A stretch of DNA of 64,000 nucleotides, taken from a virus. This document shows, one piece after another, positions 1-64,000 of the stretch; positions within the stretch are counted from its first letter, which is position 1; every line of letters starts with the position of its first letter. The stretch is from IMG/VR virus record IMGVR_UViG_3300021404_000006, positions 1-64,000 of that record. One strand, given 5' to 3'. The position numbers and the translations under genes were made by a program. The notes beneath the pieces were generated by a model. The model did not search any database and was not told the DNA's origin. It saw nothing but the letters and a program-made list of their open reading frames with translations.

Positions 1-127
1 AGAGCCATAGGCAGAGCCATAGGCAGAGCCATAGGCAGAGCCATAGGCAGAGCCATAGGCAGAGCCATAGGCAGAGCCATAGGCAGAGCCATAGGCAGAG
101 CCATAGGCAGAGCCATAGGCAGAGCCA
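1..127. repeat. 12-bp tandem repeat array at the window edge
   Basis: Ten perfect copies of the 12-mer agagccataggc run from base 1 to 120, followed by a partial copy. The array is open at the left edge, so its true length is unknown. Degenerate variants built on gccataggc and gcatagcc continue to about base 260. No protein-coding frame is evident. A tandem array at a contig end could be a genome terminus, an origin-type iteron block or an assembly end. Confidence 0.9.
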
Positions 128-806
128 AGCCATAGGCATAGCCCGACCCATAGCCATAGGCATAGCCTGCATTCCAGCCTGCATTGCCAAGCCATAGCCA
201 TGTGCATAGCTATGTGCATAGCCAAGCCATAGGCATTAGTTGTATGAGTATAAGCATGGCCATAGCTAGAGCATGATTCTAGAACTACTAATGGGCTATA
301 TAGAACAACATTCTAGAACACGCAATGGCATGGCTTATCGCATTGCCGATTGTTAGCATGCCTAAAGGAGTGCCTTACGCATCATGTAATTAGTTTGCAT
401 CACCGTAGTACATGCGCATCGTATTAGTTTGCATCACACAATTACTGCCGCAATTCATGTATGTATTTAACGCATGAATTAACTATTTAATTGTCGGTTA
501 ATGTTCAATTTTTTAGTTAATTTGATTCCCGGACGGTTTGGTCGGCAGATTTCTCCCCCGTCGAAAAAAGTTCCAAGCAAAGCGGTTGAAGCTTCAAACT
601 ATCGAAAAGTGCCTCTGACCTGCGGAAACTCGGCCGAAAGTGTTCGAAAATAGCAACAACCTAATAGTTTATGGCATAAACCCGCGATTACTAATGAATT
701 ACTAGTAGTTTGCCCTACCAAACTATCGAGGTCATAAACCCTGGTCCAGGGGTTACCGGACAGTAACTCGGCCTCCGAATTCGCCCCGTCTGGTACCATC
801 GGAGCC
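128..806. other. AT-rich non-coding left-end region
   Basis: No convincing gene is present. Visible elements are degenerate repeat variants to about 260, two copies of attctagaac (palindromic core ttctagaa) near 274 and 309, and two copies of attagtttgcatcac near 390 and 424. Several ttaat/attaa boxes occur around 475-525. Composition is clearly richer in A and T than the rest of the window. This looks like a regulatory or terminal region rather than a coding one. Confidence 0.6.
794..806 (+). promoter_or_regulatory. leaderless -10 box for the 807 gene
   Basis: TACCAT at 794-799, preceded by tgg, lies 7 nt before the ATG at 807. If transcription starts 6-7 nt after the box, the mRNA begins at the start codon. 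No TTGACA-like -35 element is visible. Confidence 0.5.
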
Positions 807-1466
807 ATGAATGACCCCACATTTCCGTCAGAATCGCTGCGTGTGCGCGTGAGTGGCAATGCAAGCGAAGATACTTACGCTCAGGTCGGCAAGCAGGCAG
901 CTAGCTTGCTCACGGAGATCATAAACGAGTACGCACCGGGGAGTGAAGATGTCCTGGACTGGGGATGCGGGCCGGGGCGCGTAGCTGTACACCTGAATTA
1001 CCCGGGCCTTCGGGGATGTGATCCTGATCCTGAGGGCGTGGCCTGGTGCAATGCCAACATCGCTGAGGATCGTTTCGTTCATACCGGGCTTTACCCGCCC
1101 CTGCCGTACGAAGACGAGTCGTTCGATGCGGTTATCGCCGTATCGGTCATGACGCATCTGAAGCGCGATGTTCAGCGGCTGTGGCTGTGCGAGCTGGCGC
1201 GGGTCCTGCGCCCCGGTGGCATCTTCATTGCCACCGTCCACGGTGAAGCCGCCGCTGGAGCCTTCGGGATAACAGACCTGGGCAACGGGATTCAGGATCA
1301 CTGGCTGGACCCGTTTATGGCGGGCATCCTGTCAGCTGATTATTACAAGACTGTTCTCCAGTCGGAAGCCTACACGCGCAGATCCTGGCGGCAGTTCTTC
1401 GACATCGTGGCATACGAAACTCCTGGTCTAGAGCTTCACGACGTAGTGGTGTGCAGGAAGAAGTAG
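807..1466 (+). CDS. class I SAM-dependent methyltransferase
   Basis: This 219-residue protein is probably a small-molecule or macromolecule methyltransferase of the Rossmann-fold class I type. Motif I is DWGCGPGR at residues 51-58. The acidic GCDPD segment around residues 69-73 is the usual ribose-binding end of the second strand, and FDAVIAVSVMTHL near 107-119 matches the motif IV region, followed by LRPGG. The substrate cannot be read from the sequence. The start is chosen because a TANNNT box sits 7 nt upstream. It converges with the collagen-like gene and shares a terminator with it. Confidence 0.85.
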   Translation: MNDPTFPSESLRVRVSGNASEDTYAQVGKQAASLLTEIINEYAPGSEDVLDWGCGPGRVAVHLNYPGLRGCDPDPEGVAWCNANIAEDRFVHTGLYPPLPYEDESFDAVIAVSVMTHLKRDVQRLWLCELARVLRPGGIFIATVHGEAAAGAFGITDLGNGIQDHWLDPFMAGILSADYYKTVLQSEAYTRRSWRQFFDIVAYETPGLELHDVVVCRKK

Positions 1467-1470
1467 TGAA

Positions 1471-1510
1471 ATAGAAAACCCCTCGATCAGTAGACCGAGG
1501 GGTTTTCTAT
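1471..1510. terminator. bidirectional terminator between convergent genes
   Basis: A perfect 15-bp inverted repeat (1471-1485 with 1496-1510) around a 10-nt loop. The A-rich left end and T-rich right end (gggg then tttt) make it a rho-independent terminator usable from both strands. It serves the genes ending at 1466 (+) and 1514 (-). Confidence 0.9.
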
Positions 1511-1513
1511 CTT

Positions 1514-2077
1514 CTAATTGCTTGCGCAGATTGCGTATACCGTCAGGAGTTCTCCAGAAGGGCCGCCGGTCTGGGTTGCAGTCCAGCCGTTATTTCCGTC
1601 CGGCTTTGAGATACCTACTGCCGTGCCGCCGACGTTACCTGCTTCAAATCCGCCGCCTGTAACAGTGGTCCCAGTAGGACATGTAACATCAGCTACATTG
1701 CCTGAAGGAAAGCCACCCGGATTTGTGTAAGTGACAACTGTAGTTGTCAGAGGGGCAGGAGTACCCGCTGGCCCAGTAGGACCCGCTGGTCCGGTTGCGC
1801 CGGTAGCTCCTGTGGCCCCCGCTGGCCCCTGTGGACCTGTCTGATTCCACGTCAGTTCTGTCTGCCCGCTTGGGCAGTGCCCGTTGGGGAGCGCAGTGTC
1901 GATGACGCCAAGCGCGGAGCTGTGCCCGTCGCTCTGGGGGTGATAGCAGCCGTGAATCACGCCACTGCTGTCGGGGATAGCCGCTTGGGCAACGCCTGCT
2001 CCAAGGCCTGCGAGTGCGAGAGCCGCGACAGCTATTCCTGCGGCCGTTTTCTTATGCTTGATCTGAATCTTTCGCAT
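1514..2077 (-). CDS. exported protein with collagen-like repeat
   Basis: A 187-residue protein with a basic N-terminus and a hydrophobic signal peptide ending at about AQA (residues 30-32). Residues 33-80 carry paired cysteines and an ELTWNQTG segment. About 11 Gly-X-Y triplets follow (GPQGPAGATGATG and onward, near 81-106), then a C-terminal domain with two more cysteines. The same layout is common in secreted proteins of actinomycetes, which supports a host origin. Phage collagen-like stretches usually sit in virion fibres, but the signal peptide argues for export from the infected cell. The start is set by a TAATAT box 6 nt upstream, implying a leaderless mRNA. Confidence 0.8.
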   Translation of the reverse strand: MRKIQIKHKKTAAGIAVAALALAGLGAGVAQAAIPDSSGVIHGCYHPQSDGHSSALGVIDTALPNGHCPSGQTELTWNQTGPQGPAGATGATGATGPAGPTGPAGTPAPLTTTVVTYTNPGGFPSGNVADVTCPTGTTVTGGGFEAGNVGGTAVGISKPDGNNGWTATQTGGPSGELLTVYAICASN

Positions 2078-2099
2078 TCCCGTATATTACACTGAATTC
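2078..2099. promoter_or_regulatory. divergent leaderless promoters with overlapping -10 boxes
   Basis: On the minus strand TAATAT (complement of 2084-2089) lies 6 nt before the ATG at 2077. On the plus strand TACACT (2088-2093) lies 6 nt before the GTG at 2100. The two boxes overlap by 2 bp, so polymerases could not occupy both at once. Confidence 0.6.
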
Positions 2100-2645
2100 G
2101 TGAGCGACTTTATGAAGACCGTGGACGGACTCCTCGCAAATCCCAAGCCCGGCATGATCGGCCTGACCCAGATCAGCGGCGGTGTGGGTAAGGCAATTGA
2201 GTTCGGACAGTGGCTGAACGGCGAAGGCTTCCAGATGTGGGAGCACGCTTTCGTCCTGCTGCCCGAAAACCAGATTCTTGAAGCCGAGCCCGGCGGTGCG
2301 AGGATCGTGCCGCTGCATTACAACGATGTTTACTGGTGCACTGGCCTGTACAAATTGCTGCCGATGACTCCCAGGCCTGATGACACCGCGAGCTGGATGG
2401 CAGTGGCGAACCAGTTCAAGGGCATTCCGTACTCGTTCCTTGACTACGCAGCCCTGTCCGCTCATCGGCTGCACATTCCGATACCGGGACTAGAGGATTT
2501 CATCGCTGACTCCGGGCATGAGATCTGCTCCCAGCTGGCCGATGACTTCTACACGCGCCTGGGCGCGACGATCTTCACCGACAAGCGCTGGACTGGCTTC
2601 GTGACGCCGGCGGGCCTCTACAAGCGCGACCTTCAGCTAAAGTAA
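2100..2645 (+). CDS. permuted papain-like (YiiX/NlpC-P60 type) cysteine hydrolase
   Basis: A 181-residue protein with the order expected of permuted NlpC/P60-like enzymes: an early histidine in WEHAFVLL (about residues 41-48) and a late cysteine in HEICSQLADDFY (about 140-151). Members of this fold act as amidases, peptidases or lipid acyltransferases. No signal peptide is visible, so it probably acts in the cytoplasm or is released by lysis. The GTG start at 2100 is supported by the TACACT box 6 nt upstream; an ATG at 2112 is an alternative. The lipoprotein gene follows after 7 nt. Confidence 0.65.
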   Translation: MSDFMKTVDGLLANPKPGMIGLTQISGGVGKAIEFGQWLNGEGFQMWEHAFVLLPENQILEAEPGGARIVPLHYNDVYWCTGLYKLLPMTPRPDDTASWMAVANQFKGIPYSFLDYAALSAHRLHIPIPGLEDFIADSGHEICSQLADDFYTRLGATIFTDKRWTGFVTPAGLYKRDLQLK

Positions 2646-2652
2646 GGGGGCC

Positions 2653-3261
2653 ATGATGAAAAAATCCCTTATCGCCAGTCTGTTCTTGGTCCCCGTAGCT
2701 GCGACTGCGTTTGCCGTGGCCTGTCAGCCGGTTACCAGCTCCACTACGCCCCCGGCTCCCGCTAGCTCTACCGCGTCCCCAGCTCCCGTAACTCCGGTGC
2801 CAGTGACTACGACAGCCAGCCCGGTGCCAGTGACTACGACAGCCAGCCCGTCAGCACAGTGTCACTTCCGCTACGACGCAGGAAATCCCCTTCCCGACCC
2901 CCGGTGCACCCCTGGCGCTGTTCAGTCCACCTCGGTAACGGCGATCTGTGCTTCCGGCTGGGCAACGGCTCACCGCGAGTACTTCACCAAGGCCGAGCGC
3001 GAGGTAGCCTTCGCTAGGTACGGCGTGATCACGCTTAACCCCGTTGGTTACGGCGAGTACGACCACCTGATCCCGCTGGAGCTGGGAGGGGCGAACAGCC
3101 CGGATAATCTCTGGCCGGAGAAGGGCAAGATCCCCAACGCCAAGGACGCGATTGAGAACACCCTGCACGAGGAAGTATGCGCAGGCAAGGTGTCCCTCGC
3201 AGCCGCCCAGAGCGCCATCGCTTCTGACTGGGTGACCGCTGAAACAGTACTAGGAATCTGA
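2653..3261 (+). CDS. exported HNH-type nuclease-like protein, possible lipoprotein
   Basis: A 202-residue protein whose N-terminus is a signal peptide ending FAVAC, a possible lipobox with Cys24. A low-complexity Pro/Thr/Ser linker (about 25-68) contains a duplicated PVPVTTTASP. The folded domain has paired cysteines and the segment EYDHLIPLELGG followed by NLWPE near residues 133-155, the pattern of a family of secreted HNH proteins seen in actinomycetes and their phages. It may cut DNA outside the cell or in the periplasm-like space; catalysis is inferred. The SD is aaggggg before a double ATG. Confidence 0.75.
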   Translation: MMKKSLIASLFLVPVAATAFAVACQPVTSSTTPPAPASSTASPAPVTPVPVTTTASPVPVTTTASPSAQCHFRYDAGNPLPDPRCTPGAVQSTSVTAICASGWATAHREYFTKAEREVAFARYGVITLNPVGYGEYDHLIPLELGGANSPDNLWPEKGKIPNAKDAIENTLHEEVCAGKVSLAAAQSAIASDWVTAETVLGI

Positions 3262-3262
3262 C

Positions 3263-3772
3263 ATGAGCGTGACTACGAAGGCGGCTCGCCGTGCCGGCGG
3301 GTGCGTGTGCTCTCAGAACTGGAAGAAGCTCAAGGGTCTTGACTATACCGAGACCACCTGCAAGCCGGGCTACTGCTTCTCGGCTAAGTGCCTGACCTGC
3401 GGCGGCGAGGTCTTCGGCATGGGTCCGATGGCCTGCCCGTGCGAGGCTCCCCGGTGGTTCAGGCACCCGGACATGGCTAGGCGCGGGTACTTCGACCTGG
3501 ATAAGAACGAGTTCGTGGAGTCGCGTGGCGTGGCGGTCAAGCCGAACATCGCGAGGAGGAATCGTGGCAAGCGGTTATGCTGCGCCAGGCCCCAGCCCCA
3601 TGTGCCGCAAGTGCGGCCTGACCGATGGAGTACACACTCCAGGATGTCCTCTGGGAGAAGCCTCGAAAAACAGGTTGCGAGCACTCGGGGGCGTGGGGTA
3701 GGGTGGGGTCATGAGTTCAAGGACAGCCATCAGCCAGCGACCGTGCTACAAGCACGAGACGCCCGGTTTTGA
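3263..3772 (+). CDS. Cys-rich probable zinc-binding protein (C-terminus uncertain)
   Basis: The first 100 or so residues look genuine. They hold a Cys cluster (CVCSQNW, CKPGYC, CLTCGG, CPC) suited to one or two zinc sites and follow the previous stop by one base. After about residue 105 the frame continues without a stop to 3772, but the translation there becomes Arg-rich and resembles out-of-frame reading. A better-looking zinc-ribbon peptide sits in another frame at 3564-3701. Either the tail is real, or a frameshift or error near 3560 has altered the end. Function unknown. Confidence 0.5.
   Translation: MSVTTKAARRAGGCVCSQNWKKLKGLDYTETTCKPGYCFSAKCLTCGGEVFGMGPMACPCEAPRWFRHPDMARRGYFDLDKNEFVESRGVAVKPNIARRNRGKRLCCARPQPHVPQVRPDRWSTHSRMSSGRSLEKQVASTRGRGVGWGHEFKDSHQPATVLQARDARF
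3564..3701 (+). CDS. 45-residue zinc-ribbon peptide
   Basis: GTG start with a strong SD (gaggagga) 5-6 nt upstream. The product has CRKCG followed by a VHTPGC element, a small zinc-binding motif. It lies wholly inside the longer frame of the preceding Cys-rich gene in a different frame, so only one of the two C-terminal halves is likely to be translated at high level, unless the frames are joined by a shift. Confidence 0.5.
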   Translation: MASGYAAPGPSPMCRKCGLTDGVHTPGCPLGEASKNRLRALGGVG

Positions 3773-3809
3773 TGCCTGGAACCAGGTACTCGGGATGAGG
3801 CGAACCTAG
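3711..3809 (+). CDS. possible 32-residue peptide
   Basis: Short frame starting ATG 9 nt after the previous stop and ending TAG at 3807. It contains a CYKHE segment reminiscent of small zinc peptides. The upstream G-rich ggggtagggtgggg could act as an SD. Too short to be certain. Confidence 0.25.
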   Translation: MSSRTAISQRPCYKHETPGFDAWNQVLGMRRT

Positions 3810-4226
3810 CTCAGGAACTTTCTGAAACTAGGGCCTCGAACCGGGGAATAACCGGAGCGGGGCCTTCGTTATAGAGGGCGCAAGACACTAAAACTCCATA
3901 TGGGAGCAGCTAACCCGGCCGGGCCGGGAGCGGATTCCAAACCCGCCAGCAATGCGTTCGACTCGTAGTTCCCGTGCTTAGCTCCACTACCCGAAACCTG
4001 CGAGGGGACTAGGATGTGAACGAGCTTGTTGCGGCTCCGGCCGTGTGTCAACTCCATAGTGATGAGCATGAAGTACCTCGTAGTCAACGGGCCTCCACCC
4101 TGCGACTGCGACGGGGCCAGGACTCCACTCCTGGTCCCAATCTTTACAGCGAGATGCGGCGCGAACCCCCCGACCATCGCAGGGGCTAGACAGTACAGGA
4201 CTGCGGTAACGCCGAATCTCGCTCAC
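3810..4226. other. leader region of the tRNA array, no assigned gene
   Basis: About 400 bp without a recognised gene. It is rich in short GC inverted repeats (for example aaccggggaataaccgg near 3840). A frame starting near 4062 would run into tRNA-Ala and is not accepted. A search by eye for a full tmRNA (GG-TTCGAC 5' motif, tag frame, matching acceptor) found no match here. Confidence 0.4.
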
Positions 4227-4299
4227 GGGGTAGTGGCACGACAGGTAAGGCACCTGCTTTGCAAGCAGCTACATGAGGGTTCGAATCCCTTCTACTCCA
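4227..4299 (+). tRNA. tRNA-Ala (TGC)
   Basis: Acceptor GGGGTAG pairs with CTACTCC, including G3-T70, the alanine identity pair. Loop TTTGCAA gives anticodon TGC for GCA-family codons. T-arm GAGGG TTCGAAT CCCTT. First gene of the array. Confidence 0.9.
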
Positions 4300-4501
4300 C
4301 TGCTCCGAGGTAATTAGCGGCCACCTTAGACGTGGTGACAACGCGGTAGAAGGAGCTTCAAATTCCGCGAGAGTAGTCCTTTGCCGGACGAGGGTAGCGG
4401 GTAAAGCGGGTAAAGGGTTTCTGTGGGCTTTCCCTCCGCCTCGCCAAAGATACTGCCGGGGGTAGCTACCTGGTAAGTCTGGAATCGTGACAGCCTTACG
4501 A

Positions 4502-4573
4502 CGGGATTGAGGAAGACGGTAATCTGCTTCGTTCGGATCGAAGAGAAACTGGGTTCGACTCCCAGAGTCCCGA
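4502..4573 (+). tRNA. tRNA-Pro (CGG)
   Basis: Acceptor CGGGATT/AGTCCCG, anticodon stem CTTCG/CGAAG, loop TTCGGAT giving CGG. The D-arm is irregular (gaggaagacggtaatctg), a feature shared with the next Pro gene, which suggests they are duplicates. Confidence 0.85.
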
Positions 4574-4632
4574 CAAGTGCTCAGTAAACGGTCGATAGGG
4601 ATCAGATGCGGGTTCAAGTCCCGTCACTTCCA
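4574..4632 (+). pseudogene. truncated tRNA-like remnant (3' half)
   Basis: A T-arm (GCGGG TTCAAGT CCCGT) and an acceptor strand CACTTCC are present, and aagtg at the 5' side pairs with part of it. Only about 58 nt separate this from the preceding tRNA, too few for a full D-arm and anticodon arm. Probably a decayed tRNA. Confidence 0.45.
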
Positions 4633-4649
4633 CGGTGTGCAAAGCCAAT

Positions 4650-4749
4650 GGGGGTGTAGCTCAACGGCAGAGCGGTGAACGTAGACCGGGTAATGAGCGC
4701 CTAGCGAGAAGAGTCGCGAATCTTTGAGCGAACCGGAAGCGTACCTCCG
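4650..4749 (+). pseudogene. degenerate tRNA with good 5' half
   Basis: GGGGGTG TA GCTC AACGGCA GAGC is a normal acceptor and D-arm, and TACCTCC at 4742-4748 can pair with the acceptor. No T-arm of the TTCRA type is present between them and the anticodon loop lacks T33. Read as a decayed tRNA of 100 nt. Confidence 0.4.
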
Positions 4750-4794
4750 AGGGACCTAGGCCGATCACCTGGGAGCGTCCCGAAAACGTGTCAT

Positions 4795-4866
4795 CGGGAG
4801 CGAGGAAGACGGTAATCTGCTTGCTCGGGATGCAAGAGAGACTGGGTTCAACTCCCAGGTTCCCGA
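4795..4866 (+). tRNA. tRNA-Pro (GGG)
   Basis: Acceptor CGGGAGC/GTTCCCG, stem CTTGC/GCAAG, loop TCGGGAT. The anticodon reads GGG, with C instead of the nearly universal T at position 33. It shares the unusual D-arm of tRNA-Pro (CGG). Confidence 0.8.
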
Positions 4867-4921
4867 CGCAGCCGCCAGCCTGGATACGAAATATGTGTGG
4901 CTAGAAAAAGTCCAGGAATAA

Positions 4922-4992
4922 CGGGATGTAGCGTAATGGTAGCGCGCCTGCTTTGGGAGCAGGTGGTTCAGGTTCGATTCCTGGTATTCCGA
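4922..4992 (+). tRNA. tRNA-Pro (TGG)
   Basis: Acceptor CGGGATG/TATTCCG, loop TTTGGGA giving TGG, T-arm CAGG TTCGATT CCTG. With the other two Pro genes it covers all four proline codons. Confidence 0.9.
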
Positions 4993-5056
4993 CGACGGGT
5001 GACCGCACTCAAGTGTCAGGGACGTGCGGCAGCAGGCGTGATGGGTGTAGGCGTCG
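4993..5056 (+). other. closed stem-loop spacer between tRNAs
   Basis: CGACG (4993-4997) pairs with CGTCG (5052-5056), and an inner CCGCAC (5003-5008) pairs with GTGCGG (5024-5029). It fills the gap between tRNA-Pro and tRNA-Phe and is about the size of a tRNA. Confidence 0.45.
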
Positions 5057-5061
5057 CACAT

Positions 5062-5134
5062 GGGTCTGTAGCTCAATCGGTAGAGCGCTGGTCTGAAAAT
5101 CCAGAGGTCACAGGTTCGATTCCTGTCGTTCCCA
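5062..5134 (+). tRNA. tRNA-Phe (GAA)
   Basis: Anticodon stem CTGGT/TCCAG region with loop CTGAAAA gives GAA. D-arm GCTCAATCGGTAGAGC and T-arm CAGG TTCGATT CCTG are regular. The acceptor GGGTCTG/CGTTCCC has two mismatches (positions 4-5). Confidence 0.85.
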
Positions 5135-5135
5135 C

Positions 5136-5206
5136 GGGGTAGTTAGTTAACGGCAAACTCCCACTCTTCCAAAGTGGTACTGCGGGTTCGAATCCCGTCT
5201 GCCCTT
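5136..5206 (+). tRNA. tRNA-Gly (TCC)
   Basis: Acceptor GGGGTAG/CTGCCCT, stem CCACT/AGTGG, loop CTTCCAA giving TCC; discriminator T is normal for Gly. One base separates it from tRNA-Phe. Confidence 0.9.
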
Positions 5207-5255
5207 CAAGGTCGGCCTCAATAAGCCATTTACGCGCCCAACCGGGCCGGCCCCT

Positions 5256-5328
5256 GTCACAATAGCTCCAGCGGTAGAGCGCCCCTTTCGTAATGGGGAG
5301 GACGTGGGTTCGAATCCCTCTTGTGGCT
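5256..5328 (+). tRNA. tRNA-Thr (CGT)
   Basis: Acceptor GTCACAA/TTGTGGC; loop TTCGTAA gives CGT. The pair closing the anticodon loop is a T-T mismatch. Very similar to the tRNA-Thr (GGT) gene at 5957, which points to duplication. Confidence 0.88.
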
Positions 5329-5329
5329 C

Positions 5330-5403
5330 GCGTCTCTAGCTTAACGGTTCAAAGTAACTGGCTCTTACCCAGTGAGATCAGGGTTCGAATCCCTGGGGAC
5401 GTA
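5330..5403 (+). tRNA. tRNA-Lys (CTT)
   Basis: Acceptor GCGTCTC/GGGACGT, stem ACTGG/CCAGT, loop CTCTTAC giving CTT. One base after tRNA-Thr. Confidence 0.9.
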
Positions 5404-5407
5404 CTGT

Positions 5408-5481
5408 GCTCGGGTAGGCAACTGGCAGACCACAGGGTTTCAAACTCCCTGATGCTGTGGGTTCAAATCCCATCCTGAGTA
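5408..5481 (+). tRNA. tRNA-Leu (CAA), short variable arm
   Basis: Acceptor GCTCGGG/CCTGAGT and T-arm GTGGG TTCAAAT CCCAT. The loop is read as TTCAAAC, giving CAA, with a T-T mismatch at the top of the stem. The variable region is only about 6 nt, whereas bacterial tRNA-Leu normally carries a long arm. Confidence 0.75.
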
Positions 5482-5485
5482 CCAT

Positions 5486-5558
5486 TTCCGTCTGGCCAAA
5501 TTGGCAAGGCACCTGGCTCTGAACCAGGAGATTCCAAGTTCGAATCTTGGGACGGAAG
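5486..5558 (+). tRNA. tRNA-Gln (CTG)
   Basis: Acceptor TTCCGTC/GACGGAA with the T1-A72 pair typical of Gln, stem CCTGG/CCAGG, loop CTCTGAA giving CTG, discriminator G. Confidence 0.92.
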
Positions 5559-5560
5559 CG

Positions 5561-5621
5561 GGGAAATCGTACAGCTACGATGAGGAAATACCCGAATACG
5601 AGCTGAGTCCGGCGATTTCCC
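5561..5621 (+). other. closed stem-loop spacer between tRNAs
   Basis: GGGAAATCG (5561-5569) pairs perfectly with CGATTTCCC (5613-5621) across the gap between tRNA-Gln and tRNA-Leu. No T-arm is present, so this is not itself a tRNA. Confidence 0.5.
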
Positions 5622-5627
5622 TACCAT

Positions 5628-5701
5628 GCTCCGCTAGGCAACTGGCAGACCACAGGGTCTCAGAAATCCTGATGCTCGGGGTTCGAATCCCCGGTGGAGT
5701 A
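5628..5701 (+). tRNA. tRNA-Leu (CAG), short variable arm
   Basis: Acceptor GCTCCGC/GTGGAGT, anticodon stem AGGGT/ATCCT, loop CTCAGAA giving CAG, T-arm CGGGG TTCGAAT CCCCG. Close relative of the Leu (CAA) gene and also lacks the long variable arm. Confidence 0.82.
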
Positions 5702-5803
5702 CGCGAGACGAGCCGGATGTAATCGGTTATCCTGGCCAAAAGAATTACAGGGGCGCTATTGCAGCGCTTAAAGCTCGGTTGCAATAAATATGTTCGTCTC
5801 CAT

Positions 5804-5876
5804 GCCTCCTTAGCTCATTCGGAAGAGCAGCTGTCTTGTAAACAGCAGGTGATCGGTTCGAATCCGATAGGTGGCT
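5804..5876 (+). tRNA. tRNA-Thr (TGT)
   Basis: Acceptor GCCTCCT/AGGTGGC with one T-T mismatch, stem GCTGT/ACAGC, loop CTTGTAA giving TGT. Confidence 0.92.
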
Positions 5877-5956
5877 CTGGGCTTGTTAAGAAATCCGCAA
5901 CACGGTCGTTAGTCGGCCGCCTACGGGCGCGGCTCTTACACTGGCAGGCTCTTCAT

Positions 5957-6029
5957 GTCACAATAGCTCCAGCGGTAGAGCGGTTGCATGGTAAGCAACA
6001 GGTCTCGGGTTCGAATCCCGATTGTGGCT
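5957..6029 (+). tRNA. tRNA-Thr (GGT)
   Basis: Acceptor GTCACAA/TTGTGGC, stem GTTGC/GCAAC, loop ATGGTAA giving GGT. Shares acceptor and D-arm with tRNA-Thr (CGT). Confidence 0.92.
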
Positions 6030-6031
6030 CT

Positions 6032-6107
6032 AGCTCAGACACCGTTCGACGCGCCCCGGCTGCAAGCGGACGTACTGTCGAATTACCTTGCAGGGGTCGT
6101 CTGAGCT
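6032..6107 (+). other. closed stem-loop spacer between tRNAs
   Basis: AGCTCAGAC (6032-6040) pairs perfectly with GTCTGAGCT (6099-6107); inside, CTGCAAG pairs with CTTGCAG. The 3' side runs into TTTAATTG. This two-tier hairpin occupies the whole gap after tRNA-Thr. Confidence 0.5.
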
Positions 6108-6114
6108 TTAATTG

Positions 6115-6215
6115 TTTCCGGTCGAGGCAATAGGCAGACCCTAGAGGAGCAGCTTAGCTGCAACAAGCCGTCATAAGGCTGAGATAGTGTGCCGGTTCGA
6201 AACCGGCCCGGAAAC
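6115..6215 (+). tRNA. aberrant 101-nt tRNA, possible Met (CAT)
   Basis: Acceptor TTTCCGG/CCGGAAA and T-arm GCCGG TTCGAAA CCGGC are perfect. The body is about 25 nt longer than normal. A loop GTCATAA on the stem AGCC/GGCT would give anticodon CAT. An extra hairpin (GCAGC TTA GCTGC) lies between the D region and this arm. It could be a functional tRNA with an insertion or a decaying gene. Confidence 0.5.
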
Positions 6216-6219
6216 CCAT

Positions 6220-6293
6220 GTGGTAGTAGCTCCAATTGGTAGAGCATCGGCTTGCCAAGTCGAATGTTGCGAGTTCGAATCTCGTCTGCCGCA
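6220..6293 (+). tRNA. tRNA-Gly (GCC)
   Basis: Acceptor GTGGTAG/CTGCCGC, stem TCGGC/GTCGA, loop TTGCCAA giving GCC. The discriminator is A rather than the T usual for Gly. Confidence 0.9.
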
Positions 6294-6347
6294 CTTACCC
6301 GCACAGGTACCTCGTATGGAAGGTGGGATTAAAAACCCTGTGACCCT

Positions 6348-6430
6348 GCGCACATGATGGAATGGTAGACGTGCTGTCTTGAGGAGGCAGTGTCCGGAAG
6401 GGCGTGCCGGTTCGAATCCGGCTGTGTGCA
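6348..6430 (+). tRNA. tRNA-Leu (GAG), class II
   Basis: Acceptor GCGCACA/TGTGTGC, stem CTGTC/GGCAG, loop TTGAGGA giving GAG, with the long variable arm expected of Leu (unlike the two other Leu genes here). Confidence 0.9.
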
Positions 6431-6432
6431 CT

Positions 6433-6499
6433 AGCTAGCGGAAGGAAGTACGCCTTCGCCGGGGAAGGTCCGGCACGAGAGAAGAATCGTCCGCTAGCT
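6433..6499 (+). other. closed stem-loop spacer between tRNAs
   Basis: AGCTAGCGGA (6433-6442) pairs perfectly with TCCGCTAGCT (6490-6499), again followed by TTAATGG just before the next tRNA. Confidence 0.5.
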
Positions 6500-6504
6500 T
6501 TAAT

Positions 6505-6589
6505 GGAAGGCTCGCATAGCGGTCTAGTGCGCTGCCCTGCTAAGGCAGTTGGGGTCAAACTCACGCGGGTTCGAATCCCGCGCCTTCCT
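6505..6589 (+). tRNA. tRNA-Ser (GCT)
   Basis: Class II tRNA: acceptor GGAAGGC/GCCTTCC, stem CTGCC/GGCAG, loop CTGCTAA giving GCT, long variable arm, T-arm GCGGG TTCGAAT CCCGC. Discriminator T is unusual for Ser. Confidence 0.92.
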
Positions 6590-6665
6590 CGGTAGGTGGT
6601 TTCAGGTGAATCGTTCCTGATGAAATGCTCTCCGGTTATTAGGATATGAGCTGCCACCCCTTAAC

Positions 6666-6750
6666 GGATGATTCGCATAGTGGTCTAGTGCGCCAGCTTG
6701 GAAAGTTGGTATGGGTCAAACCATCGCGAGTTCGAATCTCGCATCATCCT
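6666..6750 (+). tRNA. tRNA-Ser (GGA)
   Basis: Class II: acceptor GGATGAT/ATCATCC, stem CCAGC/GTTGG, loop TTGGAAA giving GGA. Its D-arm nearly matches that of tRNA-Ser (GCT). Confidence 0.92.
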
Positions 6751-6751
6751 C

Positions 6752-6836
6752 GGAAGATGATCCCTGCCGGTAATGGGGGCCGCCTCGAAAGCGGATCGTG
6801 GCTAATCACCATGGCGTTCAATTCGTCCTTCTTCCT
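6752..6836 (+). tRNA. tRNA-Ser (CGA)
   Basis: Class II: acceptor GGAAGAT/TTCTTCC, stem CCGC/GCGG, loop CTCGAAA giving CGA, variable arm GTGG/CACC. The T-stem is weaker than in neighbours (GGCG TTCAATT CGTC). Confidence 0.82.
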
Positions 6837-6904
6837 CTTGGGCGCAGGCTGGCACTGTGGGTAACTCCTGGGAAATACGGGCTCGTACCAGGACCCATTT
6901 ACGA

Positions 6905-6977
6905 GCCGATTGCAGAGCTGGTTGCTCGGAGAACTCTGATAAGGTTCTTGCGCTGAGTTCAATTCTCAGAGTCGGTA
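6905..6977 (+). tRNA. tRNA-Ile (GAT)
   Basis: Acceptor GCCGATT/AGTCGGT, stem GAACT/GGTTC, loop CTGATAA giving GAT, T-arm CTGAG TTCAATT CTCAG. Confidence 0.88.
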
Positions 6978-6978
6978 C

Positions 6979-7052
6979 GGGAGCAGGTCCGAACGGTATG
7001 ACGGAATCTGGCTTATATCCAGCTTGACTAGGTTCAATTCCTAGTGCTCCTA
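6979..7052 (+). tRNA. tRNA-Ile (TAT)
   Basis: Acceptor GGGAGCA/TGCTCCT, loop CTTATAT giving TAT, T-arm CTAGG TTCAATT CCTAG. It would read ATA, a codon that is rare in GC-rich actinomycete hosts. One base after tRNA-Ile (GAT). Confidence 0.88.
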
Positions 7053-7053
7053 C

Positions 7054-7127
7054 TGTGGCGTAGCTCATTGGCTAGAGCGCCGGCTTCATAAACCGGGAGG
7101 TAGAGGGTTCGAATCCCTTCGTCACTA
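7054..7127 (+). tRNA. tRNA-Met (CAT)
   Basis: Loop TTCATAA gives CAT. Acceptor TGTGGCG/CGTCACT leaves a T-T mismatch at 1-72. The anticodon stem does not end in the GGG/CCC pairs of initiators, so an elongator is more likely. Confidence 0.85.
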
Positions 7128-7128
7128 C

Positions 7129-7200
7129 GGGTCTTTCGTTCAATGCGCAGGACAGCGGGCTTTTACCCCGTATATCTGGGTTCGAATCCCAGAGGACCCA
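7129..7200 (+). tRNA. tRNA-Lys (TTT)
   Basis: Acceptor GGGTCTT/AGGACCC, stem GCGGG/CCCGT, loop CTTTTAC giving TTT. Confidence 0.92.
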
Positions 7201-7294
7201 CGGCAAGTGTGAGCAATCAGATTACTTGTACTCCCTCTCGCTTTTTGTGCAGCCCGGTAAACGGGTGGAGGACGGATGGCCTGGTTGCAAAAAT

Positions 7295-7368
7295 GCTCCG
7301 TTGGTCTAGCGGTCAGGACACCTGGTTCTCAGCCAGCGAGATCATCGGTTCGAATCCGATACGGAGCA
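7295..7368 (+). tRNA. tRNA-Glu (CTC)
   Basis: Acceptor GCTCCGT/ACGGAGC, stem CTGG/CCAG, loop TTCTCAG giving CTC. Confidence 0.92.
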
Positions 7369-7388
7369 CGCTACAATAAAAAGCACAA

Positions 7389-7462
7389 CGTCCATTAGGC
7401 AAGCGGTTCAAGCCACCTGTCCTTCAAACAGGGGATCATCGGTTCGAATCCGATATGGACGA
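7389..7462 (+). tRNA. tRNA-Glu (TTC)
   Basis: Acceptor CGTCCAT/ATGGACG, stem CCTGT/ACAGG, loop CCTTCAA giving TTC, with C at position 33. Shares its T-arm with tRNA-Glu (CTC). Confidence 0.88.
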
Positions 7463-7463
7463 C

Positions 7464-7539
7464 TGCGGGGTGACTGGAGTTCGGACCCAGCCCGGCCTCA
7501 TAAGCCGCATAAACGTCGGTTCAAATCCGACCCCCGCTT
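7464..7539 (+). tRNA. initiator-like tRNA-fMet (CAT)
   Basis: TGCGGGG at the 5' end and GTCGG TTCAAAT CCGAC CCCCGC at the 3' end closely resemble bacterial initiator tRNA. Positions 1-72 are an unpaired T-T, matching the initiator rule of a mismatch there. Loop CTCATAA gives CAT. The anticodon stem is GGC/GCC rather than the classical GGG/CCC. Confidence 0.82.
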
Positions 7540-7576
7540 CTCGTCCAATCCGTAAAGACGTAAAATTTCCGGGCAT

Positions 7577-7649
7577 TGGCCCTTAGCTTAATCGGCAAAG
7601 CACTGGACTGTTAATCCGGGGGATATTGGTTCGAATCCAATAAGGTCAG
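7577..7649 (+). tRNA. tRNA-Asn (GTT)
   Basis: Acceptor TGGCCCT/AAGGTCA (one C-A mismatch), stem CTGGA/TCCGG, loop CTGTTAA giving GTT. Confidence 0.92.
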
Positions 7650-7691
7650 CAAGCGCTTTCAAACCCCGGCGCTTTATAAGAACGGGGCTAT

Positions 7692-7766
7692 GGGATCATA
7701 GCAAAATCGGAATAATGCACCACCCTGTCAAGGTGGAGGGTACGGGTTCGAATCCCGTTGGTCTCG
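7692..7766 (+). tRNA. tRNA-Asp (GTC)
   Basis: Acceptor GGGATCA/TGGTCTC, stem CCACC/GGTGG, loop CTGTCAA giving GTC, discriminator G as expected for Asp. Last gene of the first block. Confidence 0.92.
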
Positions 7767-7864
7767 CGTAGTGCCTTCGTTGTCCTTCTGCTCCTGGGGT
7801 GAGAGCCGTATATTTCTACGCTGTTTCAATGTTCTGATTTTTCCAAGCAGGAAGTTTCTGATAC

Positions 7865-9355
7865 ATGGCAAGGCACAGCAGAACGCTGGCAAAGCACGGC
7901 CGGAAAAGGCCTAAAAGGACTTGGCGCAATTCAAACTTCAAGGTGTATTCTCTGGTAGCAGCCGGCGCTATCGTACTGGCGTGTGCTGCGGCAGCTCCTG
8001 GCGTACTGCACGGGAATACCTCGAATCTCGTAGCCACCCAGTTCGCAAACAGCAACGCGCGGGTACAGGCTACTGCTCCTCCCTCTAGCCCCACTGCCGG
8101 CAGCAACAGCGACGCGGCACTTCCCAGCCAGATGACAGGCAGCGAGCAGATACAGCTCGGCAATCTCCTGACGGCACCGCAGTGTACGCTGAACGTGCCC
8201 TCTGATCCGCTGTCATCAGGCCTGTCCCAGCCGTGGTTCCTGGAAAGTGCTACCGCTGCCTGTGCGGAAAACGCTCAGACTGGCGCATTCGTCCAGGCGA
8301 CAATCCTCGATCCGGCCACAGGTGCCCTCAGCGTTTACTACCCGCTGGTAGTACCAGAAGGTGCAACTCCAGCCAGGACCATCGTGCCGCCGGTTCTGCC
8401 GCCTAACGCGGTTGTCACCATCTGGACAGGGTTCAACGGCAGTCAGCTCAAGCTAGCCGGACCTGGTGCGGCGTACTTCGTTAACTTCGCCCAGCAGTCG
8501 TGGGCCAACAGCCCGCAGTTCTTCCAGGCACTGCGTACGGCAATCGGCCAGGGGCTGGTTACCGTTCCTCCTAACGGTACCGCTAAGGACGGTCTCCCCT
8601 GTCCTACCACCCGGGACTTCTCGATCGTGGACCAGGATCAGTCGGACAACGTGCCCTCTTCAGAGCTGGTTGCAGGGCTCGGTGCGACAGCTCAGGCTAA
8701 TGCGGCGAACATCGCTGCGCTGCCGGGTGCTACCCAGCTGTTCAACGGCTCCGATGAAGGGGTCCTGGAATCCGTAGACAGTGCCCTAGGCTGTAAGCAG
8801 TGGATGGTACCCGACCAGACTGACAACAACGTCCTGGCCCCCTCTGCTGCGCTGAACGAGCAGCAGGCCGCATCCTTCCAGGGCATTCCGATGGCCTTGG
8901 TACCTGGCTTGAACGACTTCGTGACCAGCAATGGCACGGCTCCCCCTGCGGGCAAGGAAAACCTGTTCTTGCAGAACCTGTACCGCTTGCAGGTAGGCCA
9001 GCCGCCCACAGGCAACGGCAACGACACCAGAGAGTACTGCGTCAATCTTGCACTGACCGGGGCACCACGGCTGCAACTGGACTTCGATACCGAGTCGTCT
9101 GCACCCACCCCCGCGTTCCTTGCCGGAACCGGCGTCAACCTCGCTCTCGCGCTCGCGCACCGTTTCACGGGCACCTGGGCTAACTTGAACTGTACGGGCC
9201 TTACCGGGCAGCCAAGTCCGGTTACGGTGACCCTATCCGGCAACACTGCTATCGCGGCTACTTTCACGCCGTACCGGGGGCCGCTGTTCGGCCTCTCGTA
9301 CTCCGGGTACCCGTCAGGCAGTTCGTCCTCAGGCAGTACGCATTTCGGATCGTGA
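7865..9355 (+). CDS. membrane-anchored exported protein of unknown function inside the tRNA array
   Basis: A 496-residue protein. The N-terminus is very basic (residues 1-25), followed by a hydrophobic segment of about 20 residues (near 28-46), consistent with a signal anchor. The remainder is predicted to be extracytoplasmic: a Ser/Thr/Pro-rich linker to about 90, then a domain with several cysteines and many Asn/Gly/Pro residues, and a Ser/Gly-rich C-terminus. I recognise no enzyme motif. An SD (caggaag) lies about 10 nt before the ATG. It is flanked on both sides by tRNA genes and followed by its own hairpin. A role at the host surface, such as altering adsorption, is only a guess. Confidence 0.8.
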   Translation: MARHSRTLAKHGRKRPKRTWRNSNFKVYSLVAAGAIVLACAAAAPGVLHGNTSNLVATQFANSNARVQATAPPSSPTAGSNSDAALPSQMTGSEQIQLGNLLTAPQCTLNVPSDPLSSGLSQPWFLESATAACAENAQTGAFVQATILDPATGALSVYYPLVVPEGATPARTIVPPVLPPNAVVTIWTGFNGSQLKLAGPGAAYFVNFAQQSWANSPQFFQALRTAIGQGLVTVPPNGTAKDGLPCPTTRDFSIVDQDQSDNVPSSELVAGLGATAQANAANIAALPGATQLFNGSDEGVLESVDSALGCKQWMVPDQTDNNVLAPSAALNEQQAASFQGIPMALVPGLNDFVTSNGTAPPAGKENLFLQNLYRLQVGQPPTGNGNDTREYCVNLALTGAPRLQLDFDTESSAPTPAFLAGTGVNLALALAHRFTGTWANLNCTGLTGQPSPVTVTLSGNTAIAATFTPYRGPLFGLSYSGYPSGSSSSGSTHFGS

Positions 9356-9361
9356 CAGACT

Positions 9362-9406
9362 CTGCTGTATGCCATTCGGGCATTTCCGCCGGGTGGCATA
9401 CAGCAG
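9362..9406 (+). terminator. hairpin after the 7865 gene
   Basis: CTGCTGTATGCC (9362-9373) pairs perfectly with GGCATACAGCAG (9395-9406), a 12-bp stem with a 21-nt loop and no T-tract. It may be a terminator or an RNA-processing boundary before tRNA-Arg. Confidence 0.55.
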
Positions 9407-9413
9407 GAAACAT

Positions 9414-9487
9414 GCAGCGTTAGCACAATGGACTAATGCACCTGACTACGAATCAGGAGAATAGGGGTTCGAGTCCCTTACGCTGTA
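9414..9487 (+). tRNA. tRNA-Arg (ACG)
   Basis: Acceptor GCAGCGT/ACGCTGT, stem CCTGA/TCAGG, loop CTACGAA giving ACG. A34 would need the host deaminase TadA to become inosine. Confidence 0.92.
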
Positions 9488-9541
9488 CTAGGTCCGTGGG
9501 TACCTTTTGTGAGTCTCTTCGGAGGCCTAGATAAAACCCAC
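9488..9541 (+). other. possible pseudoknot spacer between tRNAs
   Basis: CTAGG (9488-9492) can pair with CCTAG (9526-9530) and GTGGGT (9496-9501) with ACCCAC (9536-9541). The two stems interleave, which is the layout of an H-type pseudoknot. Confidence 0.4.
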
Positions 9542-9546
9542 ATCAA

Positions 9547-9618
9547 GCCTCTTTAGCTCAATGGTAGAGTAACGGTCCTACAAACCGAGGACTTAGGGTT
9601 CGATTCCCTTGAGAGGTA
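9547..9618 (+). tRNA. tRNA-Val (TAC)
   Basis: Acceptor GCCTCTT/GAGAGGT, stem CGGT/ACCG, loop CCTACAA giving TAC, with C at position 33. The 5' flank acatcaa is shared with tRNA-Tyr. Confidence 0.87.
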
Positions 9619-9620
9619 CC

Positions 9621-9693
9621 GGGTCGTAACTCAAACGGTTGCGAGACTTGGCTGTGACCCAAGTGTGAGCGGGTTCGACTCCCGCACGACCCT
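9621..9693 (+). tRNA. tRNA-His (GTG)
   Basis: Acceptor GGGTCGT/ACGACCC, stem CTTGG/CCAAG, loop CTGTGAC giving GTG, T-arm GCGGG TTCGACT CCCGC. Confidence 0.92.
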
Positions 9694-9793
9694 CAAGGAA
9701 TGACACTGCTATTCCCTAACCGCAGGACTAGGGCCTCGGGCATGCAGTGCGCTGGAGAGCGCCTAGTGGGAGAAAAATAAGTACTCACATCAA

Positions 9794-9871
9794 GCCTGTT
9801 ACGCTCCAAGGTGGACACGGCGGCTGTAAACCGCTTGCTTCGGCAGGGGAGTTCGATTCTCTCAACAGGTA
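9794..9871 (+). tRNA. tRNA-Tyr (GTA)
   Basis: Acceptor GCCTGTT/AACAGGT, stem GCGG/CCGC, loop CTGTAAA giving GTA, with an extended variable region as usual for bacterial Tyr. Confidence 0.87.
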
Positions 9872-9875
9872 CGGC

Positions 9876-9951
9876 TCCAGTGCACCGCTATCCGGCCGGT
9901 AGCTAGTTTCCCGTGAGGGATTGCGTTCTGTTAGGGAACGGGTGCACTGGA
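9876..9951 (+). other. closed stem-loop spacer between tRNAs
   Basis: TCCAGTGCACC (9876-9886) pairs perfectly with GGTGCACTGGA (9941-9951), an 11-bp stem, with an inner gtttccc/gggaac pairing. It spans the gap between tRNA-Tyr and tRNA-Arg. Confidence 0.55.
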
Positions 9952-9959
9952 ACTGGCTT

Positions 9960-10028
9960 ACATCTGCTAGCGGACCTAGTTCTTTCCCTCCGAAGGAAGG
10001 ACACCGAGTTCGACTCTCGGCAGGTGTA
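9960..10028 (+). tRNA. tRNA-Arg (CCG), compact
   Basis: Acceptor ACATCTG/CAGGTGT, loop CTCCGAA giving CCG, T-arm CCGAG TTCGACT CTCGG. Only 69 nt, with a shortened D-arm (ctagcggacctag) also seen in tRNA-Arg (CCT). Confidence 0.82.
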
Positions 10029-10031
10029 CCA

Positions 10032-10102
10032 CGGAGGTTGGCCGAGAGGCGAGGCGCTAGGCTGCAACCCTAGTTACGCGGGTTCAAATCCCGCATCTCC
10101 GT
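10032..10102 (+). tRNA. tRNA-Cys (GCA)
   Basis: Acceptor CGGAGGT/ATCTCCG, stem CTAGG/CCTAG, loop CTGCAAC giving GCA, discriminator T as expected for Cys. Confidence 0.92.
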
Positions 10103-10106
10103 CCAT

Positions 10107-10175
10107 AGTCCTGACAGCGGACCTGTACCTGCGTCCCCTAAATGCGGCGTCCGAGTTCGACTCTCGGTAGGACTA
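10107..10175 (+). tRNA. tRNA-Arg (CCT), compact
   Basis: Acceptor AGTCCTG/TAGGACT, stem TGCGT/ATGCG, loop CCCCTAA giving CCT with C33. It has the same T-arm and short D-arm as tRNA-Arg (CCG), so the pair are probably duplicates. Confidence 0.8.
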
Positions 10176-10198
10176 CCAGTGCTCATCACTATGAACTA

Positions 10199-10278
10199 GG
10201 GGCCGGGTTGGTATCGACGTAGGGAAAGCCGCATGCGGCACCCGCCACGGATCTAGGGTTCGAATCCCTACGGCTCCA
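10199..10278 (+). ncRNA. 80-nt tRNA-like element resembling the ends of tmRNA
   Basis: Acceptor GGGGCCG/CGGCTCC has the G3-T70 pair used by alanyl-tRNA synthetase and by tmRNA. T-arm TAGGG TTCGAAT CCCTA is perfect. The segment GGTATCGACG resembles the conserved 5' region of tmRNA (GG-TTCGACG). No clear anticodon arm is seen; instead GCCG/CGGC closes a CATG loop inside a GGG/CCC stem. There is no room for a tag-coding frame or pseudoknots. It could be a reduced tmRNA tRNA-like domain, a tRNA-Ala relic or one half of a split tmRNA. It ends 1 nt before the terminase gene's 3' end. Confidence 0.5.
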
Positions 10279-10279
10279 C

Positions 10280-11950
10280 TTAACCGATCGATTTCAGGAT
10301 GTCGTAGTCGTGGCGTTTCTTGTTCAGTCCCCACGCTGCCAGGTTGCAGCTCACCGCCGGCGTGATGTCCGTGGTTGAGTCCCTGCGGCACCAGGTCTTG
10401 CCTCCGTCGCCCATAAGACGCGTTTCAGCCGTTCCCACGGCATGCCAGAGGGTGTACCCGGTCTTCTCTCCCAGGTGCCTTAGCGGCCGGTTCTCGTCCT
10501 TGCACTGCTGCACGAACCAGGCGTAAGCCGCCGCGTCGTCGCTAGCCGTGGACCTGATGAGCCTGGACCCGAACTTATGATGCTTCGGCCACAGCTTCTC
10601 AAGGTCATCTCCGAGGCCTGCGGCCGGCCCTGTGCGCGGCGCTACGATCGCCAGGGGCCTGTACTTCTGTACCAGCTCCGCCAGCCGGTCTACAACCCAG
10701 TTAGTGCCAGGGCGGGCACAGTTCCTCGGGATCTCCATCACCAGGAAGCCTTCAGGATGCACCCAGGAAACCGCGATCGAGGCGCTGGTACCGTCCTCGG
10801 CAACATCCAGCGCGAAGGCTGTCTGGCCGCCAGCAGGGATGATTCCTGGCTTCTTCACCGTCAGGCTGCGAAACAGGTCTTCGGAAACTACCTTCCAGGC
10901 TTCCTCTTCCGCCGGCCACTGGCCGACGCCCAGCCGCTCGCGGTCGTACTCGACATCGGAAAGCGTCGCCAGCTCGTTCTTCGTGAATTCCCAGGACAGG
11001 CGGTAGCCGAACCCAGGATTGGCCTTAGCCGCGCTCTCAGGGGTGTCGCGGTCGTCGTGCTCATCGCAGACGATGTAATGGTTGGTCTTCCGTCCGTTGG
11101 TACGGTCTACCTTGCACGTCGGCAGGTGCGGCTGTATCGACCATTCAGCGCCGAACAGGTCTTTAGTGTCGTGCGTGATGCGCCTGCGGGACCGGGCCAG
11201 CTGCTCGGAGTCTTCCAGGCCTGCGGAGCCGGCCAGCCACATCTGCGAGTTGGGCACGGCGGACATGGTAGGCAGCGAGGCACCGACTGATTCGGCCGCG
11301 AGGATCATGGCTTCGTCGTAGATCAGGCAGTTACAGGTGAAGCCTCGGGCGGAGCCACGCGACCTCGCCAGGAAGCGAAGTCGCGGGCTTACGCTCTCGA
11401 AGACGCGCTTACGGCCGGAGCCGAAGATAAGGGTGGGCCTGGCAAGGAGCTGAATCTGCTCTTCACCGTGAGAAAACCGTGGCTTGCCTTTCATGCGCCG
11501 CGACAGAGCCGGGTAGTTCTCAATGGTCTGGATGACGCGGAGGAAATGCTCCTGGGCAGTCTTCAGCTCGTGGGCCGTGTGAATAATAAGCTTCTCGCCC
11601 AGCAGGTACATGCCCGCCAGCTCGCGGATTTCCAGGATCGTGCCCTTGCCGTTCTGCCTGGAAACAATTACGTCATTCTCGAAGCTAGCCCACCGGCCGT
11701 CAGGACGCGTACCGCAGGCTTCCCTGATCACCCATTCCTGCCACGGGTCCGGTTTGTAGCCGAAGCCTTTAGCCCAGTCAAGAATTTCAGTGGAAAGGTA
11801 ATCGCCGCATCCTATTCCGCTGTAGCCGTCTTCAGTTATACCACAGCTAGGGCAGGTGCTTACTTCTTCCCTGTGCCTGTCGGGCGCAGTCCAGAACCGG
11901 GGCATTTGCTGCCCGTAAACCTCTGGTTCTTCAAGTACGGCACTTACCAT
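10280..11950 (-). CDS. terL: terminase large subunit
   Basis: A 556-residue DNA-packaging motor protein. The N-terminus has CPSCG (33-37). The ATPase Walker A variant is SRQNGKGT (97-104) and Walker B is CLIYDEA (208-214). RFLARSRGSARGF just before it matches the HK97/actinophage terminase pattern. The C-terminal RNase H-like nuclease begins at FALDVAEDG near residue 385. It is the last gene of the leftward operon. A TAATAT box overlapping the preceding gene's stop codon lies 7 nt before the ATG, so it may also be made from its own leaderless mRNA. Confidence 0.93.
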   Translation of the reverse strand: MVSAVLEEPEVYGQQMPRFWTAPDRHREEVSTCPSCGITEDGYSGIGCGDYLSTEILDWAKGFGYKPDPWQEWVIREACGTRPDGRWASFENDVIVSRQNGKGTILEIRELAGMYLLGEKLIIHTAHELKTAQEHFLRVIQTIENYPALSRRMKGKPRFSHGEEQIQLLARPTLIFGSGRKRVFESVSPRLRFLARSRGSARGFTCNCLIYDEAMILAAESVGASLPTMSAVPNSQMWLAGSAGLEDSEQLARSRRRITHDTKDLFGAEWSIQPHLPTCKVDRTNGRKTNHYIVCDEHDDRDTPESAAKANPGFGYRLSWEFTKNELATLSDVEYDRERLGVGQWPAEEEAWKVVSEDLFRSLTVKKPGIIPAGGQTAFALDVAEDGTSASIAVSWVHPEGFLVMEIPRNCARPGTNWVVDRLAELVQKYRPLAIVAPRTGPAAGLGDDLEKLWPKHHKFGSRLIRSTASDDAAAYAWFVQQCKDENRPLRHLGEKTGYTLWHAVGTAETRLMGDGGKTWCRRDSTTDITPAVSCNLAAWGLNKKRHDYDILKSIG

Positions 11951-11963
11951 ACATTGTATATTA
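11951..11963 (-). promoter_or_regulatory. internal leaderless promoter for terL
   Basis: TAATAT (complement of 11958-11963) includes the stop codon of the upstream gene and sits 7 nt before the terminase ATG. This would allow late or separate expression of the terminase. Confidence 0.5.
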
Positions 11964-12317
11964 CACGATGTTAAGTTCGGCCCTCGGAATCCAGGTGGCC
12001 GTCTCCAGGTCCCAGACGTGTGATGTGAGTACGATACTGCGAGTATGGGACTGCCTGTATTGCCTGGCGCGCTCTTGTCCTTGTTTGCGGCTGTCCGCCA
12101 GTCCGCCGTTTACCTTGCTCTCCTTGTAGAACAGGTGCCAGTAGAAGCTGTCGGGCTCGGCCGGGCCGTTTATCTGGTTGACTACGATTTCGTAATCCTC
12201 ATTCCAGGCCTCCATGAGGTCGAAAAGGCGCCTCGTGTATTCACGGCGCTTCTGTATCGCGTCGGCAGAGGAGGTGCGTCCAGCTGGGGTCCGCAGAAAG
12301 TTCTTTGACTTCGACAT
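11961..12317 (-). CDS. hypothetical 118-residue protein
   Basis: Not recognised. The N-terminus is basic (MSKSKNFLRTPAGR), and an Arg-rich helix (QKRREYTRRLFDLMEAWNEDYE) spans about residues 22-43. Its 5' end overlaps the upstream HTH gene by 77 nt, an unusually long overlap for this operon. Position between a DNA-binding protein and the terminase suggests a packaging or regulatory role, but that is inference. Confidence 0.7.
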   Translation of the reverse strand: MSKSKNFLRTPAGRTSSADAIQKRREYTRRLFDLMEAWNEDYEIVVNQINGPAEPDSFYWHLFYKESKVNGGLADSRKQGQERARQYRQSHTRSIVLTSHVWDLETATWIPRAELNIV

Positions 12318-12594
12318 AACGGTGAAAATGCTTCCATGTCTCGTAGGCGTCCGGGCATTCCATAAGCAGGGTGCCGATTACTTCTGTGTACCAGCCGGAA
12401 GGACGCATATCGCGCTCCTGGCTGATGGGCTTGCGCATGCGGGTGGAACTGGTTTCGTGCCTTAGCCGGTACTTCATGCAGTTGATCGACACTGCCGTCC
12501 TGCCGAGCTTTTCAGCTAGAACGCTGTCAGGCATCGCCATGTTATCACTAACCAGGTCTTTTTCGGCCTGAGTCCAGTTAGGGCCTGCGCCCAT
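12241..12594 (-). CDS. small helix-turn-helix (SANT/Myb-like) protein
   Basis: A 117-residue protein whose first 45 residues (WTQAEKDLVSDNM to SINCMKYRLR) match the three-helix pattern of HTH domains that begin with a Trp-rich helix and contain ..LAEKLGRTAVSI... The rest is unassigned. DNA binding is inferred. It overlaps the membrane-protein gene upstream by 17 nt and the 118-residue gene downstream by 77 nt. Confidence 0.75.
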   Translation of the reverse strand: MGAGPNWTQAEKDLVSDNMAMPDSVLAEKLGRTAVSINCMKYRLRHETSSTRMRKPISQERDMRPSGWYTEVIGTLLMECPDAYETWKHFHRYVEVKELSADPSWTHLLCRRDTEAP

Positions 12595-12835
12595 TTAGCA
12601 TCACCTTCGCAGTGTTGTTCCAGAACACGTGGATCGGGTCGTACTCAGGGGGCAGCACCCCGAACAGGTGCGCGGTAAGTATTCCCCACGCGGTAAAGAT
12701 GACCGGCTTGCCTACCGGATGCCTGCTCGCGGCCCGGAAAGCTTCGCTCATGGTTCTTTCGTCAAGTAGCTCAGCTATGACGACTACAGTTCCTACCGCT
12801 ACCCACCCGGTTGCCCCAGGAGAAAGCCGTTTCAT
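12578..12835 (-). CDS. small membrane protein, DUF7427-like
   Basis: 85 residues with two hydrophobic segments (about 8-24 and 47-62), the first preceded by MKRLSPG. The ending PPEYDPIH resembles small actinophage membrane proteins of the DUF7427 type (recognition by eye only). The ATG at 12835 is chosen because it overlaps the upstream stop as ATGA; a GTG at 12850 would extend it by five residues. Role unknown. Confidence 0.7.
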   Translation of the reverse strand: MKRLSPGATGWVAVGTVVVIAELLDERTMSEAFRAASRHPVGKPVIFTAWGILTAHLFGVLPPEYDPIHVFWNNTAKVMLNGRRP

Positions 12836-13029
12836 GCGCTTATCCCGCACTTCTTCAACCTTGCCTTGGTGTTTTCTATTCCCCTCTTGCCCTTAGAGGG
12901 AGTGGTGGCCGTTACCAGCCTTAGCTTCCCTGTTTCGTCGTACCACTTCAGGTGCTTTCCCTGCACCAGGGTCCAGTTCATCTCTTCTGCCAGGGCGACT
13001 TCCTTGCGCAGGTCAGCCGGTATTTTCAC
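12832..13029 (-). CDS. HicA-like small protein
   Basis: 65 residues with the HicA-type double-stranded-RNA-binding-like pattern: TLVQGKHLKWYDETG carrying the conserved His, then TTPSKGKRGIEN and a final helix ending in RLKKCGI. HicA proteins are mRNA interferases normally paired with HicB. No HicB is next to it, and phage and actinomycete homologues are often solitary. GTG start overlapping the upstream stop as GTGA. Confidence 0.7.
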   Translation of the reverse strand: MKIPADLRKEVALAEEMNWTLVQGKHLKWYDETGKLRLVTATTPSKGKRGIENTKARLKKCGISA

Positions 13030-13274
13030 CGTTGGGCCTTGTCAGCTGCCCAGCCAAGGAGAATGCTCAGCTGCCTGAGCGAGATGGACCTGTTGTTGGC
13101 TATCTGCTTCATGATGCCCAGCCTGACGCCTTTCGGGTAAGGGCTCTTATCGGCAAGGGCAAGTGCTACGTGGAGGTCTACGTCTACCCGGGTGTAAAAG
13201 TCCAGCTGGCCGGCGTGCCGTCGCAGGTCTTCGTAACCGAAGGTCTTAACCTCCGGGGTTAGCTTTTTACTCAT
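13026..13274 (-). CDS. hypothetical 82-residue protein, HTH-like C-terminus
   Basis: Not recognised. The C-terminal half (KGVRLGIMKQIANN then SLRQLSILLGWAADKA) could form a helix-turn-helix. It overlaps both neighbours by 4-8 nt, typical of translational coupling in this operon. Confidence 0.7.
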   Translation of the reverse strand: MSKKLTPEVKTFGYEDLRRHAGQLDFYTRVDVDLHVALALADKSPYPKGVRLGIMKQIANNRSISLRQLSILLGWAADKAQR

Positions 13275-13698
13275 CTACGTAGCCTCCGTCCATCAGGAGC
13301 AGCCTTTCGCGTCGCTTCCGCTTCTTCTCGGTGTCGTCGTCTTCCTCGGCCGGAGGGAACTGGTCCCTGAGCTGGGCTAGCTGCGTACGCGATTCTTTCA
13401 GTAGCGGGGCGATGTCCCGGTCGGCAACTTCCCCGCTGTCGATCAGTCTAGCTGTCTTGAGCATCAGCTGGGCGATAGTTCCCTTAGAAGCCTCTTCCGG
13501 TAGCCGGTCCAGGTCTTCGAGCACGCCGGATTCAACCTGGCCTACTTCCGGTTCCTCGTGCTCAGCTAGCGATCCGTCCATCTCGCACAAGTAGGTGCCA
13601 CGGCGCAGGTAGTAGAACCGCTGGCCGATTTCTATGCGGGCATGGCACCGCGCACATGAGGTAAGCCGGTCAGCCGACTCGATCCACCTAGCTGCCAT
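13267..13698 (-). CDS. zinc-ribbon protein, candidate terminase small subunit
   Basis: 143 residues. The N-terminus has CARCHARI and a later TYLCEMDG, possibly one zinc site. A helical middle (GTIAQLMLKTARLIDSGEV then DIAPLLKESRTQLAQLRDQF, about 72-112) resembles the oligomerisation region of actinophage small terminases. A charged tail (EEDDDTEKKRKRRERLL) follows. Position in the terminase operon supports a packaging role, but this is a family-level guess. Confidence 0.5.
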   Translation of the reverse strand: MAARWIESADRLTSCARCHARIEIGQRFYYLRRGTYLCEMDGSLAEHEEPEVGQVESGVLEDLDRLPEEASKGTIAQLMLKTARLIDSGEVADRDIAPLLKESRTQLAQLRDQFPPAEEDDDTEKKRKRRERLLLMDGGYVDE

Positions 13699-13774
13699 TG
13701 AAAAATCTCCAGATGAGTAGGGTAATGAAGAAAAAGCACAGTACGCCGAGTATGCCGCCTATCAGGTTGCCCAT
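13688..13774 (-). CDS. 28-residue membrane peptide
   Basis: ATG at 13774 with an SD (gagagg) 5 nt upstream, 2 nt after the previous stop. The product is essentially one transmembrane helix (LIGGILGVLCFFFITLLIW) with a short polar tail. It overlaps the start of the next gene by 11 nt. Function unknown. Confidence 0.7.
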   Translation of the reverse strand: MGNLIGGILGVLCFFFITLLIWRFFNGS

Positions 13775-13776
13775 GT

Positions 13777-13971
13777 TTACCTCTCGGGCGGGCGGCCGAT
13801 TCTGGCGACCTGCTCATCGGTTTCTTTCCATTCCCCGGCTAGCAGGTAACGGTTAAAGGCACGGCAGATGAGGCTGCCTCCAGGTAGGTGCAGCCTGTGT
13901 GCCCACCACTCGTCTATCCAGGCGAACATCTTAGTCCGCGACTTGCCTAGCCAGGCGCGTATCTTACTCAC
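13777..13971 (-). CDS. hypothetical 64-residue protein
   Basis: Basic, Trp-rich N-terminal helix (MSKIRAWLGKSRTKMFAWIDEWW) and no recognised domain. GTG start at 13971, overlapping the previous stop by 8 nt. Possibly membrane-associated through the amphipathic helix. Confidence 0.65.
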   Translation of the reverse strand: MSKIRAWLGKSRTKMFAWIDEWWAHRLHLPGGSLICRAFNRYLLAGEWKETDEQVARIGRPPER

Positions 13972-14104
13972 GCGGGCCTCCTATTGGCCAGAACCGGCCC
14001 CACAGCAGGATGCAGCCGCATACAACAGCAGTTCCCACCAGGTACCAGATAAGTACCTGCCAGTCATCCCAGGTCAAGTCGCTCAGATCCTCCCACGCTA
14101 GCAT
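13964..14104 (-). CDS. 46-residue membrane peptide
   Basis: ATG at 14104 overlaps the previous stop as ATGA. After an acidic start (MLAWEDLSDLTWDDW) comes one transmembrane segment (VLIWY to CILLW). A longer in-frame reading from 14218 is rejected because it overlaps the HTH gene. Function unknown. Confidence 0.7.
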   Translation of the reverse strand: MLAWEDLSDLTWDDWQVLIWYLVGTAVVCGCILLWGRFWPIGGPRE

Positions 14105-14421
14105 CACGTGACATCCTGGTACGAGTGCCCGGTGATGACCTGCCTGACTGTGCTGCGTCCGATGATCCCTCCGAGCTTCTTCGCGATCCTTGCTTCCCCG
14201 AAGCCTTCCGCTGCCCACTCGCGGATCTGCCGTACCTGGTCATCGCTCAGCTTGCGGTTCTTGTTGCGCAGAACGCTTCCCTTGAAGCTCTTGCCCAGCA
14301 CTACGTTGCGGATGGTGTCAACGTGAACGCCGTACTCCCGGGCGATCTGAGACTTAGGGAACCCGAACTCATCGAACAAGCGTATGAACTCAGCGTCCAT
14401 GTTGGTAAGTTTACGGTTCAA
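14104..14421 (-). CDS. double helix-turn-helix DNA-binding protein
   Basis: 105 residues that look like two copies of the same unit: FPKSQIAREYGVHVDTIRNV then VLGKSF, and FGEARIAKKLGGIIGRSTVR then QVITGHSYQDV. Both match resolvase/HNH-associated HTH motifs. It could regulate the leftward operon or bind packaging sites. The TTG at 14421 overlaps the previous stop (TTGA); the ATG eight codons later is possible. Confidence 0.75.
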   Translation of the reverse strand: MNRKLTNMDAEFIRLFDEFGFPKSQIAREYGVHVDTIRNVVLGKSFKGSVLRNKNRKLSDDQVRQIREWAAEGFGEARIAKKLGGIIGRSTVRQVITGHSYQDVT

Positions 14422-14594
14422 CTAACTTTCCCCTCGAAGTGCTCCTTGAGCAGAAGATACAGCTCGAACGCATAATCCTCAGGCATAACAATGGGAACGT
14501 CGTTATTCTTCCTGCGGATGAGCATCGTCGGGGGCGGCGGAGGCGGCGAGGGCCTGAATTCCAGCCGGAACAGCGGTTCGTCGTCATCAGCCAC
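14418..14594 (-). CDS. 58-residue protein, first gene of the leftward operon
   Basis: GTG start at 14594 with SD caggaga 6-7 nt upstream. Acidic N-terminus, a Pro run (PSPPPPPPT), then MLIRRKNNDVPIVMPEDYAF and a leucine-rich helix. Not recognised. It is the promoter-proximal gene of the terminase operon. Confidence 0.7.
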   Translation of the reverse strand: MADDDEPLFRLEFRPSPPPPPPTMLIRRKNNDVPIVMPEDYAFELYLLLKEHFEGKVS

Positions 14595-14665
14595 GGAAAT
14601 TCTCCTGTCTCTGTGCAGCTAAGTCTACTGGGAACAGGATCGCTGCTGGTAGTGTTACTGCTTCT
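14595..14665. promoter_or_regulatory. divergent promoter region between early-type operons
   Basis: 71 bp separate the GTG at 14594 (-) from the ATG at 14666 (+). On the minus strand TAGACT (complement of 14626-14631) is a candidate -10 with a normal leader and SD. On the plus strand TAGTGT or GTTACT close to the ATG suggests a very short leader. Confidence 0.45.
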
Positions 14666-15244
14666 ATGAAGGACTTTCTGGGTAACGAGTACGGCGAAGG
14701 CGACCTGGTGATCTACGCGGCAGCGTCAGGCAGGTGCATCACCATGGTGATCGGCCGCGTCGTGAGCATCAGCCAGCGCGAGTCGCGGGACTACGCCGAG
14801 CGGCCGGACGGCACGTGGGGCTATTTCAAGGTTCCTGTGACGGACAAAGACGGCAATCCGGTCTATTCCGTCCGCGTCCAGCCGCTGAACTCTTCCCGCT
14901 GGGAGCAGCACAGCCCGCGTATCTACTACGTGGACACGCGTACCGGCAAGACGGTAGACCGCTACAGCCACGTCAAGGAGCACAGCTACTCCACGGACGC
15001 GAGGACCGGCGAGCGCCTGCCGGACATCTGTGGTGAGTACTACATCTGGAAAACAGAGAGGCGCTACGGGTACGAGGAAAGGGTTTCCTGCAAGAACCCT
15101 GATTACGTTTTGCCTGAACTGCGCACCTACCACCCGACTGTCTTCGAAGATTACCTGGAAGAGCGCCGCGAAGGCCCGAAGCCGGTTACCATTACGGTGA
15201 CGGAGAACATCGTCAAGTGGAGCGGAGAGCTTCCGGATGCCTGA
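14666..15244 (+). CDS. hypothetical 192-residue phage protein
   Basis: The first 60 residues (GDLVIYAAASGRCITMVIGRVVSI) look like an SH3-like beta barrel. The rest is rich in Tyr, Arg and charged residues. No enzyme motif. It starts the rightward nucleotide-metabolism operon and overlaps the DUF3310 gene by 8 nt. Confidence 0.7.
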   Translation: MKDFLGNEYGEGDLVIYAAASGRCITMVIGRVVSISQRESRDYAERPDGTWGYFKVPVTDKDGNPVYSVRVQPLNSSRWEQHSPRIYYVDTRTGKTVDRYSHVKEHSYSTDARTGERLPDICGEYYIWKTERRYGYEERVSCKNPDYVLPELRTYHPTVFEDYLEERREGPKPVTITVTENIVKWSGELPDA

Positions 15245-15563
15245 CCACGTTAATCACCCGCAGCATTACGGTGGTGAAGACGATCCGTACGAGGTTATCA
15301 AGGTCATGATCGCCTGGGACCCGGAAATGGCCTACCATTTCTGCGTCGGCAACGCGATCAAGTACCTAGGCCGCCTCGGCAAGAAAGATCCTGAGAAACG
15401 CGTCGAAGACCTGAGGAAATCTTCCTGGTACTCAGAACAGGCAGCAAATATCTACACCATGTACCTGTCTGAAGAGCCAAAGTCGGACATGGAGGAATTG
15501 TTGACAGGGACGATAAACAGATACGCGCGGATAAAGCAGGAGGAATCAGATGTACGACGCTGA
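15237..15563 (+). CDS. DUF3310 protein (nucleotide-kinase-like)
   Basis: 108 residues with the DUF3310 signature: VNHPQHYGG at the start, then YEVIKVM, HFCVGNAIKYLGRLGKKD and DLRKSSWY. T7 gp1.7, a member, is a nucleotide kinase acting on dTMP and dGMP; whether this protein is active is unknown. Lies directly upstream of two other nucleotide-pool genes and overlaps the next by 14 nt. Confidence 0.85.
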   Translation: MPDHVNHPQHYGGEDDPYEVIKVMIAWDPEMAYHFCVGNAIKYLGRLGKKDPEKRVEDLRKSSWYSEQAANIYTMYLSEEPKSDMEELLTGTINRYARIKQEESDVRR

Positions 15564-16317
15564 CTACGCAAACTACCTAGAAGCTCAGGAAGAAGCTGAA
15601 GCGCTAGGGTTTGTTACCAAGAATTCTGGCACCAAGGCTCACCACTCAGATGGAGTAGTCAGGGACACTGACAAGGGAAAGCCGCGCTTCGACCTGATGT
15701 TCCCCAAGGGCGTGCCGTTCAGTGAGCAGCTTATAACCCGCGTGGCCGAGCTGTACGAGCGCGGCGGTCAGAGCTACGGCTACCGGAACTGGGAGAACTC
15801 CAGCACCGAAGAAACCCTGGAGCACCATGAAGCCGCCCTCATGCGCCATGTCATCAGGTTCCTGACCGGAGAGGAAGACGGCGAGGACCATGCTGCGGCT
15901 GTGGTGTGGAATGTCAATGCCGTAGACCTGTGCAGGCGCAAGCTAGCGCTGAAGGCTCTCAAATCCACTATCGAAGCTGCGAACAAGGTTCTTCTCCCGG
16001 CGGCAGAAGAAACTGAGCCGGAGTGGGATGATGAGGACGAGCTGGAAGAGGACCAGGGCATCGCCCCGCTATTCGGCCGCTCGCCGTACGTGTGGATTTA
16101 CTGTGCAGACAGCGGAACCTGGCTGTACAAAACACCTAACGGGAAGCCATATCCTGAATCAGCACGGTCGTTCAAGAAACTGCTTGAAGACTTCGGCCCG
16201 TTGAAGTGCACAAAGGGAAAGCACGAGGGAGAAGTGTTCGACGGCGAGGGAAAAGGTGTTTTATGGCACTTGACGATGAGAAGGAACGTCTGGACCTGGC
16301 AGAAGAATGGCTGCTAG
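15550..16317 (+). CDS. dATP/dGTP diphosphohydrolase-like protein
   Basis: 255 residues. The N-terminal domain (about 35-140) has DTDKGKPRFDLM, AELYERGGQSYGYRNWE and HEAALMRHVIRFLTGEEDGEDHAAAVVWN, the all-alpha pattern of phage dATP/dGTP diphosphohydrolases. Such enzymes convert dNTPs to dNMPs and shape the nucleotide pool; some partner with PurZ in phages using 2-aminoadenine. An acidic linker and an uncharacterised C-terminal domain follow. SD caggagg upstream. Confidence 0.75.
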   Translation: MYDADYANYLEAQEEAEALGFVTKNSGTKAHHSDGVVRDTDKGKPRFDLMFPKGVPFSEQLITRVAELYERGGQSYGYRNWENSSTEETLEHHEAALMRHVIRFLTGEEDGEDHAAAVVWNVNAVDLCRRKLALKALKSTIEAANKVLLPAAEETEPEWDDEDELEEDQGIAPLFGRSPYVWIYCADSGTWLYKTPNGKPYPESARSFKKLLEDFGPLKCTKGKHEGEVFDGEGKGVLWHLTMRRNVWTWQKNGC

Positions 16318-16484
16318 CTCACGCGGCTAACAGCCAGGAATTCGAGTCGGCACTAGAGCACGTCCGCTGGGTGCACGCCAATAAGCCAGACTGGAAGCTG
16401 CGGTGCGAGGCCATCCTGGCGAATGTAGTGACGCGGCGGCGGGACGAGGTATACACCATGGAGAAGCTGCGAATACTCAAATGA
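16263..16484 (+). CDS. hypothetical 73-residue helical protein
   Basis: Starts inside the end of the previous gene (55-nt overlap) and ends as ATGA with the MazG-like gene. Strongly helical and charged (DDEKERLDLAEEWLLAHAA). No recognised domain. Confidence 0.65.
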   Translation: MALDDEKERLDLAEEWLLAHAANSQEFESALEHVRWVHANKPDWKLRCEAILANVVTRRRDEVYTMEKLRILK

Positions 16485-16858
16485 CTACATCTGAGTTCAC
16501 CGAAAGTACTCTCAAGCCGCGCCTGCGTGAGCTGGAATTCAACCAGCTGGTCATGTTCACGGAAGACCTGGCGGAAGAGATCCGCGTACACGCCGCCCAG
16601 GGAGCCAGCGACCAGGAGTGGATGGATGCTCAGGCCATGTGCGTGGCCGAGGAAGCCGGGGAGTTCATCAAGGCCTACCGGAAGTGGCGCGGGTTCGCCC
16701 GGACGGCCGGTTCAGTCAATGATGTGCATGAAGAGCTGGCTGATGTGATCATTGCGTCACTCCTGATGTTCTCCGTGATGAACTACGATGCCCAGCGGCA
16801 CATCAAGGACAAGCTGTACCAGGTGATAACTCGCGGTTACGTTAACAAGCCGGGTTAA
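16481..16858 (+). CDS. MazG-like nucleotide pyrophosphohydrolase
   Basis: 125 residues. The metal-binding pattern EEAGEFIKAYRKW followed about 25 residues later by HEELADVIIASLL is the ExxE...ExxD of all-alpha NTP pyrophosphatases. It probably hydrolyses (d)NTPs or alarmone-type nucleotides. ATG at 16481 overlaps the previous stop. It completes a run of three nucleotide-pool genes. Confidence 0.8.
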   Translation: MTTSEFTESTLKPRLRELEFNQLVMFTEDLAEEIRVHAAQGASDQEWMDAQAMCVAEEAGEFIKAYRKWRGFARTAGSVNDVHEELADVIIASLLMFSVMNYDAQRHIKDKLYQVITRGYVNKPG

Positions 16859-16861
16859 AGC

Positions 16862-17077
16862 ATGGAAACTTCACATAACAAGGCTATATTCGACGGAATG
16901 TACCAGATACGGGCCAAGCTGTTCAGGGCGGCGGAGCGCTGCAAGGAGATGAGCATGTCCGAAAGTATCATGGGCTATCACGAGTCTTCCGCAATCTATA
17001 CAGAGATGATGAGCGAGATGACAGCAGTCAAGCCCTGGATAGAGGAAACTATGCGGGGACTTATTGAGATAAAATAG
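16862..17077 (+). CDS. hypothetical 71-residue protein
   Basis: Met-rich helical protein without a recognised domain; starts 3 nt after the MazG-like gene with SD taaag. Likely cotranscribed. Confidence 0.65.
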   Translation: METSHNKAIFDGMYQIRAKLFRAAERCKEMSMSESIMGYHESSAIYTEMMSEMTAVKPWIEETMRGLIEIK

Positions 17078-17081
17078 GGGA

Positions 17082-17351
17082 ATGATCATCACCACGGCCC
17101 CTGTGGTCACCTCTAACGCGGAAATTGCGGCTAAAGCCCGCGACATTCACCCGGTGCAGTTCACCGGACGCATGCTCCTGACTACGATCACCTTCGTTTT
17201 TATGTCGCTCGGCTGGGTCGCCGGCACTTCCTGGTACCTTGCCGTCTTCTCTGTTCTCTGGACTGCAAGTCACCTGAAGTGGCTCGGGCTCTGCGTCCGC
17301 TACGGCTTCGTCAAAGGAGCACGTCACAGCCTCGTGCCTAAAGGCGAATAA
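17082..17351 (+). CDS. small membrane protein
   Basis: 89 residues with two transmembrane segments (about 29-48 and 50-70), a cytoplasmic-type start and a basic end (VKGARHSLVPKGE). SD agggga immediately before the ATG. Last gene before the portal; role unknown. Confidence 0.7.
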   Translation: MIITTAPVVTSNAEIAAKARDIHPVQFTGRMLLTTITFVFMSLGWVAGTSWYLAVFSVLWTASHLKWLGLCVRYGFVKGARHSLVPKGE

Positions 17352-17454
17352 TGCCGTAATCTACAGTTAGACCCATGGCCTTTACGGGAGCTGGGTAATA
17401 CCGGAGCAGGAGCAAAGTGCTCTTTGGCCGGATAGCCAGCCGAGGAGATCCCCC

Positions 17455-19059
17455 GTGGGGCTGATTGAGAATGTTTCCGCATCTTCTAAGATGAAAGTAG
17501 AGCGGCGGACTATTGGCGGCGTGCCCTGGCAGCCGTGGACCGATCCCTTCATGCGCTTCGACGTGGGCGGCCCTGTTCACCCCACGCGCCAGATTTTCGG
17601 CTTGGATAAAGCACTAGGCCTTCCTGCTTTGTATGCGGCAACTAAGATCCTGTCTGACAATGCCGCGTCCCTGCCTATCCGGGTTTACCAGAAGTCCCGT
17701 GACGGCCGGAAGGCACCTTACAGCGGCCCGCACCTCTTCGAGAACCCGTCTGTAATAGGCACCGGCTACGACTGGATGTTTGCCTGCATGGCCAGCCTGA
17801 CTCTCCAGGGTAATGCCTGGGGGCTTATCACCGGCCGCGATGGATTCGGGTTTCCCACCGGAATTGAATGGATTCCCCCGGAGCACGTCATCGTGGACCA
17901 GGAAGACTCTGCTCAGCAGCTCATCAACCCGCTGAATACCAATGTCTACGCATACGGCCGGAAGATGACCTGGTACGGGCCTGATTCGGAGCTGTTCCAC
18001 GTAAAAGGCTACTCGCTGCCCGGACGCCTAGAAGGCATTTCGCCGCTGCGTGCTTTCGCGCTCACTATCCTCGCCGGCCACGAAAACCAGAGATACAGCA
18101 CGGACTGGTTTGCATCAGGAGGATTTCCCCCGGGCACTTTCCAGAACTCCGAAATCGAAGTAGACGCCCAGCAGGCAGCTGAAATCCGCCGCATGCTCGT
18201 TACTTCCCTGCGCAGGCGCGAGCCTTTGGTATATGGCAGGGACTGGGATTACACCCCCGTTACCGTTCCGCCGAACGAGGCAGTATTTATCCAGGCCATG
18301 CAGCTCAACGCTACGCACATTGCCTCTATCTACGACCTGCCGCCTAACAGGGTCGGGGGCATGAGTGCGGGCAGTCTTACGTACTCCACTACGGAGCAGA
18401 ACCAGCTTCAGGTAATCGAAGCTCTCAGGCCGTGGCTGTGCCGTCTGGAATGGGCATTCAACGACCTGCTGCCTGCCAGGCGCGTAGTGGCGTTCAACAC
18501 CGACGCGCTGCTCAAGACCGACCTCAAGACCCGTACCGAGATCTACCAGATTCAGCGGAACATCGGCCTGCGCACCACGGACGAACTCCGCGAGCTGGAA
18601 GACCTTCCCCCGCTGCCTAAGGGCGCGGGCAGCGAGTCGCTGCCGCTGACGCTCATGGTGTCCATGGCCCAGCGTGCGGGAGCACTGCCGAAGTCGATGC
18701 TGGACCAGGTTGTGCTGCTTATCGACGTAGCCGGCAAGAAGCTGGAAAACCTCCAGCAGCAGGGACTTACCAAGAAGCCGGTCGGCGGCGAGTTCAAGCC
18801 GGACCCGGATACAGGGGAGCCTACCGGCCCTGCCAACGACCCCGGCCAGTTCTACGCCAACATGATGAACGCCTATTCCCGTGAGCTGGACAAGCAGGGC
18901 GAGCACAAGGCAGCGGATATTCTTCGCCTGGGAGTAGTCCAGCGTGCGCTTATCGAGTCGGTGGACAAGGACCGTTTCACGGCCAAGATGCCTAACTCTG
19001 TCATCAGGGACATGGTGGAGAATTACGATGATATTCCGCCTACAGGCCTCCAGGATTAA
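17455..19059 (+). CDS. portal protein (HK97 family)
   Basis: A 534-residue virion component forming the dodecameric DNA channel at the capsid vertex. Typical features are LGLPALYAATKILSDNAASLP near residues 50-70, GNAWGLI, HVKGYSLPGRLEGISPL and NRVGGMSAGSLTYSTTEQNQL around 300-320, which is the HK97-type portal wing and stem region. GTG start with SD gaggaga 6 nt upstream. It begins the head module, after a leader of about 100 nt with a possible TAATCT -10 box near 17358. Confidence 0.92.
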   Translation: MGLIENVSASSKMKVERRTIGGVPWQPWTDPFMRFDVGGPVHPTRQIFGLDKALGLPALYAATKILSDNAASLPIRVYQKSRDGRKAPYSGPHLFENPSVIGTGYDWMFACMASLTLQGNAWGLITGRDGFGFPTGIEWIPPEHVIVDQEDSAQQLINPLNTNVYAYGRKMTWYGPDSELFHVKGYSLPGRLEGISPLRAFALTILAGHENQRYSTDWFASGGFPPGTFQNSEIEVDAQQAAEIRRMLVTSLRRREPLVYGRDWDYTPVTVPPNEAVFIQAMQLNATHIASIYDLPPNRVGGMSAGSLTYSTTEQNQLQVIEALRPWLCRLEWAFNDLLPARRVVAFNTDALLKTDLKTRTEIYQIQRNIGLRTTDELRELEDLPPLPKGAGSESLPLTLMVSMAQRAGALPKSMLDQVVLLIDVAGKKLENLQQQGLTKKPVGGEFKPDPDTGEPTGPANDPGQFYANMMNAYSRELDKQGEHKAADILRLGVVQRALIESVDKDRFTAKMPNSVIRDMVENYDDIPPTGLQD

Positions 19060-19127
19060 CGCTTAGAGTAGCGTATGGTCGAAAATCGCCTTAACCTGGA
19101 GATTGATATCTATGGCTTGGAGGGTTA

Positions 19128-20501
19128 ATGACCGATGTGCATAGCGCAGGAGAGTTCTACTCTGCGTTCCCCGAACGTCGCATTAACCAGTTCCGGCCCG
19201 AGCTTCGCTCCGTAGACGGAGGTAACGGGCCTAAGCACATCTGGGGCTATGCCTCCATGTTCAACAAGCTCTCGCGTAAGCTTGGCGGCTTTGTAGAGCG
19301 CGTTGACAGCAGGGCTTTCACTGAGGGCAGGGCTATTGGATTCCCCGATGTGGTTTGCCGTTTCAATCACAATGACGATTTTCTGCTCGGCACTGTGAAT
19401 GCGCGTACCTGCCTTATCGACGTAGACAGCACCGGCTTGCTTTACGACGTTGTTCCTCCCTCCTTCCGCAAAGACATTATCGAACTGATGGAGCGCGGCG
19501 ACGTGTCCAGTTCCTCGTTCGCTTTCCGGGTTCCCGAGGGCGGTGACGACTGGGGTCTTTCCGATTTCAACTACCCGCTCCGCACTCTGCTTTCCGTGGA
19601 CCTGGTTGACGTTGCTCCTGTGACTACGCCTGCCTATCCTGACGCTACTTCCGCAGTTCGCTCTATGGATGGTGCGGTACAGTCACTGGCAACCAGGTTC
19701 GACGTAGAGCCTGCGGAAATCCGGTCGCTGCTCGAAGCCAATCAGGGCGTAAAGCTGTTCAAGCGTACTGACCGCCCGTCTGCTCCCGCTGTACAGCTCA
19801 CAGGTTTCAGCACAGGTGCAAATACCTATTCCACGGCCGGCACCAGCGCTACCCTTGAGATCACGACCATTATCCCTGAGGAGGCTAAAGTGAGTCTCGA
19901 AGAGAAGCGCCTCGCCCTCTACGAGGATGAAGTTCGTGCCAAGTACGATGCTGCGGCCCTGAAGAAGGCCGCTTCCAGCGGTGCGACAATGCCGAATGCC
20001 AATGGCGAGCCTTCCTACCCGATTCAGGATGAGGAAGACCTGCACGACGCCATTCACGCGGTAGGGCGCGGTCACGCCAGCCACGAGGCTATCCGCCAGC
20101 ACATCATCACCCGTGCCAAGGCGCTCGGCCTTTCACACATGCTTCCGGCGGACTGGACTTCCGAAGACAACACCCCGGCAGCCGCTGACAGCTCTGACGA
20201 GAAGAACTCCGCTGAGGAGACATCCGAAGAGCGCGTACTGTGCGCCAACTGCGGCAAGCCCGTGGAAGAGCGTACTGAGACTCCTACAGAAGAGGTTGAG
20301 ACCGTGGAAGAGCCTGAAAAGACTGAAGAGATCCGGACAGAGGAAACCGAGTCTCCGGCTGAAGTTACCGAAGAGGTAACTAATGGTCATGTAATCGACA
20401 ACGGAGAAGCTCAGCTCGCAAAGCTCGGACTCCAGCGTCGTCAGCGTATCGCGGAACTTCAGGAGAAGAGGTTCGACCCCTTCATCGGTACTGACGAATA
20501 A
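19128..20501 (+). CDS. prohead maturation protease fused to scaffold-like domain
   Basis: 457 residues. Residues about 35-185 are a U35/S78-type prohead protease: HIWGYASMF, RFNHNDDFLLGT with the catalytic His, ERGDVSSSSFAF with the catalytic Ser, and LLSVDLVDVAPVTTPAY. From about 255 the protein is a charged helical domain containing MPNANGEPSYPIQDEEDL and ending in HMLPADW (about 290-346), a motif seen in many phage head proteins, then an acidic CANCGKPVEE stretch. SD ttggaggg before ATG. The C-terminal part can probably also be made alone from an internal start. Confidence 0.9.
   Translation: MTDVHSAGEFYSAFPERRINQFRPELRSVDGGNGPKHIWGYASMFNKLSRKLGGFVERVDSRAFTEGRAIGFPDVVCRFNHNDDFLLGTVNARTCLIDVDSTGLLYDVVPPSFRKDIIELMERGDVSSSSFAFRVPEGGDDWGLSDFNYPLRTLLSVDLVDVAPVTTPAYPDATSAVRSMDGAVQSLATRFDVEPAEIRSLLEANQGVKLFKRTDRPSAPAVQLTGFSTGANTYSTAGTSATLEITTIIPEEAKVSLEEKRLALYEDEVRAKYDAAALKKAASSGATMPNANGEPSYPIQDEEDLHDAIHAVGRGHASHEAIRQHIITRAKALGLSHMLPADWTSEDNTPAAADSSDEKNSAEETSEERVLCANCGKPVEERTETPTEEVETVEEPEKTEEIRTEETESPAEVTEEVTNGHVIDNGEAQLAKLGLQRRQRIAELQEKRFDPFIGTDE
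19890..20501 (+). CDS. probable nested scaffolding protein (internal start)
   Basis: An in-frame GTG at 19890, preceded by a near-perfect SD (ctgaggagg) 6 nt upstream, would give a 203-residue product starting MSLEEKRLALYEDEV. It would be acidic and helical, as scaffolds are. In-frame internal starts producing scaffold from the protease gene are known in phages such as lambda (C/Nu3). Expression here is inferred from the SD only. Confidence 0.55.
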   Translation: MSLEEKRLALYEDEVRAKYDAAALKKAASSGATMPNANGEPSYPIQDEEDLHDAIHAVGRGHASHEAIRQHIITRAKALGLSHMLPADWTSEDNTPAAADSSDEKNSAEETSEERVLCANCGKPVEERTETPTEEVETVEEPEKTEEIRTEETESPAEVTEEVTNGHVIDNGEAQLAKLGLQRRQRIAELQEKRFDPFIGTDE

Positions 20502-20512
20502 CCAATACCTGT

Positions 20513-20549
20513 AAAAAATCTGCCTTTACTTGCTAAAGGCAGATTTTTT
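20513..20549 (+). terminator. rho-independent terminator after the protease gene
   Basis: A 15-bp perfect stem (20513-20527 with 20535-20549), 7-nt loop, A6 on the left and T6 on the right. It separates the portal-protease unit from the major capsid gene, so the capsid gene needs its own promoter. Confidence 0.92.
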
Positions 20550-20650
20550 ATGTTAAATCGTAATTGACCTCCCACGGCCGAGTAGCTGCACTGAGTGCAT
20601 GGACTCCGGAGCTGGATGGTAATCGAAACCAACCCAGCTTTGGAGGAATC
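20550..20650 (+). promoter_or_regulatory. promoter and leader region of the capsid gene
   Basis: TTGACC at about 20563 is followed 17 nt later by TGCACT, a plausible promoter. TGCACTGAGTGCA is also an inverted repeat and could be an operator. The SD tggagga lies 5 nt before the ATG. Confidence 0.4.
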
Positions 20651-21910
20651 ATGGCATCTGATGTTGCCAATAACCTCCGTGATCGCCGTCAGAGGGCTTG
20701 GCACGAGGCCAAGGAACTTCTCGACAGGACTTCCACGGAGAACCGTGACTTCACGGGCGAGGAAGAGAGCAAGTGGTCCGCTCTCAACGCCGAAATCGAC
20801 AAGATCGATGAGCGGCTGAAGGCTGTTCTCGACGCTGAGTCCCGTTCCCGCGAGACCGATGAGGTTTACAACCGCCTCGGTTCCCGTCCGGTAGAGGCAG
20901 CCGCAGCGTACGATTCGGCACGCGAGGAAATCCGGCAGTGGATGATTAACCCGAGCCGTGGTGCGATTGAAGTTCGTCGCGCTAACCGGGGTTCCGTCAA
21001 TCCCAAGTACCTGATGTCGGACGAATTCCGTACCCTTACCACCAACGGCGTACTGGCCGGCTCGACCAACGCGTCTTCCACCGTTCCCGTGGACTTCTAC
21101 GACCAGCTGATCAGCTACCTGATCGAGGTTTCCGGACTTCTCCAGACCGGCCCGAGCGTTCTGAACACCGCCGGCGGCGAGACGATCCAGATCCCCGTCG
21201 TATCCTCGCATCTCACCAGCACTTCTGCTGCACAGGGTGCATCGATTCCGTCCGCTGACCCCGCGTTCACGCAGGCTACTCTTGCTGCCGTCAAGTTCGG
21301 CTCGCTCACCCAGCTCTCCCGCGAACTGATTGACGACACCGCAGTTGACCTCCTGGGTTACCTCGCGATGTCCGCAGGCCGTGCGATCGGAAACGCATTC
21401 GGTACCGCTCTCGTTAACGGCACCAACGGCATTACCGGCGGCCTGCTCTCCGGCGTGTCCATCGGTATTACCGGCGCAACCGGCACGAGCGGCGCGGCTA
21501 CATACGCCAACCTCGTGGACATGGAGTACAGCGTAATCGCACCTTACCGTCAGTCACGGTCCTGCTACTGGCTGGCTGCGGACAAGACGATCGGCGGATT
21601 CCGTAAGCTCGTGGACAGCCAGGGACGCCCCGTATGGGAGCCGTCCATGGTCCTCGGTGCTCCTGACCTGCTGCTCGGCAAGCCCATTGTGGCGGACCCG
21701 TTCATGCCTGCCGTAGCTACCGGAGCGCAGTCTATTGCCTTCGGTGACTTCAGCCAGTACTTCGTGCGCCTGGCCGGCGGACTCCGCTTCGAGCGTTCCG
21801 ACGACTTCGCATTCGGTAGCGACTTGGTTACGTTCCGTTGCCTGCTCCGTGGCGACGGTAACTGGGGCGACACTCACGCAGTCAAGCTCTTCAAGGGCGC
21901 TCTCACCTAA
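20651..21910 (+). CDS. major capsid protein (HK97 fold)
   Basis: 419 residues. An N-terminal coiled-coil delta domain (about 1-80, LRDRRQRAWHEAKELLDR) is followed by the HK97 core: LLQTGPSVLNTAGGETIQIPVV, ELIDDTAVDL, WLAADKTIGGFRKLVDSQGRPVW and the C-terminal LRFERSDDFAFGSDLVTFRCLLRGDG. The start is fixed by the SD tttggagga; a longer frame from 20564 has none. Terminators on both sides give it a monocistronic transcript, as expected for the most abundant virion protein. Confidence 0.94.
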   Translation: MASDVANNLRDRRQRAWHEAKELLDRTSTENRDFTGEEESKWSALNAEIDKIDERLKAVLDAESRSRETDEVYNRLGSRPVEAAAAYDSAREEIRQWMINPSRGAIEVRRANRGSVNPKYLMSDEFRTLTTNGVLAGSTNASSTVPVDFYDQLISYLIEVSGLLQTGPSVLNTAGGETIQIPVVSSHLTSTSAAQGASIPSADPAFTQATLAAVKFGSLTQLSRELIDDTAVDLLGYLAMSAGRAIGNAFGTALVNGTNGITGGLLSGVSIGITGATGTSGAATYANLVDMEYSVIAPYRQSRSCYWLAADKTIGGFRKLVDSQGRPVWEPSMVLGAPDLLLGKPIVADPFMPAVATGAQSIAFGDFSQYFVRLAGGLRFERSDDFAFGSDLVTFRCLLRGDGNWGDTHAVKLFKGALT

Positions 21911-21926
21911 GCCCTACCTTTACCGG

Positions 21927-21957
21927 AAAGCCTCGGCCCTTAGGGGTCGGGGTTTTT
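21927..21957 (+). terminator. rho-independent terminator after the capsid gene
   Basis: Stem AAAGCCTCGGCCC with GGGTCGGGGTTT (G-T pairs included), loop TTAG, then a T-run. The next promoter's TATACT box begins only 5 nt beyond it. Confidence 0.85.
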
Positions 21958-21961
21958 CGCA

Positions 21962-21974
21962 TATACTGTTGCTT
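21962..21974 (+). promoter_or_regulatory. leaderless -10 box for the 21975 gene
   Basis: TATACT at 21962-21967 with 7 nt to the ATG. This is the best match to the -10 consensus among the leaderless promoters in the window; no SD precedes the ATG. Confidence 0.65.
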
Positions 21975-22442
21975 ATGACTGTTATCCGCATGCTGACGCA
22001 CATGACAGGCGGTCGTTACGATAACCGGGAATGGCCGGGGTACATGGGGGAAATCGACGTGCCGGAATGGGAGGCGAAGCATCTTATTAATGGCCGTAAC
22101 GCCGAATATACCGATACTCCTGTCCTGGACCGTGGCTATGACGTTCTCAAGGTTCCTGATCCTAACTACGAATCGAAACTGAAGTTCGCAGACGGAGGAA
22201 TTATCGAACGTTCGGTAGAAGAGGAGCCCGAGCCCGCATTGCCTAGTTCTGACTTCGATAATGACTTCGAACGCGATGATGACGATAACGAAGTCGAGGA
22301 AGTAACCCCGCAGGTTAAACGCCCGTCCACCGTAGACAACAAAGCAGCTTGGATTGACTGGGCAGTAGCCAACGGAGCAGATAGGGAAAAGGCATCAGCG
22401 AAGACAAAGACTATGCTAATTTCCGAATACGGAAAGCTGTAA
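21975..22442 (+). CDS. hypothetical 155-residue head-region protein
   Basis: Residues 1-65 form a compact domain (GGRYDNREWPGYMGEIDVPEWEAKHLINGRNA); the middle is very acidic (NDFERDDDDNEVEEV); the end (AAWIDWAVANGADREKASAKTKTMLISEYGKL) resembles a short SAP/Rho-N-like helical motif. Its position right after the capsid gene suggests a head-associated role. Leaderless start as described for the adjoining promoter. Confidence 0.7.
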   Translation: MTVIRMLTHMTGGRYDNREWPGYMGEIDVPEWEAKHLINGRNAEYTDTPVLDRGYDVLKVPDPNYESKLKFADGGIIERSVEEEPEPALPSSDFDNDFERDDDDNEVEEVTPQVKRPSTVDNKAAWIDWAVANGADREKASAKTKTMLISEYGKL

Positions 22443-22510
22443 CTAGCACGAATCTCTTCAGGCAGCTACGCTGGGAATGAACACCAGCCTGACCTAACAG
22501 GAGGATATAA

Positions 22511-23035
22511 ATGGCTGACAAGACGCTTGGTGGGCCTGCGAAGGGCATCACTGTAGGCGGCGACCAGACCGCGCTCCCTGGTCAGGCTGCCGGCAAGCTC
22601 CCCTTCGGTATCCAGAACCCGCTGAGCACGGGCGCACCGGGTACCGGCGGTACCGGACTTGCCTCTGACCCCACGCTTCAGGCTCCGGTTCCGACTGCTG
22701 CCTACGGCGCGCAGAACGATGATGCCGACACGGGCGCTCCCGGTGGCAATGGCGTTTCTGCTCACGTAGCTACCGGCGCTACTTACACGCTGGACTCCTA
22801 CGGCGCGTCGCCGCGCCAGAACATGACCGGCGGCTCTGTGGACACCGAGGCACAGTCCAACAAGTACGGCACTGACACGGGCATCCCTGGCCTTCACGTA
22901 CCTGACGGCACTGGTGCTCCCGGCACCGTGGGTACGTACACCGTTCCCGGTGGCCACGGCGTCGGCAACGGCCCGGCTGGACATGGCGGCGCAGCCGGCG
23001 GCAGCATCACTGACGGCAGCGAGCGCATTCACTAA
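22511..23035 (+). CDS. Gly/Ala/Thr-rich protein, possible capsid decoration
   Basis: 174 residues, low-complexity, rich in Gly, Ala, Thr and Pro, with repeated TGAPG and GAPGT elements. No recognised domain. SD caggagg 6 nt before ATG. Followed by three small genes of similar style, all probably virion-associated. Confidence 0.65.
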   Translation: MADKTLGGPAKGITVGGDQTALPGQAAGKLPFGIQNPLSTGAPGTGGTGLASDPTLQAPVPTAAYGAQNDDADTGAPGGNGVSAHVATGATYTLDSYGASPRQNMTGGSVDTEAQSNKYGTDTGIPGLHVPDGTGAPGTVGTYTVPGGHGVGNGPAGHGGAAGGSITDGSERIH

Positions 23036-23043
23036 GGAGCGTT

Positions 23044-23208
23044 ATGGAAGACCTTTCGCACATCGTAGTATCCGCTATTCCGGTCAAGGACGGGCTTCCG
23101 GCTCTTCCCAAGGCTGTCATGGACGGGTTCAGCGATGCTGCGACGATCGTCCAGGCCACTAAGCTCATGGGCTTTACCGAGACGGAGGCACCTGATGGCG
23201 ACCAGTAA
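23044..23208 (+). CDS. 54-residue protein in the capsid operon
   Basis: ATG at 23044 with SD aaggag, overlapping the next gene by 14 nt. The product has a helical middle (MDGFSDAATIVQATKLMGFTE). Not recognised. Confidence 0.65.
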   Translation: MEDLSHIVVSAIPVKDGLPALPKAVMDGFSDAATIVQATKLMGFTETEAPDGDQ

Positions 23209-23440
23209 CCCGAACGAGCCTACTTATGTGGATATGAGCCACCTGGTACCAATCGATCTCGGCTTGTGCGGCGGCGAGTCTATGTCTGGCGGAAACACCA
23301 CCAGCCGCCCTCTGCCTTCCGGAGCTGCCGGCGCACCCGGCTCTGAGCCGGTAAACCCGCCTCCTCCAGGTACGGTAAACGATAATCCCGAGATGGATAT
23401 CAAGCCCTTTAAGAGCTACACGAAGAAAGTAGGTAAATAA
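23195..23440 (+). CDS. 81-residue Pro/Gly-rich protein
   Basis: Start at ATG 23195 (MATSNPNEPTYVDMS) with SD gacggagg; an upstream extension is rejected because it is out of style and covers the neighbour. Pro-rich centre (EPVNPPPPGTV) and a basic end. Probably structural. Confidence 0.65.
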   Translation: MATSNPNEPTYVDMSHLVPIDLGLCGGESMSGGNTTSRPLPSGAAGAPGSEPVNPPPPGTVNDNPEMDIKPFKSYTKKVGK

Positions 23441-23658
23441 TGGCAGCCCCCAGCGGTGAGAACGTGGTTCGCGGCGGCAAGGAAGGCGGCCTGAACGAGT
23501 ACAGCTACGATGCTGCTTCCGGCAGCCCTGTAGCAGGCTGGTCCAAGGTTGACGACAACGCCGGCGCGGTAGGCATGACCGGAGAAAACGGCGACCATTT
23601 TTCTGCGGCAGAGCACTCCGGTAACGCAGGTAACGCTCAGCCGGGCTCGCAGACCTAA
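23440..23658 (+). CDS. 72-residue hydrophilic protein
   Basis: Starts within the previous stop (TAATG). Gly/Asn/Ala-rich with no recognised domain, similar in style to the two genes before it. After its stop the -1 and same frames remain open for 30-65 codons without a good start, so a short continuation cannot be excluded. Confidence 0.6.
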   Translation: MAAPSGENVVRGGKEGGLNEYSYDAASGSPVAGWSKVDDNAGAVGMTGENGDHFSAAEHSGNAGNAQPGSQT

Positions 23659-23800
23659 TCACGACCCGAGACATCCGCTTTACTGCTGGTGCAGCTGGAG
23701 ATGGGCCGGCAGGCAGCGCTGGTCCCCGTGTACCCGCGACGCCGATTCCCCGGACGGCATAACCTATTAGCTCTCCTGGCCTACCCTTATCCAGGAGTTA

Positions 23801-23839
23801 CGAAAACCCTAGTCCCGAAGCCCGGGGCTAGGGTTTTCG
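23801..23839. terminator. bidirectional terminator
   Basis: CGAAAACCCTAG (23801-23812) pairs perfectly with CTAGGGTTTTCG (23828-23839), loop 15 nt. A-run on the left and T-run on the right let it work for the capsid operon (+) and the small gene ending at 23840 (-). Confidence 0.88.
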
Positions 23840-23974
23840 CTACTTCTTCTTGTTGCGCAGTCGCTTAGCCTCTACTGTCTCCCGGGCAGCTATCTTGGCG
23901 TTTCTCTCCAGTATCTCACTCACTATGCGGTAGTCAACGGTCATTACCGGCGTGCGCTCTACGAAACGGTGCAT
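23840..23974 (-). CDS. 44-residue basic protein on the opposite strand
   Basis: The ATG at 23974 is chosen because TACAGT lies 6 nt upstream on the minus strand, matching the window's leaderless promoters. The product starts MHRFVERTPVMTV and ends in a Lys/Arg/Glu-rich helix (ETVEAKRLRNKKK). A longer reading from 24034 would share its CATG with the glycosyltransferase start. Immediately followed by the bidirectional terminator, which supports it as a real unit. Function unknown. Confidence 0.6.
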   Translation of the reverse strand: MHRFVERTPVMTVDYRIVSEILERNAKIAARETVEAKRLRNKKK

Positions 23975-24019
23975 AGGGCTACTGTAGCGGAACAGGAACG
24001 GATTTCGCTGCTGATCAGG

Positions 24020-24032
24020 TAAGCTTTCTTCC
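24020..24032 (+). promoter_or_regulatory. leaderless -10 box for the sugar-gene operon
   Basis: TAAGCT at 24020-24025, preceded by gg, with 7 nt to the ATG at 24033. The same TAAGCT box precedes the 28089 gene. Confidence 0.5.
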
Positions 24033-25046
24033 ATGCGTATCCTAGCAGCGCATGACGGCCTCGGCTGCGGTCATGTCAGGATCATACAGCCGCTCCGCGA
24101 GCTGGCGAAGCACGGGCATGAAGTTACGCTCTGCACTACTGATGAGACTAAAACACTGGATTACCTGCGCGACGGTTCCAGGTGGGACATAATTGTCGGC
24201 CAGAGGCTTGCCAAGTACGACGGAATGACTACCTGGCGACGAGCGCGAGCACCCCGTAACCGGCTTGTGTACGAAGTTGACGATGACCTTTACACCATCG
24301 ACAAGATCAACTGGGCAGCGCACGAGCAGTTCAACAAGCCTGATATTCAGGATGCCGCCAAGACCTACTCGCTGATGTCAGACCTGGTGACCGTAACTAC
24401 GGAAACCCTGGCTAACGTCCAGCGGGGTATCGGGATCGAGAAGGTTGCGGTACTTCCCAACTGTGTTCCTGAGTACGTCCTGAACATGCCGAAGGCTGTC
24501 TCCAGCCGCAGGCCGAGGATTGGCTGGATTGGCGGTGCCAGTCACGGGCTGGACGTTCACGAGGCAGTACCCGGCGTGCGCAAGTTTCTCGGCAAAAATC
24601 CAGGCTGGGACCTGTATCTCGCCGGCACTGACTACCGGCCGTCATTCAACGCGAAGAACTGGGACCAGATGCTGCACGCAGACTGGAAGCAGATCAACGA
24701 TGAAGAACACGCTTACTACGAGATGCTGGATTTCGAAATCGGCATAGCCCCGTTGAAGGACACCTTGTTCGCACGGTCGAAGTCCCCGCTGAAGACACTG
24801 GAGTACAATGCGCGGGGTATCCCCGTTATCGCTTCCGATGTTCAGCCTTACAGGGAGTACGTAGTCCACGGCGAGAACGGCTTCCTGATCAAAGCACCCC
24901 ACGAATGGGGCAAGTACATCCGGTTGCTAGCCGACAATCCTGACCTGCGGGCTGAAATGGGAGCTAAGGGCAGGGAAACCGCGAGCAAGTTCACGCACGA
25001 GGGCAACTGGAAGCTCTGGGAGCACGCCTACGAAAGCTTGTTCTAA
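24033..25046 (+). CDS. glycosyltransferase, GT4 family (GT-B fold)
   Basis: 337 residues. The N-terminal half holds DGLGCGHVRIIQPLRELAKHGHEV, the usual GT-B acceptor domain start. The C-terminal half has PRIGWIGGASH, the LYLAGTD strand and KSPLKTLEYNARGIPVIASDVQPYREYV, the donor-nucleotide site with the conserved acidic residue of GT4 enzymes. It should transfer a sugar from an NDP donor to a protein, glycan or DNA. First gene of a sugar operon that continues with GT2, RGP-like and dehydratase-like genes. Confidence 0.88.
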   Translation: MRILAAHDGLGCGHVRIIQPLRELAKHGHEVTLCTTDETKTLDYLRDGSRWDIIVGQRLAKYDGMTTWRRARAPRNRLVYEVDDDLYTIDKINWAAHEQFNKPDIQDAAKTYSLMSDLVTVTTETLANVQRGIGIEKVAVLPNCVPEYVLNMPKAVSSRRPRIGWIGGASHGLDVHEAVPGVRKFLGKNPGWDLYLAGTDYRPSFNAKNWDQMLHADWKQINDEEHAYYEMLDFEIGIAPLKDTLFARSKSPLKTLEYNARGIPVIASDVQPYREYVVHGENGFLIKAPHEWGKYIRLLADNPDLRAEMGAKGRETASKFTHEGNWKLWEHAYESLF

Positions 25047-25135
25047 TGGACGACCTTCTTTGCCTCTTTGCCTGCCTTGGGCACCGGCCGCCGTGGTACC
25101 GTGAGTGGTGGTGCAGGCCGCCCTACTGGAGGTAG
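25046..25135 (+). CDS. 29-residue Trp/Cys/Arg-rich peptide
   Basis: ATG overlaps the glycosyltransferase stop (TAATG), so translation would be coupled. The product is unusual: MDDLLCLFACLGHRPPWYRE then WWCRPPYWR, with three Cys, five Trp and several Arg. Its stop is 2 nt before the next gene's ATG and its 3' end supplies that gene's SD (ctggagg). The composition is not random-looking, but function is unknown. Confidence 0.5.
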   Translation: MDDLLCLFACLGHRPPWYREWWCRPPYWR

Positions 25136-25137
25136 CG

Positions 25138-25356
25138 ATGGACATCCCGGTCGAAGACATCAAGTGGCACAGGATTATCGACCCGACATATCTTGACCTG
25201 CCTAAGGATCACTATGCGGAATTCTGCCGATCCGGCGGCGAGCTGATAGTCAGGATCACCGGGCCGAACGCTCACGTCACCGGCAATGCCGAAACCCTGG
25301 ACAAGGCCGTAGAATACGCACTGGAGTGGTTCAGTGAAGTAGGCGGTGAACTGTGA
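25138..25356 (+). CDS. hypothetical 72-residue protein
   Basis: ATG with SD ctggagg 5-6 nt upstream. A compact alpha/beta protein (ELIVRITGPNAHVTGNAETLDKAVEYALEWF) resembling small KH- or HPr-like folds but not assigned. Overlaps the GT2 gene by 4 nt. Confidence 0.65.
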   Translation: MDIPVEDIKWHRIIDPTYLDLPKDHYAEFCRSGGELIVRITGPNAHVTGNAETLDKAVEYALEWFSEVGGEL

Positions 25357-26012
25357 ACGCGCCTCTCGTAACCGTCGTCACGTCTTCCTGGCAGCGAGCT
25401 ACTACGGTCGTCAACCACGCGGTGGCCAGCATCGAGCGGCAGACTTACCCGCGTGTTCAGCATCTGGTAGTTATCGACGGGTTCGACCCGGCTACCGAAG
25501 ATTCCCTGACCGAAGCCGGGTACAGCACTGATGGCGAATCAATGCGCAGGTTCGTAGCTCTCGGGCGCAACTGGTCCGCCTTGGCGATAGAGGCGCGCTA
25601 CGGGGGCGACACAGGCCAGCTCAGCGGATTCGGGGCTACCGCCCGGCTGACAGGTTCTCTTCTTGCCGCCGGGGACCTGGTGGCGTACCTGGACGACGAC
25701 AATGACTACACGGAATCGCATATAGCCGAGATGGTGCAGCTGTTCGAGGAGAATCCTCATATCGAATTCGCGCTGAGCGCCGGAAGCTGTGTTCCTTCTT
25801 CGCCGTTTCCGGCCGTAGGGCGCGCTGACACCTCGGGAATCATGCACCGGACCCGGCTTGTGATGACCCACGGGGGATTCGACCCCAGAGACGGCTACGA
25901 AGGGGACGGAAAGATGCTCGCACGGTGGGCTGCGGCAGGAGTACCGTGGGCCGCTAAGGACACTTGCACTTTCATTCTGCACGGATACCACCACGGAGCG
26001 CCGCTAGGATGA
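25353..26012 (+). CDS. glycosyltransferase, GT2 family (GT-A fold)
   Basis: 219 residues beginning with PLVTVVTSSWQRATTVVNHAVASIERQTYPRVQ-type text, the hallmark start of GT2. The metal- and sugar-nucleotide-binding DXD motif is in VAYLDDDND (about 110-118), and FDPRDGYEGDGKMLARW near 180 fits the acceptor-side ED region. GTG start overlapping the previous stop. Second transferase of the sugar operon. Confidence 0.85.
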   Translation: MNAPLVTVVTSSWQRATTVVNHAVASIERQTYPRVQHLVVIDGFDPATEDSLTEAGYSTDGESMRRFVALGRNWSALAIEARYGGDTGQLSGFGATARLTGSLLAAGDLVAYLDDDNDYTESHIAEMVQLFEENPHIEFALSAGSCVPSSPFPAVGRADTSGIMHRTRLVMTHGGFDPRDGYEGDGKMLARWAAAGVPWAAKDTCTFILHGYHHGAPLG

Positions 26013-27034
26013 CTACTGTCGTAATCGCGTCTAACCGCGAAGAGTCCATGCAGCGGTGGCTTGCCGCCTGGCGCGAGCAGCTGAAGGACACCCGGGTAAT
26101 CCTGGTAGAGGACAGCCCTTCGAAATCATTCGATCTTAACACGGCGGGTTATTCGGGCTTTGAGCACTACGCCTGGGATGACATCGACCGTGACCTCGGC
26201 GGCGACTCGTGGATCATTCCCAGGCGCAGCTCGGCAGTCAAGAGCTACGGATTCCTGAAGGCCATGGGCGACATCACCTGGACCCTGGACGACGACTGCT
26301 TCCCTGAGCCTGATTTTGACTGGTGCAATTACGTGCGCAGCATAGAGGCCATCATGACTTACGGGTACTCCGAGCATGAATGGGAAAACACCCTGCCTTC
26401 CGCGTGCCTGCTGTACCCGCGCGGCTACCCGTACGACATCCGCAAGAACAAGCCGGTCAAAGTGTGGCACGGGCTGTGGTCCAATATCCCTGACCTTGAC
26501 GGGGTGACGGCTCTTGAGCACCCGGGATTCAGGACCCCGCCGGAAACAGGGCTCAGGGTAATGCCGTACGGAAAGCTGTTCGCTATGTGCGGAATGAACC
26601 TCGCCTTCAGCCCGGACATGCTCCCGGTTATGTACTTCCAGCTTCAGGGGCACGAGAAGACCCGTAACGGCCTGGAAAAACTGCCGTTCGACCGATTCGA
26701 TGACATCTGGGCCGGCCTGTTCGTGAAGAAGACACTGGACCAGATGGGGTGGCTGGCCGTTTCAGGCGGCCCCAGCATTAAGCACACCAAGGAATCCGAC
26801 CCGCAGACGCGCGTGGAAAAGGAAGCACCAGGCATCAAGGTTCACGAGTCTTTGTGGAAGCACATAGCTTCCGTTGACCTGACCGGGCTCAAAACTCCTG
26901 GTAGCTGTTATCCGGTGCTCGCAGATGCGATAGAATCCTTTGCACGGTGCGACAACGAAAACGACTACGAGCACCTTTACTACTGGTATAAGCTGGCGCG
27001 GGCCATGCATATCTGGACGGAGCTGACAGCATGA
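26009..27034 (+). CDS. RGP / UDP-arabinopyranose mutase-like protein
   Basis: 341 residues resembling reversibly glycosylated polypeptides. Diagnostic pieces are WTLDDDCFPEPDFD (DDD at about 94-96), KLFAMCGMNLAFSPDMLPVMYF, RFDDIWAGLFVKKTLDQMGW and GGPSIKHTKES. In plants this family interconverts UDP-arabinopyranose and UDP-arabinofuranose; bacterial members are less well known. It would supply an unusual pentose donor to the neighbouring transferases. ATGA overlap with the GT2 gene and a 4-nt overlap with the next gene. Confidence 0.78.
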   Translation: MTTVVIASNREESMQRWLAAWREQLKDTRVILVEDSPSKSFDLNTAGYSGFEHYAWDDIDRDLGGDSWIIPRRSSAVKSYGFLKAMGDITWTLDDDCFPEPDFDWCNYVRSIEAIMTYGYSEHEWENTLPSACLLYPRGYPYDIRKNKPVKVWHGLWSNIPDLDGVTALEHPGFRTPPETGLRVMPYGKLFAMCGMNLAFSPDMLPVMYFQLQGHEKTRNGLEKLPFDRFDDIWAGLFVKKTLDQMGWLAVSGGPSIKHTKESDPQTRVEKEAPGIKVHESLWKHIASVDLTGLKTPGSCYPVLADAIESFARCDNENDYEHLYYWYKLARAMHIWTELTA

Positions 27035-28074
27035 CCAAGCGCATCTTGATCTCGGGAGCCGGCGGCTTTGTAGGCCATCATTTCCTTGAGCACGTCCTGA
27101 TTAACACGAACTGGGATGTGGTGCTCACCGATTCTTTCCGGCACAAGGGCACGAACGACCGCGTAGCGGAAGTTATCGAAGGTCACGACTGGCGTTCTCG
27201 TATCGACGTTATCATGCATGACCTGCTGGCTCCTTTCACCGCGCGTGAGGCTCAGCGGATCGGAGACATCGACTACATCGCCGCTATAGCCTCTGAGAGC
27301 CACGTAGACCGCTCTATCCAGGAGCCTGCCCCGTTCATCAGGAACAACGTAGAAGTAGCCCTTAACACACTGGAGCTAGCCCGCGTCCTTCAGCCCAGGG
27401 CAGTTATCTGGGTGTCTACCGATGAAACCTACGGGCCGGTAGCTGCCGATGACTACGCAGGCCATCCTGAATGGGACGTAGTTCTTCCCTCGAACCCTTA
27501 CTCCGGCTCCAAGGCTGCCCAGGAAGCGATTGCTATTTCCTACTGGCGTACTTACGGAGTTCCGGTCGTAATCCTGAACATCATGAACATGATCGGTGAA
27601 CGCCAGGATCTGGAGAAGTTCATTCCCCGGGTTATCTCCAAGGTAGCACAGGGCGAGCTGGTTACCATTCACGGTTCTGAGGGCAATATCGGCACGAGGC
27701 ACTACCTGCACGCGAGGAACGTAGCCGATGCTTCTCTCTTCCTGCTGAACCACACCGACCCGGCCGCATTTCCCGCGCACAAGGCCTACGACAGCCAGCC
27801 TGTGTCTGACCGGCCCGACCGTTACAACATCGCCAGTCCTGACCGGATCGACAACCTGACACTGGCGAAGATGATCGCAGAGGATATCGGCCAGCCGCTG
27901 AAGTACAAGCTGGAAGACTTCCACACCACGCGCCCTGGCCACGACCCTCACTACGGCCTGGACTCCTCGAAGATCAGGGCACTGGGCTGGGAGCTTCCGG
28001 TAGCGTTCCGCGAGTCCCTGGAGCGTACGGTGAAGTGGACTATGGCTAATCCGCGCTGGCTGTTGACAGACTAG
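27031..28074 (+). CDS. NAD-dependent sugar epimerase/dehydratase
   Basis: 347 residues of the extended short-chain dehydrogenase type. The NAD-binding GAGGFVG is at 9-15, the catalytic STDETYG (with Thr-Asp-Glu as in dTDP-glucose 4,6-dehydratases) near 130-136 and YSGSK near 156-160. RHYLHARNVADA matches the sugar-nucleotide-binding region. It likely makes a 4-keto-6-deoxy or epimerised NDP-sugar. Last of four coupled sugar genes. Confidence 0.88.
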   Translation: MTKRILISGAGGFVGHHFLEHVLINTNWDVVLTDSFRHKGTNDRVAEVIEGHDWRSRIDVIMHDLLAPFTAREAQRIGDIDYIAAIASESHVDRSIQEPAPFIRNNVEVALNTLELARVLQPRAVIWVSTDETYGPVAADDYAGHPEWDVVLPSNPYSGSKAAQEAIAISYWRTYGVPVVILNIMNMIGERQDLEKFIPRVISKVAQGELVTIHGSEGNIGTRHYLHARNVADASLFLLNHTDPAAFPAHKAYDSQPVSDRPDRYNIASPDRIDNLTLAKMIAEDIGQPLKYKLEDFHTTRPGHDPHYGLDSSKIRALGWELPVAFRESLERTVKWTMANPRWLLTD

Positions 28075-28076
28075 GG

Positions 28077-28088
28077 TAAGCTGCGGAC
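28077..28088 (+). promoter_or_regulatory. leaderless -10 box for the 28089 gene
   Basis: TAAGCT at 28077-28082 overlaps the region just past the dehydratase stop, with 6 nt to the ATG. It would let the methyltransferase-deaminase pair be expressed separately from the sugar genes. Confidence 0.5.
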
Positions 28089-28652
28089 ATGATCTCAGAT
28101 AATGCGCCTTTTCGTTACGGAATGGCCGGGGAACTCCAGCGAATACTTCATGAGGCCTACAATGACGAGCACGCTTTCATGCTCCAGGGCGGCGACGGGA
28201 TACGTACCAGCTGGATGCCTTTCCAGCTTGCCGATTTCGTAGCCATTATGACCGAGGTAATGTGCGTCACTGATGGCGTGGGATTCCTCGAAGTAGGCTC
28301 GGGCGTAGGTACCAAGTCCATGGTCGCACGGTACATGTTCGGCCTTTGCACGTTCGGCATCGAATTCAACGAGCCTCTTGCCACCGTGGCCATGCAGAAG
28401 CACCGTGGTCCTGTATGGGTAGGAGACGCGCTCACCTTTCCGCACGGTTACGGAAACTACGACATCATCTGGATGTACCGGCCGTTCCGCGACAGTGACC
28501 TTCAGGACCAGCTAGAGCAGCGCATCTACAAGGAAATGCGGCCTGGTGCGGTACTCGCCGGCGCAGGACTGGAGCACGTTCCCGATGGCTGGATTACCGT
28601 TGTCGATGACTACGACACAGGTAACCGTGGAGCCTGGAAAAAGCCCTCATGA
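28089..28652 (+). CDS. class I methyltransferase-like protein
   Basis: 187 residues with a Rossmann motif GFLEVGSGVGTKSMVARY (about 64-81) and GIEFNEPL as the second-strand acidic site. YDIIWMYRPF stands where motif IV lies. LEVGSGVG argues for SAM binding; the acceptor may be a sugar, given the preceding operon, but that is inference. Overlaps the dCMP deaminase by 4 nt. Confidence 0.7.
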   Translation: MISDNAPFRYGMAGELQRILHEAYNDEHAFMLQGGDGIRTSWMPFQLADFVAIMTEVMCVTDGVGFLEVGSGVGTKSMVARYMFGLCTFGIEFNEPLATVAMQKHRGPVWVGDALTFPHGYGNYDIIWMYRPFRDSDLQDQLEQRIYKEMRPGAVLAGAGLEHVPDGWITVVDDYDTGNRGAWKKPS

Positions 28653-29191
28653 CTAGCCGACCGGGCTGGGATATCTACTACCTCGGGATCACCGACTCGG
28701 TATCCGTCAGAGCTGACTGCACGCGGCGCAAGGTAGGCGCGATCGTAGTCAGGGACAACGCCATCATTTCCACCGGCTATAACGGCTCTCCGCCCGGGGA
28801 ACCCGGCTGCCTGTCTGACGGTGCTTGTCCCCGTGGCCGCCATTACAAGACGATGGGCTACGGTTCCATGGACTACAGCTACCACTGCGGCGGGTGCGGT
28901 CCCAAGGTTGCGTGGCCCTGCGCGATGGCTGTAGCGCCTGGTAGCTCGTACGATACGGGACCTGGAGCCTGCATAGCCCTGCACGCCGAGCAGAATGCCC
29001 TTATACGGGCCGGAGACCGCGCGCAGGGTGCAATCCTCTACTGCACTGAAAAGCCCTGTGACGGCTGTATGAGGCTCATCCAGGGGGCAGGAATCCAGAC
29101 GGCTGTCTGGTACGGCGGCCAGTGGAGCAGGGAGACGAAGAAGTCATGGCTGCGGAGAATCGCGGGCCATATCCTGAAAGCATGGCGGTAG
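28649..29191 (+). CDS. deoxycytidylate (dCMP) deaminase
   Basis: 180 residues. The zinc site is HAE at 112-114 and PCDGC at 136-140. TRRKVGAIVVRDNAIISTGYNGSPPGEPGC is the typical start of dCMP deaminases. A Cys/His-rich insertion (about 54-105, with HYKTMG, YHCGGCG and WPC) may bind a second zinc. It produces dUMP, the substrate of the ThyX encoded at 57753. Confidence 0.92.
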   Translation: MTSRPGWDIYYLGITDSVSVRADCTRRKVGAIVVRDNAIISTGYNGSPPGEPGCLSDGACPRGRHYKTMGYGSMDYSYHCGGCGPKVAWPCAMAVAPGSSYDTGPGACIALHAEQNALIRAGDRAQGAILYCTEKPCDGCMRLIQGAGIQTAVWYGGQWSRETKKSWLRRIAGHILKAWR

Positions 29192-29421
29192 AAGCAGGGC
29201 CAGGACCAGAGCGAGAGTCCGTAAAGCTCCATCAGTGGGAAGCTGACGCCTTCATGATGATCGTGGACTACAACACGTTCGAGGCCCAGCGTTTCCATCT
29301 GTCGTATGCGCTGCGCCAGATAAATACGCCGCAGGGAGATTTCGTAGTCAACGGCTACCACAAGAGCTGCCGGAAGATCTGGCGAAGTGTCCCGCCGCCC
29401 GCCGCTGAAGACCCACGGTAA
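29146..29421 (+). CDS. hypothetical protein after dCMP deaminase
   Basis: Up to 91 residues; the start is uncertain between ATG 29146 (SD gggag, 46-nt overlap) and ATG 29182 (10-nt overlap). The conserved-looking core is HQWEADAFMMIVDYNTFEAQ then RFHLSYALRQINTPQGDFV. Not recognised. Confidence 0.6.
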   Translation: MAAENRGPYPESMAVEAGPGPERESVKLHQWEADAFMMIVDYNTFEAQRFHLSYALRQINTPQGDFVVNGYHKSCRKIWRSVPPPAAEDPR

Positions 29422-29423
29422 GC

Positions 29424-29443
29424 AAACCGGAGTATCGGTTTTC
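29424..29443 (+). terminator. short hairpin terminator between convergent genes
   Basis: AAACCG pairs with CGGTTT around gagtat, with a T-rich 3' side. It lies between the gene ending at 29421 and the convergent HNH gene. Confidence 0.5.
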
Positions 29444-29500
29444 AGCGATAAACGCCCTGTATCAGTCATCTGCGATAAAAAGTCCCGGTCCCCCGCAGCG

Positions 29501-29929
29501 TTAGGTGGGAGAGACCTGCGGGCGTTGCTGCTGCGGGGGCCGGGGATGCGGTTGTACCTGGTCCAACGCTGCCCTGTCCGGCTTTATTCCCCGCCTCCAG
29601 GCCCAGTGTCCCTGCTGCGCGGTCTCCAGGCGATGATGCATCAGGCAGAGCAGCCGGCACTTGGCGATCTCAGCCTCCAGCTTCTCCCAGTTGGCCGGGT
29701 CATTGGGGCTGTACCTCATCAGGTCGCTGATGTTGTGCTCTTTGTCTTCCTGGGAAATATGAGCGAATTCAAGCTGTGACGGCACTTCGATGACATTAAT
29801 GCATCCGGGCCACTGGCAGCCTGTTTCAAGCTTCCTGCGGTCTATCTCCTGCTGCCACATGCGGTTCCTGGCGCGGCGGATCTCGTTCTTCGCCTCTTTC
29901 TGCTCAGGAGTCAGCGTCACGCTGATCAT
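29501..29929 (-). CDS. HNH endonuclease-like protein
   Basis: 142 residues. GCQWPGC then LEFAHISQ, the W-x-x-L-E-x-E-I-A-K-C spacing and RLLCLMHHRLET make the zinc-bound beta-beta-alpha HNH pattern. An Arg-rich N-terminal helix and a Pro/Gln-rich tail flank it. Transcribed against the surrounding operons, as expected of a freestanding homing-type nuclease. No shared duplication was seen at its borders. Confidence 0.8.
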   Translation of the reverse strand: MISVTLTPEQKEAKNEIRRARNRMWQQEIDRRKLETGCQWPGCINVIEVPSQLEFAHISQEDKEHNISDLMRYSPNDPANWEKLEAEIAKCRLLCLMHHRLETAQQGHWAWRRGIKPDRAALDQVQPHPRPPQQQRPQVSPT

Positions 29930-29989
29930 AGTACTTTAACGCTGGCGGTTATACTCGATTATCTGTAATCTAAAGGTGGAGGTCCCCTG

Positions 29990-30316
29990 GTGTTCGAAGT
30001 ACCGTTGCTTGGCCAGCAGTACGAAGATCTGCACTGCCCGAACTGCGGGCTGGCAGAGCGAGTTTCGCCACCCCTGACTGCCTCTCAGACCCGATTCCAC
30101 AACTGTCCCCGGCTTCACGATCTAAGTGCTCCGCTGGTTCCAGTAACTGAGGACTGCGCAGTAAAGGCTGTCGAACGCGAGGACTACCTGAACGGCGAGT
30201 CGCAGGCAATGGGCGACGACGGCAAGGCGTACATGGCAGTTCGCACGGATTACGCGGATGGCAGGGAAGGTCGCGCCGTTAACGCCGGCCTCGCACACGG
30301 GGAGTTCAGGGTCTAA
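29990..30316 (+). CDS. conserved actinophage head-region protein with zinc site
   Basis: 108 residues starting GTG with SD ggtggagg. LHCPNCGLAERV and RFHNCPRLH form a possible zinc ribbon, followed by APLVPVTEDCAVKAVEREDYL and a domain ending in HGEFRV. I recall the same protein type in the head modules of many actinophages, without a proven function. A TATACT box lies at about 29950. Confidence 0.75.
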   Translation: MFEVPLLGQQYEDLHCPNCGLAERVSPPLTASQTRFHNCPRLHDLSAPLVPVTEDCAVKAVEREDYLNGESQAMGDDGKAYMAVRTDYADGREGRAVNAGLAHGEFRV

Positions 30317-30435
30317 TGGGAAAGGCATCTCGCGCAAAACGCGAACGCAAGCAGCAGCCCGTCGTAATCCGCGCGGGACTAGCTTCAGCTACCAGCTCTA
30401 CCGGGCCGGAGCAGCAGACTAAGGAGAATGACTAA
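30316..30435 (+). CDS. 39-residue basic protein
   Basis: Starts inside the previous stop (TAATGG) and ends as TAATG with the next gene, so it is clearly coupled. MGKASRAKRERKQQP followed by an Ala/Ser/Thr-rich end. Small basic proteins of this kind are common at this point of actinophage head modules. Function unknown. Confidence 0.75.
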   Translation: MGKASRAKRERKQQPVVIRAGLASATSSTGPEQQTKEND

Positions 30436-30983
30436 TGGCTTGGGGCTCCGCACCAGCGAGTGCAATATTCCAGCAGGCAATGCTAAACCCGATCACTAAC
30501 GGTGGCGGCGGCGTAGGAGCAGTGACCAAGCCTACTACCTACACGAGCCTTACGGCCGATGCAGTTAAGGTAGCTGTCTTCAACAACACCACGACTCCTG
30601 ACAGGACCGCAGCAGTTGGTTCTACAGGCTTCAACACAGGCGTATGGATCACGGCTAACGAAGTCACAGGTACCAACTGGGCGTCCGGAGGAGTTTCTGT
30701 TGGCTCCACGAAGACCTGGACTGTAGACTCGGGTTCTTCGTCGCTGTGCTACCAGGTGACAGCTCCTACCGCTGGGCAGACGAGCACGGCTTCCGTAACC
30801 CTTTCCGGGTTCTACGGCGCGTTTGTCTACGATTCCACTATCTCGGGTGGCACGGTAGCCAGTCAGGGCATCTGCTACAACTACTTCGGCGGCACGCAGA
30901 CGGTTACCGCAGCGACGTTCACAATTCTGTGGGCTACTCCTGCTTCGGCCGCCATTACGGCCATCTTCAACATCTCGGTATAA
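30435..30983 (+). CDS. structural protein, probably head or fibre associated
   Basis: 182 residues, Ser/Thr/Gly-rich and beta-predicted (DAVKVAVFNNTTTPDRTAAV, TWTVDSGSSSLCYQV). The text resembles small phage proteins that sit at the capsid surface. SD aaggag upstream; coupled to the 39-residue gene. Confidence 0.65.
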   Translation: MAWGSAPASAIFQQAMLNPITNGGGGVGAVTKPTTYTSLTADAVKVAVFNNTTTPDRTAAVGSTGFNTGVWITANEVTGTNWASGGVSVGSTKTWTVDSGSSSLCYQVTAPTAGQTSTASVTLSGFYGAFVYDSTISGGTVASQGICYNYFGGTQTVTAATFTILWATPASAAITAIFNISV

Positions 30984-31000
30984 CAGGAAGGGGGTAGCTT

Positions 31001-31594
31001 ATGTCCGGTTACACCAACACGATGTTCGAGCAGCAGTATTCGCTCCAGGCAGCCGTCACAACGAACTCGTTCACGACGATCACCGTGATCAGCGCCAAGG
31101 CCGGGGCATCGCCCCCCCGGTGTATCATCCCAGCCGGGTTCTTCAGCGCACCGGGAAAGTCGCTTTACTATCGGGCTCGCGGTACGCTTCAGTCGGCGGC
31201 CGGCACGGCAACGTTCTCCTTCACCGGGGGCCTCGACTCAACGCAGGCTTCGCTTGGCAAGACACTGTTCGCGACGGCTAACCTAACCCCGGCTACCGGC
31301 ACGATTGTATTCGACATCGAAGGCGATATCACCGCCCAGGCGGTCGGCCAGGCGGCCAGCACACTCCAGTCCAACGGCTCAGTACGCACGGCGGGCACGA
31401 CGGCAAATGGATGGATCACGTCGGTGAACCCGACCGGCGGCGCTCTCGTGGGCGCGCAGATGCTGTTCTCCAACAGCATCACCACTCTGGACAACGAAGT
31501 TAACCAGTACTTTGAGCTGTTCTGCACGTGTTCCGCGTCCTCGGCTACTAACCAGATCATCCTTCAGCAGTTCAAGGTCTACGGCGAGAACTAA
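31001..31594 (+). CDS. beta-rich structural protein
   Basis: 197 residues with repeated beta-strand text (ATFSFTGGLDSTQ, GTIVFDIEGDITAQAV, NQIILQQFKVYGEN), the style of jelly-roll virion proteins. SD gaaggggg upstream. No enzyme motif. Confidence 0.65.
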   Translation: MSGYTNTMFEQQYSLQAAVTTNSFTTITVISAKAGASPPRCIIPAGFFSAPGKSLYYRARGTLQSAAGTATFSFTGGLDSTQASLGKTLFATANLTPATGTIVFDIEGDITAQAVGQAASTLQSNGSVRTAGTTANGWITSVNPTGGALVGAQMLFSNSITTLDNEVNQYFELFCTCSASSATNQIILQQFKVYGEN

Positions 31595-31606
31595 AAGGAG
31601 AAAGCA

Positions 31607-32077
31607 ATGACCACTGTAGGCGGCACAGATCGCGGATTCGACATGCCATACACCACAGTGACCGACCGAGACCCTAGCGTGGTCTTCAACTGGACGCTAA
31701 CTCAGCCGATGATAGCGGCCTCGATCGTTATAGATCTGACAGTGCCTGACGGCGCTAACTTTCATGATCCTTCCGTCACTTACAGCATGCTTGTGGAAGC
31801 ATCGACCGATGGCTTGACATGGGAGCCAATAATCATCGGCGGTCCTGAGCCGTGCGGCATGACCTTCAACGCCAAATACGCGCCGTACGGGATACAGCAC
31901 CTCATGCTCTGGAGCAAGGCAGGCGGCACCCAGGAATACCCCGTCGGAACCCAGCTCCGGACTACGATGTCTGCGGACGGCTTGTCGCATCACGAAACAC
32001 TGTCGTTCTACGGCGGATTCGTTTACCGAGACACGACTGACGAACTTCAAATCGCCTGGTCGGGTGGTACGCAGTAG
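31607..32077 (+). CDS. beta-rich structural protein
   Basis: 156 residues with FNWTLTQPMIAASIVIDLTV and WEPIIIGGPEPCG. It looks like a small beta-sandwich, possibly a discoidin-like or decoration domain. SD aaaggag upstream. Part of a run of surface-type genes before the giant repeat protein. Confidence 0.6.
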   Translation: MTTVGGTDRGFDMPYTTVTDRDPSVVFNWTLTQPMIAASIVIDLTVPDGANFHDPSVTYSMLVEASTDGLTWEPIIIGGPEPCGMTFNAKYAPYGIQHLMLWSKAGGTQEYPVGTQLRTTMSADGLSHHETLSFYGGFVYRDTTDELQIAWSGGTQ

Positions 32078-32139
32078 AAAGCTTAACTCATAGAATTAGC
32101 AGGAGGATTGCGCCTGGGCGGAATAGGAGGTGATGACCT

Positions 32140-35100
32140 GTGGCCGTCGCCTTTGATGTCGCAGGTGGCGGCAGCGGTACTTCCAGCAGCACTACCTACA
32201 ACTGGACGCACACCGTAGGCGGCGGTGTCACCAACGGTGCGATCCTTGTCGGGGTTGCCACAGACGCTAGCGCTGACGGCGCGCTCACCACCACCGTCAC
32301 TATCGGCGGAACAACCGCCACATCTCTCGGCAAGATCCACTGCGACAACACCACGCAGGGATACCTGCAAGTCTTCGGCCTGGCAACCGGGTCAACCACA
32401 GGCTCCGTAGCAATCGCAACCACCGTGTCCGGTGGTACGCCCACCGACATCAACGGCGGCTCGCTGTCGTTCTCCGGTGTCAACCAGACCACCCCGTTCA
32501 TCAACACCCTTACATCGCCAGCAGTAAACAACGGATGGGGTTCGGGCACTACCCCGTCAGGTACCACCCCCGGAGCCACGACCAGCGGCAACCTCGTCGC
32601 CGGCTTCTGTGCCAACGGTAGCGCTATTGCGAGCGCCACCTCGCCGTCCACATCTCAGTTCATCGACAACTTCAAGACCACCGGCGACTTCGCGGCTGGC
32701 TGCTCAGCAGGAGCAACCAGCGCGGCTACCGGCTCAGCCGTCACGATGGCTTGGACGGTTACCAGCGACTTTTGGGCTGTGCTCGTTACCGAAGTTCAGG
32801 CAGCAGCGCCCACCTCAGCACCGCAGATTCCCCCACAGCCAGGCAGCAAGCAGTGGCAGCGCAGGCACCATCGCCATCAGCAGATAATTTCTGCGCCGCA
32901 GCAGCTCATCACCCTTGACGCCTCAACCCCGGCAGCAGTCGATAACGTCAGCAGCGTCAGCACAACCGCCACCACCGCGTCATTCTCGCCCCCAGCTAAC
33001 TCGATGGTGGTTGTAGCGGTCGATGTCGGTCTCTTGTCATCGAACGCGACGATGACGATGACGCTGGCGGACTCGCTGTCGAACTCGTATACAGCAGGCC
33101 CGAACATCTGGGCGTTCTCAAATAACGGCGTCTGGTACTTCACCCACTACTACTCGTCTGCCCCCGGCTCGATCACCCTCACCGCGACGCGTAGTTTCGC
33201 CGGCCAGGGATTGTTCTCCGTGAAGACAATGGTGCTGAACGGGGCGAACAGCAATCAGAGCGGGGCGGCGGCCCCATCCGCCACTAGCGGTAACAACGCC
33301 ACGCTGGAAAGTTCCATCACCCCGACCCAGCTCAGTAGCTGGTGCTTCGCTACTACCTCCTCCAACGCGCTAGCGGGTACCGCAGCCGGGCTCACCGAAG
33401 ACCACAACTTCCACGACGGCACAAATGGCGCTCTTGCCACGCTGGGTCACGTCAACACGTCTAGCCTAAGCCCGGAGACGATTGGGTGGACCGCTACCGC
33501 ATCAGTGTTCTGGGCATGGGCAGGGCTTGAGATCCTGCCCGCATCCCCCGGCGGCGGCCTGACTGTCAGCGCTGGACTGGCTACAGCTACCGGAACTGCA
33601 CTTGACAGCAGCGGGGGCATGGCTGTCGGTATTACCTCTACGCTCGCTACAGGCACGGGTACTTCGCTCGCTCCTGCTGTCGGCCTTACTCCCGGCCTGG
33701 CTACAGGTGTAAGCGATACGGGCCAGTACGGCGGCGGCCCTAGCGGTATCGCTCTTGATGCTTCTACCCCCACAGCCGGATACAGCTCCTCCTTCGCACA
33801 CACGCCGTTGTGGACATCAGGCGAAGTATGGGGGGCCAACCCGCCTACCTTCACCCCGCCGGCAAAGTCCCTTGTCGTGGTGATGGCGAACATCGGATTC
33901 GGATCTGGTGCTGCCGGAACGTTTACGGTCACGGACGGGTCCAACACCTACACCAACTCCGCGACGATCAGCAATACCACCGCCACTACCGCCGTGCTAA
34001 TCGCCCAGTTCTACTACACCACGTCGCCGGGCGCTATCACGGTTACCATGTCCAACAGCAACACGACTATCAACAAGGACTACTTCCTGTTCGTCCAGGT
34101 ACTCACGGGGGCAGCAGCAAGCCAGACCGGCGCGGCTAGTTCAGCGATCTCGTCTGGTGCCACAACGTCCTTCGCGGTGAACAACTCGCTGACCCCGACC
34201 CAGACTGGCTCCTGGGTGTACGTTATCGGCAACAACGGCGGCTCAACTACGGGAGCAGCGGTCACCGGGACGACCACGGCGCTAACCGACAGCGGCGGCC
34301 ACCTGGCTTCCGGCGGGTACTTCAGCGACGCGTCGAACTCGGTGGATCAGTTCACCTGGGGCAAGTACAGCGCTAACCCCACAACGTCGCTGTCCGCACT
34401 GACCCTCGGCTGGACCTATTCCGGCGGCACCGCCGGGGCCAATACCTGGGCCGCGCTGGAGATCCTGCCTGATCTTACTGCCGGCGCTGGAACGTCCGTA
34501 GCCATAGGTATTACCCCTGCACTGGCCACAGGTACCGGCGGTGCCGGCAACATTACGGTTCTCTCCCCCGGCATCAGCGCAGGCCTGGCTACGGGTACAG
34601 GTACGGCCTTCGGTATCTCGATCGTAATTAATGCCGGGCTCGCTACAGGCACAGGTACTGCTTTTGCCCCGGGCATAGGAATTACGGCCGGCCTGGCTAC
34701 TGCTACGGGTACGGCGTTGGGGGCTAGTTACAGCATTACCCCGGCGCTTGCTACAGGTACGGGTGCCGCTCTCGCACCTGGTGTCGGCATTATTCCTGGC
34801 CTGGCCTCCGGTGTCGGTGCGGCTAACGCACCTAACATTGGCTTTACCCCGGGGCTCGCTACAGGTGCTGGCGCGGCACCGGGGATTTCGCAGGCTGTTA
34901 ACGCCGGGCTTGCTACAGGCACGGGTAATGCTTTTGCCCCTGCTGTCGGTCTCACTCCTGCCCTGGCTACTGCCACAGGTACGGCATCCGGTATTTCTAT
35001 CCGGATTAACGCTGGGCTAGCTACAGGCACAGGTGCCGCTCTTGCCCCTGCTGTCGGCCTTACCCCGGGCCTTGCTACAGGCACGGGCAATGCGGGCGGT

Positions 35101-36777
35101 ATCTCGATCCGGGTCAACGCCGGACTTGCCACTGGTACAGGCACAGCAGGCAACATTACTGTTCAGGCTCCAGGCATAAGCGCCGGGCTGGCTACTGCGA
35201 CAGGTACCGCAGGCGGGATCTCGATCGTAGTTAACGCAGGCCTTGCTACAGGCACTGGTACCGCAGGCAGCATCTCCATCCGGGTCAACGCCGGGCTCGC
35301 CACGGCCACGGGTACCGCACAGCCTGTCGCGGAGGCGACATTCTCCTTCTTCGCCGGACAGACCGGCCCGTCTTCTCCAAATGCATACACAGGTCCGTAC
35401 ATTGCCGCGCTCTCCTTCAAGGCAACTTCGTCGGGAACCTGGTTCTACAGTTACAGGTACTGGTGCCCTCCGGGCGGTGACACCGGCTCGCAGAAATTCG
35501 CACTGTGGATCGCAACGTCCAGCACAACCGGGAACCTTATTTCTGGTTCGGTAATCAACTCGGGCACGCTGACAACCGGGTGGAACGTCGTCACGCTGCC
35601 GACTCCCCTTCCGCTTACTTCCGGCGTTACTTACGTAGCGTGCACAGGCTGGACCGTTGTCAACGGATTCCCCTATACCGGGTTCCAGTTTGGCAGCGGC
35701 AACCCGTATTCCAGCGGCATCACCAGCGGGCCGATTTTCGCGTTCGCTGACGGAACCAGCGGCGGCTCTCCAGGTGAGCCAAACGGATTGCCGCAGTCTG
35801 TGTTCTCTACGACCTCCGCAGACCCGTCTACGAGCTTCCCGACGCAGGGATTTGATAGCAATTACCTCTGGATAGACGTAGCTGTATCAACCGGCGCACC
35901 CCCTGTTTCCCTCGCCGGGCTTGCTACAGGCACAGGTAGTGCTCTTCCTCCTGCGGTCGGTATCACAGCCGGGCTGGCTACGGCCACGGGGAGTGCTCTT
36001 GCTCCTGCTGTCGGTATTACCGCAGGACTCGCTACAGGCACCGGCACGGCATTCGCGCCGACTGTTCCTCGTACCCCAGGTCTTGCTACAGGCACAGGCA
36101 CGGCATCCGGTATCTCTGTTCGCGTAAACGCAGGCCTGGCTACGGGTACAGGATCTGCTCTTGCTCCTGTTGTTCTCCACCGGGCTAATGTCGATTTCAC
36201 TGGCAGCACGCTCGTGGACCCGAATACTCTGGGCGGCACGCTTTCCATAGCAGCTTTGGGCGGTACTCTTTCCGCCGCTAATACCCTGGGGGGCACGCTT
36301 TCTATAGCGCTTCTAGGCGGTACTCTTTCCGCTGCTAATACCTTGGGTGGCACTGCTTCTGTTACAACCAACACCCTTACAGGTACTCTTAGCGTAGCGG
36401 TAAATGCCCTTAGCGGAACGGATGTGACGGACAAGATGCAGGAAGTAGATATCATCCTCAACGAATTCAACGACGCCACTGTCACGTTCCAGATCCTGAA
36501 CAACGGCAGCCCGATGAACATCACGGGTATGACCGTCAACGCGCTGTTCAAGAAGACCCGGGGTGACCTGGACAGCGCAGGTACTACGAAGACCTACAGC
36601 TCGGCTGGCGGCTCTCCTGCCATTACCATAAACACGCCGACAACGGGATCGTGTACGCTGGCAGTTCCTGACGCTGATGTAGTTTACCCGAATATGACTT
36701 TCTACCGGATTGACGTGGTAAACGGCACTGTAACTACTACTGCCATCTTCGGTACCGTGACTATCATACAGCTGTAA
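32140..36777 (+). CDS. 1545-residue repeat protein, probable fibre or appendage
   Basis: Architecture by eye: three related Ser/Thr-rich beta domains (about 1-225, 255-460 and 545-780), each ending near a WAxLEILP-type strand; an array of 18-residue repeats built on GLATGTGTA plus a nine-residue spacer (about 780-1065); a domain resembling DUF4082 sugar-binding proteins (about 1066-1255); a second short repeat block; a TLGGTLSIA-type repeat; and a C-terminal BppU-like domain (about 1430-1545, MQEVDIILNEFNDATVTF then NITGMTVNALFKK). It probably forms a surface fibre. GTG start with SD taggagg. Confidence 0.75.
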   Translation: MAVAFDVAGGGSGTSSSTTYNWTHTVGGGVTNGAILVGVATDASADGALTTTVTIGGTTATSLGKIHCDNTTQGYLQVFGLATGSTTGSVAIATTVSGGTPTDINGGSLSFSGVNQTTPFINTLTSPAVNNGWGSGTTPSGTTPGATTSGNLVAGFCANGSAIASATSPSTSQFIDNFKTTGDFAAGCSAGATSAATGSAVTMAWTVTSDFWAVLVTEVQAAAPTSAPQIPPQPGSKQWQRRHHRHQQIISAPQQLITLDASTPAAVDNVSSVSTTATTASFSPPANSMVVVAVDVGLLSSNATMTMTLADSLSNSYTAGPNIWAFSNNGVWYFTHYYSSAPGSITLTATRSFAGQGLFSVKTMVLNGANSNQSGAAAPSATSGNNATLESSITPTQLSSWCFATTSSNALAGTAAGLTEDHNFHDGTNGALATLGHVNTSSLSPETIGWTATASVFWAWAGLEILPASPGGGLTVSAGLATATGTALDSSGGMAVGITSTLATGTGTSLAPAVGLTPGLATGVSDTGQYGGGPSGIALDASTPTAGYSSSFAHTPLWTSGEVWGANPPTFTPPAKSLVVVMANIGFGSGAAGTFTVTDGSNTYTNSATISNTTATTAVLIAQFYYTTSPGAITVTMSNSNTTINKDYFLFVQVLTGAAASQTGAASSAISSGATTSFAVNNSLTPTQTGSWVYVIGNNGGSTTGAAVTGTTTALTDSGGHLASGGYFSDASNSVDQFTWGKYSANPTTSLSALTLGWTYSGGTAGANTWAALEILPDLTAGAGTSVAIGITPALATGTGGAGNITVLSPGISAGLATGTGTAFGISIVINAGLATGTGTAFAPGIGITAGLATATGTALGASYSITPALATGTGAALAPGVGIIPGLASGVGAANAPNIGFTPGLATGAGAAPGISQAVNAGLATGTGNAFAPAVGLTPALATATGTASGISIRINAGLATGTGAALAPAVGLTPGLATGTGNAGGISIRVNAGLATGTGTAGNITVQAPGISAGLATATGTAGGISIVVNAGLATGTGTAGSISIRVNAGLATATGTAQPVAEATFSFFAGQTGPSSPNAYTGPYIAALSFKATSSGTWFYSYRYWCPPGGDTGSQKFALWIATSSTTGNLISGSVINSGTLTTGWNVVTLPTPLPLTSGVTYVACTGWTVVNGFPYTGFQFGSGNPYSSGITSGPIFAFADGTSGGSPGEPNGLPQSVFSTTSADPSTSFPTQGFDSNYLWIDVAVSTGAPPVSLAGLATGTGSALPPAVGITAGLATATGSALAPAVGITAGLATGTGTAFAPTVPRTPGLATGTGTASGISVRVNAGLATGTGSALAPVVLHRANVDFTGSTLVDPNTLGGTLSIAALGGTLSAANTLGGTLSIALLGGTLSAANTLGGTASVTTNTLTGTLSVAVNALSGTDVTDKMQEVDIILNEFNDATVTFQILNNGSPMNITGMTVNALFKKTRGDLDSAGTTKTYSSAGGSPAITINTPTTGSCTLAVPDADVVYPNMTFYRIDVVNGTVTTTAIFGTVTIIQL
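34500..35330 (+). repeat. 54-bp coding repeat array
   Basis: About 14 tandem units of 54 bp encode the 18-residue repeat around GLATGTGTA, with heavy synonymous variation (gctacaggcacagg, gctacgggtacagg and so on). Two shorter blocks of the same unit occur near 33560-33715 and 35915-36170. Confidence 0.85.
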
Positions 36778-36785
36778 GGGGAACT

Positions 36786-37775
36786 GTGACTAACGCGCCG
36801 ATTTATTACGACACTGCCGATCAGGTAGTGCCGATTACTGTTGCCTTCACCAAGGCTGACGGCACCCCTACTTCCCCTGCCTCGGTAGCTGTCGTAGTCA
36901 CTGATCCTCACGGTACTGCCACTACTTATACTTACGTTGGCGGGAACGTTGACCCGAACGCGGTTGTCAGTGACGGCAGCGGGACATTCCACGTCTGGCT
37001 TACCAACCCGGCCACTTCCGGCTTGTGGACTTACGTGTGGATGGGCTCTGGCGGCGCGGTAGCCCAGGGATTCCAGGTACTCACCGGCACCTTCCGCGTG
37101 CTCTCCTACAATGACACCGGCCTGGGAATGACCACCTGGTACTGCTCGAAGGAAGAGCTGAAGTCCAGGCTCCAGATCGCGGCGACCGACACTAAAGACG
37201 ACTACGAAATCCAGCTCGCCATTCAGGCCGTGACCGACTGGATTACCACGTACACCGGAAGGCATTTTTACCGTGTCTCCGAAGTCCGGACCTACGTGCC
37301 TACCAACGTGTGGAACCTGGAGGTCGATGACCTGGTTACCTGTACCAGCCTTGACCTTGACTACGACGGAGACGGCATTTACGAGGTCCACTGGACAGAG
37401 AACGTCAACTTCCAGATCTTGCGCTATCCCGCCAATCACAACCAGCACGACGCCGGCGTAGCCCGCCCGAACAACTACATCCAGGTAACCTCAGGAACTC
37501 CCGGCAATCCGGCTGGCGGCCAGTGGTTCCCGTGGCTCTGGCCTTTCACGCGCCAGGACAGGGTAAAGATCACCGGAATATGGGGCTGGCCTGATGTTCC
37601 CCCGAACGTTACGATGGCCGCGCTAATTCTCGCCTCTGACCTTTTCAAGGCTAAGGACGCTCCGTGGGGCGTAGCCGGAATCGGTGACATGGGAATGGTA
37701 AAAGTGCAGTCTAACCCGTGGGTGGTAGAGTTGCTAAGGCCGTACATAAACGTGTCTGCAAAAGTAGGAGTATAA
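36786..37775 (+). CDS. head-tail connector with fused N-terminal beta domain
   Basis: 329 residues. Residues 1-115 form an Ig/BppU-like domain (VPITVAFTKADGTPTSPASV, WTYVWMGSGGAVAQGFQV). From about 120 the text (CSKEELKSRLQIAATDTKDD then IQLAIQAVTDWITTYTGRHF) is a typical helical head-tail connector of the HK97 gp6 type, ending in the WGWPDVPPNVTMAALILASDLFK segment. The fusion would place an outward-facing domain at the neck. GTG start with SD aggggaa. Confidence 0.8.
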   Translation: MTNAPIYYDTADQVVPITVAFTKADGTPTSPASVAVVVTDPHGTATTYTYVGGNVDPNAVVSDGSGTFHVWLTNPATSGLWTYVWMGSGGAVAQGFQVLTGTFRVLSYNDTGLGMTTWYCSKEELKSRLQIAATDTKDDYEIQLAIQAVTDWITTYTGRHFYRVSEVRTYVPTNVWNLEVDDLVTCTSLDLDYDGDGIYEVHWTENVNFQILRYPANHNQHDAGVARPNNYIQVTSGTPGNPAGGQWFPWLWPFTRQDRVKITGIWGWPDVPPNVTMAALILASDLFKAKDAPWGVAGIGDMGMVKVQSNPWVVELLRPYINVSAKVGV

Positions 37776-37778
37776 ATC

Positions 37779-38042
37779 GTGAGTGACGAAGCCCGGATTA
37801 CCATGCGGTGTGATTCTTGCTTCCAGCTGGACACTGACCCGCGCCACCACGTTCTCCAGGAGGACGGATCGGTGCAGACCATGCACATGGACTGCTGCCG
37901 GGACAGCGGAAGTTGCGTTGATGACCACTGCCACAGGATTCTCACTGCCAGCGGCGAGAAGCGAGGCGACGAGCTGCTTCTGCACATTCTCCTGAACGGG
38001 AAGCCTCAGACAGAGCCGGTTACCTTGGAAGAGGAGGAGTAA
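37779..38042 (+). CDS. Cys/His-rich small protein
   Basis: 87 residues with CDSCFQLDTDPRHHV, MDCCRDSG and CVDDHCHRI, enough for one or two zinc sites, and an acidic tail. Similar small proteins accompany connectors in actinophages. GTG start; stop overlaps the next ATG (TAATG). Confidence 0.7.
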   Translation: MSDEARITMRCDSCFQLDTDPRHHVLQEDGSVQTMHMDCCRDSGSCVDDHCHRILTASGEKRGDELLLHILLNGKPQTEPVTLEEEE

Positions 38043-38476
38043 TGGCTAGCGGTATGGCCTCCGGTGTAGCGGTCTCCTGCATTAACGGAATGATCGGCAA
38101 GACTGCTTTCGGTGCGTTCGGCGGGACCGCCACCAAGCTCAAGCTGATGTCCACGGCGGCTAACGAAGGCGCTGACGGCACTGAGATCTCCGGTGGTTCT
38201 TATCCTGCCGGCGGTATCTCGGCTACGGTATCCACTACATTCGGTGCAGGATCTTACGCCCTGGGCGTAGCTACCATTACCAACTCCGGCGCGGCTATCA
38301 GCCAGTCCAACATGCCTACGGTTGTAAGCCCCGGCGTAGTATCCGCTTCGCTCTGGGACACGGGCACCACGCCTGTTCGCTGGTGGTGGGGCGACCTTAC
38401 GACTGGTGTCGCAACCAACCTCGGGGACACCCTTACCTTCAATACCTCCTCGGTAACTATCCAGCTGAACGTGTAG
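38042..38476 (+). CDS. structural protein near the neck genes
   Basis: 144 residues, Gly/Ala/Thr-rich and beta-predicted, with SLWDTGTTPVRWWWGDLTTG near residue 110. This type recurs in actinophage head-tail regions as a minor virion protein. Coupled to the previous gene. Confidence 0.65.
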   Translation: MASGMASGVAVSCINGMIGKTAFGAFGGTATKLKLMSTAANEGADGTEISGGSYPAGGISATVSTTFGAGSYALGVATITNSGAAISQSNMPTVVSPGVVSASLWDTGTTPVRWWWGDLTTGVATNLGDTLTFNTSSVTIQLNV

Positions 38477-38489
38477 GCAGGAACTTATT

Positions 38490-38750
38490 GTGCACGCTGT
38501 CAGTATGAAATCGTGGTATGACCAGGTAGATAGTGATTTTGACACACTCTGTCGGCTGTGGGCAGAAGATTGGCCTTGGAATCCTCCTCAGGACTTGCCT
38601 AAATATCACGGTGCTCAGGCAGCTTGGAACAGGCTAGAAGTCGCACACAAGCGCTCTGCTCCGGTAACTATTTTTCCTGTATACGATCCTGAAGAGGATC
38701 TTCGGGCTATATTCGACGCCATGAAACGTGCAGCTGCTGGTAGTCTCTAG
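38490..38750 (+). CDS. hypothetical 86-residue protein
   Basis: Trp-rich start (WYDQVDSDFDTLCRLWAEDW) and a helical end. GTG 38490 with SD caggaac, or ATG 38505. Not recognised. Confidence 0.6.
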   Translation: MHAVSMKSWYDQVDSDFDTLCRLWAEDWPWNPPQDLPKYHGAQAAWNRLEVAHKRSAPVTIFPVYDPEEDLRAIFDAMKRAAAGSL

Positions 38751-38752
38751 TC

Positions 38753-38989
38753 ATGCGATTCATCTTCGGTATGGGCACCAAGCTTCTGGTGTGGGAAACT
38801 TCCGTGGCTAAGGTATCGATGCGCATTGCCGGAGAGCCTGCGGAAGACGACGACTACGAAGAGGACTTCAAGCACATTCCCCAGGACCCGCACAGCACCA
38901 ACGGCGCGCACCTTGAGATCTCCCCTGACGCCATCGGAGCCTACGGCAAGAGGAAAATGGGATTCAGTGGCAGCGAAAACGCCGGCTAA
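38753..38989 (+). CDS. hypothetical 78-residue protein
   Basis: TAGTCT at 38741-38746 lies 6 nt before the ATG, fitting a leaderless start. The middle is acidic (EDDDYEEDFKHIPQD). The end overlaps the GTG of the next gene by 23 nt. Not recognised. Confidence 0.55.
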   Translation: MRFIFGMGTKLLVWETSVAKVSMRIAGEPAEDDDYEEDFKHIPQDPHSTNGAHLEISPDAIGAYGKRKMGFSGSENAG

Positions 38990-39980
38990 GAAAGCCGCGC
39001 CTAAGAAGGCCCTTGTCAAGGCTTCGAAGGCGAAGACCAAAGCGAAGACCCGGTACACCAAGGCTCAGCGGAAGGCTTACAGGGCTGCTGCAAAGACAGC
39101 TGTTGCCAGGGCGAGGGCGGCTTCGAGGACAGCTGCGGCTAAGGCGAGGTTCATACAGAACGCCAAGGGAGTGCAGCACCGGAGGGCTGTGAAGGCCGCC
39201 CAGAGTAAGGCTAAGCCCGGCAGGAGCGGTAAGCGCCTTCAGCCTGTTTCCGGTAAGCAGGCGGTAATCCGGTTGAAGAGCCAGGCTGCCCAGGCTGCCG
39301 GCTACATGCGCAGGACGCAGGTTTACACCTACCAGCAGGCAGCCTTTCTCACAGGCCTGGCCACGCTGGCGGCTAACAGGAAAGCACTTGCCCGCGCACT
39401 GGCCCGGAAGAAGCTGAAGCCTAAGAAAGTATCGAAGAAGACAACAGCTAAGACGGCTCCGAGGCGTCCGTCGAAGTACGCGGCTGTCGGGGCGAAGGCA
39501 GGAGCGGCAGCGGCGGCCAGGGTTAAGCCCGTCAGGGCCAAGGCGGCATCGAAGACCAGGAAGGCAGCAGGAGGAGTAACCCCGCCGGTTAACGATCCTG
39601 AGTGGATCACGGCAGGCAATGACAAGGACGTAGAGAACTGCGTAGCCGTAGCCGTAGCCAATCACCTGCTGCTGCACACCGGATACAGGGTAAGCAAGCT
39701 GGAAGTCAGTTACCTTCTCTACCGGGACTCTGTGTGGAAGGCCCTTGAAGTACTCGATTACCACGAGGATGTCTGGAAAAAGGTAGGGCTCAGCGAGTAC
39801 GGCATGATAAACCCTGAAGACGCAGAACCGGGAGACATCATCGGATTCGAAACCCCTAACGGTTCTCACTGCGGAGTACTTATGCCTGATAACAAAGTGA
39901 TAAGCTGGGGCGAAGTAGTACCGCTTGAATCCACGATAGACGAGGCATGGCAGGTGACATGGACAGTGACAAGCCAGTAG
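38967..39980 (+). CDS. histone-H1-like tail fused to a cysteine-peptidase-like domain
   Basis: 337 residues. Residues 1 to about 210 are extremely rich in Lys, Ala and Arg (KTPAKKAAPKKALVKASKAK and on), like histone H1 tails. After about 215, NDKDVENCVAVAVANHLLLH offers a nucleophilic Cys, and INPEDAEPGDIIGFETPN followed by GSHCGVLM gives the His strand of an NlpC/P60- or C39-like fold. The start is the in-frame GTG at 38967 after aggaaaa; upstream sequence belongs to the overlapping gene. It may bind DNA at the portal and cleave peptide or peptidoglycan, or the fold may be inactive. It lies between neck genes, so a virion location is plausible. Confidence 0.7.
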   Translation: MAAKTPAKKAAPKKALVKASKAKTKAKTRYTKAQRKAYRAAAKTAVARARAASRTAAAKARFIQNAKGVQHRRAVKAAQSKAKPGRSGKRLQPVSGKQAVIRLKSQAAQAAGYMRRTQVYTYQQAAFLTGLATLAANRKALARALARKKLKPKKVSKKTTAKTAPRRPSKYAAVGAKAGAAAAARVKPVRAKAASKTRKAAGGVTPPVNDPEWITAGNDKDVENCVAVAVANHLLLHTGYRVSKLEVSYLLYRDSVWKALEVLDYHEDVWKKVGLSEYGMINPEDAEPGDIIGFETPNGSHCGVLMPDNKVISWGEVVPLESTIDEAWQVTWTVTSQ

Positions 39981-40171
39981 ATCCTGATACCGCACGCGAG
40001 GTTCAGGATGCCATGGACGAGGCTATGAAGGAAATGCGCGATGAGGGCGTTACCCAGCTAGCCAGGTACATGAAGAGCAACTACACGGCTTTCCGCAAGC
40101 AGGGTTTCAGCCGCAAGCAGTCGTTCTCCTTCACGATCCTGCTCTACCAGAATCTCCTTCTCCATGGCTAG
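39959..40171 (+). CDS. hypothetical 70-residue helical protein
   Basis: Start ATG 39959 (or 39947) within the end of the peptidase-like gene. Charged helical N-terminus (AREVQDAMDEAMKEMRDEGV) and a basic C-terminus with FRKQGFSRKQSFSFTILL. Not recognised. Overlaps the tail terminator gene by 8 nt. Confidence 0.6.
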   Translation: MDSDKPVDPDTAREVQDAMDEAMKEMRDEGVTQLARYMKSNYTAFRKQGFSRKQSFSFTILLYQNLLLHG

Positions 40172-40625
40172 CGTCAACCAGGTGAAGACAGCCCTGGCCG
40201 CGCAGATCCAGGCGCATACCGGGCTGACTACTCTGTCGCTCATGCCTGATCAGATCAACCCGCCGATAGCGGTAATTCTTCCCGGTGCACCTTACATCAA
40301 GTACGGCGTTACGCTGGGGGATTCTCTCATCGGACTGCCTCACGCCGTTCCGGTGCCTGCTGATATCAACCTGGTAATCTGCGTCTTCACCTCACGGGCA
40401 CCGTCTCTTGAGCGCGCTCAGCAGTCCGTAGACCAGTACCTGGGGCTTGAGCCGTCTGACACGGTAACGTCTATCCCCCTCGCCATATTCGCTGATCCTA
40501 CTCTCGGCAGGATTGTCGAGTACTGCGAGCCGTTGCAGGTAATCGCTTACGGAGACATTGAGATTGCCGGGCAGACCTATTTCCAGGGCAGGATCTCTGT
40601 AACCGCTTCTGTTGTACAGAGTTAG
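40164..40625 (+). CDS. tail terminator / head-tail completion protein
   Basis: 153 residues. PPIAVILPGAPYIKYGVTLGD, LVICVFTSRAPSLERAQQSVDQYLG, ADPTLGRIVEYCEPLQ and GQTYFQGRISVT match the tail-terminator type protein found before the major tail gene in many actinophages. It caps the tail tube where it meets the head. Confidence 0.75.
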   Translation: MASVNQVKTALAAQIQAHTGLTTLSLMPDQINPPIAVILPGAPYIKYGVTLGDSLIGLPHAVPVPADINLVICVFTSRAPSLERAQQSVDQYLGLEPSDTVTSIPLAIFADPTLGRIVEYCEPLQVIAYGDIEIAGQTYFQGRISVTASVVQS

Positions 40626-40633
40626 GAGTTTCC

Positions 40634-40984
40634 ATGGGATGGGCAAGCGGAGGCTATATCTTCGATGCGCTCTGCGAAGAACTTCAGAAATCCTTCCTGG
40701 TGCCTGCGACCAGGAAAAAGGTGCTTGTCAGGTTGATCAAGGCTCTTCAGCAGAATGACTGGGACACCGAGGGCGAGAGCCTTGACCAGTTCAAGGGTGA
40801 CAAGGTGGTCGTAGACGCATTCAGGGAATGCGGTGTCTATCTCTGGGGCACTCCTGAATGGGATCAGGCTTACGGCGAGAACTCCTTCGCTGAGAAAATA
40901 AATCTGGATACTGCGGGCACGCGCGAGGTAATACCTGAGTACGAAGAAGACGACGACTACCGGGAATTTAGGGGGCGCTGGTAA
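40634..40984 (+). CDS. conserved hypothetical phage protein
   Basis: 116 residues starting MGWASGGYIFDALCEELQ, with LIKALQQNDWDTEGESL. I recall this short protein from many phage and prophage contexts without a function. Coupled to the glycosyltransferase (TAATG). Confidence 0.65.
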   Translation: MGWASGGYIFDALCEELQKSFLVPATRKKVLVRLIKALQQNDWDTEGESLDQFKGDKVVVDAFRECGVYLWGTPEWDQAYGENSFAEKINLDTAGTREVIPEYEEDDDYREFRGRW

Positions 40985-42072
40985 TGCGCATTCTCATGAT
41001 CCACCCTGGCCCGGAGTTTTCCGTAGCCGACGTGTTCAACGGGTGGAAGAAAGCATTCGAGGCTCAGGGGCACCAGGTCCACGTGTTCAACACCAACGAC
41101 CGCCTGTCGTTCTACAGCCAGACCTCTATCCCTGACTTCAAGAGCGGAAAGAAAGACCCGTGCAGCGAATGCGGCCAGCCAGTCTTCAAGCAGGCTATGG
41201 ACAAGGAAGACGCCGTGATCGCCGCGATGCAAGGAATGACCCACGACCTGTACGCTGTGTGGCCGCACATGGTATTCTTCGTGTCGGCGTTCTTCACTCC
41301 CGCGTGGGTCCTGGACCTTATCCGGCAGCGCCGTCACAAACTGGTGATCCTTCACACCGAGTCTCCCTACCAGGATGACGAGCAGCTGATGCGCTCGCAG
41401 TACGCTTCGCTGAACCTGCTCAACGACCCGGTGAACCTGGAAGAGTACGCGCAGCTCGCCCCAGCTATGTACATGCCCCATGCCTACGATCCTGACATCC
41501 ACTACCCAGGCCGGGTTAGCAAAAAAGACCTGGACTTCGCATTCATAGGCACTGTGTTCGATTCGCGCAGGGTGTTCTTCGAGGAGTTCTTCTCGCGCAT
41601 TGACGCAGACAGCAACCTGAAGATAGCCCTGGGCGGCGCAGCCTGGGACGGTAAGCACCTGGACGGTTCCCCTCTGCTCAGCTACCTGGGCCATCCCCGC
41701 GAGGAAGCCGTAGACAATCAGGAGACTGCTGACACCTACCGCCGTAGCCGGCTGGGCATTAACTTCTACCGCCGCGAAGCGGAGAAGGCGCACGCAGGAG
41801 AAGGCTGGGCTATCGGGCCGCGCGAGGTGGAGATGGCCGCCTGCGGTATCCCGTGGCTTCGTGACGCACGCGGGGAATCCGATGAGCTGTTCCCGTTCCT
41901 GCCGACGTTCAGTACGGCTGGCGAGGCCGCTGACCTGCTGCGCTGGTACCTGTCCGATGACGACCGCCGCGTAAAGCTGGGACGGCAGGCCCGTGCCGCG
42001 ATTAGGGACCGCACCTTCATGAATCACGCGAACATGCTCATGGACGAAATGAGCAGGGCAGGACTGCTGTGA
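40984..42072 (+). CDS. CgeB-like glycosyltransferase
   Basis: 362 residues. MRILMIHPGPEFSVADVFNG starts a GT-B acceptor domain. LDFAFIGTVFDSRR marks the start of the donor domain, and GPREVEMAACGIPWLRD then ADLLRWYLSDDDRR is the donor-binding and C-terminal helix pattern of CgeB-type transferases. It sits among tail genes, away from the sugar operon, which suggests glycosylation of a tail protein. Confidence 0.82.
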   Translation: MRILMIHPGPEFSVADVFNGWKKAFEAQGHQVHVFNTNDRLSFYSQTSIPDFKSGKKDPCSECGQPVFKQAMDKEDAVIAAMQGMTHDLYAVWPHMVFFVSAFFTPAWVLDLIRQRRHKLVILHTESPYQDDEQLMRSQYASLNLLNDPVNLEEYAQLAPAMYMPHAYDPDIHYPGRVSKKDLDFAFIGTVFDSRRVFFEEFFSRIDADSNLKIALGGAAWDGKHLDGSPLLSYLGHPREEAVDNQETADTYRRSRLGINFYRREAEKAHAGEGWAIGPREVEMAACGIPWLRDARGESDELFPFLPTFSTAGEAADLLRWYLSDDDRRVKLGRQARAAIRDRTFMNHANMLMDEMSRAGLL

Positions 42073-42623
42073 CCAGGTATTACGTAGACATCTCTGCTGA
42101 CCTTATCAAGCAGATAAAAGGCGACGACTCTGCCTTTCCGGACGGCTGGCGTCTTGTCGAACGCTGGGGTCCGCGAGACCTGATGACGGAACGCTGGATA
42201 GTCGAAGACGATTATGCTCCGGCTTACCTGGAAGACTGCCTCGTAGAACCCGTACTCTGCCGGGTAAACGGGAAGGCGGTCATAGAAGAACGAATAGCTT
42301 GCCGTGTGAACTTAACTTTTCCTGAAGTACTTCTTAACCAGTTGCTCAAGAGCCACTTCATACCCTTTAGGTGTGATGGAGTTGCTGGACCCCGACTACG
42401 CATCCCGTCTCCTAAAAGACTGCGCACAGGATCTTGTGGTTCACCAGCACCTGATCTGGATGCGAGATCATTTCGAGGAGATGAACGGGACTGTGATTTC
42501 CATGGGCGACGACGGCAAACTCATAGACGGTCATCACCGCTGTACGCTGGTAGTTCTTACAGGAAAGTCATTGCAGGTCTACTTTCACAAGAAGCCTTAT
42601 CACGTGCAGCGCTTTATCCCTGA
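42069..42623 (+). CDS. hypothetical protein, C-terminal half doubtful
   Basis: The first 100 residues look coding (GWRLVERWGPRDLMTERWIV, EPVLCRVNGKAVIEE). After about residue 100 the translation becomes Arg/Pro/Ser-rich, exactly where the 42373 gene begins in the +1 frame. No stop occurs until 42623. A +1 shift near the CCC-TTT-AGG at 42363-42371 would join the first half to the ParB-like domain. Confidence 0.5.
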   Translation: MTRYYVDISADLIKQIKGDDSAFPDGWRLVERWGPRDLMTERWIVEDDYAPAYLEDCLVEPVLCRVNGKAVIEERIACRVNLTFPEVLLNQLLKSHFIPFRCDGVAGPRLRIPSPKRLRTGSCGSPAPDLDARSFRGDERDCDFHGRRRQTHRRSSPLYAGSSYRKVIAGLLSQEALSRAALYP

Positions 42624-42627
42624 GTGA
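42373..42627 (+). CDS. ParB/sulfiredoxin-like domain protein
   Basis: 84 residues (GTG 42373 or ATG 42376). GKLIDGHHRCTLVVLTGKSL is the DG-H-R core of ParB-type nucleotide-binding domains. It overlaps the previous frame completely. Could be a separate protein or the second half of a frameshifted one. Confidence 0.6.
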   Translation: MMELLDPDYASRLLKDCAQDLVVHQHLIWMRDHFEEMNGTVISMGDDGKLIDGHHRCTLVVLTGKSLQVYFHKKPYHVQRFIPE

Positions 42628-42690
42628 GGATTGCAGAACAACAACTTCGCGCTTACCCTAGGAATGTACAGACCTAACTAGGAGGCCGAA

Positions 42691-43125
42691 TTGTCGAGGA
42701 TTCACGGTCGCAATGGGATCGTCTATTTGGGCGTGAACCCTGCCGATGCAGCCAGCCCCATGGCATTCCTTTCCGACTGGAGCATTAACTTCTCCGTTGC
42801 GAAGGTTGACGTTACCGCAATGGGCGACCAGAACCTGATCTGGGTAGCCGGACTGCCCGACGCTTCCGGTGACTTCTCCGGATTCTTCGACACCGCTACC
42901 GCGCAGACTTACATTGCGGCTCAGGACGGCCAGCCCCGTAACTTCTACCTTTACCCGAGCACTCTCGGTTCGCAGGGCTCGTCCCCCGGCCAGTATTTCT
43001 TCGGCCAGGTACTGCCTGACTACTCGCTCGCCGGCGGCGTTGCCGCATCTGTGAGCCTGAAGTCCACCTGGAACGCAGCTAGCAGGATTTCCAGGTACCC
43101 TGTCAGCGGTATCGCAGGAACCTAA
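42691..43125 (+). CDS. major tail protein
   Basis: 144 residues with a TTG start and a strong SD (taggagg). IVYLGVNPADAASPMAFLSD, FSVAKVDVTAMGDQN, GDFSGFFDTAT, YLYPSTLGSQGSSPGQYFFGQ and the SLKSTWNAAS ending match actinophage tail-tube proteins. Monocistronic between a promoter region and a terminator, as expected for an abundant protein. Confidence 0.88.
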   Translation: MSRIHGRNGIVYLGVNPADAASPMAFLSDWSINFSVAKVDVTAMGDQNLIWVAGLPDASGDFSGFFDTATAQTYIAAQDGQPRNFYLYPSTLGSQGSSPGQYFFGQVLPDYSLAGGVAASVSLKSTWNAASRISRYPVSGIAGT

Positions 43126-43139
43126 TCCTAGCTTCCTAA

Positions 43140-43172
43140 CGATAGCCACTTCGGTAATCGAAGTGGCTATCG
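43140..43172 (+). terminator. terminator after the major tail gene
   Basis: Perfect 14-bp stem CGATAGCCACTTCG / CGAAGTGGCTATCG with a 5-nt loop; only a weak T-run follows (ctatttgcttt). Confidence 0.85.
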
Positions 43173-43213
43173 CTATTTGCTTTGTGTGATAGGATTCCGC
43201 GCAGGAGGTAAAA
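43173..43213 (+). promoter_or_regulatory. promoter and leader for tail chaperones
   Basis: TAGGAT at about 43189-43194 is a plausible -10; an SD (caggagg) lies 6-7 nt before the ATG at 43214. Unlike many promoters here it has a normal leader. Confidence 0.45.
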
Positions 43214-43627
43214 ATGCCTGTAGCTAAGAGGACCACTGCCGATCGCGAACTCGCTGTCATTCAGTTGTCGAACACAGAAGACGAGGCCCTTTCCGACGCC
43301 ACCGTAGAGGGGAAGACGGCTGCTAAGAAGCAGTGGGACTACGTAAGCCTGGGAGAAGAGAAGTTCAGGCTGCGTGAGAAGATCGGCGCTTTGGCCATGT
43401 TCAAGTGGTCGGCTGCCTCCGAGCTTTCCACCGAGGACCCGCGTGCCCTGGCTGCTATTTACGTCTTCCTGAAGAGCCTTATCCACAAGGAAGACTGGCA
43501 GGCTTTCGAGGACCATGCACTGGACGAGGACGCTGACGCTGAAGTTCTGCTTGACGTGATCACCAACGCCCTGGAAGTCATCTCGGGACGCCCTACCGCG
43601 CCGTCCTCACCCTCTTCCGCTGGATAG
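43214..43627 (+). CDS. tail assembly chaperone (G-like)
   Basis: 137 residues, charged and helical (EEKFRLREKIGALAMFKWSA, RALAAIYVFLKSLIHKEDWQ). Position between major tail protein and tape measure, and an open -1 frame leading into the next gene, identify it as the upstream member of the G/GT chaperone pair. It helps the tape measure assemble with the tail tube. Confidence 0.82.
   Translation: MPVAKRTTADRELAVIQLSNTEDEALSDATVEGKTAAKKQWDYVSLGEEKFRLREKIGALAMFKWSAASELSTEDPRALAAIYVFLKSLIHKEDWQAFEDHALDEDADAEVLLDVITNALEVISGRPTAPSSPSSAG
43585..43594 (+). other. probable -1 frameshift region in the tail chaperone
   Basis: In the -1 frame, the sequence reads on from this region through YRAVLTLFRWIVNYQGEFEG into the 43711 gene without a stop. 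CCCT at 43591-43594 could support a simple Pro-codon slip, but no classical heptamer is seen. Confidence 0.5.
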
Positions 43628-43710
43628 TAAATTACCAGGGAGAGTTTGAGGGCAAGCTCCTGTGGTCAGGACACAGGATTACGGATTTCACGATCCGCGA
43701 GCTGGCGAAC

Positions 43711-44025
43711 ATGGCTTACTACCATCATGTCAGCAAGCTTCAGCCAGGACATAAGGACGAAGATCCCACTATCGAAGAACAGATCGAGCTTTTCGAGGAG
43801 CAGATAGGCCAGCGCATATCCGCCACCACCAAGGCCGAGGAAATGATGCGCCAGTCCATGATCTTGCGCGGCCTTGACCCGGACGCTAAGCCCGAGCTTT
43901 CTCCCGAACTGGCAGCTAGACTGGAACAGGACGCTATGAAGTCGGATACCGATGTCTTCTTCGCTGGCGACCTAAACAGGGAATTCAAGGGAAAGCCGGT
44001 CAGGGAAGGAGACGACGATTTCTGA
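43711..44025 (+). CDS. tail assembly chaperone extension (T-like)
   Basis: 104 residues from the first ATG; the frame is open further upstream so the true product is probably a fusion with the 43214 protein. Acidic and helical (PTIEEQIELFEEQIGQR, LSPELAARLEQDAMKSDTDV). Made by frameshifting at low ratio in related phages. Confidence 0.75.
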   Translation: MAYYHHVSKLQPGHKDEDPTIEEQIELFEEQIGQRISATTKAEEMMRQSMILRGLDPDAKPELSPELAARLEQDAMKSDTDVFFAGDLNREFKGKPVREGDDDF

Positions 44026-44429
44026 TGAACGACGTTAATATCTCCCAGCGGGAAGTCGATGAGCTGTTCCAGGACATTGACGGCCCTGTCGGGCTGCTGA
44101 TGCGCGAGATAGCCGACCATATAGCCTTCGTTGCCGCAGCTACCGTGCGCGTGCTAGATCCTAGTAACCGGAAAATGACATGGAACTTCCATTCCTCCGC
44201 TTACTACACTGACCCCGGAAGGCGCGGAGGAGCATTCAAGCCGCCTGGCTATACCAAGCGGAACATCACGACAACTGTCGGGCACGCCAAGCTGCACAAC
44301 GACTACGTATTCGGCGGCGCGAACGCACCAGGGAATCCCGGCCTGTTTCTTGAAGAGCCAGCTGAGCAGGAGCACAGCAAGCACCCGTTCCTTACAACCG
44401 GGCTATGGTCTGTCGAAGGCTGGCTGTAA
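44025..44429 (+). CDS. minor tail-region protein
   Basis: 134 residues, start overlapping the previous stop (TGATG). Contains YYTDPGRRGGAFKPPGYTKR and NIT-rich beta text. Unassigned; location just before the tape measure suggests a tail-assembly role. Confidence 0.6.
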   Translation: MNDVNISQREVDELFQDIDGPVGLLMREIADHIAFVAAATVRVLDPSNRKMTWNFHSSAYYTDPGRRGGAFKPPGYTKRNITTTVGHAKLHNDYVFGGANAPGNPGLFLEEPAEQEHSKHPFLTTGLWSVEGWL

Positions 44430-44483
44430 CTCCAAGGGATTCTAGATTATGCTGGCGGCTGAATACAAAAGTTAGGAGACTAG

Positions 44484-47400
44484 ATGGCACGACTTCTCGG
44501 TGAAGCCCGTGTCTCTGTGCTGCCTGACGGTACCCGGTTCCGCCCTGAAACTGAAGCTGTGGTAAAGAAGGCCATAGCCGGGATAACAGGAAAGATACCT
44601 ATCTCTCCTGACCTTGATAAATTCCGCACCACCACGTCAGCGGAAGTAAAGGCTGCTCTCGCAGGCCTTAACCCTAAGATAAAAGTAAGCGCTTACGTTG
44701 ACGAAGCCACGCTGGCGAAGGTCGCCGCTGCCAAGAACGCGATGGCCACACCTGTAACGGCTCCTCTTAAAGTCACGACTGATCCCTCGGACCTCGCAGC
44801 TAAAAAAGCCTACCTGGGAATGTACTTCAAGGAAGCTCTAAGCCTTGACTACGCGGTTGACCCCACCAAGACGCGCCGCATGAAGACATTTCTTAACCGC
44901 TGGCTGTACACGAATCAGTACAACACGTCGCCGCTTGCCCTGAACTACACGGTTGACCCGGCGAAGGTCGCTACCATGAAGCGGCTGCTTGAGCAGTACA
45001 TGTCCGGTAACGCCCAGTTCGGTCTTTCCATCAGCCCCTCTCAGGTGGCAGCCCTCAAGGCAACGCTTGACAACCTTAACAGCCAGGCTCAGGTCGGAGT
45101 CAGCGTTGACCCCTCGGAGCTGGCACTGGCTGAGGCGACGCTGAACAGGATCAAGGACGTTAAAGTAGGGGTAATCCTGGACCCCGCTGAACTGAGGCGC
45201 ATAAAGACCTCCATTGACAGTTTCATGGCGAACAATGTCCTGCTCGGGTTCTCCGTAGACCCCGCTAAGCTGGCTATTGCCAAGAAGCAGGTAATGGGAG
45301 AATTCTCCCGGACAAAGATTACAATACCTGTTGACTTCGGCGTAGTGAGCGGCGGCAAGCTAATCGCCATGCAGAAGAGCTTTGACGCCCTGCTCAATTC
45401 CAATTTCGTACTGGGTGTAAACATCGCGCCTGCCATGGCAAAGATGGCTGCTTTCGCGGCGTACACCAAGAACCTGTTTAGCACGTCCGGCAGCTGGTTC
45501 AAGCTCAATGTAGCCCCCGCGATAGTACAGCTTCTCTCACTCCAGGCAGCTATTACCAGCGTTAAGAATACCTTCAGCCAAATGGGCAACAACGCGAACG
45601 TGGTAGCAGCTGTAACAGCGGCAGCAACCGCCCGAACGGCAAACGCCTTTATCACCATGGGGGCAGGCGGAGGCGGCGCGCTCGGATTCCTCACTAACAA
45701 GATCACGCTGTTCGCCGGAGTAATGGACCGCGTACTTCCCGCCGCGCTTACCCGCGTAGCAGTCTGGCACGTTGCCGCAGACGCGATACTTGAATTCGCT
45801 GCCGTGTTCGTCCCTGCTACGATCGCCGTAGTGGCATTCGGTGCTGCTGTAGCTCCCGTCGTATCGGACGCGGTAAACCGGCTCAAGGCAATGCAGCAAG
45901 CGGCGGCAGCTACAGGCACCAGCATCGGCATTTTCAACTACAACGCCCAGGGCGCTGTCGGCCCCATGCAGGCCCTTCAGAACAAGCTCCAGCCTGTAGT
46001 GTGGGAAGTCTTCGGAGACGCGATCACCGTAGCCGCGAAGAAGACAGGTATTTTCAGCACCCTGGTTACCCAGGTGGGTACGGTTGTGGAAGACCTTTCC
46101 GCCCGCATGACCCGGGCGTTTTCTTCCAACTCGATGGGTAACTTCCTGAAGAACGGTGCCCTGGACTTCCAGAGGTTCGGCACTATAATCGGTAACTTCG
46201 GCGGCGCTATCGGCAACATCATCAAGCAGGTGCCCGGATACGCGGAAGTATTCCTACAGCTGTTCACGAAGATATCAGCCGGAATCGAATGGTTCACAGC
46301 GATAGCCGGGCCGGTCATCAAGGCAGGACTCGCCCTGCACGGATTCTTCCTCTACGCAGGACTGGCTACAACCGCAGGCGTAGCGCTCCTGGCCGGCGTA
46401 GGGAACATGATTACGAAGTTCTTCACCTTCGCGACGGCCGCTACCAGCCTGACAGGCGTAGGCGCGAGGATAGCAACGTCGTTCAAGGCGGCCGGCGCAG
46501 CGGCAGCGGGCTTCGGAAAGAACCTGCTGCTGCTGGCCACCAACCCTTACATAATCGGCCTGGCTATCCTCGGCGCGGCGATCTACACCATCGTCAGCAA
46601 CTGGCATGCGGCTGACGCTGCCACTTCGCAGTTCATCTCCAACATGGAGAACTCCCTAGCAAACATGTCCGGGGGCTCGGCTATTCAGGCCATATCCATG
46701 GACCTGGGAAGCCTTACCCGGCAGATGAAGGAAGCAGGTTCGCAGCAGGCATTCGATTCCATTAACAAAAACTGGCAGAACCTGGGTAACACGGGTAGCC
46801 GCCTGAGCACGGACATGTCGCTCGCGGGACAGCATTTCAAGATGGCCTGGCAGGATATAACGGGGTCTAGCACCAACCCGCTAAAGGGCATGGCCGACGC
46901 TATAACCAATGTGGGCCATGCCCTGGGTAACATATTCCTCGGAAGCAGCGGCTTCGACCAGCAGTCCGCCGTATTCGCGAAGATGAAAGACAACATCAAC
47001 GCCCTGGAAACCGAGTTCCACAAGCTCACCGGAGAGCAGCAGAAGCTTCTGACTGTTGCCGGTGACCTGATGACAAACTTCAAGCTGGGGAACACGTCAA
47101 CGTTCACGTGGGCTCAGTCGCTGGGAATCCTGGACGCCGCCGGAGTACAGGCCAGCGACAGCCTTGACATGATGGTTACCAAGGTGGAGGGGCTGCTCGC
47201 GGGCTGGAAGCAGTTCGGGCTTAACGCCACCCAGATTGGCAACGCGGTCAACGCCATCTCCCTTCAGACGGAGATGCAGCAGTCTTCCATCACGACCCTT
47301 ACCGGGGCGTACTCGAACTTCATCGGCGTAGTTACCGGCGGAGAATCGGCATTCGCCACCTTCGGCCAGGGGATGTCCACCCTGAGCCAGGCACTGAACA

Positions 47401-49718
47401 GCGCGAGCGCAGGCAGTGTCACGTGGAGCAACAGCCTCGGTAAGCTCAGCACGAAGGGAACCGCAGCCGGCGCGTCCCTGAACGGCCTGTCCCAGGCGTC
47501 CCTTAACGCACGCGGAGCCTTCGCACAGCAGGTCGGCAGTGCCCAGAACCTGTACAACTCACTGCTTACCATGTCCGCCGTGTCAGCTAAGGGCGCTCAG
47601 GGCCAGAAAGACCTTGCATCTGCCGGCAGGGACATGGTGGCTATGCTCCTGCCCCTTGCCAACGGAAGCAAGACTGCCACGGCTGAGGTTTACGCACTCG
47701 CGCAGACCGCCGGCTACCAGGGGGCCGACAGCTTCAAGGCCCTTGCCAAGTGGGTCGGCGGAGTTAAGGCCCCGATGCAGGATCTTAACAAGCGAGAGCA
47801 GGATCTTACCGTATCGTCCGCTAACTTGCTGAAAGATACGCAGAACCTGGCTGGCGCTATGGGACAGACTCTCACGTCAGCGATATCCGGAGCTATATTC
47901 GCCGCTGAAAAAGGTCCGCAGGCTCTCCAGAAGCTGGCCGATGCCATGCAGGCTCTCCAGACAGGCAAGGGCTCCGTGACGGGAGTAGAGCAGGCGCTCA
48001 AGAGCGTCATTCCCGCGCTGGTTCAGATGACAGGAAGCCTGCCTAACGCCAGGGACCAGTTCCTTGCCATGGCGGGCGCTATGGGTATCGGCCACGATAA
48101 AGCCATTGCCATGTGGAACGCCGTAGAGCAGGGAAAGGGAGCGCTGGCCGGCGCTACCGGGGCTATAGGCTCTATGAGGAACGCTGTTACCAAGATAATC
48201 ACGGACTTCAACAACCAGGCCAAGGCGTCGGCTAACGCTAAGGACGCGCTTGACAAGTACAACACCGCGATCAAGAACAACGGGGTTAACTCCGACCAGG
48301 CCAAGGCAGCACGGGCCGCTCTTATCGCGGATCTTATCAAGGCCGGGGTAAACGCCAAGACCGCGAACTCGGACGTAGCCGCGTACAGCAATGCCGTAAA
48401 GAGCAACGGCGTCAACTCCGACCAGGCACGGAGTGCCCGCCTGCGGCTTATCAATGACATCTTGACCGCGAGCAACAACTCGAAGACCGGAAAGGCGGAC
48501 CTCGACGCCCTGACTAGCGCGGTGCGTAATCACTCGGCCAGCTCCGATCAGGTGCGAAGTGCGCGGGCACGCCTGATCGCTGACCTTGAGAAGACCGGGA
48601 CGAACTCCAAGACCGCTACCTCGCTGGTGGACGGGCTGATTTCCAGCATCAAGAAGATTCCGTCGTCCTGGTCCACCTCGATCAAGGTCAGCGCCACGGG
48701 ACAGTGGTCCATTACCGGCGTCTCCGCTAAGGTGCTGGCTGGGTTCGGCGGCGGGAGCGCGGCTAACATCCAGGCCATCGCCAATCAGAACGCCAGGCAG
48801 GTCATGGGCGGCGCTAAGGGCATGTTCGTCACGGACGGAACCACGCCCACGGCGGACGACGTTCTGGCGAGGGTATCCAAGGGCGAGCTGGTAGTCCCGG
48901 CGAACCTGGTGAAGCGCGGAGCGGTAGACCACCTCCGGGGGAAGATCCCCGGCTTCGCGGGCGGCGGCTATGTCGGCAACCCGGCCCAGGTCGGCGGGTT
49001 CATCGATACCGAGGAAAAGGCTACCGACGCGGCAGACATATCCGCTACCGCTAACGCTCTCCGGGCTGCTATCCAGTCGATGCTCAAGTCGGCTATCGCG
49101 GCTGCCAGCGCTATGAACGTGCCTAACGTGGGCTCCGGTGTGGCCCGCTGGAAGGGCACGGTAGACCAGGCGCTGAGGATGCTCGGGCTGTCTACTTCAC
49201 TGGACCGCCAGGTTCTGTACCAGATGCAGACGGAATCCGGTGGCAACCCGAACGCCATCAACCTCAGCGACTCCAATGCCGCAGCGGGCGACCCGTCTCG
49301 TGGGCTGATGCAGACGATTATGGCCACGTTCAAGGCGTACCACGTAGCGGGCACCAGCAGTAACATCTACGATCCCCTTGCCAATATCGCGGCTGCCATC
49401 AACTACGCCCGAAGCCGTTACGGGCCGACGCTGATGTCCGGCGGAATGGGCATGGGGTCTGGTCACGGCTACGCACTAGGCGGCCTTATCCCGTCGAAGG
49501 TATTCGACAGGGGCGGAACGCTCGCACCGGGGCCGAATATGGTCTACAACCTGACCGGCCGGCCCGAGCACGTTGTACCTACTGACGGCAGCCAGACCAT
49601 TACACTGGAGATAGCAGGAGGAGATTCGGATCTAGAGCAGCTGCTTGTCCAGGTAATCCGCAGGTATGCACGAATAAAGAGCGGCGGAAACGTGCAGCGT
49701 GCATTCGGGAGGAATTAG
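44484..49718 (+). CDS. tape measure protein with lytic transglycosylase domain
   Basis: 1744 residues; sets tail length and passes through the host envelope. Residues about 90-330 contain repeated units of about 40 residues around VSVDPSELALAEATLNR. The middle has long hydrophobic helices (VFVPATIAVVAFGAAVAPVV, NPYIIGLAILGAAIYTIV). Near 1260-1390 are repeats of NGVNSDQAKAARAALIADL. Around 1570-1650 an SLT-type domain has MQTESGGNPNAINL with the catalytic Glu, GLMQTIMATFKAYH and IYDPLANIAAAINYARSRYG. SD taggag. Confidence 0.92.
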   Translation: MARLLGEARVSVLPDGTRFRPETEAVVKKAIAGITGKIPISPDLDKFRTTTSAEVKAALAGLNPKIKVSAYVDEATLAKVAAAKNAMATPVTAPLKVTTDPSDLAAKKAYLGMYFKEALSLDYAVDPTKTRRMKTFLNRWLYTNQYNTSPLALNYTVDPAKVATMKRLLEQYMSGNAQFGLSISPSQVAALKATLDNLNSQAQVGVSVDPSELALAEATLNRIKDVKVGVILDPAELRRIKTSIDSFMANNVLLGFSVDPAKLAIAKKQVMGEFSRTKITIPVDFGVVSGGKLIAMQKSFDALLNSNFVLGVNIAPAMAKMAAFAAYTKNLFSTSGSWFKLNVAPAIVQLLSLQAAITSVKNTFSQMGNNANVVAAVTAAATARTANAFITMGAGGGGALGFLTNKITLFAGVMDRVLPAALTRVAVWHVAADAILEFAAVFVPATIAVVAFGAAVAPVVSDAVNRLKAMQQAAAATGTSIGIFNYNAQGAVGPMQALQNKLQPVVWEVFGDAITVAAKKTGIFSTLVTQVGTVVEDLSARMTRAFSSNSMGNFLKNGALDFQRFGTIIGNFGGAIGNIIKQVPGYAEVFLQLFTKISAGIEWFTAIAGPVIKAGLALHGFFLYAGLATTAGVALLAGVGNMITKFFTFATAATSLTGVGARIATSFKAAGAAAAGFGKNLLLLATNPYIIGLAILGAAIYTIVSNWHAADAATSQFISNMENSLANMSGGSAIQAISMDLGSLTRQMKEAGSQQAFDSINKNWQNLGNTGSRLSTDMSLAGQHFKMAWQDITGSSTNPLKGMADAITNVGHALGNIFLGSSGFDQQSAVFAKMKDNINALETEFHKLTGEQQKLLTVAGDLMTNFKLGNTSTFTWAQSLGILDAAGVQASDSLDMMVTKVEGLLAGWKQFGLNATQIGNAVNAISLQTEMQQSSITTLTGAYSNFIGVVTGGESAFATFGQGMSTLSQALNSASAGSVTWSNSLGKLSTKGTAAGASLNGLSQASLNARGAFAQQVGSAQNLYNSLLTMSAVSAKGAQGQKDLASAGRDMVAMLLPLANGSKTATAEVYALAQTAGYQGADSFKALAKWVGGVKAPMQDLNKREQDLTVSSANLLKDTQNLAGAMGQTLTSAISGAIFAAEKGPQALQKLADAMQALQTGKGSVTGVEQALKSVIPALVQMTGSLPNARDQFLAMAGAMGIGHDKAIAMWNAVEQGKGALAGATGAIGSMRNAVTKIITDFNNQAKASANAKDALDKYNTAIKNNGVNSDQAKAARAALIADLIKAGVNAKTANSDVAAYSNAVKSNGVNSDQARSARLRLINDILTASNNSKTGKADLDALTSAVRNHSASSDQVRSARARLIADLEKTGTNSKTATSLVDGLISSIKKIPSSWSTSIKVSATGQWSITGVSAKVLAGFGGGSAANIQAIANQNARQVMGGAKGMFVTDGTTPTADDVLARVSKGELVVPANLVKRGAVDHLRGKIPGFAGGGYVGNPAQVGGFIDTEEKATDAADISATANALRAAIQSMLKSAIAAASAMNVPNVGSGVARWKGTVDQALRMLGLSTSLDRQVLYQMQTESGGNPNAINLSDSNAAAGDPSRGLMQTIMATFKAYHVAGTSSNIYDPLANIAAAINYARSRYGPTLMSGGMGMGSGHGYALGGLIPSKVFDRGGTLAPGPNMVYNLTGRPEHVVPTDGSQTITLEIAGGDSDLEQLLVQVIRRYARIKSGGNVQRAFGRN

Positions 49719-52700
49719 TGACCTCTCTTAACGGTGCACTGAGCGCCGGGATTACAGCAGGCGCTTCTTTCGGCGGCCACAAGGTAATAACCACCGGATT
49801 CCCGTACAAGAAGCTAGGCGTTAAAGTAGAGCTGCTTCTTAACACGACGTGGACCGACATCACCAGCTTCGTTCTCGTTCGCGATAACATCACCATCTCT
49901 CCGTTCGGCCGTACCGATGAGGCGTCCTCGATGCAGGCCGGGCAGGTGACGCTCACCCTGAAGAACGCAGACGGACGGTTTACCCCTAACAACGCGAGCG
50001 GCGCTTACTACCCGTACATTCAGCTGAACGGCCAGCTCAGGATTTCGGTCAACGACACCTCCAGCAACGGCACTGTCTATGCCGGCTACCGTTTCTGGGG
50101 CGAAGTCAGCGAATGGCCGCCGCAGTGGGACCCGTCCGGCAGGAGCGTTTACGTTACCATTACCGCTTCGGGCATCTGGCGCAGGCTCAGCCAGGCGACA
50201 ACGACCCTGGGAAGCCCGTTCACGCGGTGGAACACGCAGCTGGCTAACAGCTACACCCTCGCCGGCTACTGGCCGATGGAAGACAGCGCGACCTCTGGTT
50301 CGTTCGCTGCGGTAGCAGGCTCGGCTGCCGCGATGACGATCATTCCTACCAACGGCACTCCCAGCCTAGCATCGTGCACCGCGTTCCCCGGCTCTGACGC
50401 CCTGCCGCAGCTGAACGGCGCGGAATTCTCAGGCCTGATATCCACCAGTTCCAGCCCGACGCAGATCATGTTCCGCTTCTGCCTGTTCGTCCAGGCGGGC
50501 GGTGACACAGGCGCGGGCATCAGCACCATCGCACGCTTGCACCTGGGAACCAACACGTCGCTGAACTACGTTGACGTGGGCTTCGGCAGCGGCGCAGCCG
50601 GCGGTCCCTTCACCATTACCGGATACAACTCCGGCAACTCGGTAGTGTTCAGCAGTACGCTGACAGACCAGATCTGGGGCAAGCCGATTATGCTTCAGGT
50701 CGGCCTGGTGAAGTCTGGCTCCAATGTTAACTGGAGCCTCAACACCATCCTGCCGAGCACCACCACCTGGTACGGCACGACCACCGGAACGGCCACAGGC
50801 GTATCGATAGCCGATGTCAGCAGCGTCATCTTCAGCCCCGGTGCCGCGTTCAAGGGCGTCTCTGTCGGGCAGGCAGCGGTCTACTACGCCAACCCTTCCA
50901 TCACCACCGACGCGTCCGCCCTGGGCGGCTGGAGCGGCGAGAATGCCCTTACCCGCTTCGGGCGCATCTGCACTGAGCAGGGCATCGCATACGAGTCGAT
51001 CGGCACAACCAGCACCCCTATGGGACCGCAGATCGATGACACCCTCGTTAACGTGCTCCAGTCGATCGAGGACACTGACGGCGGCCTGATCTACGAAGCC
51101 AGGGACAAGCTGGGCCTCGGCTACCGCACCATGTCCAGCTTGCAGAACCAGTCGGCAGTGCTCACCCTTGACTACAGCGCCGCGCAGGTAGGGCAGTCCC
51201 TGGCTCCTGTCAACGACGACGCGCTCATTCGCAACGACGTGAACCTAGCCAACTTCGACGGCTACTCGGTGCGTACCTACCTGGCAAGCGGCGCGAGGTC
51301 GCTGCAAAGCCCGCCTAATGGGGTAGGCAGCGGGTACGCGTACGCCCGTAACGTCAACAGCACCAGCCACACCCAGATAAACGCCCTGGGCAGTCAGATC
51401 CTCAACTGCGGCACTACTTTCCAGAACCGCTATCCTACGATGTCGGTGAACCTGGCCCGCGTAACGACAGCCAGCCTGTTCGGCACTGCCCCGTCGATGC
51501 GCATCGGAGACTTCCTCCAGGTAAACAATATGCCGTCCTTTATGGGCGGCGGCAGTGAAAAGCAGCTCGCCTGGGGCTGGACCGAGACAATTAACTACAA
51601 TGTCTGGACGATTACCTACAACACCATTCCCGAAGCACCCTGGGAATCGAGCTTCAACCCTGGTACTTCTTCCACGGCACAGATACCTGGGTCTCCGGTA
51701 ACTTCCGCGCAGGCAGGGTCGATCAGCGGCGCGCAGATAGCCGAAGGCGCGGTCATCGGGGCGAATATCGCTTCAGGTACTGTCAGCGGCACCAACATAG
51801 CCCTCGGTACCATTACCGCGACAAACATCGCCACAGCTACTATCACCGGCTCGAACATAGCGAACGCCACCATTACCGGAACCCAGATAGCCACTGGTAC
51901 TATCAGCGGCAGCAACATCGTCAATGCTTCCATTACGGGCACCCAGATAGCCACGGGTACGATTACCGCAACGAATATAGCAAACGCTACTATCACGAGT
52001 GCGCAGATCAGCACATCGGCTAACATTTCGGGCTCTCAGATAGGTACCGGAACTATCACTGCGGGCAATATCACCAACGCCACCATCACGAATGCCCAGA
52101 TCGCCGGCGGAACGATCACCGGCAGCAATATCGGCAGCAGCACCATTACCGGGGCGAACCTAGCGAATGCCACTATTACCTCGGTGCAGATCAGTAACGG
52201 TACCATCACGACTACGCAGATCAGTAACTCGGCTAATATCACCGGCACGCAGATCGCCTCGGGTACGATCGTTACAGGTAACATTGCCGCGAATACCATT
52301 ACCGCCGGAAACATCGCTGCCGGAACGATCACCACCACGCAGATCGCCGCTAACACCATCGTCGCCGGAAACATCGCTTCAGGTACGATCACCGCCGCGC
52401 AGATCGCGGCTGCTACTATCACCGGAACCCAGATCGCCGCGAGCGTGTCTCTAACCTCCCCGGTTATTACCGGCGGCACGATCACGGGCGGCCAGCTTAT
52501 CGCGTACGGGTCAACCGGCGAGCTGCTAGTCTACAGCGGCACTCCGGCAACCGGCAACATGGTAATGAGCGCGTCGGCCGTTTCCGGAACGGACAGCCAC
52601 AGCAATAGCTACCCGGCCGGCATCGGATTGTTCAACAGCTCCACAGCGTACACAACACTGGCAGCAAGTACAGCCGGCAACCTGTCGCTCGGCACCGGCT

Positions 52701-53320
52701 CTGGCGGCGGCGGCGGACTGGAGATGGTAACCCAGTCCAGTACCCCGTTCTCGCAGAACTCGATCTTCTACGCAGACTCAAACGGCACCGCAGCGTTCCG
52801 CAACGGCTCGGCAGGATTCAACGGGCAGCTGGTCAACAGTATCGGTGCCGTGCCATCAGTTCGCACAGCCAACTCCGGCACCGCAACGGCGGTTACACCT
52901 TTGTTTACTGTCCCGGCCGGCGATGCTACTGCTGGCACCACGTACCGCATCAAGGCGACAGGTGTCGGTACGTACTCCAGCGGTAACAATACCTGGTGGG
53001 AGATCCAGGCGTTCGGCGGTAATCAGGCTCAGGCAGGATACGCCAGTTTGCCCGGCTCGTTCATGTGGGAAACGGAGGCAGTTGTATCCGTTGTCACAGC
53101 AGGTGCCACCGGAACAGCTTATATGTGTGTGCGCGTATGCCTGAGTGCGTCAGGAGTAGGCGCGTCTCCCGGTCTGATACTCGGCTACACTGGCGGGACA
53201 GGAGGTACCACGGTATCGATCGATACTACTTCGAGTACTACCATAGGCCTGATATGTGCAGGTAATGGCACGTTCTCGATTAAAGGCATAACAGCCAGCT
53301 TGGAGAGGATCGGGCCGTAA
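49718..53320 (+). CDS. tail tip / minor tail protein with long repeat region
   Basis: 1200 residues. The N-terminus (LGVKVELLLNTTWTDITSFV, MQAGQVTLTLKNADGRFTPN) is the common actinophage minor tail start. Residues 180-400 include LAGYWPMEDSATSG, a LamG/concanavalin-like domain. About 400-650 look like a baseplate-hub domain. About 665-915 are decapeptide-like repeats (TITGTQIATGTISGSNI), as in beta-helical fibres. The C-terminus is a beta domain. GTG start within the previous stop. Confidence 0.85.
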   Translation: MTSLNGALSAGITAGASFGGHKVITTGFPYKKLGVKVELLLNTTWTDITSFVLVRDNITISPFGRTDEASSMQAGQVTLTLKNADGRFTPNNASGAYYPYIQLNGQLRISVNDTSSNGTVYAGYRFWGEVSEWPPQWDPSGRSVYVTITASGIWRRLSQATTTLGSPFTRWNTQLANSYTLAGYWPMEDSATSGSFAAVAGSAAAMTIIPTNGTPSLASCTAFPGSDALPQLNGAEFSGLISTSSSPTQIMFRFCLFVQAGGDTGAGISTIARLHLGTNTSLNYVDVGFGSGAAGGPFTITGYNSGNSVVFSSTLTDQIWGKPIMLQVGLVKSGSNVNWSLNTILPSTTTWYGTTTGTATGVSIADVSSVIFSPGAAFKGVSVGQAAVYYANPSITTDASALGGWSGENALTRFGRICTEQGIAYESIGTTSTPMGPQIDDTLVNVLQSIEDTDGGLIYEARDKLGLGYRTMSSLQNQSAVLTLDYSAAQVGQSLAPVNDDALIRNDVNLANFDGYSVRTYLASGARSLQSPPNGVGSGYAYARNVNSTSHTQINALGSQILNCGTTFQNRYPTMSVNLARVTTASLFGTAPSMRIGDFLQVNNMPSFMGGGSEKQLAWGWTETINYNVWTITYNTIPEAPWESSFNPGTSSTAQIPGSPVTSAQAGSISGAQIAEGAVIGANIASGTVSGTNIALGTITATNIATATITGSNIANATITGTQIATGTISGSNIVNASITGTQIATGTITATNIANATITSAQISTSANISGSQIGTGTITAGNITNATITNAQIAGGTITGSNIGSSTITGANLANATITSVQISNGTITTTQISNSANITGTQIASGTIVTGNIAANTITAGNIAAGTITTTQIAANTIVAGNIASGTITAAQIAAATITGTQIAASVSLTSPVITGGTITGGQLIAYGSTGELLVYSGTPATGNMVMSASAVSGTDSHSNSYPAGIGLFNSSTAYTTLAASTAGNLSLGTGSGGGGGLEMVTQSSTPFSQNSIFYADSNGTAAFRNGSAGFNGQLVNSIGAVPSVRTANSGTATAVTPLFTVPAGDATAGTTYRIKATGVGTYSSGNNTWWEIQAFGGNQAQAGYASLPGSFMWETEAVVSVVTAGATGTAYMCVRVCLSASGVGASPGLILGYTGGTGGTTVSIDTTSSTTIGLICAGNGTFSIKGITASLERIGP

Positions 53321-53356
53321 TATGTGCAATAATCTAGCAAGCACGGGAGAATAGAA

Positions 53357-53710
53357 ATGACATCAGGCGTAGGCACCCAGCCTAACAACGCGACTATTAA
53401 CAACCAGATAACAGGTCTCGCCTTGCAGATGAGGGACCTCATGCAGCAGGCATCGAACCTGTCTACGCAGATTAACGGCACCGGGCAGGGGCTGGCGTAC
53501 CTGAAAGCGGTTGGTTTCGACGGAACAAACGCCAACCCGCAGAACCCGTCTAACATGACCGACGCACAGTGGGCGCTCCAGGTAATCGCTTACTTCAACA
53601 CCCTTGCCGGATGCTACTTCGGTACCGTTCAGCAGGGAGGAAACGGCGGCACGGGCGCAACTCAGTTCAACTTCCACAATGCGCTGGCCAGCCTTTGGAA
53701 CGGACAGTAG
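53357..53710 (+). CDS. small conserved tail protein
   Basis: 117 residues. LALQMRDLMQQASNLSTQIN, GLAYLKAVGFD and FNFHNALASLWNGQ are typical of a short protein after the minor tail genes of actinophages. SD gggagaa; TAATCT about 20 nt upstream is a candidate promoter. Confidence 0.75.
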   Translation: MTSGVGTQPNNATINNQITGLALQMRDLMQQASNLSTQINGTGQGLAYLKAVGFDGTNANPQNPSNMTDAQWALQVIAYFNTLAGCYFGTVQQGGNGGTGATQFNFHNALASLWNGQ

Positions 53711-53712
53711 AA

Positions 53713-53907
53713 ATGGCCTCAGTAAACATAGCAGGGCTTCAGGTGGACCCCATCAAGGTGATCAGCATCCTCAAGACCAGGCTGGCTGAGGAACAAGCTA
53801 AGTCCGCGCTCCTGGAAGCGGCATTGCAGGATTACCAGGAGCGCGAACAGCAGGCCCAGGAACAGCAGGTCCAGGTCGTCCAGGAGCAGGTTCCGGGTCA
53901 GGAATAG
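53713..53907 (+). CDS. 64-residue coiled-coil protein
   Basis: Starts 2 nt after the previous stop. VDPIKVISILKTRLAEEQAK then a Gln/Glu-rich coiled coil. Its 3' end overlaps the convergent gene by 10 nt. Possibly virion-associated. Confidence 0.65.
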   Translation: MASVNIAGLQVDPIKVISILKTRLAEEQAKSALLEAALQDYQEREQQAQEQQVQVVQEQVPGQE

Positions 53908-54758
53908 TTCTTGTCCGGCGGGAAATACCGGATAAGCAGTTCCTGGTCGGTGAAGATCTTGGCGCTCGGGTAGCGCGCAGACAGCATTCCTTCTATTTCC
54001 GATACCCTTGTGACCAGTTCTGCCTCCGAGCACTTATCGAAAGAAGGCGGTTGTTTATGCGTGGGTCCAAGAACGGTAGGGCTCTCCTTGTAATGTATCC
54101 ACCACTGGAGCTGCTGAACCGCCGCTTGCGGTATGCAGAGCCCCATTATTTCGGCATACTGGCACCGGAAGCCTTTTTCTCCGATGATCACGCGGCCGGT
54201 CCCCTTGATTACCCCGAACACGGGGATCGCCGCTGCCCAGGAAAACAGCCTAGGCGTGTAGCCGTCTACGAAAGAGAGCACTTCGTCTACTCTAAGGCCC
54301 TGGTTGAAGTATCCCCAGAATCCGCAGCCGCATGCCACTCTGGTCTCCGGGGGCTTGTGAATCGTAGGGGGCTTATTCATGACGAACGAGTAGAAAGGAC
54401 TCTCTGACGTACAGGTGGCTTCCATCCTGCCGTCTTCCCACTCCTGATTATGGGCTCCGTTGAGTACGCAGAGATGCCTGCCTGTCACAGTAGTCCTCGG
54501 CGGGCAGTCCAGGTAGCCGGCCATCTCCGGCGTGATAGGAAGGTACCACCAGCGGTACCCGTATACCTGGCCCATGGCCGTGTCCCATTCTTCCGGGGCA
54601 CCGCGCTCAGAGTAACCGGGTAGTCCCGAGTACGGAATACGCTTGTCGCTCACAGCTTTCGCGGCCTTGTCTGCCGGAGTCTTGGTATTAATGGTGAAAT
54701 ATGTGCCCGAGGTGGAATTCGTTCCGGACGAGCACAGTCTCCGTAGAAGTTCTAGCAT
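53898..54758 (-). CDS. unknown protein, paralogue A
   Basis: 286 residues. Shares with the next gene the blocks SERGAPEEWDTAMG, CGCGFWGYF, VFGVIKGTGRVIIGEKGFRCQYA and PDKNY. Cysteines in ACGCGFW and CTSES could bind metal. Similar proteins with a CGCG-W motif occur in actinomycetes and their phages with no known function, to my recollection. The leftward direction separates it from the tail operon, suggesting a non-structural role. Confidence 0.7.
   Translation of the reverse strand: MLELLRRLCSSGTNSTSGTYFTINTKTPADKAAKAVSDKRIPYSGLPGYSERGAPEEWDTAMGQVYGYRWWYLPITPEMAGYLDCPPRTTVTGRHLCVLNGAHNQEWEDGRMEATCTSESPFYSFVMNKPPTIHKPPETRVACGCGFWGYFNQGLRVDEVLSFVDGYTPRLFSWAAAIPVFGVIKGTGRVIIGEKGFRCQYAEIMGLCIPQAAVQQLQWWIHYKESPTVLGPTHKQPPSFDKCSEAELVTRVSEIEGMLSARYPSAKIFTDQELLIRYFPPDKNYS
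54571..54612. repeat. 42-bp direct repeat, copy 1
   Basis: Identical to 55586-55627. Both encode ERGAPEEWDTAMG in the two paralogues. Perfect DNA identity over a stretch whose surroundings have diverged points to recent gene conversion or very strong constraint. Confidence 0.85.
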
Positions 54759-54780
54759 CTTCTGAGGATCGACGCTGCTG

Positions 54781-55638
54781 CTAATGACGGCCTCCGTAGT
54801 TCTTGTCCGGCTCGCAGTTCCTCATTAGTTCCCCCGGGGTGTCATGCCATTTGAAATTTGCGCCCAGGGACATAGTTATTGCTGCGTAGATAGTTTCCCG
54901 CACCAGAGTGTCCGGCACTGCGAGTGTCCTCGACAGGAATGCTGCTACGGGCTGCTCTGTATCGAGGAAAGTGCTTTCGTTGATGAGGAACAGAGACATA
55001 GACAAGGGATCTCCGACACGAAACGCGTCTTCTATGCATACGCCTGTTTCCTCCTCGAATATGCATCCTCCGGAGATAGGCATGGCAAGGTCAGTGATGC
55101 GTGCCCGCTCTACCCTGAATCCCTTGTCTCCGATAATGGCAGCGCCTGATCCCTCGATAACTCCTGACAGGGGAACTGTTACTTCGTAGCTGCCGTTACT
55201 GAATTTCTTCACCCATATCTTCTGGGCGTCGAATTCAGTCATGCTCTGCGCTTTCCAGTACGCCCAGAAACCGCAGCCGCAGCCCGGGTACGGGGGCCTG
55301 TGCACTTGCACCTGCGCGGGCAGAAGGTCTGAAGCCGGAGTTATTGCACAGCTGCGAGCACAGCTCGCCCCGTACCATCCGCTGTGCATGCGCTTGTACG
55401 ACCACCGGCCTCCGTACATTCCCTCTACGAATGCATGGCTCAGCCACGGGAGAACCGGAGCGGAATAGTAATTCCGCTTCTCGCCCCAGCCGCTGGCAAG
55501 CAGAGAGGTTCCGTAGTACCTTGTCACATCAGCCGGACAGCGCAGGGGAAGGCGCAGCGACCAGCTGCGGAACCCCCGCACGGTGCCCATGGCCGTGTCC
55601 CATTCTTCCGGGGCACCGCGCTCAGAGAAGCCTTCCAC
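54781..55638 (-). CDS. unknown protein, paralogue B
   Basis: 285 residues with SERGAPEEWDTAMGTVRGFRSW near the start, CGCGFWAYW near 125, VPLSGVIEGSGAAIIGDKGFRVERA near 165-190 and PDKNYGGRH at the end. The start is GTG, 2 nt after the 56-residue gene's stop. A 42-bp stretch is identical to paralogue A, although the proteins are otherwise diverged. Confidence 0.7.
   Translation of the reverse strand: MEGFSERGAPEEWDTAMGTVRGFRSWSLRLPLRCPADVTRYYGTSLLASGWGEKRNYYSAPVLPWLSHAFVEGMYGGRWSYKRMHSGWYGASCARSCAITPASDLLPAQVQVHRPPYPGCGCGFWAYWKAQSMTEFDAQKIWVKKFSNGSYEVTVPLSGVIEGSGAAIIGDKGFRVERARITDLAMPISGGCIFEEETGVCIEDAFRVGDPLSMSLFLINESTFLDTEQPVAAFLSRTLAVPDTLVRETIYAAITMSLGANFKWHDTPGELMRNCEPDKNYGGRH
55586..55627. 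repeat. 42-bp direct repeat, copy 2
   Basis: Second copy of the element at 54571-54612. Confidence 0.85.
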
Positions 55639-55640
55639 GT

Positions 55641-55811
55641 CTACGCCGGAACAGGCTCGGCTGCGGGCTCCGCCTGGGGCAGCGGCTCTTCGACCGGGAA
55701 CTCTTCGGGCAGCGGCTCCAGGATGATCCTTTTGCGCTCCTTGCCGATGTCGCCGGCCCTAAGCTCACGGATCTCTTCTGCCGTGTACCACGGCTTCCAG
55801 CTCCAGGTCAT
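55641..55811 (-). CDS. 56-residue acidic protein
   Basis: ATG at 55811 directly follows a TAA that ended the original copy of the HTH gene. The SD aaggagg lies inside that remnant. MTWSWKPWYTAEEIRELRAG is followed by KERKRIILEPLPEEF and a Glu/Pro/Ala tail. Not recognised. Confidence 0.7.
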   Translation of the reverse strand: MTWSWKPWYTAEEIRELRAGDIGKERKRIILEPLPEEFPVEEPLPQAEPAAEPVPA

Positions 55812-55866
55812 TTAGTCCTCCTTGCGAGGTTTGCGTACCTTCTCACCGGGCTCCAACAACCCTACT
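55812..55866 (-). pseudogene. displaced 3' end of the HTH gene
   Basis: Reads GLLEPGEKVRKPRKED then stop in the frame expected of the HTH gene end. It is separated from the rest of that gene by the HNH insertion and has no start of its own. Confidence 0.65.
55827..55860. repeat. 34-bp direct repeat flanking the HNH gene, copy A
   Basis: Matches 56307-56340 at 31 of 34 positions. All three differences are synonymous in the LLEPGEKVRKP reading on the minus strand. Confidence 0.85.
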
Positions 55867-55884
55867 GTTCCCTGTATTCCCCCG

Positions 55885-55896
55885 TACACTGAAGCT
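55885..55896 (+). promoter_or_regulatory. leaderless -10 box for the inserted HNH gene
   Basis: TACACT (55885-55890) with 6 nt to the GTG at 55897, the same box and spacing as at 2088-2099. Confidence 0.5.
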
Positions 55897-56421
55897 GTGA
55901 GCGAGAAGACCGTACGAACATGCACAGTACCTGGGTGCTCGCGCAAATATTTCTGCTCAGGCTACTGCTCCGGGCACTACGAACGCGTGCTGAGGACTGG
56001 GAACCCCGGTACCGCGCGGCTTCGCCGGTATGGAGGCAGTAAGACCGGCACCTGGAACGGCTACGTGCGAGTGTGGGACACCGAGACGAAGCAGCAGATG
56101 CCTGAACATCGTCTAGTAATGGAACATACGATCGGCCGAAGGCTCTTGCCTCATGAGACGGTGCACCACAAGAACGGAATCAGGACGGACAATCGTCCGG
56201 AGAACCTGGAGCTGTGGTCCAAGTCCCATCCCGCTGGCCAGCGTGTTGAAGACAAGATCTCTTGGTGCCGAGAATTCTTGGCGCAGTATGGCTACTCCGT
56301 ATCCTTAGGTTTGCGTACCTTCTCGCCGGGTTCCAACAGCAAGTCTTCCGGGCCAATCCCCAGGGCGGTGTACAGCCTGCGGAACGAGGACTGGCCGGGA
56401 GACACGCGTCCCTGCTCGTAG
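55897..56421 (+). CDS. HNH homing-type endonuclease inserted in the HTH gene
   Basis: Up to 174 residues. A zinc-finger start (CTVPGCSRKYFCSGYCSGHY) is followed by RVWDTETKQQMPEHRLVMEH and HHKNGIRTDNRPENLELW, the HNH site. The natural end is probably near QYGYSVS (about residue 136). The frame then runs antisense through the HTH gene to 56421, so the original stop seems lost at the junction. Flanked by 34-bp near-identical repeats. Confidence 0.82.
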   Translation: MSEKTVRTCTVPGCSRKYFCSGYCSGHYERVLRTGNPGTARLRRYGGSKTGTWNGYVRVWDTETKQQMPEHRLVMEHTIGRRLLPHETVHHKNGIRTDNRPENLELWSKSHPAGQRVEDKISWCREFLAQYGYSVSLGLRTFSPGSNSKSSGPIPRAVYSLRNEDWPGDTRPCS

Positions 56422-56531
56422 GAACAGATCGAGTCATAGGACAGGCGCGTGGCCTCGGCCAGCTGAACGCGGTCCATTCCTCGCATGTGCCGCCAGTATC
56501 TGAGCTTTTCCGGGTAGATGCGAACTCCCAT
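56292..56531 (-). CDS. Cro/CI-type helix-turn-helix protein
   Basis: 79 residues. MDRVQLAEATRLSYDSICSYEQG (about 19-41) is the XRE HTH, and FRRLYTALGIGPEDLLLEPG the usual following helix. The C-terminus KVRKPKDTE differs from the displaced remnant KVRKPRKED, so the last residues were rewritten at the insertion. ATG 56531 has TACAGT 5 nt upstream on the minus strand. A regulator, possibly of the divergent release-factor gene. Confidence 0.8.
   Translation of the reverse strand: MGVRIYPEKLRYWRHMRGMDRVQLAEATRLSYDSICSYEQGRVSPGQSSFRRLYTALGIGPEDLLLEPGEKVRKPKDTE
56307..56340. repeat. 34-bp direct repeat flanking the HNH gene, copy B
   Basis: Partner of 55827-55860; this copy supplies the working 3' end of the HTH gene. 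Confidence 0.85.
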
Positions 56532-56548
56532 GCTGTACTGTACCTCGC
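56532..56548. promoter_or_regulatory. 17-bp divergent leaderless promoter pair
   Basis: Plus strand: TACTGT (56536-56541), 7 nt to the ATG at 56549. Minus strand: TACAGT (complement of 56537-56542), 5 nt to the ATG at 56531. The two -10 boxes share five bases of a near-palindrome. Confidence 0.6.
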
Positions 56549-56899
56549 ATGAGCAGGAAGAAGCTGTTCTCCGTGACACTGGACGACTGTGAAATCCAGA
56601 CGTTCACCGCAGGAGGACCCGGCGGCCAGCACCAGAACACCAGCAACACCGCTGTCCGCATCGTCCACCGGGCAAGCGGAGCGGTAGGCACCTCGCGCAC
56701 AGAGCGGTCGCAGCTCCAGAACAAGAAGGCCGCGTTCCGGCGCATGACCGAGCACCCCAGGTTCAAGGTATGGCTGAACCGGGAGATCTTCCGCCTGGAC
56801 GGCAAGCCGTCTCCGGAAGAGCAGGCTGAGAAAGACATGGCTCCTGAAAACTTGCGGGTAGAAGTGAAATGCAAAGGCAAGTGGGCGGCAGCGGAATAG
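56549..56899 (+). CDS. GGQ-containing release-factor-like protein
   Basis: 116 residues. FTAGGPGGQHQNTSNTAVRI (GGQ at 25-27) is the peptidyl-tRNA-hydrolysing domain of class I release factors, followed by HRASGAVGTSRTERSQLQNK and a charged C-terminus. No codon-recognition domain is present, so it resembles ArfB/PrfH-type rescue factors that free stalled ribosomes. It complements the tmRNA-like element and the tRNA array. Leaderless start. Confidence 0.88.
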   Translation: MSRKKLFSVTLDDCEIQTFTAGGPGGQHQNTSNTAVRIVHRASGAVGTSRTERSQLQNKKAAFRRMTEHPRFKVWLNREIFRLDGKPSPEEQAEKDMAPENLRVEVKCKGKWAAAE

Positions 56900-56914
56900 A
56901 GGTAGACTTTCGCT

Positions 56915-57091
56915 ATGGCCGTTTACTTCAGGGTGCATCCCGATAAGAACAACCGAGACATATTCGATTCCGATGGCAAGCTTTACGACGCTGATTTCAA
57001 CGAAGTAGAGCCCGAGGTGCTGCACAGCAACGACGTGCTGGTCACCGCCTCGCCGGAAGAGTTCGAGTCGATTCTCAGCAGCAGGCGGTAA
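56915..57091 (+). CDS. 58-residue protein with leaderless start
   Basis: TAGACT (56903-56908) with 6 nt to the ATG. The product MAVYFRVHPDKNNRDIFDSD then GKLYDADFNEVEPEVLHSND is acidic and not recognised. Clean frame ending TAA at 57089. Confidence 0.65.
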   Translation: MAVYFRVHPDKNNRDIFDSDGKLYDADFNEVEPEVLHSNDVLVTASPEEFESILSSRR

Positions 57092-57131
57092 CAGCGGAAT
57101 AATATAGCAACGACAGGGAGTTACACCTCTC

Positions 57132-57314
57132 ATGACAGCAGCAGCGAAGCGAGCGCGCAAGAAGGCAAACAAGCTGAAGGGCTGGCCGGAGCAGGAACCG
57201 GCAGCGGAGGAAATAACCCCGCAGGTTAACGAGCCTGCGACTACGGAATCCGAGCACGCGGCGGCAGTGACCGCCCTGGCGGCAGCCAGGAAAATGAAGA
57301 AGACAGGTGAATGA
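57132..57314 (+). CDS. 60-residue basic protein
   Basis: MTAAAKRARKKANKLKGWPE, an acidic middle and a basic end. A TAATAT box near 57101 and an SD (agggag) give it a normal leader. ATGA overlap with the SsgA-like gene. Confidence 0.65.
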   Translation: MTAAAKRARKKANKLKGWPEQEPAAEEITPQVNEPATTESEHAAAVTALAAARKMKKTGE

Positions 57315-57760
57315 TGACGGTATTTCACGTGTCGCACCCGGTTGAGTGGACGGTAACCGGAGCCGGCAACAAGCTTCCCTCCGTACTGAAATGGAGTTCT
57401 GAGGACCCCCTCGCTGTCATGATCAGCTTCGGGGATGCAACCGGCGAAGTCAAGTGGACATTCGCCCGTGACCTGCTCGCAGACGTTATATCAGGCAAGT
57501 GCGATGCCGCAGGCGACGGCGACGTTCACGTGTCAAGGTCGGTTAACCACGGGCTGAGCGGACCTGGCAAGGCCCAGCTGATACTTGTCCTGTCAGTGAA
57601 TCACAAAGCGATGCTGCGCGCTGACCTGGAGCAGGTCAAGTTCTTCCTGGACAGCACCTTCATCTACTCTCCGTGGGGTGCGGAGATAGTAGACATCGAC
57701 ACTACCATCGTCAGGCTGCTGGACGGCGGATGGGAAAACGGGCGGGAAACCAGTGTCTGA
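57311..57760 (+). CDS. SsgA-like sporulation and cell-division regulator
   Basis: 149 residues. LKWSSEDPLAVMISFGDATG then VKWTFARDLLADVISG, GDGDVHVSR, LILVLSV and a final VKFFLDSTFIYSPWGAEIVD match the SsgA family (SALPs), which in streptomycetes recruit or localise division and cell-wall proteins during sporulation. A phage copy could alter septation or growth of the host mycelium. Start ATG 57311 or 57314; coupled to ThyX by an 8-nt overlap. Confidence 0.85.
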   Translation: MMTVFHVSHPVEWTVTGAGNKLPSVLKWSSEDPLAVMISFGDATGEVKWTFARDLLADVISGKCDAAGDGDVHVSRSVNHGLSGPGKAQLILVLSVNHKAMLRADLEQVKFFLDSTFIYSPWGAEIVDIDTTIVRLLDGGWENGRETSV

Positions 57761-58463
57761 TCCTGTATTCAGGTCTGACATGGTGGTAGAGCTAGTTGAC
57801 CACATGGGCGACGACCGGCGTGTCGTCCAAGCAGCCCGCGTCTCTACCGGCAGCGACCTCCAGATCCCCGAAGTAGCCTTCGAAACCGTGGCCGGCCTGA
57901 TCAGGTACCTGATAAAGCACAGGCACGGCACGCCATTCGAGCACAACGCCTTCACCTTCCGCGTAGAGGCTCCGATCTTCGTCGCCCGCGAGTTCATGCG
58001 TCACCGCATCGCCAGCTACAACGAGGAATCCGGCCGCTACACGCAGCTCGATCCTGTCTTCTGGCATCCAGCTCCGTCTCGCCCGCTAGTGCAGGAAGGC
58101 AAGCCCGGCCACTACATCATGAAGCCTGGCACGATGAAGCAGTACAGAATCACGATCGCTTCTATCAAGAACGCCTGCAACGTCTGCTATACCGCCTACG
58201 AAGTAATGCTGGAAGCGGGCATTGCCCGCGAAGTGGCGCGTACCGTCCTGCCAGTCGGCATCTACACCTCGTTCTACGTGACAGAGAACGCACGGGCACT
58301 GATGAATTTTCTCTCTCTGCGCATCGATGACCCGGACAATGCGTACGAAACAAAGCCGCAGTACGAAATCCAGCAGGTAGCCCTCGATATCCAGGATCAT
58401 TTCAGCAGGCGCATGCCGGTGACGTACAAAGCATTCGATGAGAACGGACGGGTTGCCCCGTGA
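57753..58463 (+). CDS. thyX: flavin-dependent thymidylate synthase
   Basis: 236 residues. The ThyX motif RHRIASYNEESGRY is at 83-96, and GTPFEHNAFTFRVEAPIFVARE before it and ARTVLPVGIYTSFYVTENAR later are typical. It makes dTMP from dUMP using FAD and folate. With the phage dCMP deaminase it gives an independent thymidylate route. GTG start. Confidence 0.95.
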   Translation: MSDPVFRSDMVVELVDHMGDDRRVVQAARVSTGSDLQIPEVAFETVAGLIRYLIKHRHGTPFEHNAFTFRVEAPIFVAREFMRHRIASYNEESGRYTQLDPVFWHPAPSRPLVQEGKPGHYIMKPGTMKQYRITIASIKNACNVCYTAYEVMLEAGIAREVARTVLPVGIYTSFYVTENARALMNFLSLRIDDPDNAYETKPQYEIQQVALDIQDHFSRRMPVTYKAFDENGRVAP

Positions 58464-58717
58464 GCCTATACCTGGAAGTAGCCGCCGGGGAAATACATCT
58501 AGAAGGCTCTGAGAACGAAGAAGAAATAGCAGAACTGGTAATTGCCCTTATCTGCGGCCACGGCAACGACTGGGTACGCCTGCGTACTTCTCGCCACGAG
58601 AACTGGTCTACTGAGTGGACCGTACTGGAGCGCAGTTCCAGCGATGTACCGACACAGATAGGCTGCCGGGAATTCGACGGGGAAATGGAAGTAATTTCCC
58701 CCGAAGTGGTGATCTGA
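58460..58717 (+). CDS. hypothetical 85-residue protein
   Basis: Beta-rich N-terminus (LYLEVAAGEIHLEGSENEEE) and a WVRLRTSRHENWSTEWTVLE segment. GTG start overlapping ThyX by 4 nt. Not recognised. Confidence 0.65.
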   Translation: MSLYLEVAAGEIHLEGSENEEEIAELVIALICGHGNDWVRLRTSRHENWSTEWTVLERSSSDVPTQIGCREFDGEMEVISPEVVI

Positions 58718-58977
58718 TGGCCGGCAGCTGGGGTCACATGACCAACGACGACGGTACGCCTTACGGCACGCCTTACGAGGACTTCGGTGCCGGGTCGATG
58801 CTGGAGAACAACGACGACTACTTCGAGGCACTGGCCCAGTGCTATGGCATGGTATGGATGCTGGCGCACTGGCTACTGCCCGCAAAAGCTACCCGGGAAG
58901 ACGCCCTTGCCCTTATCGCCCAGGCTCAGGAAGAATACGAGACCGGGATAAGCCTGGGAAAGAAGACTGACTGGTGA
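58717..58977 (+). CDS. hypothetical 86-residue protein
   Basis: MAGSWGHMTNDDGTPYGTPY then a Trp-rich helix (FEALAQCYGMVWMLAHWLL) and DALALIAQAQEEYETGISLG. The ATG overlaps the previous stop (TGATG). Helical, not recognised. Confidence 0.65.
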   Translation: MAGSWGHMTNDDGTPYGTPYEDFGAGSMLENNDDYFEALAQCYGMVWMLAHWLLPAKATREDALALIAQAQEEYETGISLGKKTDW

Positions 58978-59135
58978 ATCACATCTGGAAATGCGAACTG
59001 TGCGGCGATTCTCACACAGCAGACAAGATCCTGAATCACCTGCGCCTTATGCACCCGGACAAAGACGCGGCTCCTGAATTCTGGCCTGACGGTGATCCCG
59101 TGATACTGGAAGACGCGGACGAGTTCTTCCTCTGA
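58974..59135 (+). CDS. 53-residue C2H2-type zinc finger protein
   Basis: GTG at 58974 overlaps the previous stop (GTGA). WKCELCGDSHTADKILNHLR then LMHP has the C-x2-C...H-x4-H spacing of a C2H2 finger, followed by an acidic tail. Likely nucleic-acid or protein binding. Confidence 0.75.
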   Translation: MNHIWKCELCGDSHTADKILNHLRLMHPDKDAAPEFWPDGDPVILEDADEFFL

Positions 59136-59154
59136 GCTGGTAAACTAGGTTAGT

Positions 59155-59475
59155 ATGTCCCGTACTCATCATGCTACCTGCGCATTCCGTCTTAGCTGCG
59201 GGTGCATCGCAGAGTACAATTCTTTCCCTGAGGCCCGGCAGCCTACCGTACTGTGCGGAAACTGCGGGAGGTCAGCCACGATCGACTTCCGCTACCCGGA
59301 CGACAGCGAATCCTGCCACGTTACCTGCCGGGCTGACAGGCCGGGGGGAGGAAGCGTCAGGGTGCGCTGCGGCAAGAGCAAAAGTCATAAAGGCAGCAAG
59401 CACTACGATCCCTCTGTTAGGCTGTCGTTTATCCTGCCAGCTAAGCTGAAGTCGGGAAGGACCGGGAACACGTGA
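59155..59475 (+). CDS. 106-residue zinc-ribbon protein
   Basis: Cys pairs at CAFRLSCGC, LCGNCG, CHVTC and RCGKSKSHKG suggest two zinc sites. TAAACT at 59141-59146 lies 8 nt before the ATG. Role unknown. Confidence 0.65.
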   Translation: MSRTHHATCAFRLSCGCIAEYNSFPEARQPTVLCGNCGRSATIDFRYPDDSESCHVTCRADRPGGGSVRVRCGKSKSHKGSKHYDPSVRLSFILPAKLKSGRTGNT

Positions 59476-59642
59476 ACGAAGACCGGGACGGCGAGATCGC
59501 GATATGGGCGCTGGGCAGGTGGGAGTTTTTCGTACGTGACGGCAAGGGCTGCCCTGTCTGCGGGGCTATCGGAGAAGGACGCCACGGAACCTCGTGCCCC
59601 CACTGGAAGAAGCAGTTCAGGAAGAACGGCAAGGAACTATGA
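59472..59642 (+). CDS. 56-residue zinc-ribbon protein
   Basis: GTG overlapping the previous stop (GTGA). CPVCGAIGEGRHGTSCPHW carries a C-x2-C...H...C site. WALGRWEFFVRDGKG precedes it. Ends as ATGA with the next gene. Confidence 0.7.
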   Translation: MNEDRDGEIAIWALGRWEFFVRDGKGCPVCGAIGEGRHGTSCPHWKKQFRKNGKEL

Positions 59643-59842
59643 AACTCGGGCCTACTGACTACAACCGCGCTTCCCGTGACCTCGCAGTACGGACGTGGCT
59701 AACGGGCTGTTCGAAGAGAATCCGCTGGTGGACTAGCCAGACATGGAAAATGATTTACCTGCGGGACGCCTACGATCACGGCTACATTCACGGGTACACC
59801 GACAGGGGAGAAGATGATGCCCAGGGTCCTGATCGCATGTGA
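59639..59842 (+). CDS. hypothetical 67-residue protein
   Basis: ATG at 59639 overlaps the previous stop. RWWTSQTWKMIYLRDAYDHG is Trp/Tyr-rich. Overlaps the methyltransferase gene by 29 nt. Not recognised. Confidence 0.6.
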   Translation: MKLGPTDYNRASRDLAVRTWLTGCSKRIRWWTSQTWKMIYLRDAYDHGYIHGYTDRGEDDAQGPDRM

Positions 59843-60551
59843 GATGTCTGGCCGGGTACGCACGCAGTTCGCGCTTCGAGGATGGGACGCCTGGTCGGCT
59901 GACCTGTTGCCTGACGAGTCCGAGATGTGGACAGGCGTACCGCAGGGCAGGTTCAACCGCCATTACCAGGGCGACGTACTCACCATCATCAGGGACGACT
60001 GGGATCTGATCATCGCCCACCCGCCATGCGATCACCTTGGCCAGGTAGGCGCGCGGTACTGGAAAGAGAAACAGGCGGACGGACGCCAGCAGACAGCCGC
60101 CAAGTTCTTCAAGAAGATGATCGAACTCCCCTGCCCTAAAACCTACGTAGTAGTAGAGAATCCGCGTGGCATTATGTCCCAGTGGCGTGAGCCTGACCAG
60201 AAAGTCCAGCCCTGGTGGTTCGGTGACCCGCTGAAAAAAGAGACGTGCCTGTGGTACCGGGGTGCGTGGGGTCCTTCCCGGCCGATGCTGCGTGACTACG
60301 TATACGATGAGCTGCCCCACCTGGTGGCCACTCACACCCTGGCTGACTACCCGGACGGGGTGGGGCGCACGTGCACGGGCGGAGGGAGCTGGCGGACGGA
60401 CACGAAGAACGGCCTGACCGGCATGAACAAGAACTGGGAAGACAGCCAGGGACGGGCGCGGAGGCGTATACTGAGGTCCATCACACCAGAGGGATTCGCC
60501 CGAGCGGCAGCAGAACAGTGGGGTAGCTATGTTGAGGCCCGTCGCCCCTGA
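59814..60551 (+). CDS. DNA cytosine methyltransferase-like protein
   Basis: 245 residues. VLIACEMSGRVRTQFALRGW resembles motif I of C5-methyltransferases, WDLIIAHPPCDHLGQVGARY holds the catalytic PPC motif and TYVVVENPRGI the ENP motif. DQKVQPWWFGDPLKKETCLW matches a phage family annotated as DNA methyltransferase. It probably methylates cytosine in phage DNA for protection; no restriction enzyme is adjacent. Confidence 0.75.
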   Translation: MMPRVLIACEMSGRVRTQFALRGWDAWSADLLPDESEMWTGVPQGRFNRHYQGDVLTIIRDDWDLIIAHPPCDHLGQVGARYWKEKQADGRQQTAAKFFKKMIELPCPKTYVVVENPRGIMSQWREPDQKVQPWWFGDPLKKETCLWYRGAWGPSRPMLRDYVYDELPHLVATHTLADYPDGVGRTCTGGGSWRTDTKNGLTGMNKNWEDSQGRARRRILRSITPEGFARAAAEQWGSYVEARRP

Positions 60552-60783
60552 CCCTGACCTGATCGAGTGGCTGTGGTCTGCCGAGGGCAGGCTCTGGCAC
60601 CGTGAGGCCATCAGGAGGGTAGCCCATGCGCACGGGTGGTTCGCTGAAGTCAAAGAGGACCACGAGTGCTACGCGGACGACTGCGAGCCGTACCCCTTCA
60701 TTCCTCACGCTGACGGCATTATCGCATCCGATCTCAAAGCCTACGGAATCTCGGGTGTCCCGGTGGAATGGAAGCTGCACTAG
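60529..60783 (+). CDS. hypothetical 84-residue protein
   Basis: IEWLWSAEGRLWHREAIRRV then HECYADDCEPYPF. Overlaps the methyltransferase by 23 nt. Not recognised. Confidence 0.6.
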   Translation: MLRPVAPDPDLIEWLWSAEGRLWHREAIRRVAHAHGWFAEVKEDHECYADDCEPYPFIPHADGIIASDLKAYGISGVPVEWKLH

Positions 60784-60800
60784 GAGCGTTGCAAGAAAGT

Positions 60801-61280
60801 ATGACGATGAACTACTACCTCGCCTGGCTCCATTTCGACTCTCGTGGAAGGATGAGCACGCGCCTGCCTGACGGGCACCGTGTCCTCCACGTCCTGCACA
60901 ACTCAGGCAGCAACCGGCATCCCCCGGCGCTGTGGGTCCTCGTGGAGGCAGTCGTGGCCACTCCGTCCTACACACCGCCGGCGGGCTTCCCTTCCTCTGA
61001 GGAGGTACCTGTCGAGTACCGCACCCCTACCCAGCCCCCGTCCCAGTCAATGCCGATGTCAGCAGTACCGGCTCCCGTGCCCACGCGAGACTACCGGGGC
61101 GACACAGGAGAGTTCACTTACCGCGAGTCTGACTACCGTGAGCAGGACTACCGCGAGCACACGGACGCCGGCCAGAACGGGCGCACCCGGTACCCGGAAC
61201 TCTCCCCGGAAGCACGCGACGACGACTACCGCCAGAACTACGTCCCGGGGATTCCGATGTCCCCTGCTAGCAGGGGGTAA
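60801..61280 (+). CDS. hypothetical protein with low-complexity acidic-aromatic tail
   Basis: About 159 residues from ATG 60801 (SD gaaag; ATG 60807 is possible). A small N-terminal domain (NYYLAWLHFDSRGRMSTRLP) is followed by a Pro/Ser-rich linker and repeats of the type ESDYREQDYREH. Not recognised; the tail may be disordered. Confidence 0.6.
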   Translation: MTMNYYLAWLHFDSRGRMSTRLPDGHRVLHVLHNSGSNRHPPALWVLVEAVVATPSYTPPAGFPSSEEVPVEYRTPTQPPSQSMPMSAVPAPVPTRDYRGDTGEFTYRESDYREQDYREHTDAGQNGRTRYPELSPEARDDDYRQNYVPGIPMSPASRG

Positions 61281-61283
61281 ACC

Positions 61284-61580
61284 GTGTTCACCAAGGTCCA
61301 TCCGGTAACCAGCATCGATGACGCCCTGACTCAGCTAGACACCCGTGTTCCGCTGCTTCACTCAGAGCTGGTGCTGATCGTGCAGAGCCTGTACGACCTG
61401 GCATTCCGCGAGGGTGCCCGTCAGGGGCGGCAGGCCGGGGTCGAAGCCATGCAGAATGCCGGGCGCGAGCAGGAAGACCCCGGTCTGCTGGTGGACCCCG
61501 GCCTGTCGTACCGAGACCCCACCACAATTATCCGCGAGCGCCTGGCAGCCACCGAACGCGCAAGGAACGGCAAATCCTGA
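61284..61580 (+). CDS. hypothetical 98-residue protein
   Basis: GTG start 3 nt after the previous stop. Helical (LTQLDTRVPLLHSELVLIVQ, AFREGARQGRQAGVEAMQNA). Not recognised. Next gene begins 1 nt after its stop. Confidence 0.6.
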   Translation: MFTKVHPVTSIDDALTQLDTRVPLLHSELVLIVQSLYDLAFREGARQGRQAGVEAMQNAGREQEDPGLLVDPGLSYRDPTTIIRERLAATERARNGKS

Positions 61581-61581
61581 G

Positions 61582-62037
61582 GTGACCTACTACCTGGGTG
61601 TCGATCCCGGCCCGAGCACAGGCATTGCCCTGCTGAACCTGGAAGACGGCTGCTCGCCGGAGTGGACCGTCTTCCAGGTTAACGGGGCCGGCGCACCCTG
61701 GCTGCTGACTGAGCTTTGCCGGGCCTTCTGCCCCCGGGCGGTGTCCTACGAGGAATTCGTGGCGTCCAACCGGGCGGGAACCAAAGGGAAAGCAGCCCAG
61801 GAGACACGAAGAATCGCTGACCAGGTTGAACCGATCGCCAGAGCGAACTGCCGCCGCAGTACTCCTGTTTACGTAGTTGCGCGCAGGGCTACCGATGTAT
61901 TTGGCTGGGCTACTGAGAAGCGGCTGGAGAAATCGGGGTTCCCGCTCGGGCCGAAGTTCAGGGACGCACGAGCCGCAGGCAAGCACGTGCTGTACCTTGC
62001 AGTGCGAGACGGAAAGGAGCGAGATCCGCTGGCGTGA
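61582..62037 (+). CDS. RuvC-like resolvase / RNase H-fold nuclease
   Basis: 151 residues from the GTG at 61582. YYLGVDPGPSTGIALLNLED is the first catalytic-Asp strand of RuvC-type nucleases; AVSYEEFVASNRAG gives the second acidic strand with Glu. It may resolve branched DNA before packaging. The C-terminus is basic. Confidence 0.78.
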   Translation: MTYYLGVDPGPSTGIALLNLEDGCSPEWTVFQVNGAGAPWLLTELCRAFCPRAVSYEEFVASNRAGTKGKAAQETRRIADQVEPIARANCRRSTPVYVVARRATDVFGWATEKRLEKSGFPLGPKFRDARAAGKHVLYLAVRDGKERDPLA

Positions 62038-62195
62038 ACAACGAAGTTAATACCTGCTGCCCCGTCTGCGGTACCTGGTTTTACCGTGCGCCTGGTTCAC
62101 GGCAAAAGTACGACAAGCCGCTATGCCGGAAAATAGGGTTGAACAAAGCTGCGCGAATCCGGCGAAAGAAGGCCAGTACACGCCGGCTCTCCTAA
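62034..62195 (+). CDS. 53-residue zinc-finger protein
   Basis: GTG overlaps the previous stop (GTGA). CCPVCGTWFYRAPGSRQKYD then PLC resembles a short zinc-binding domain of the HNH-associated or DksA-like kind, with a basic C-terminus (ARIRRKKASTRRLS). Probably binds nucleic acid. Confidence 0.7.
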   Translation: MNNEVNTCCPVCGTWFYRAPGSRQKYDKPLCRKIGLNKAARIRRKKASTRRLS

Positions 62196-62261
62196 TGACG
62201 ACAACGGTCCTGTCTCGTAGACTGAAGAAGATATCTATGTCTACAGCAAGGAGGCAGGCTG

Positions 62262-62897
62262 GTGGACCCGGCAACCATTTCGGCAGTCATCCTTGCAGTC
62301 GCTACGATTATAGGCTTGGTAGTCGCTTATATCCAGTGGCGCGAAAATCACAGCGACCGGATCAGCGGAAAGCTCAGTCATACGGTAAAGACTATTATCC
62401 AGCAGGAAAGCGAGCCTATTAAAGCCGCTGTCAGCGATCATTCGGTCAGGCTTACCCAGACGGGCGACAGGCTGAACAGGATCGAAGAACTGCTGAAGGA
62501 TATTGCCCAGGATCAGCGCCAGTCTAATGACACTGTTACCAAGATGGGCGTAAAAGTAGACATGTACTGGGCTAGCCTGGAGGCACTGGCTATGAACTCA
62601 GCGAAGGGGCTGCACCAGCCTGATCCCCGCCGTCAGCGCATTGACGACCTGCTAGAAGCGTTCATGGAAGGCGTGCTTACCGACAGCGAGCGCATTGAAC
62701 TGAAGAAAATCCTGGTGCAGATCCGCAATTACGAGCCAGAAGGCCCAGACCTTGAATTTCCCGTGTACCCTGGCGAGCATACCCTTGCTGCTATCCTCCT
62801 TAGTACAATAGATATGGTAGATCCTGCTAGGATAGCATTGCTCGGACACGCTGCGCACAGGTCGGTTGCGCACAAGCTAAAAAGGGAGGGTAAGTAA
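62262..62897 (+). CDS. membrane-anchored coiled-coil protein
   Basis: 211 residues: one N-terminal transmembrane helix (ISAVILAVATIIGLVVAYIQW), a coiled-coil stretch (SEPIKAAVSDHSVRLTQTGD on to RIEELLKDIAQDQRQ) and a helical C-terminus. GTG start with SD aaggagg. The topology recalls phage holin-like or lysis-accessory proteins, but no lysin is adjacent. Confidence 0.65.
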   Translation: MDPATISAVILAVATIIGLVVAYIQWRENHSDRISGKLSHTVKTIIQQESEPIKAAVSDHSVRLTQTGDRLNRIEELLKDIAQDQRQSNDTVTKMGVKVDMYWASLEALAMNSAKGLHQPDPRRQRIDDLLEAFMEGVLTDSERIELKKILVQIRNYEPEGPDLEFPVYPGEHTLAAILLSTIDMVDPARIALLGHAAHRSVAHKLKREGK

Positions 62898-63259
62898 TGA
62901 GTAATCCAGAAGCGAATTTCATGCTTGCCGCTGAAAAGGCAATAGCCGATCTTCAGGATGAAGTTAAGAAAGGCCGTACTGCGGCGCGCAGGAAAACAGC
63001 ATGGAATATAATTCTCAGCATCGTTGCCGCAGCTACCATCCTGCTCGGCCTTCAGCTCCACCAGCAGGCAGTTTCCTCGTGTCAGGCTGGCAATGACCGG
63101 GCAACGGGCACGATTGTGACGATAGACAGGCTGACATTTCTTCTCGAAGGCCCGCATCCTAGTGCGAAGGTACAGAAAGCAGCCGCTGAGTACGAAGCTT
63201 ACGTAGCCCAGCACAATGCCCCCCGAAACTGCACGCAGGCCTATCACATCATCCCGTAA
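62897..63259 (+). CDS. membrane protein with extracytoplasmic Cys pair
   Basis: 120 residues: charged helical start, one transmembrane segment (WNIILSIVAAATILLGLQLH, about 36-55), then a domain with two cysteines. Overlaps the previous stop (TAATG). Unknown function; may act with the 62262 protein. Confidence 0.65.
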   Translation: MSNPEANFMLAAEKAIADLQDEVKKGRTAARRKTAWNIILSIVAAATILLGLQLHQQAVSSCQAGNDRATGTIVTIDRLTFLLEGPHPSAKVQKAAAEYEAYVAQHNAPRNCTQAYHIIP

Positions 63260-63296
63260 ACCCGGCTGATAGAATTCCCAAGGGGAGGAGGTAAGC

Positions 63297-63629
63297 ATGG
63301 AGGAAAACAAGAACACTGACGGCACGGTGATGAGCAAGCTAAAGCCGATCGTGACCATGCTTACCGAAGCCCTGATCAAGGACTTCGCTCCTGCGTACCG
63401 TAAAGCAGAAGAAGCAGAACTGTGGATTCGCACGGCTGAGGACAACACAGAAGCCGTGGTTACCGCAGAACAGCTTCAGAAAGACGTGGAGACCTGGCTG
63501 CTGGGACTGGAAGCCGAAATGGAAAACGACTCTGACCGTCAGTACGCCAAGATGGTCACGAACATGATCCGCAAGAACCCCGGCTGGGTAAAGCTGCTAA
63601 CCAACCGGGTTAAGCGCAGGATCTCATGA
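63297..63629 (+). CDS. hypothetical 110-residue helical protein
   Basis: SD ggggaggagg upstream. Charged helices (LIKDFAPAYRKAEEAELWIR) and a basic end (RKNPGWVKLLTNRVKRRIS). ATGA overlap with the next gene. Not recognised. Confidence 0.65.
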   Translation: MEENKNTDGTVMSKLKPIVTMLTEALIKDFAPAYRKAEEAELWIRTAEDNTEAVVTAEQLQKDVETWLLGLEAEMENDSDRQYAKMVTNMIRKNPGWVKLLTNRVKRRIS

Positions 63630-64000
63630 GGGACCCGCTAAGGTACCACCGTGGTCACAAGGACAAGCACGGAACGTTCGGCAATGACACGTTCGGGCGG
63701 GTAGCGGAAAAGGTAGCCCGGTTCCTGGGCACCCCGAAGTTCATCGGCATCCAGACGGCCATCGTAATCTGCTGGATTATCCTCAATGTGACTGCCGTGG
63801 TGCATCACTGGGACCCGTACCCGTTCATCCTGCTCAACCTCACGTTTTCTACCCAGTCCGCTTACGCCGCGCCCATGATCCTGCTCGCGCAGACACGGCA
63901 GGCTGACCGCGACAAGGCCAGCGAGGAAGCAGACGCCCGCCACCGCGAGGAACTGGCCCTCAGCCAGAGCCAGCAGCTCAAGGTCAACCTGGACCTGACT
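63626..64000 (+). CDS. DUF1003 membrane protein (cut by window end)
   Basis: At least 125 residues, open at the right edge. FLGTPKFIGIQTAIVICWII, WDPYPFILLNLTFSTQSAYA and APMILLAQTRQADRDK are the DUF1003 signature with two transmembrane segments and a charged cytoplasmic coiled coil. DUF1003 proteins are common in bacteria and poorly characterised. ATG overlaps the previous stop. Confidence 0.85.
   Translation, partial: MRDPLRYHRGHKDKHGTFGNDTFGRVAEKVARFLGTPKFIGIQTAIVICWIILNVTAVVHHWDPYPFILLNLTFSTQSAYAAPMILLAQTRQADRDKASEEADARHREELALSQSQQLKVNLDLT

What the first reader, a model, noticed from the sequence alone, without database searches (positions are those of the whole stretch)
55812..56531. 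HNH gene inserted with a recoded duplicate of the target gene's 3' end
An HTH gene on the minus strand ends LLEPGEKVRKPKDTE. About 480 bp away, past a plus-strand HNH gene, the same stretch recurs as LLEPGEKVRKPRKED, followed at once by the next gene's ATG and containing its SD. The 34-bp repeats match at 31 positions and all three changes are synonymous. The simplest reading is that a mobile HNH cassette entered the gene's end and brought, or recreated, a recoded 3' end. The target stays functional, is no longer cut, and the downstream SD is preserved. This differs from introns, inteins and ordinary freestanding homing genes.
Basis: partly seen in the sequence, partly recalled or inferred. 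Interest (0 to 1): 0.75.

Follow-up and report, generated by a model that had tools for sequence, protein, structure and literature searches.

The report
HNH cassette replacing a gene's end
In this phage a small selfish DNA-cutting gene sits at the end of a regulator gene, supplies that gene with a working new end and pushes the old end aside; two other phages show the same trick with strongly recoded ends, which suggests natural 'cut-and-rescue' cassettes in phages.

Summary
A 34-bp stretch of a minus-strand HTH gene recurs at 31/34 positions, 480 bp away, past a plus-strand HNH gene. All three differences are synonymous, and no such repeat appears in shuffled windows. Three relatives (L002, L083, L085) lack the HNH gene and have one HTH end abutting or overlapping the next gene. 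The distal copy is therefore the displaced native end, and the proximal copy plus KDTE* is the replacement. KDTE* is read antisense to the HNH gene's 3' end.

Of ~153 related HNH loci, two others show the layout clearly. In Gordonia phage Kabocha, an 812-bp HNH insert supplies a terminase 3' end changed at 18/57 bases (15/15 altered codons synonymous) and displaces the native end, 56/57 identical to sister phage Gray. Phage ChisanaKitsune, without the HNH gene, carries a single-switch mosaic of both ends, an apparent excision scar. Contig L162 shows a 5'-end version in a polymerase gene.

In this window recoding is slight, so simple target duplication remains possible, and cleavage is untested. 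Closest known: fungal mitochondrial mobile endonuclease ORFs that carry gene C-termini. Verdict: new variant of a known kind, apparently undescribed in phages.

The parts
56292..56531 (-). HTH regulator gene (79 aa), now with the replacement 3' end
   Evidence: HTH_31 31.8 bits at residues 9-63; syntenic homologs L002, L083, L085
56307..56340 (-). proximal copy of the repeat: in-frame replacement end LLEPGEKVRKP
   Evidence: 31/34 to the distal copy; keeps the L002 state at both informative sites
56292..56306 (-). new last codons KDTE* of the HTH gene, encoded antisense to the HNH 3' end
   Evidence: relatives end TKED* (L002) as the displaced copy does
55897..56421 (+). HNH endonuclease ORF (174 codons); homology-supported part about 55897-56306, last 38 codons read the proximal repeat and HTH antisense
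   Evidence: HNH_3 and phrog_20891; relatives end 2-8 residues after YGYxV; AlphaFold2 pLDDT ~85-90 over the core, <50 for 138-174
55861..56306 (.). 446 bp between the two copies; the unit added to the empty site is 480 bp
55827..55860 (-). distal copy: displaced native HTH 3' end
   Evidence: followed by RKED*, matching TKED* of L002; joined to the gene body it gives an intact 79-aa HTH
55812..55826 (-). native last codons RKED* with the Shine-Dalgarno AAGGAGG (55823-55817) of the next gene
   Evidence: sequence; AAGGAGGACTA shared with L002
55641..55811 (-). next gene of the operon (56 aa), start codon right after the displaced HTH stop

Best explanation
A compact freestanding HNH homing-type cassette inserted into the last ~15 codons of the HTH gene. 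The unit added is 480 bp: a replacement HTH 3' end (LLEPGEKVRKPKDTE*) plus an HNH gene on the opposite strand, the two overlapping. The native 3' end, with the SD of the downstream gene, was pushed to the far side as an untranslated remnant. Most likely working: the HNH protein cuts the empty allele near the end of the gene; repair from a cassette-bearing genome installs the HNH gene together with the replacement end; the junctions (and in Kabocha and L162 the recoding) keep the occupied allele from being cut; and recombination between the two copies can delete the cassette cleanly. Shown here: the insertion, the end replacement, the displaced native end, and for Kabocha the recoding and an apparent excision scar in a sister phage. 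Inferred: cutting, homing, immunity, and retained HTH function.
For: Three relatives have one HTH end abutting or overlapping the next start codon and no HNH gene there. The end of the nearest, L002 (TKED*), matches the distal copy. The reconstructed empty site is a relative-like operon. HNH catalytic residues are intact and the core is modelled with confidence. Same layout in Kabocha: clean 812-bp insertion at GACGCACT^CAGCGG with no native base lost, in-frame terminase end changed at 18/57 bases with 15/15 codons synonymous, displaced copy 56/57 to Gray. ChisanaKitsune end: 8 new-type then 10 old-type diagnostic sites, one switch, no HNH gene. L162: HNH gene between an old and a recoded copy of the first ~31 codons of a family-A polymerase. 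Precedent in fungal mtDNA (PMC3630166).
Against: In this window the copies differ at only 3/34 bases, and the proximal (new) copy is the one closer to L002 (25 v 23 of 33), the reverse of Kabocha and of the fungal cases. A plain duplication during insertion followed by drift fits as well. HNH orientation is opposite to the gene, unlike Kabocha and L162. No donor or second occupied genome was found. No cleavage data.
Confidence: 0.62

Rival explanations
1. The HNH gene inserted and the 34-bp target was simply duplicated in the event (for example staggered nicks filled in, or illegitimate one-sided break repair). The two copies then drifted apart; the new HTH tail is accidental antisense read-through of the HNH end.
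For: Copies 91% identical; the distal copy carries the derived state at both informative sites; KDTE* is antisense HNH sequence; the HNH gene lost its own stop at that junction. Illegitimate break repair at microhomology is described for phage T4 (PMC2988022).
Against: All three differences are synonymous (chance 0.016-0.06). Kabocha, the resolved case, shows a clean insertion without duplication of native DNA.
Confidence: 0.33
2. The two copies are remnants of tandem paralogous HTH genes with an HNH gene between them, the second paralog largely deleted.
For: HNH genes of this family do sit between tandem paralogous genes in L010, L012, L013 and L024.
Against: All three relatives have a single HTH gene. 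No convincing HTH homology upstream of the distal 34 bp (p = 0.09-0.19 against the window's own HTH, 0.03-0.06 against L002, uncorrected for several tries).
Confidence: 0.03
3. [quoted passage not shown]
For: HNH genes often ride in introns.
Against: The HTH frame is complete without splicing; no Rfam match; the insert folds no better than shuffles (z = +1.8); the HNH gene is antisense to the host gene.
Confidence: 0.01
4. Chance or assembly artefact.
For: Single contig from a metagenomic virus record.
Against: No such pair in shuffles; both junctions lie in open, conserved genes; independent cases in cultured phages.
Confidence: 0.01

Closest known systems
Fungal mitochondrial mobile ORFs with carried gene C-termini (Allomyces atp6; Glomus atp6, atp9, cox2, nad3; PMC3630166)
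   Same: Order core - new C-terminus - endonuclease ORF - displaced native C-terminus; in the reported cases the ends differ mostly by synonymous changes; gene product largely preserved.
   Different: LAGLIDADG or GIY-YIG enzymes in mtDNA, same strand as the gene, longer ends (51 to a few hundred bp). Here HNH_3 in a phage, opposite strand, 34 bp + 4 codons, little divergence. Kabocha is the closer match.
Freestanding phage homing endonucleases (T4 seg and mob genes; PMC2988022)
   Same: Intronless HNH gene with occupied and empty alleles; transposition-like insertions into coding sequence are known (mobE in nrdA of Aeh1).
   Different: Those insertions split genes into pieces; no carried replacement end is described in that review (no mention of duplicated ends).
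Integrative elements using attB in a gene's 3' end (e14, phage 21 in icd; from own knowledge)
   Same: Element restores the gene with its own variant of the 3' end and displaces the native end.
   Different: They need an integrase and excise site-specifically; no integrase in the 480-bp unit.
Synthetic home-and-rescue gene drives (from own knowledge)
   Same: Nuclease plus recoded, uncuttable remainder of the target gene.
   Different: Engineered CRISPR designs in animals; here a natural phage arrangement.

Membership tests
Mobile endonuclease ORF carrying a gene end (fungal mORF type) | Endonuclease ORF lies between a replacement end and the displaced native end of one gene | tested here: met
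   also Kabocha and L162
Mobile endonuclease ORF carrying a gene end (fungal mORF type) | Displaced end matches close relatives while the in-frame end is the divergent, recoded one | tested here: inconclusive
   Window: last codons match L002 in the displaced copy, but within the 33 nt L002 is closer to the in-frame copy (25 v 23). Met in Kabocha.
Mobile endonuclease ORF carrying a gene end (fungal mORF type) | Endonuclease on the same strand as the gene | tested here: not met
   HNH plus, HTH minus; met in Kabocha and L162
Mobile endonuclease ORF carrying a gene end (fungal mORF type) | Mobility shown | not testable with these tools
   Only presence/absence in relatives
Freestanding homing endonuclease gene | Intact nuclease motif and fold | tested here: met
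   HNH_3 above cut-off, invariant H90 H91 N93 N99 N103, model
Freestanding homing endonuclease gene | Related genomes with an empty site | tested here: met
   L002, L083, L085
Freestanding homing endonuclease gene | Cuts the empty but not the occupied allele | not testable with these tools
   needs protein
Group I intron or intein | Self-splicing RNA or protein | tested here: not met
   HTH frame complete
DNA transposon with target-site duplication | Transposase and terminal inverted repeats | tested here: not met
   Only an HNH ORF in the unit; no terminal inverted repeats

The most novel reading that the evidence does not exclude
A natural class of phage 'cut-and-rescue' cassettes exists: HNH_3 homing genes fused to a recoded copy of the remaining 3' or 5' end of the very gene they enter (HTH regulator, terminase, DNA polymerase). 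They insert at a point without loss of native bases, keep the gene product unchanged, and are lost later by recombination between the recoded and native ends, leaving codon-mosaic scars such as that in ChisanaKitsune.
Probability: 0.6. Interest if true: 0.78.

Novelty: new variant of a known kind. Interest (0 to 1): 0.64.

Why it matters
It explains how a selfish nuclease can sit inside protein-coding sequence, even in an essential terminase or polymerase gene, without an intron or intein and at no apparent cost to the gene. It gives a natural counterpart of engineered home-and-rescue gene drives, a source of sudden synonymous patches in phage genes, and, in Kabocha, Gray and ChisanaKitsune, three cultured phages in which gain, occupied state and loss can be tested at once.

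Tried and rejected
Direct-repeat and six-frame scans of HNH loci gave further hits that are adjacent paralogous tail genes (L010, L012, L013, L024, L140, L148, L156 and others), not gene-end duplications; those beyond L010, L012, L013 and L024 were judged from the matched peptides only. Cluster F mycobacteriophages (Jabbawokkie, Soul22, Renaud18) have an HNH gene abutting a convergent HTH gene, but the HTH genes there are exchanged whole and no repeat exists. HTH homology upstream of the distal copy: not convincing. Breakpoint from uneven divergence to L002 on the two sides of the insert: third positions 0.62-0.65 v 0.48-0.51, but the same gradient exists between other pairs, so inconclusive. 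Degenerate-DNA search for the peptide end in other viral contigs: none. Bacterial genomes: only remote HTH matches in Blautia. Solved structures: no match. Terminase donor of the Kabocha end: not found. Nearest phage relatives of L162: none. Four further phage HNH loci (L212-L215): no duplicated ends.

Full report
What is there. The window is bases 1-64000 of a 118,922-base virus record. On the minus strand an operon runs HTH gene (56531-56292), a 56-aa gene (55811-55641) and two paralogous genes of about 285 aa. Between the HTH gene and the 56-aa gene lies a plus-strand HNH gene. The repeat is as reported: 34 bp, 31 identical, spacing 480, three synonymous differences. Shuffled windows give no such pair.

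Which copy is old. Three related contigs keep the same order with no HNH gene at this point: L002 (HTH 81% over 75 residues, 77% overall), L085 (58%) and L083 (59%). In each, the HTH stop lies against or across the next start codon. L002 ends VRKPTKED* with AAGGAGGACTAG, which matches the distal copy, VRKPRKED* with AAGGAGGACTAA. So the distal copy is the native end, and the in-frame end ...VRKPKDTE* is the replacement. Crossing the two copies in silico restores a 79-aa HTH gene followed directly by the next ATG.

Anatomy of the insert. HNH relatives of the same subfamily end a few residues after YGYxV. The window's ORF reads YGYSVS, then enters the proximal repeat and continues 38 codons in all through HTH antisense to 56421. 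The AlphaFold2 model is confident over the core and disordered from residue 138. The new HTH codons KDTE* are the antisense of HNH codons GYSVSL. HNH gene and replacement end therefore overlap, and the unit is only 480 bp. The tail lies outside the HTH domain (residues 9-63), so HTH function is probably kept (inference). The SD of the next gene survives in the displaced copy, but coupling of that gene to HTH translation is lost (inference from gene order).

Search for the same layout. About 153 distinct HNH loci were scanned, from two viral scans plus phages, first at DNA level and then by six-frame comparison, with shifted windows as control. Most hits are paralogous tail genes. Two are not. 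In Gordonia phage Kabocha (OP867022, L118) the terminase ends LSGAFAEAAFARRGRLLA*, then comes the HNH gene, then a second copy ISGAFAEAAFARRGRLLA*. Against sister phage Gray (MK279853, L208) the sequence is identical up to GACGCACT and again from CAGCGG: an 812-bp insertion without loss of native bases. The in-frame end differs from Gray at 18 of 57 bases, 15 of 15 changed codons are synonymous, and 0 of 20,000 random placements preserved the protein. The displaced copy is 56/57 identical to Gray and still overlaps the next start. Phage ChisanaKitsune (MZ820089, L209) has no HNH gene there. Its terminase end shows eight new-type sites followed by ten old-type sites, a single switch. The simplest reading is loss of the cassette by recombination between recoded and native ends; partial gene conversion is an alternative. 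In L162 an HNH gene lies between a truncated old copy of the first 31 codons of a family-A DNA polymerase and a heavily recoded new copy, with the HNH stop overlapping the new start. No empty relative of L162 was available.

Mechanism. The common plan is a nuclease gene joined to a substitute for whatever part of the gene lies beyond the insertion point. I think the nuclease cuts the empty allele there (inferred), repair copies the cassette, and the substitute keeps the gene whole while breaking or altering the cut site. For Kabocha the recoded end must have been carried by the insert, because native sequence is intact on both sides. For the window it is less certain. The copies are 91% identical, and the nearest relative sides with the in-frame copy at both informative sites, so duplication of the target during insertion plus drift is a serious rival (0.33). 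Three of three synonymous differences has a chance probability of 0.016-0.06, which is weak support for two coding histories.

Known parallels. Beaudet et al. 2013 (PMC3630166) describe core - inserted C-terminus - endonuclease ORF - native C-terminus in Glomus mitochondria, and compare it with the earlier Allomyces atp6 case. That is the same plan with other nuclease families. The T4 review (PMC2988022) records homing genes inserted in coding sequence that split genes, and illegitimate break repair at microhomology, but no duplicated ends. SegB amplification (PMC13096335) shows a homing gene losing its 3' end at a microhomology junction. Nine literature searches in the held open library found no phage case; subscription papers are missing, so absence is not proven.

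Verdict. Observation confirmed; interpretation partly supported; new variant of a known kind. The phage cases Kabocha, Gray and ChisanaKitsune are the best material for a test.

Noticed in passing
L118 (OP867022.1 6401-9793), 1181-1237 and 1994-2050: Gordonia phage Kabocha: terminase 3' end synonymously recoded beside an HNH gene, native end displaced downstream; sister phages Gray, Hanem and Chidiebere lack the HNH gene.
   Followed up: yes
L209 (MZ820089.1), terminase end 682-738: ChisanaKitsune terminase end is a single-switch mosaic of recoded and native codons with no HNH gene: apparent excision scar.
   Followed up: yes
L162, 2756-3505: HNH gene between an old and a recoded copy of a DNA polymerase A 5' end; HNH stop overlaps the new polymerase ATG.
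   Followed up: partly
L121-L127: Cluster F mycobacteriophages: the slot next to a tail-region gene holds interchangeable HTH genes with HNH, GIY-YIG or other neighbours, a hot spot for HTH and nuclease exchange.
   Followed up: partly
L083, 6974-7618: A different HNH-type gene (plus strand in the locus) stands where the window, L002 and L085 have the RF-1-domain gene, next to the same HTH gene.
   Followed up: no
53898-54758 and 54781-55638, minus: Two paralogous ~285-aa genes with no Pfam or PHROG match and, for the one searched (53898-54758), no hit in sequenced phages; both conserved in L002 and L085.
   Followed up: partly
56533-56544: Palindrome-like CTGTACTGTAC between the divergent HTH and RF-1-domain genes, shared in part with L002 (GTACAGTACAG): possible operator of the HTH protein.
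   Followed up: no
1-165: Tandem array of a 12-bp unit (AGAGCCATAGGC, about 14 copies) at the very start of the record.
   Followed up: no
about 96057-96083 and 96619-96645 of the record (L092 14057 and 14619): 27-bp repeat TACTGTTTTGTTTCCTGCGGGTAAACT (89% identical) on both sides of a minus-strand gene.
   Followed up: no
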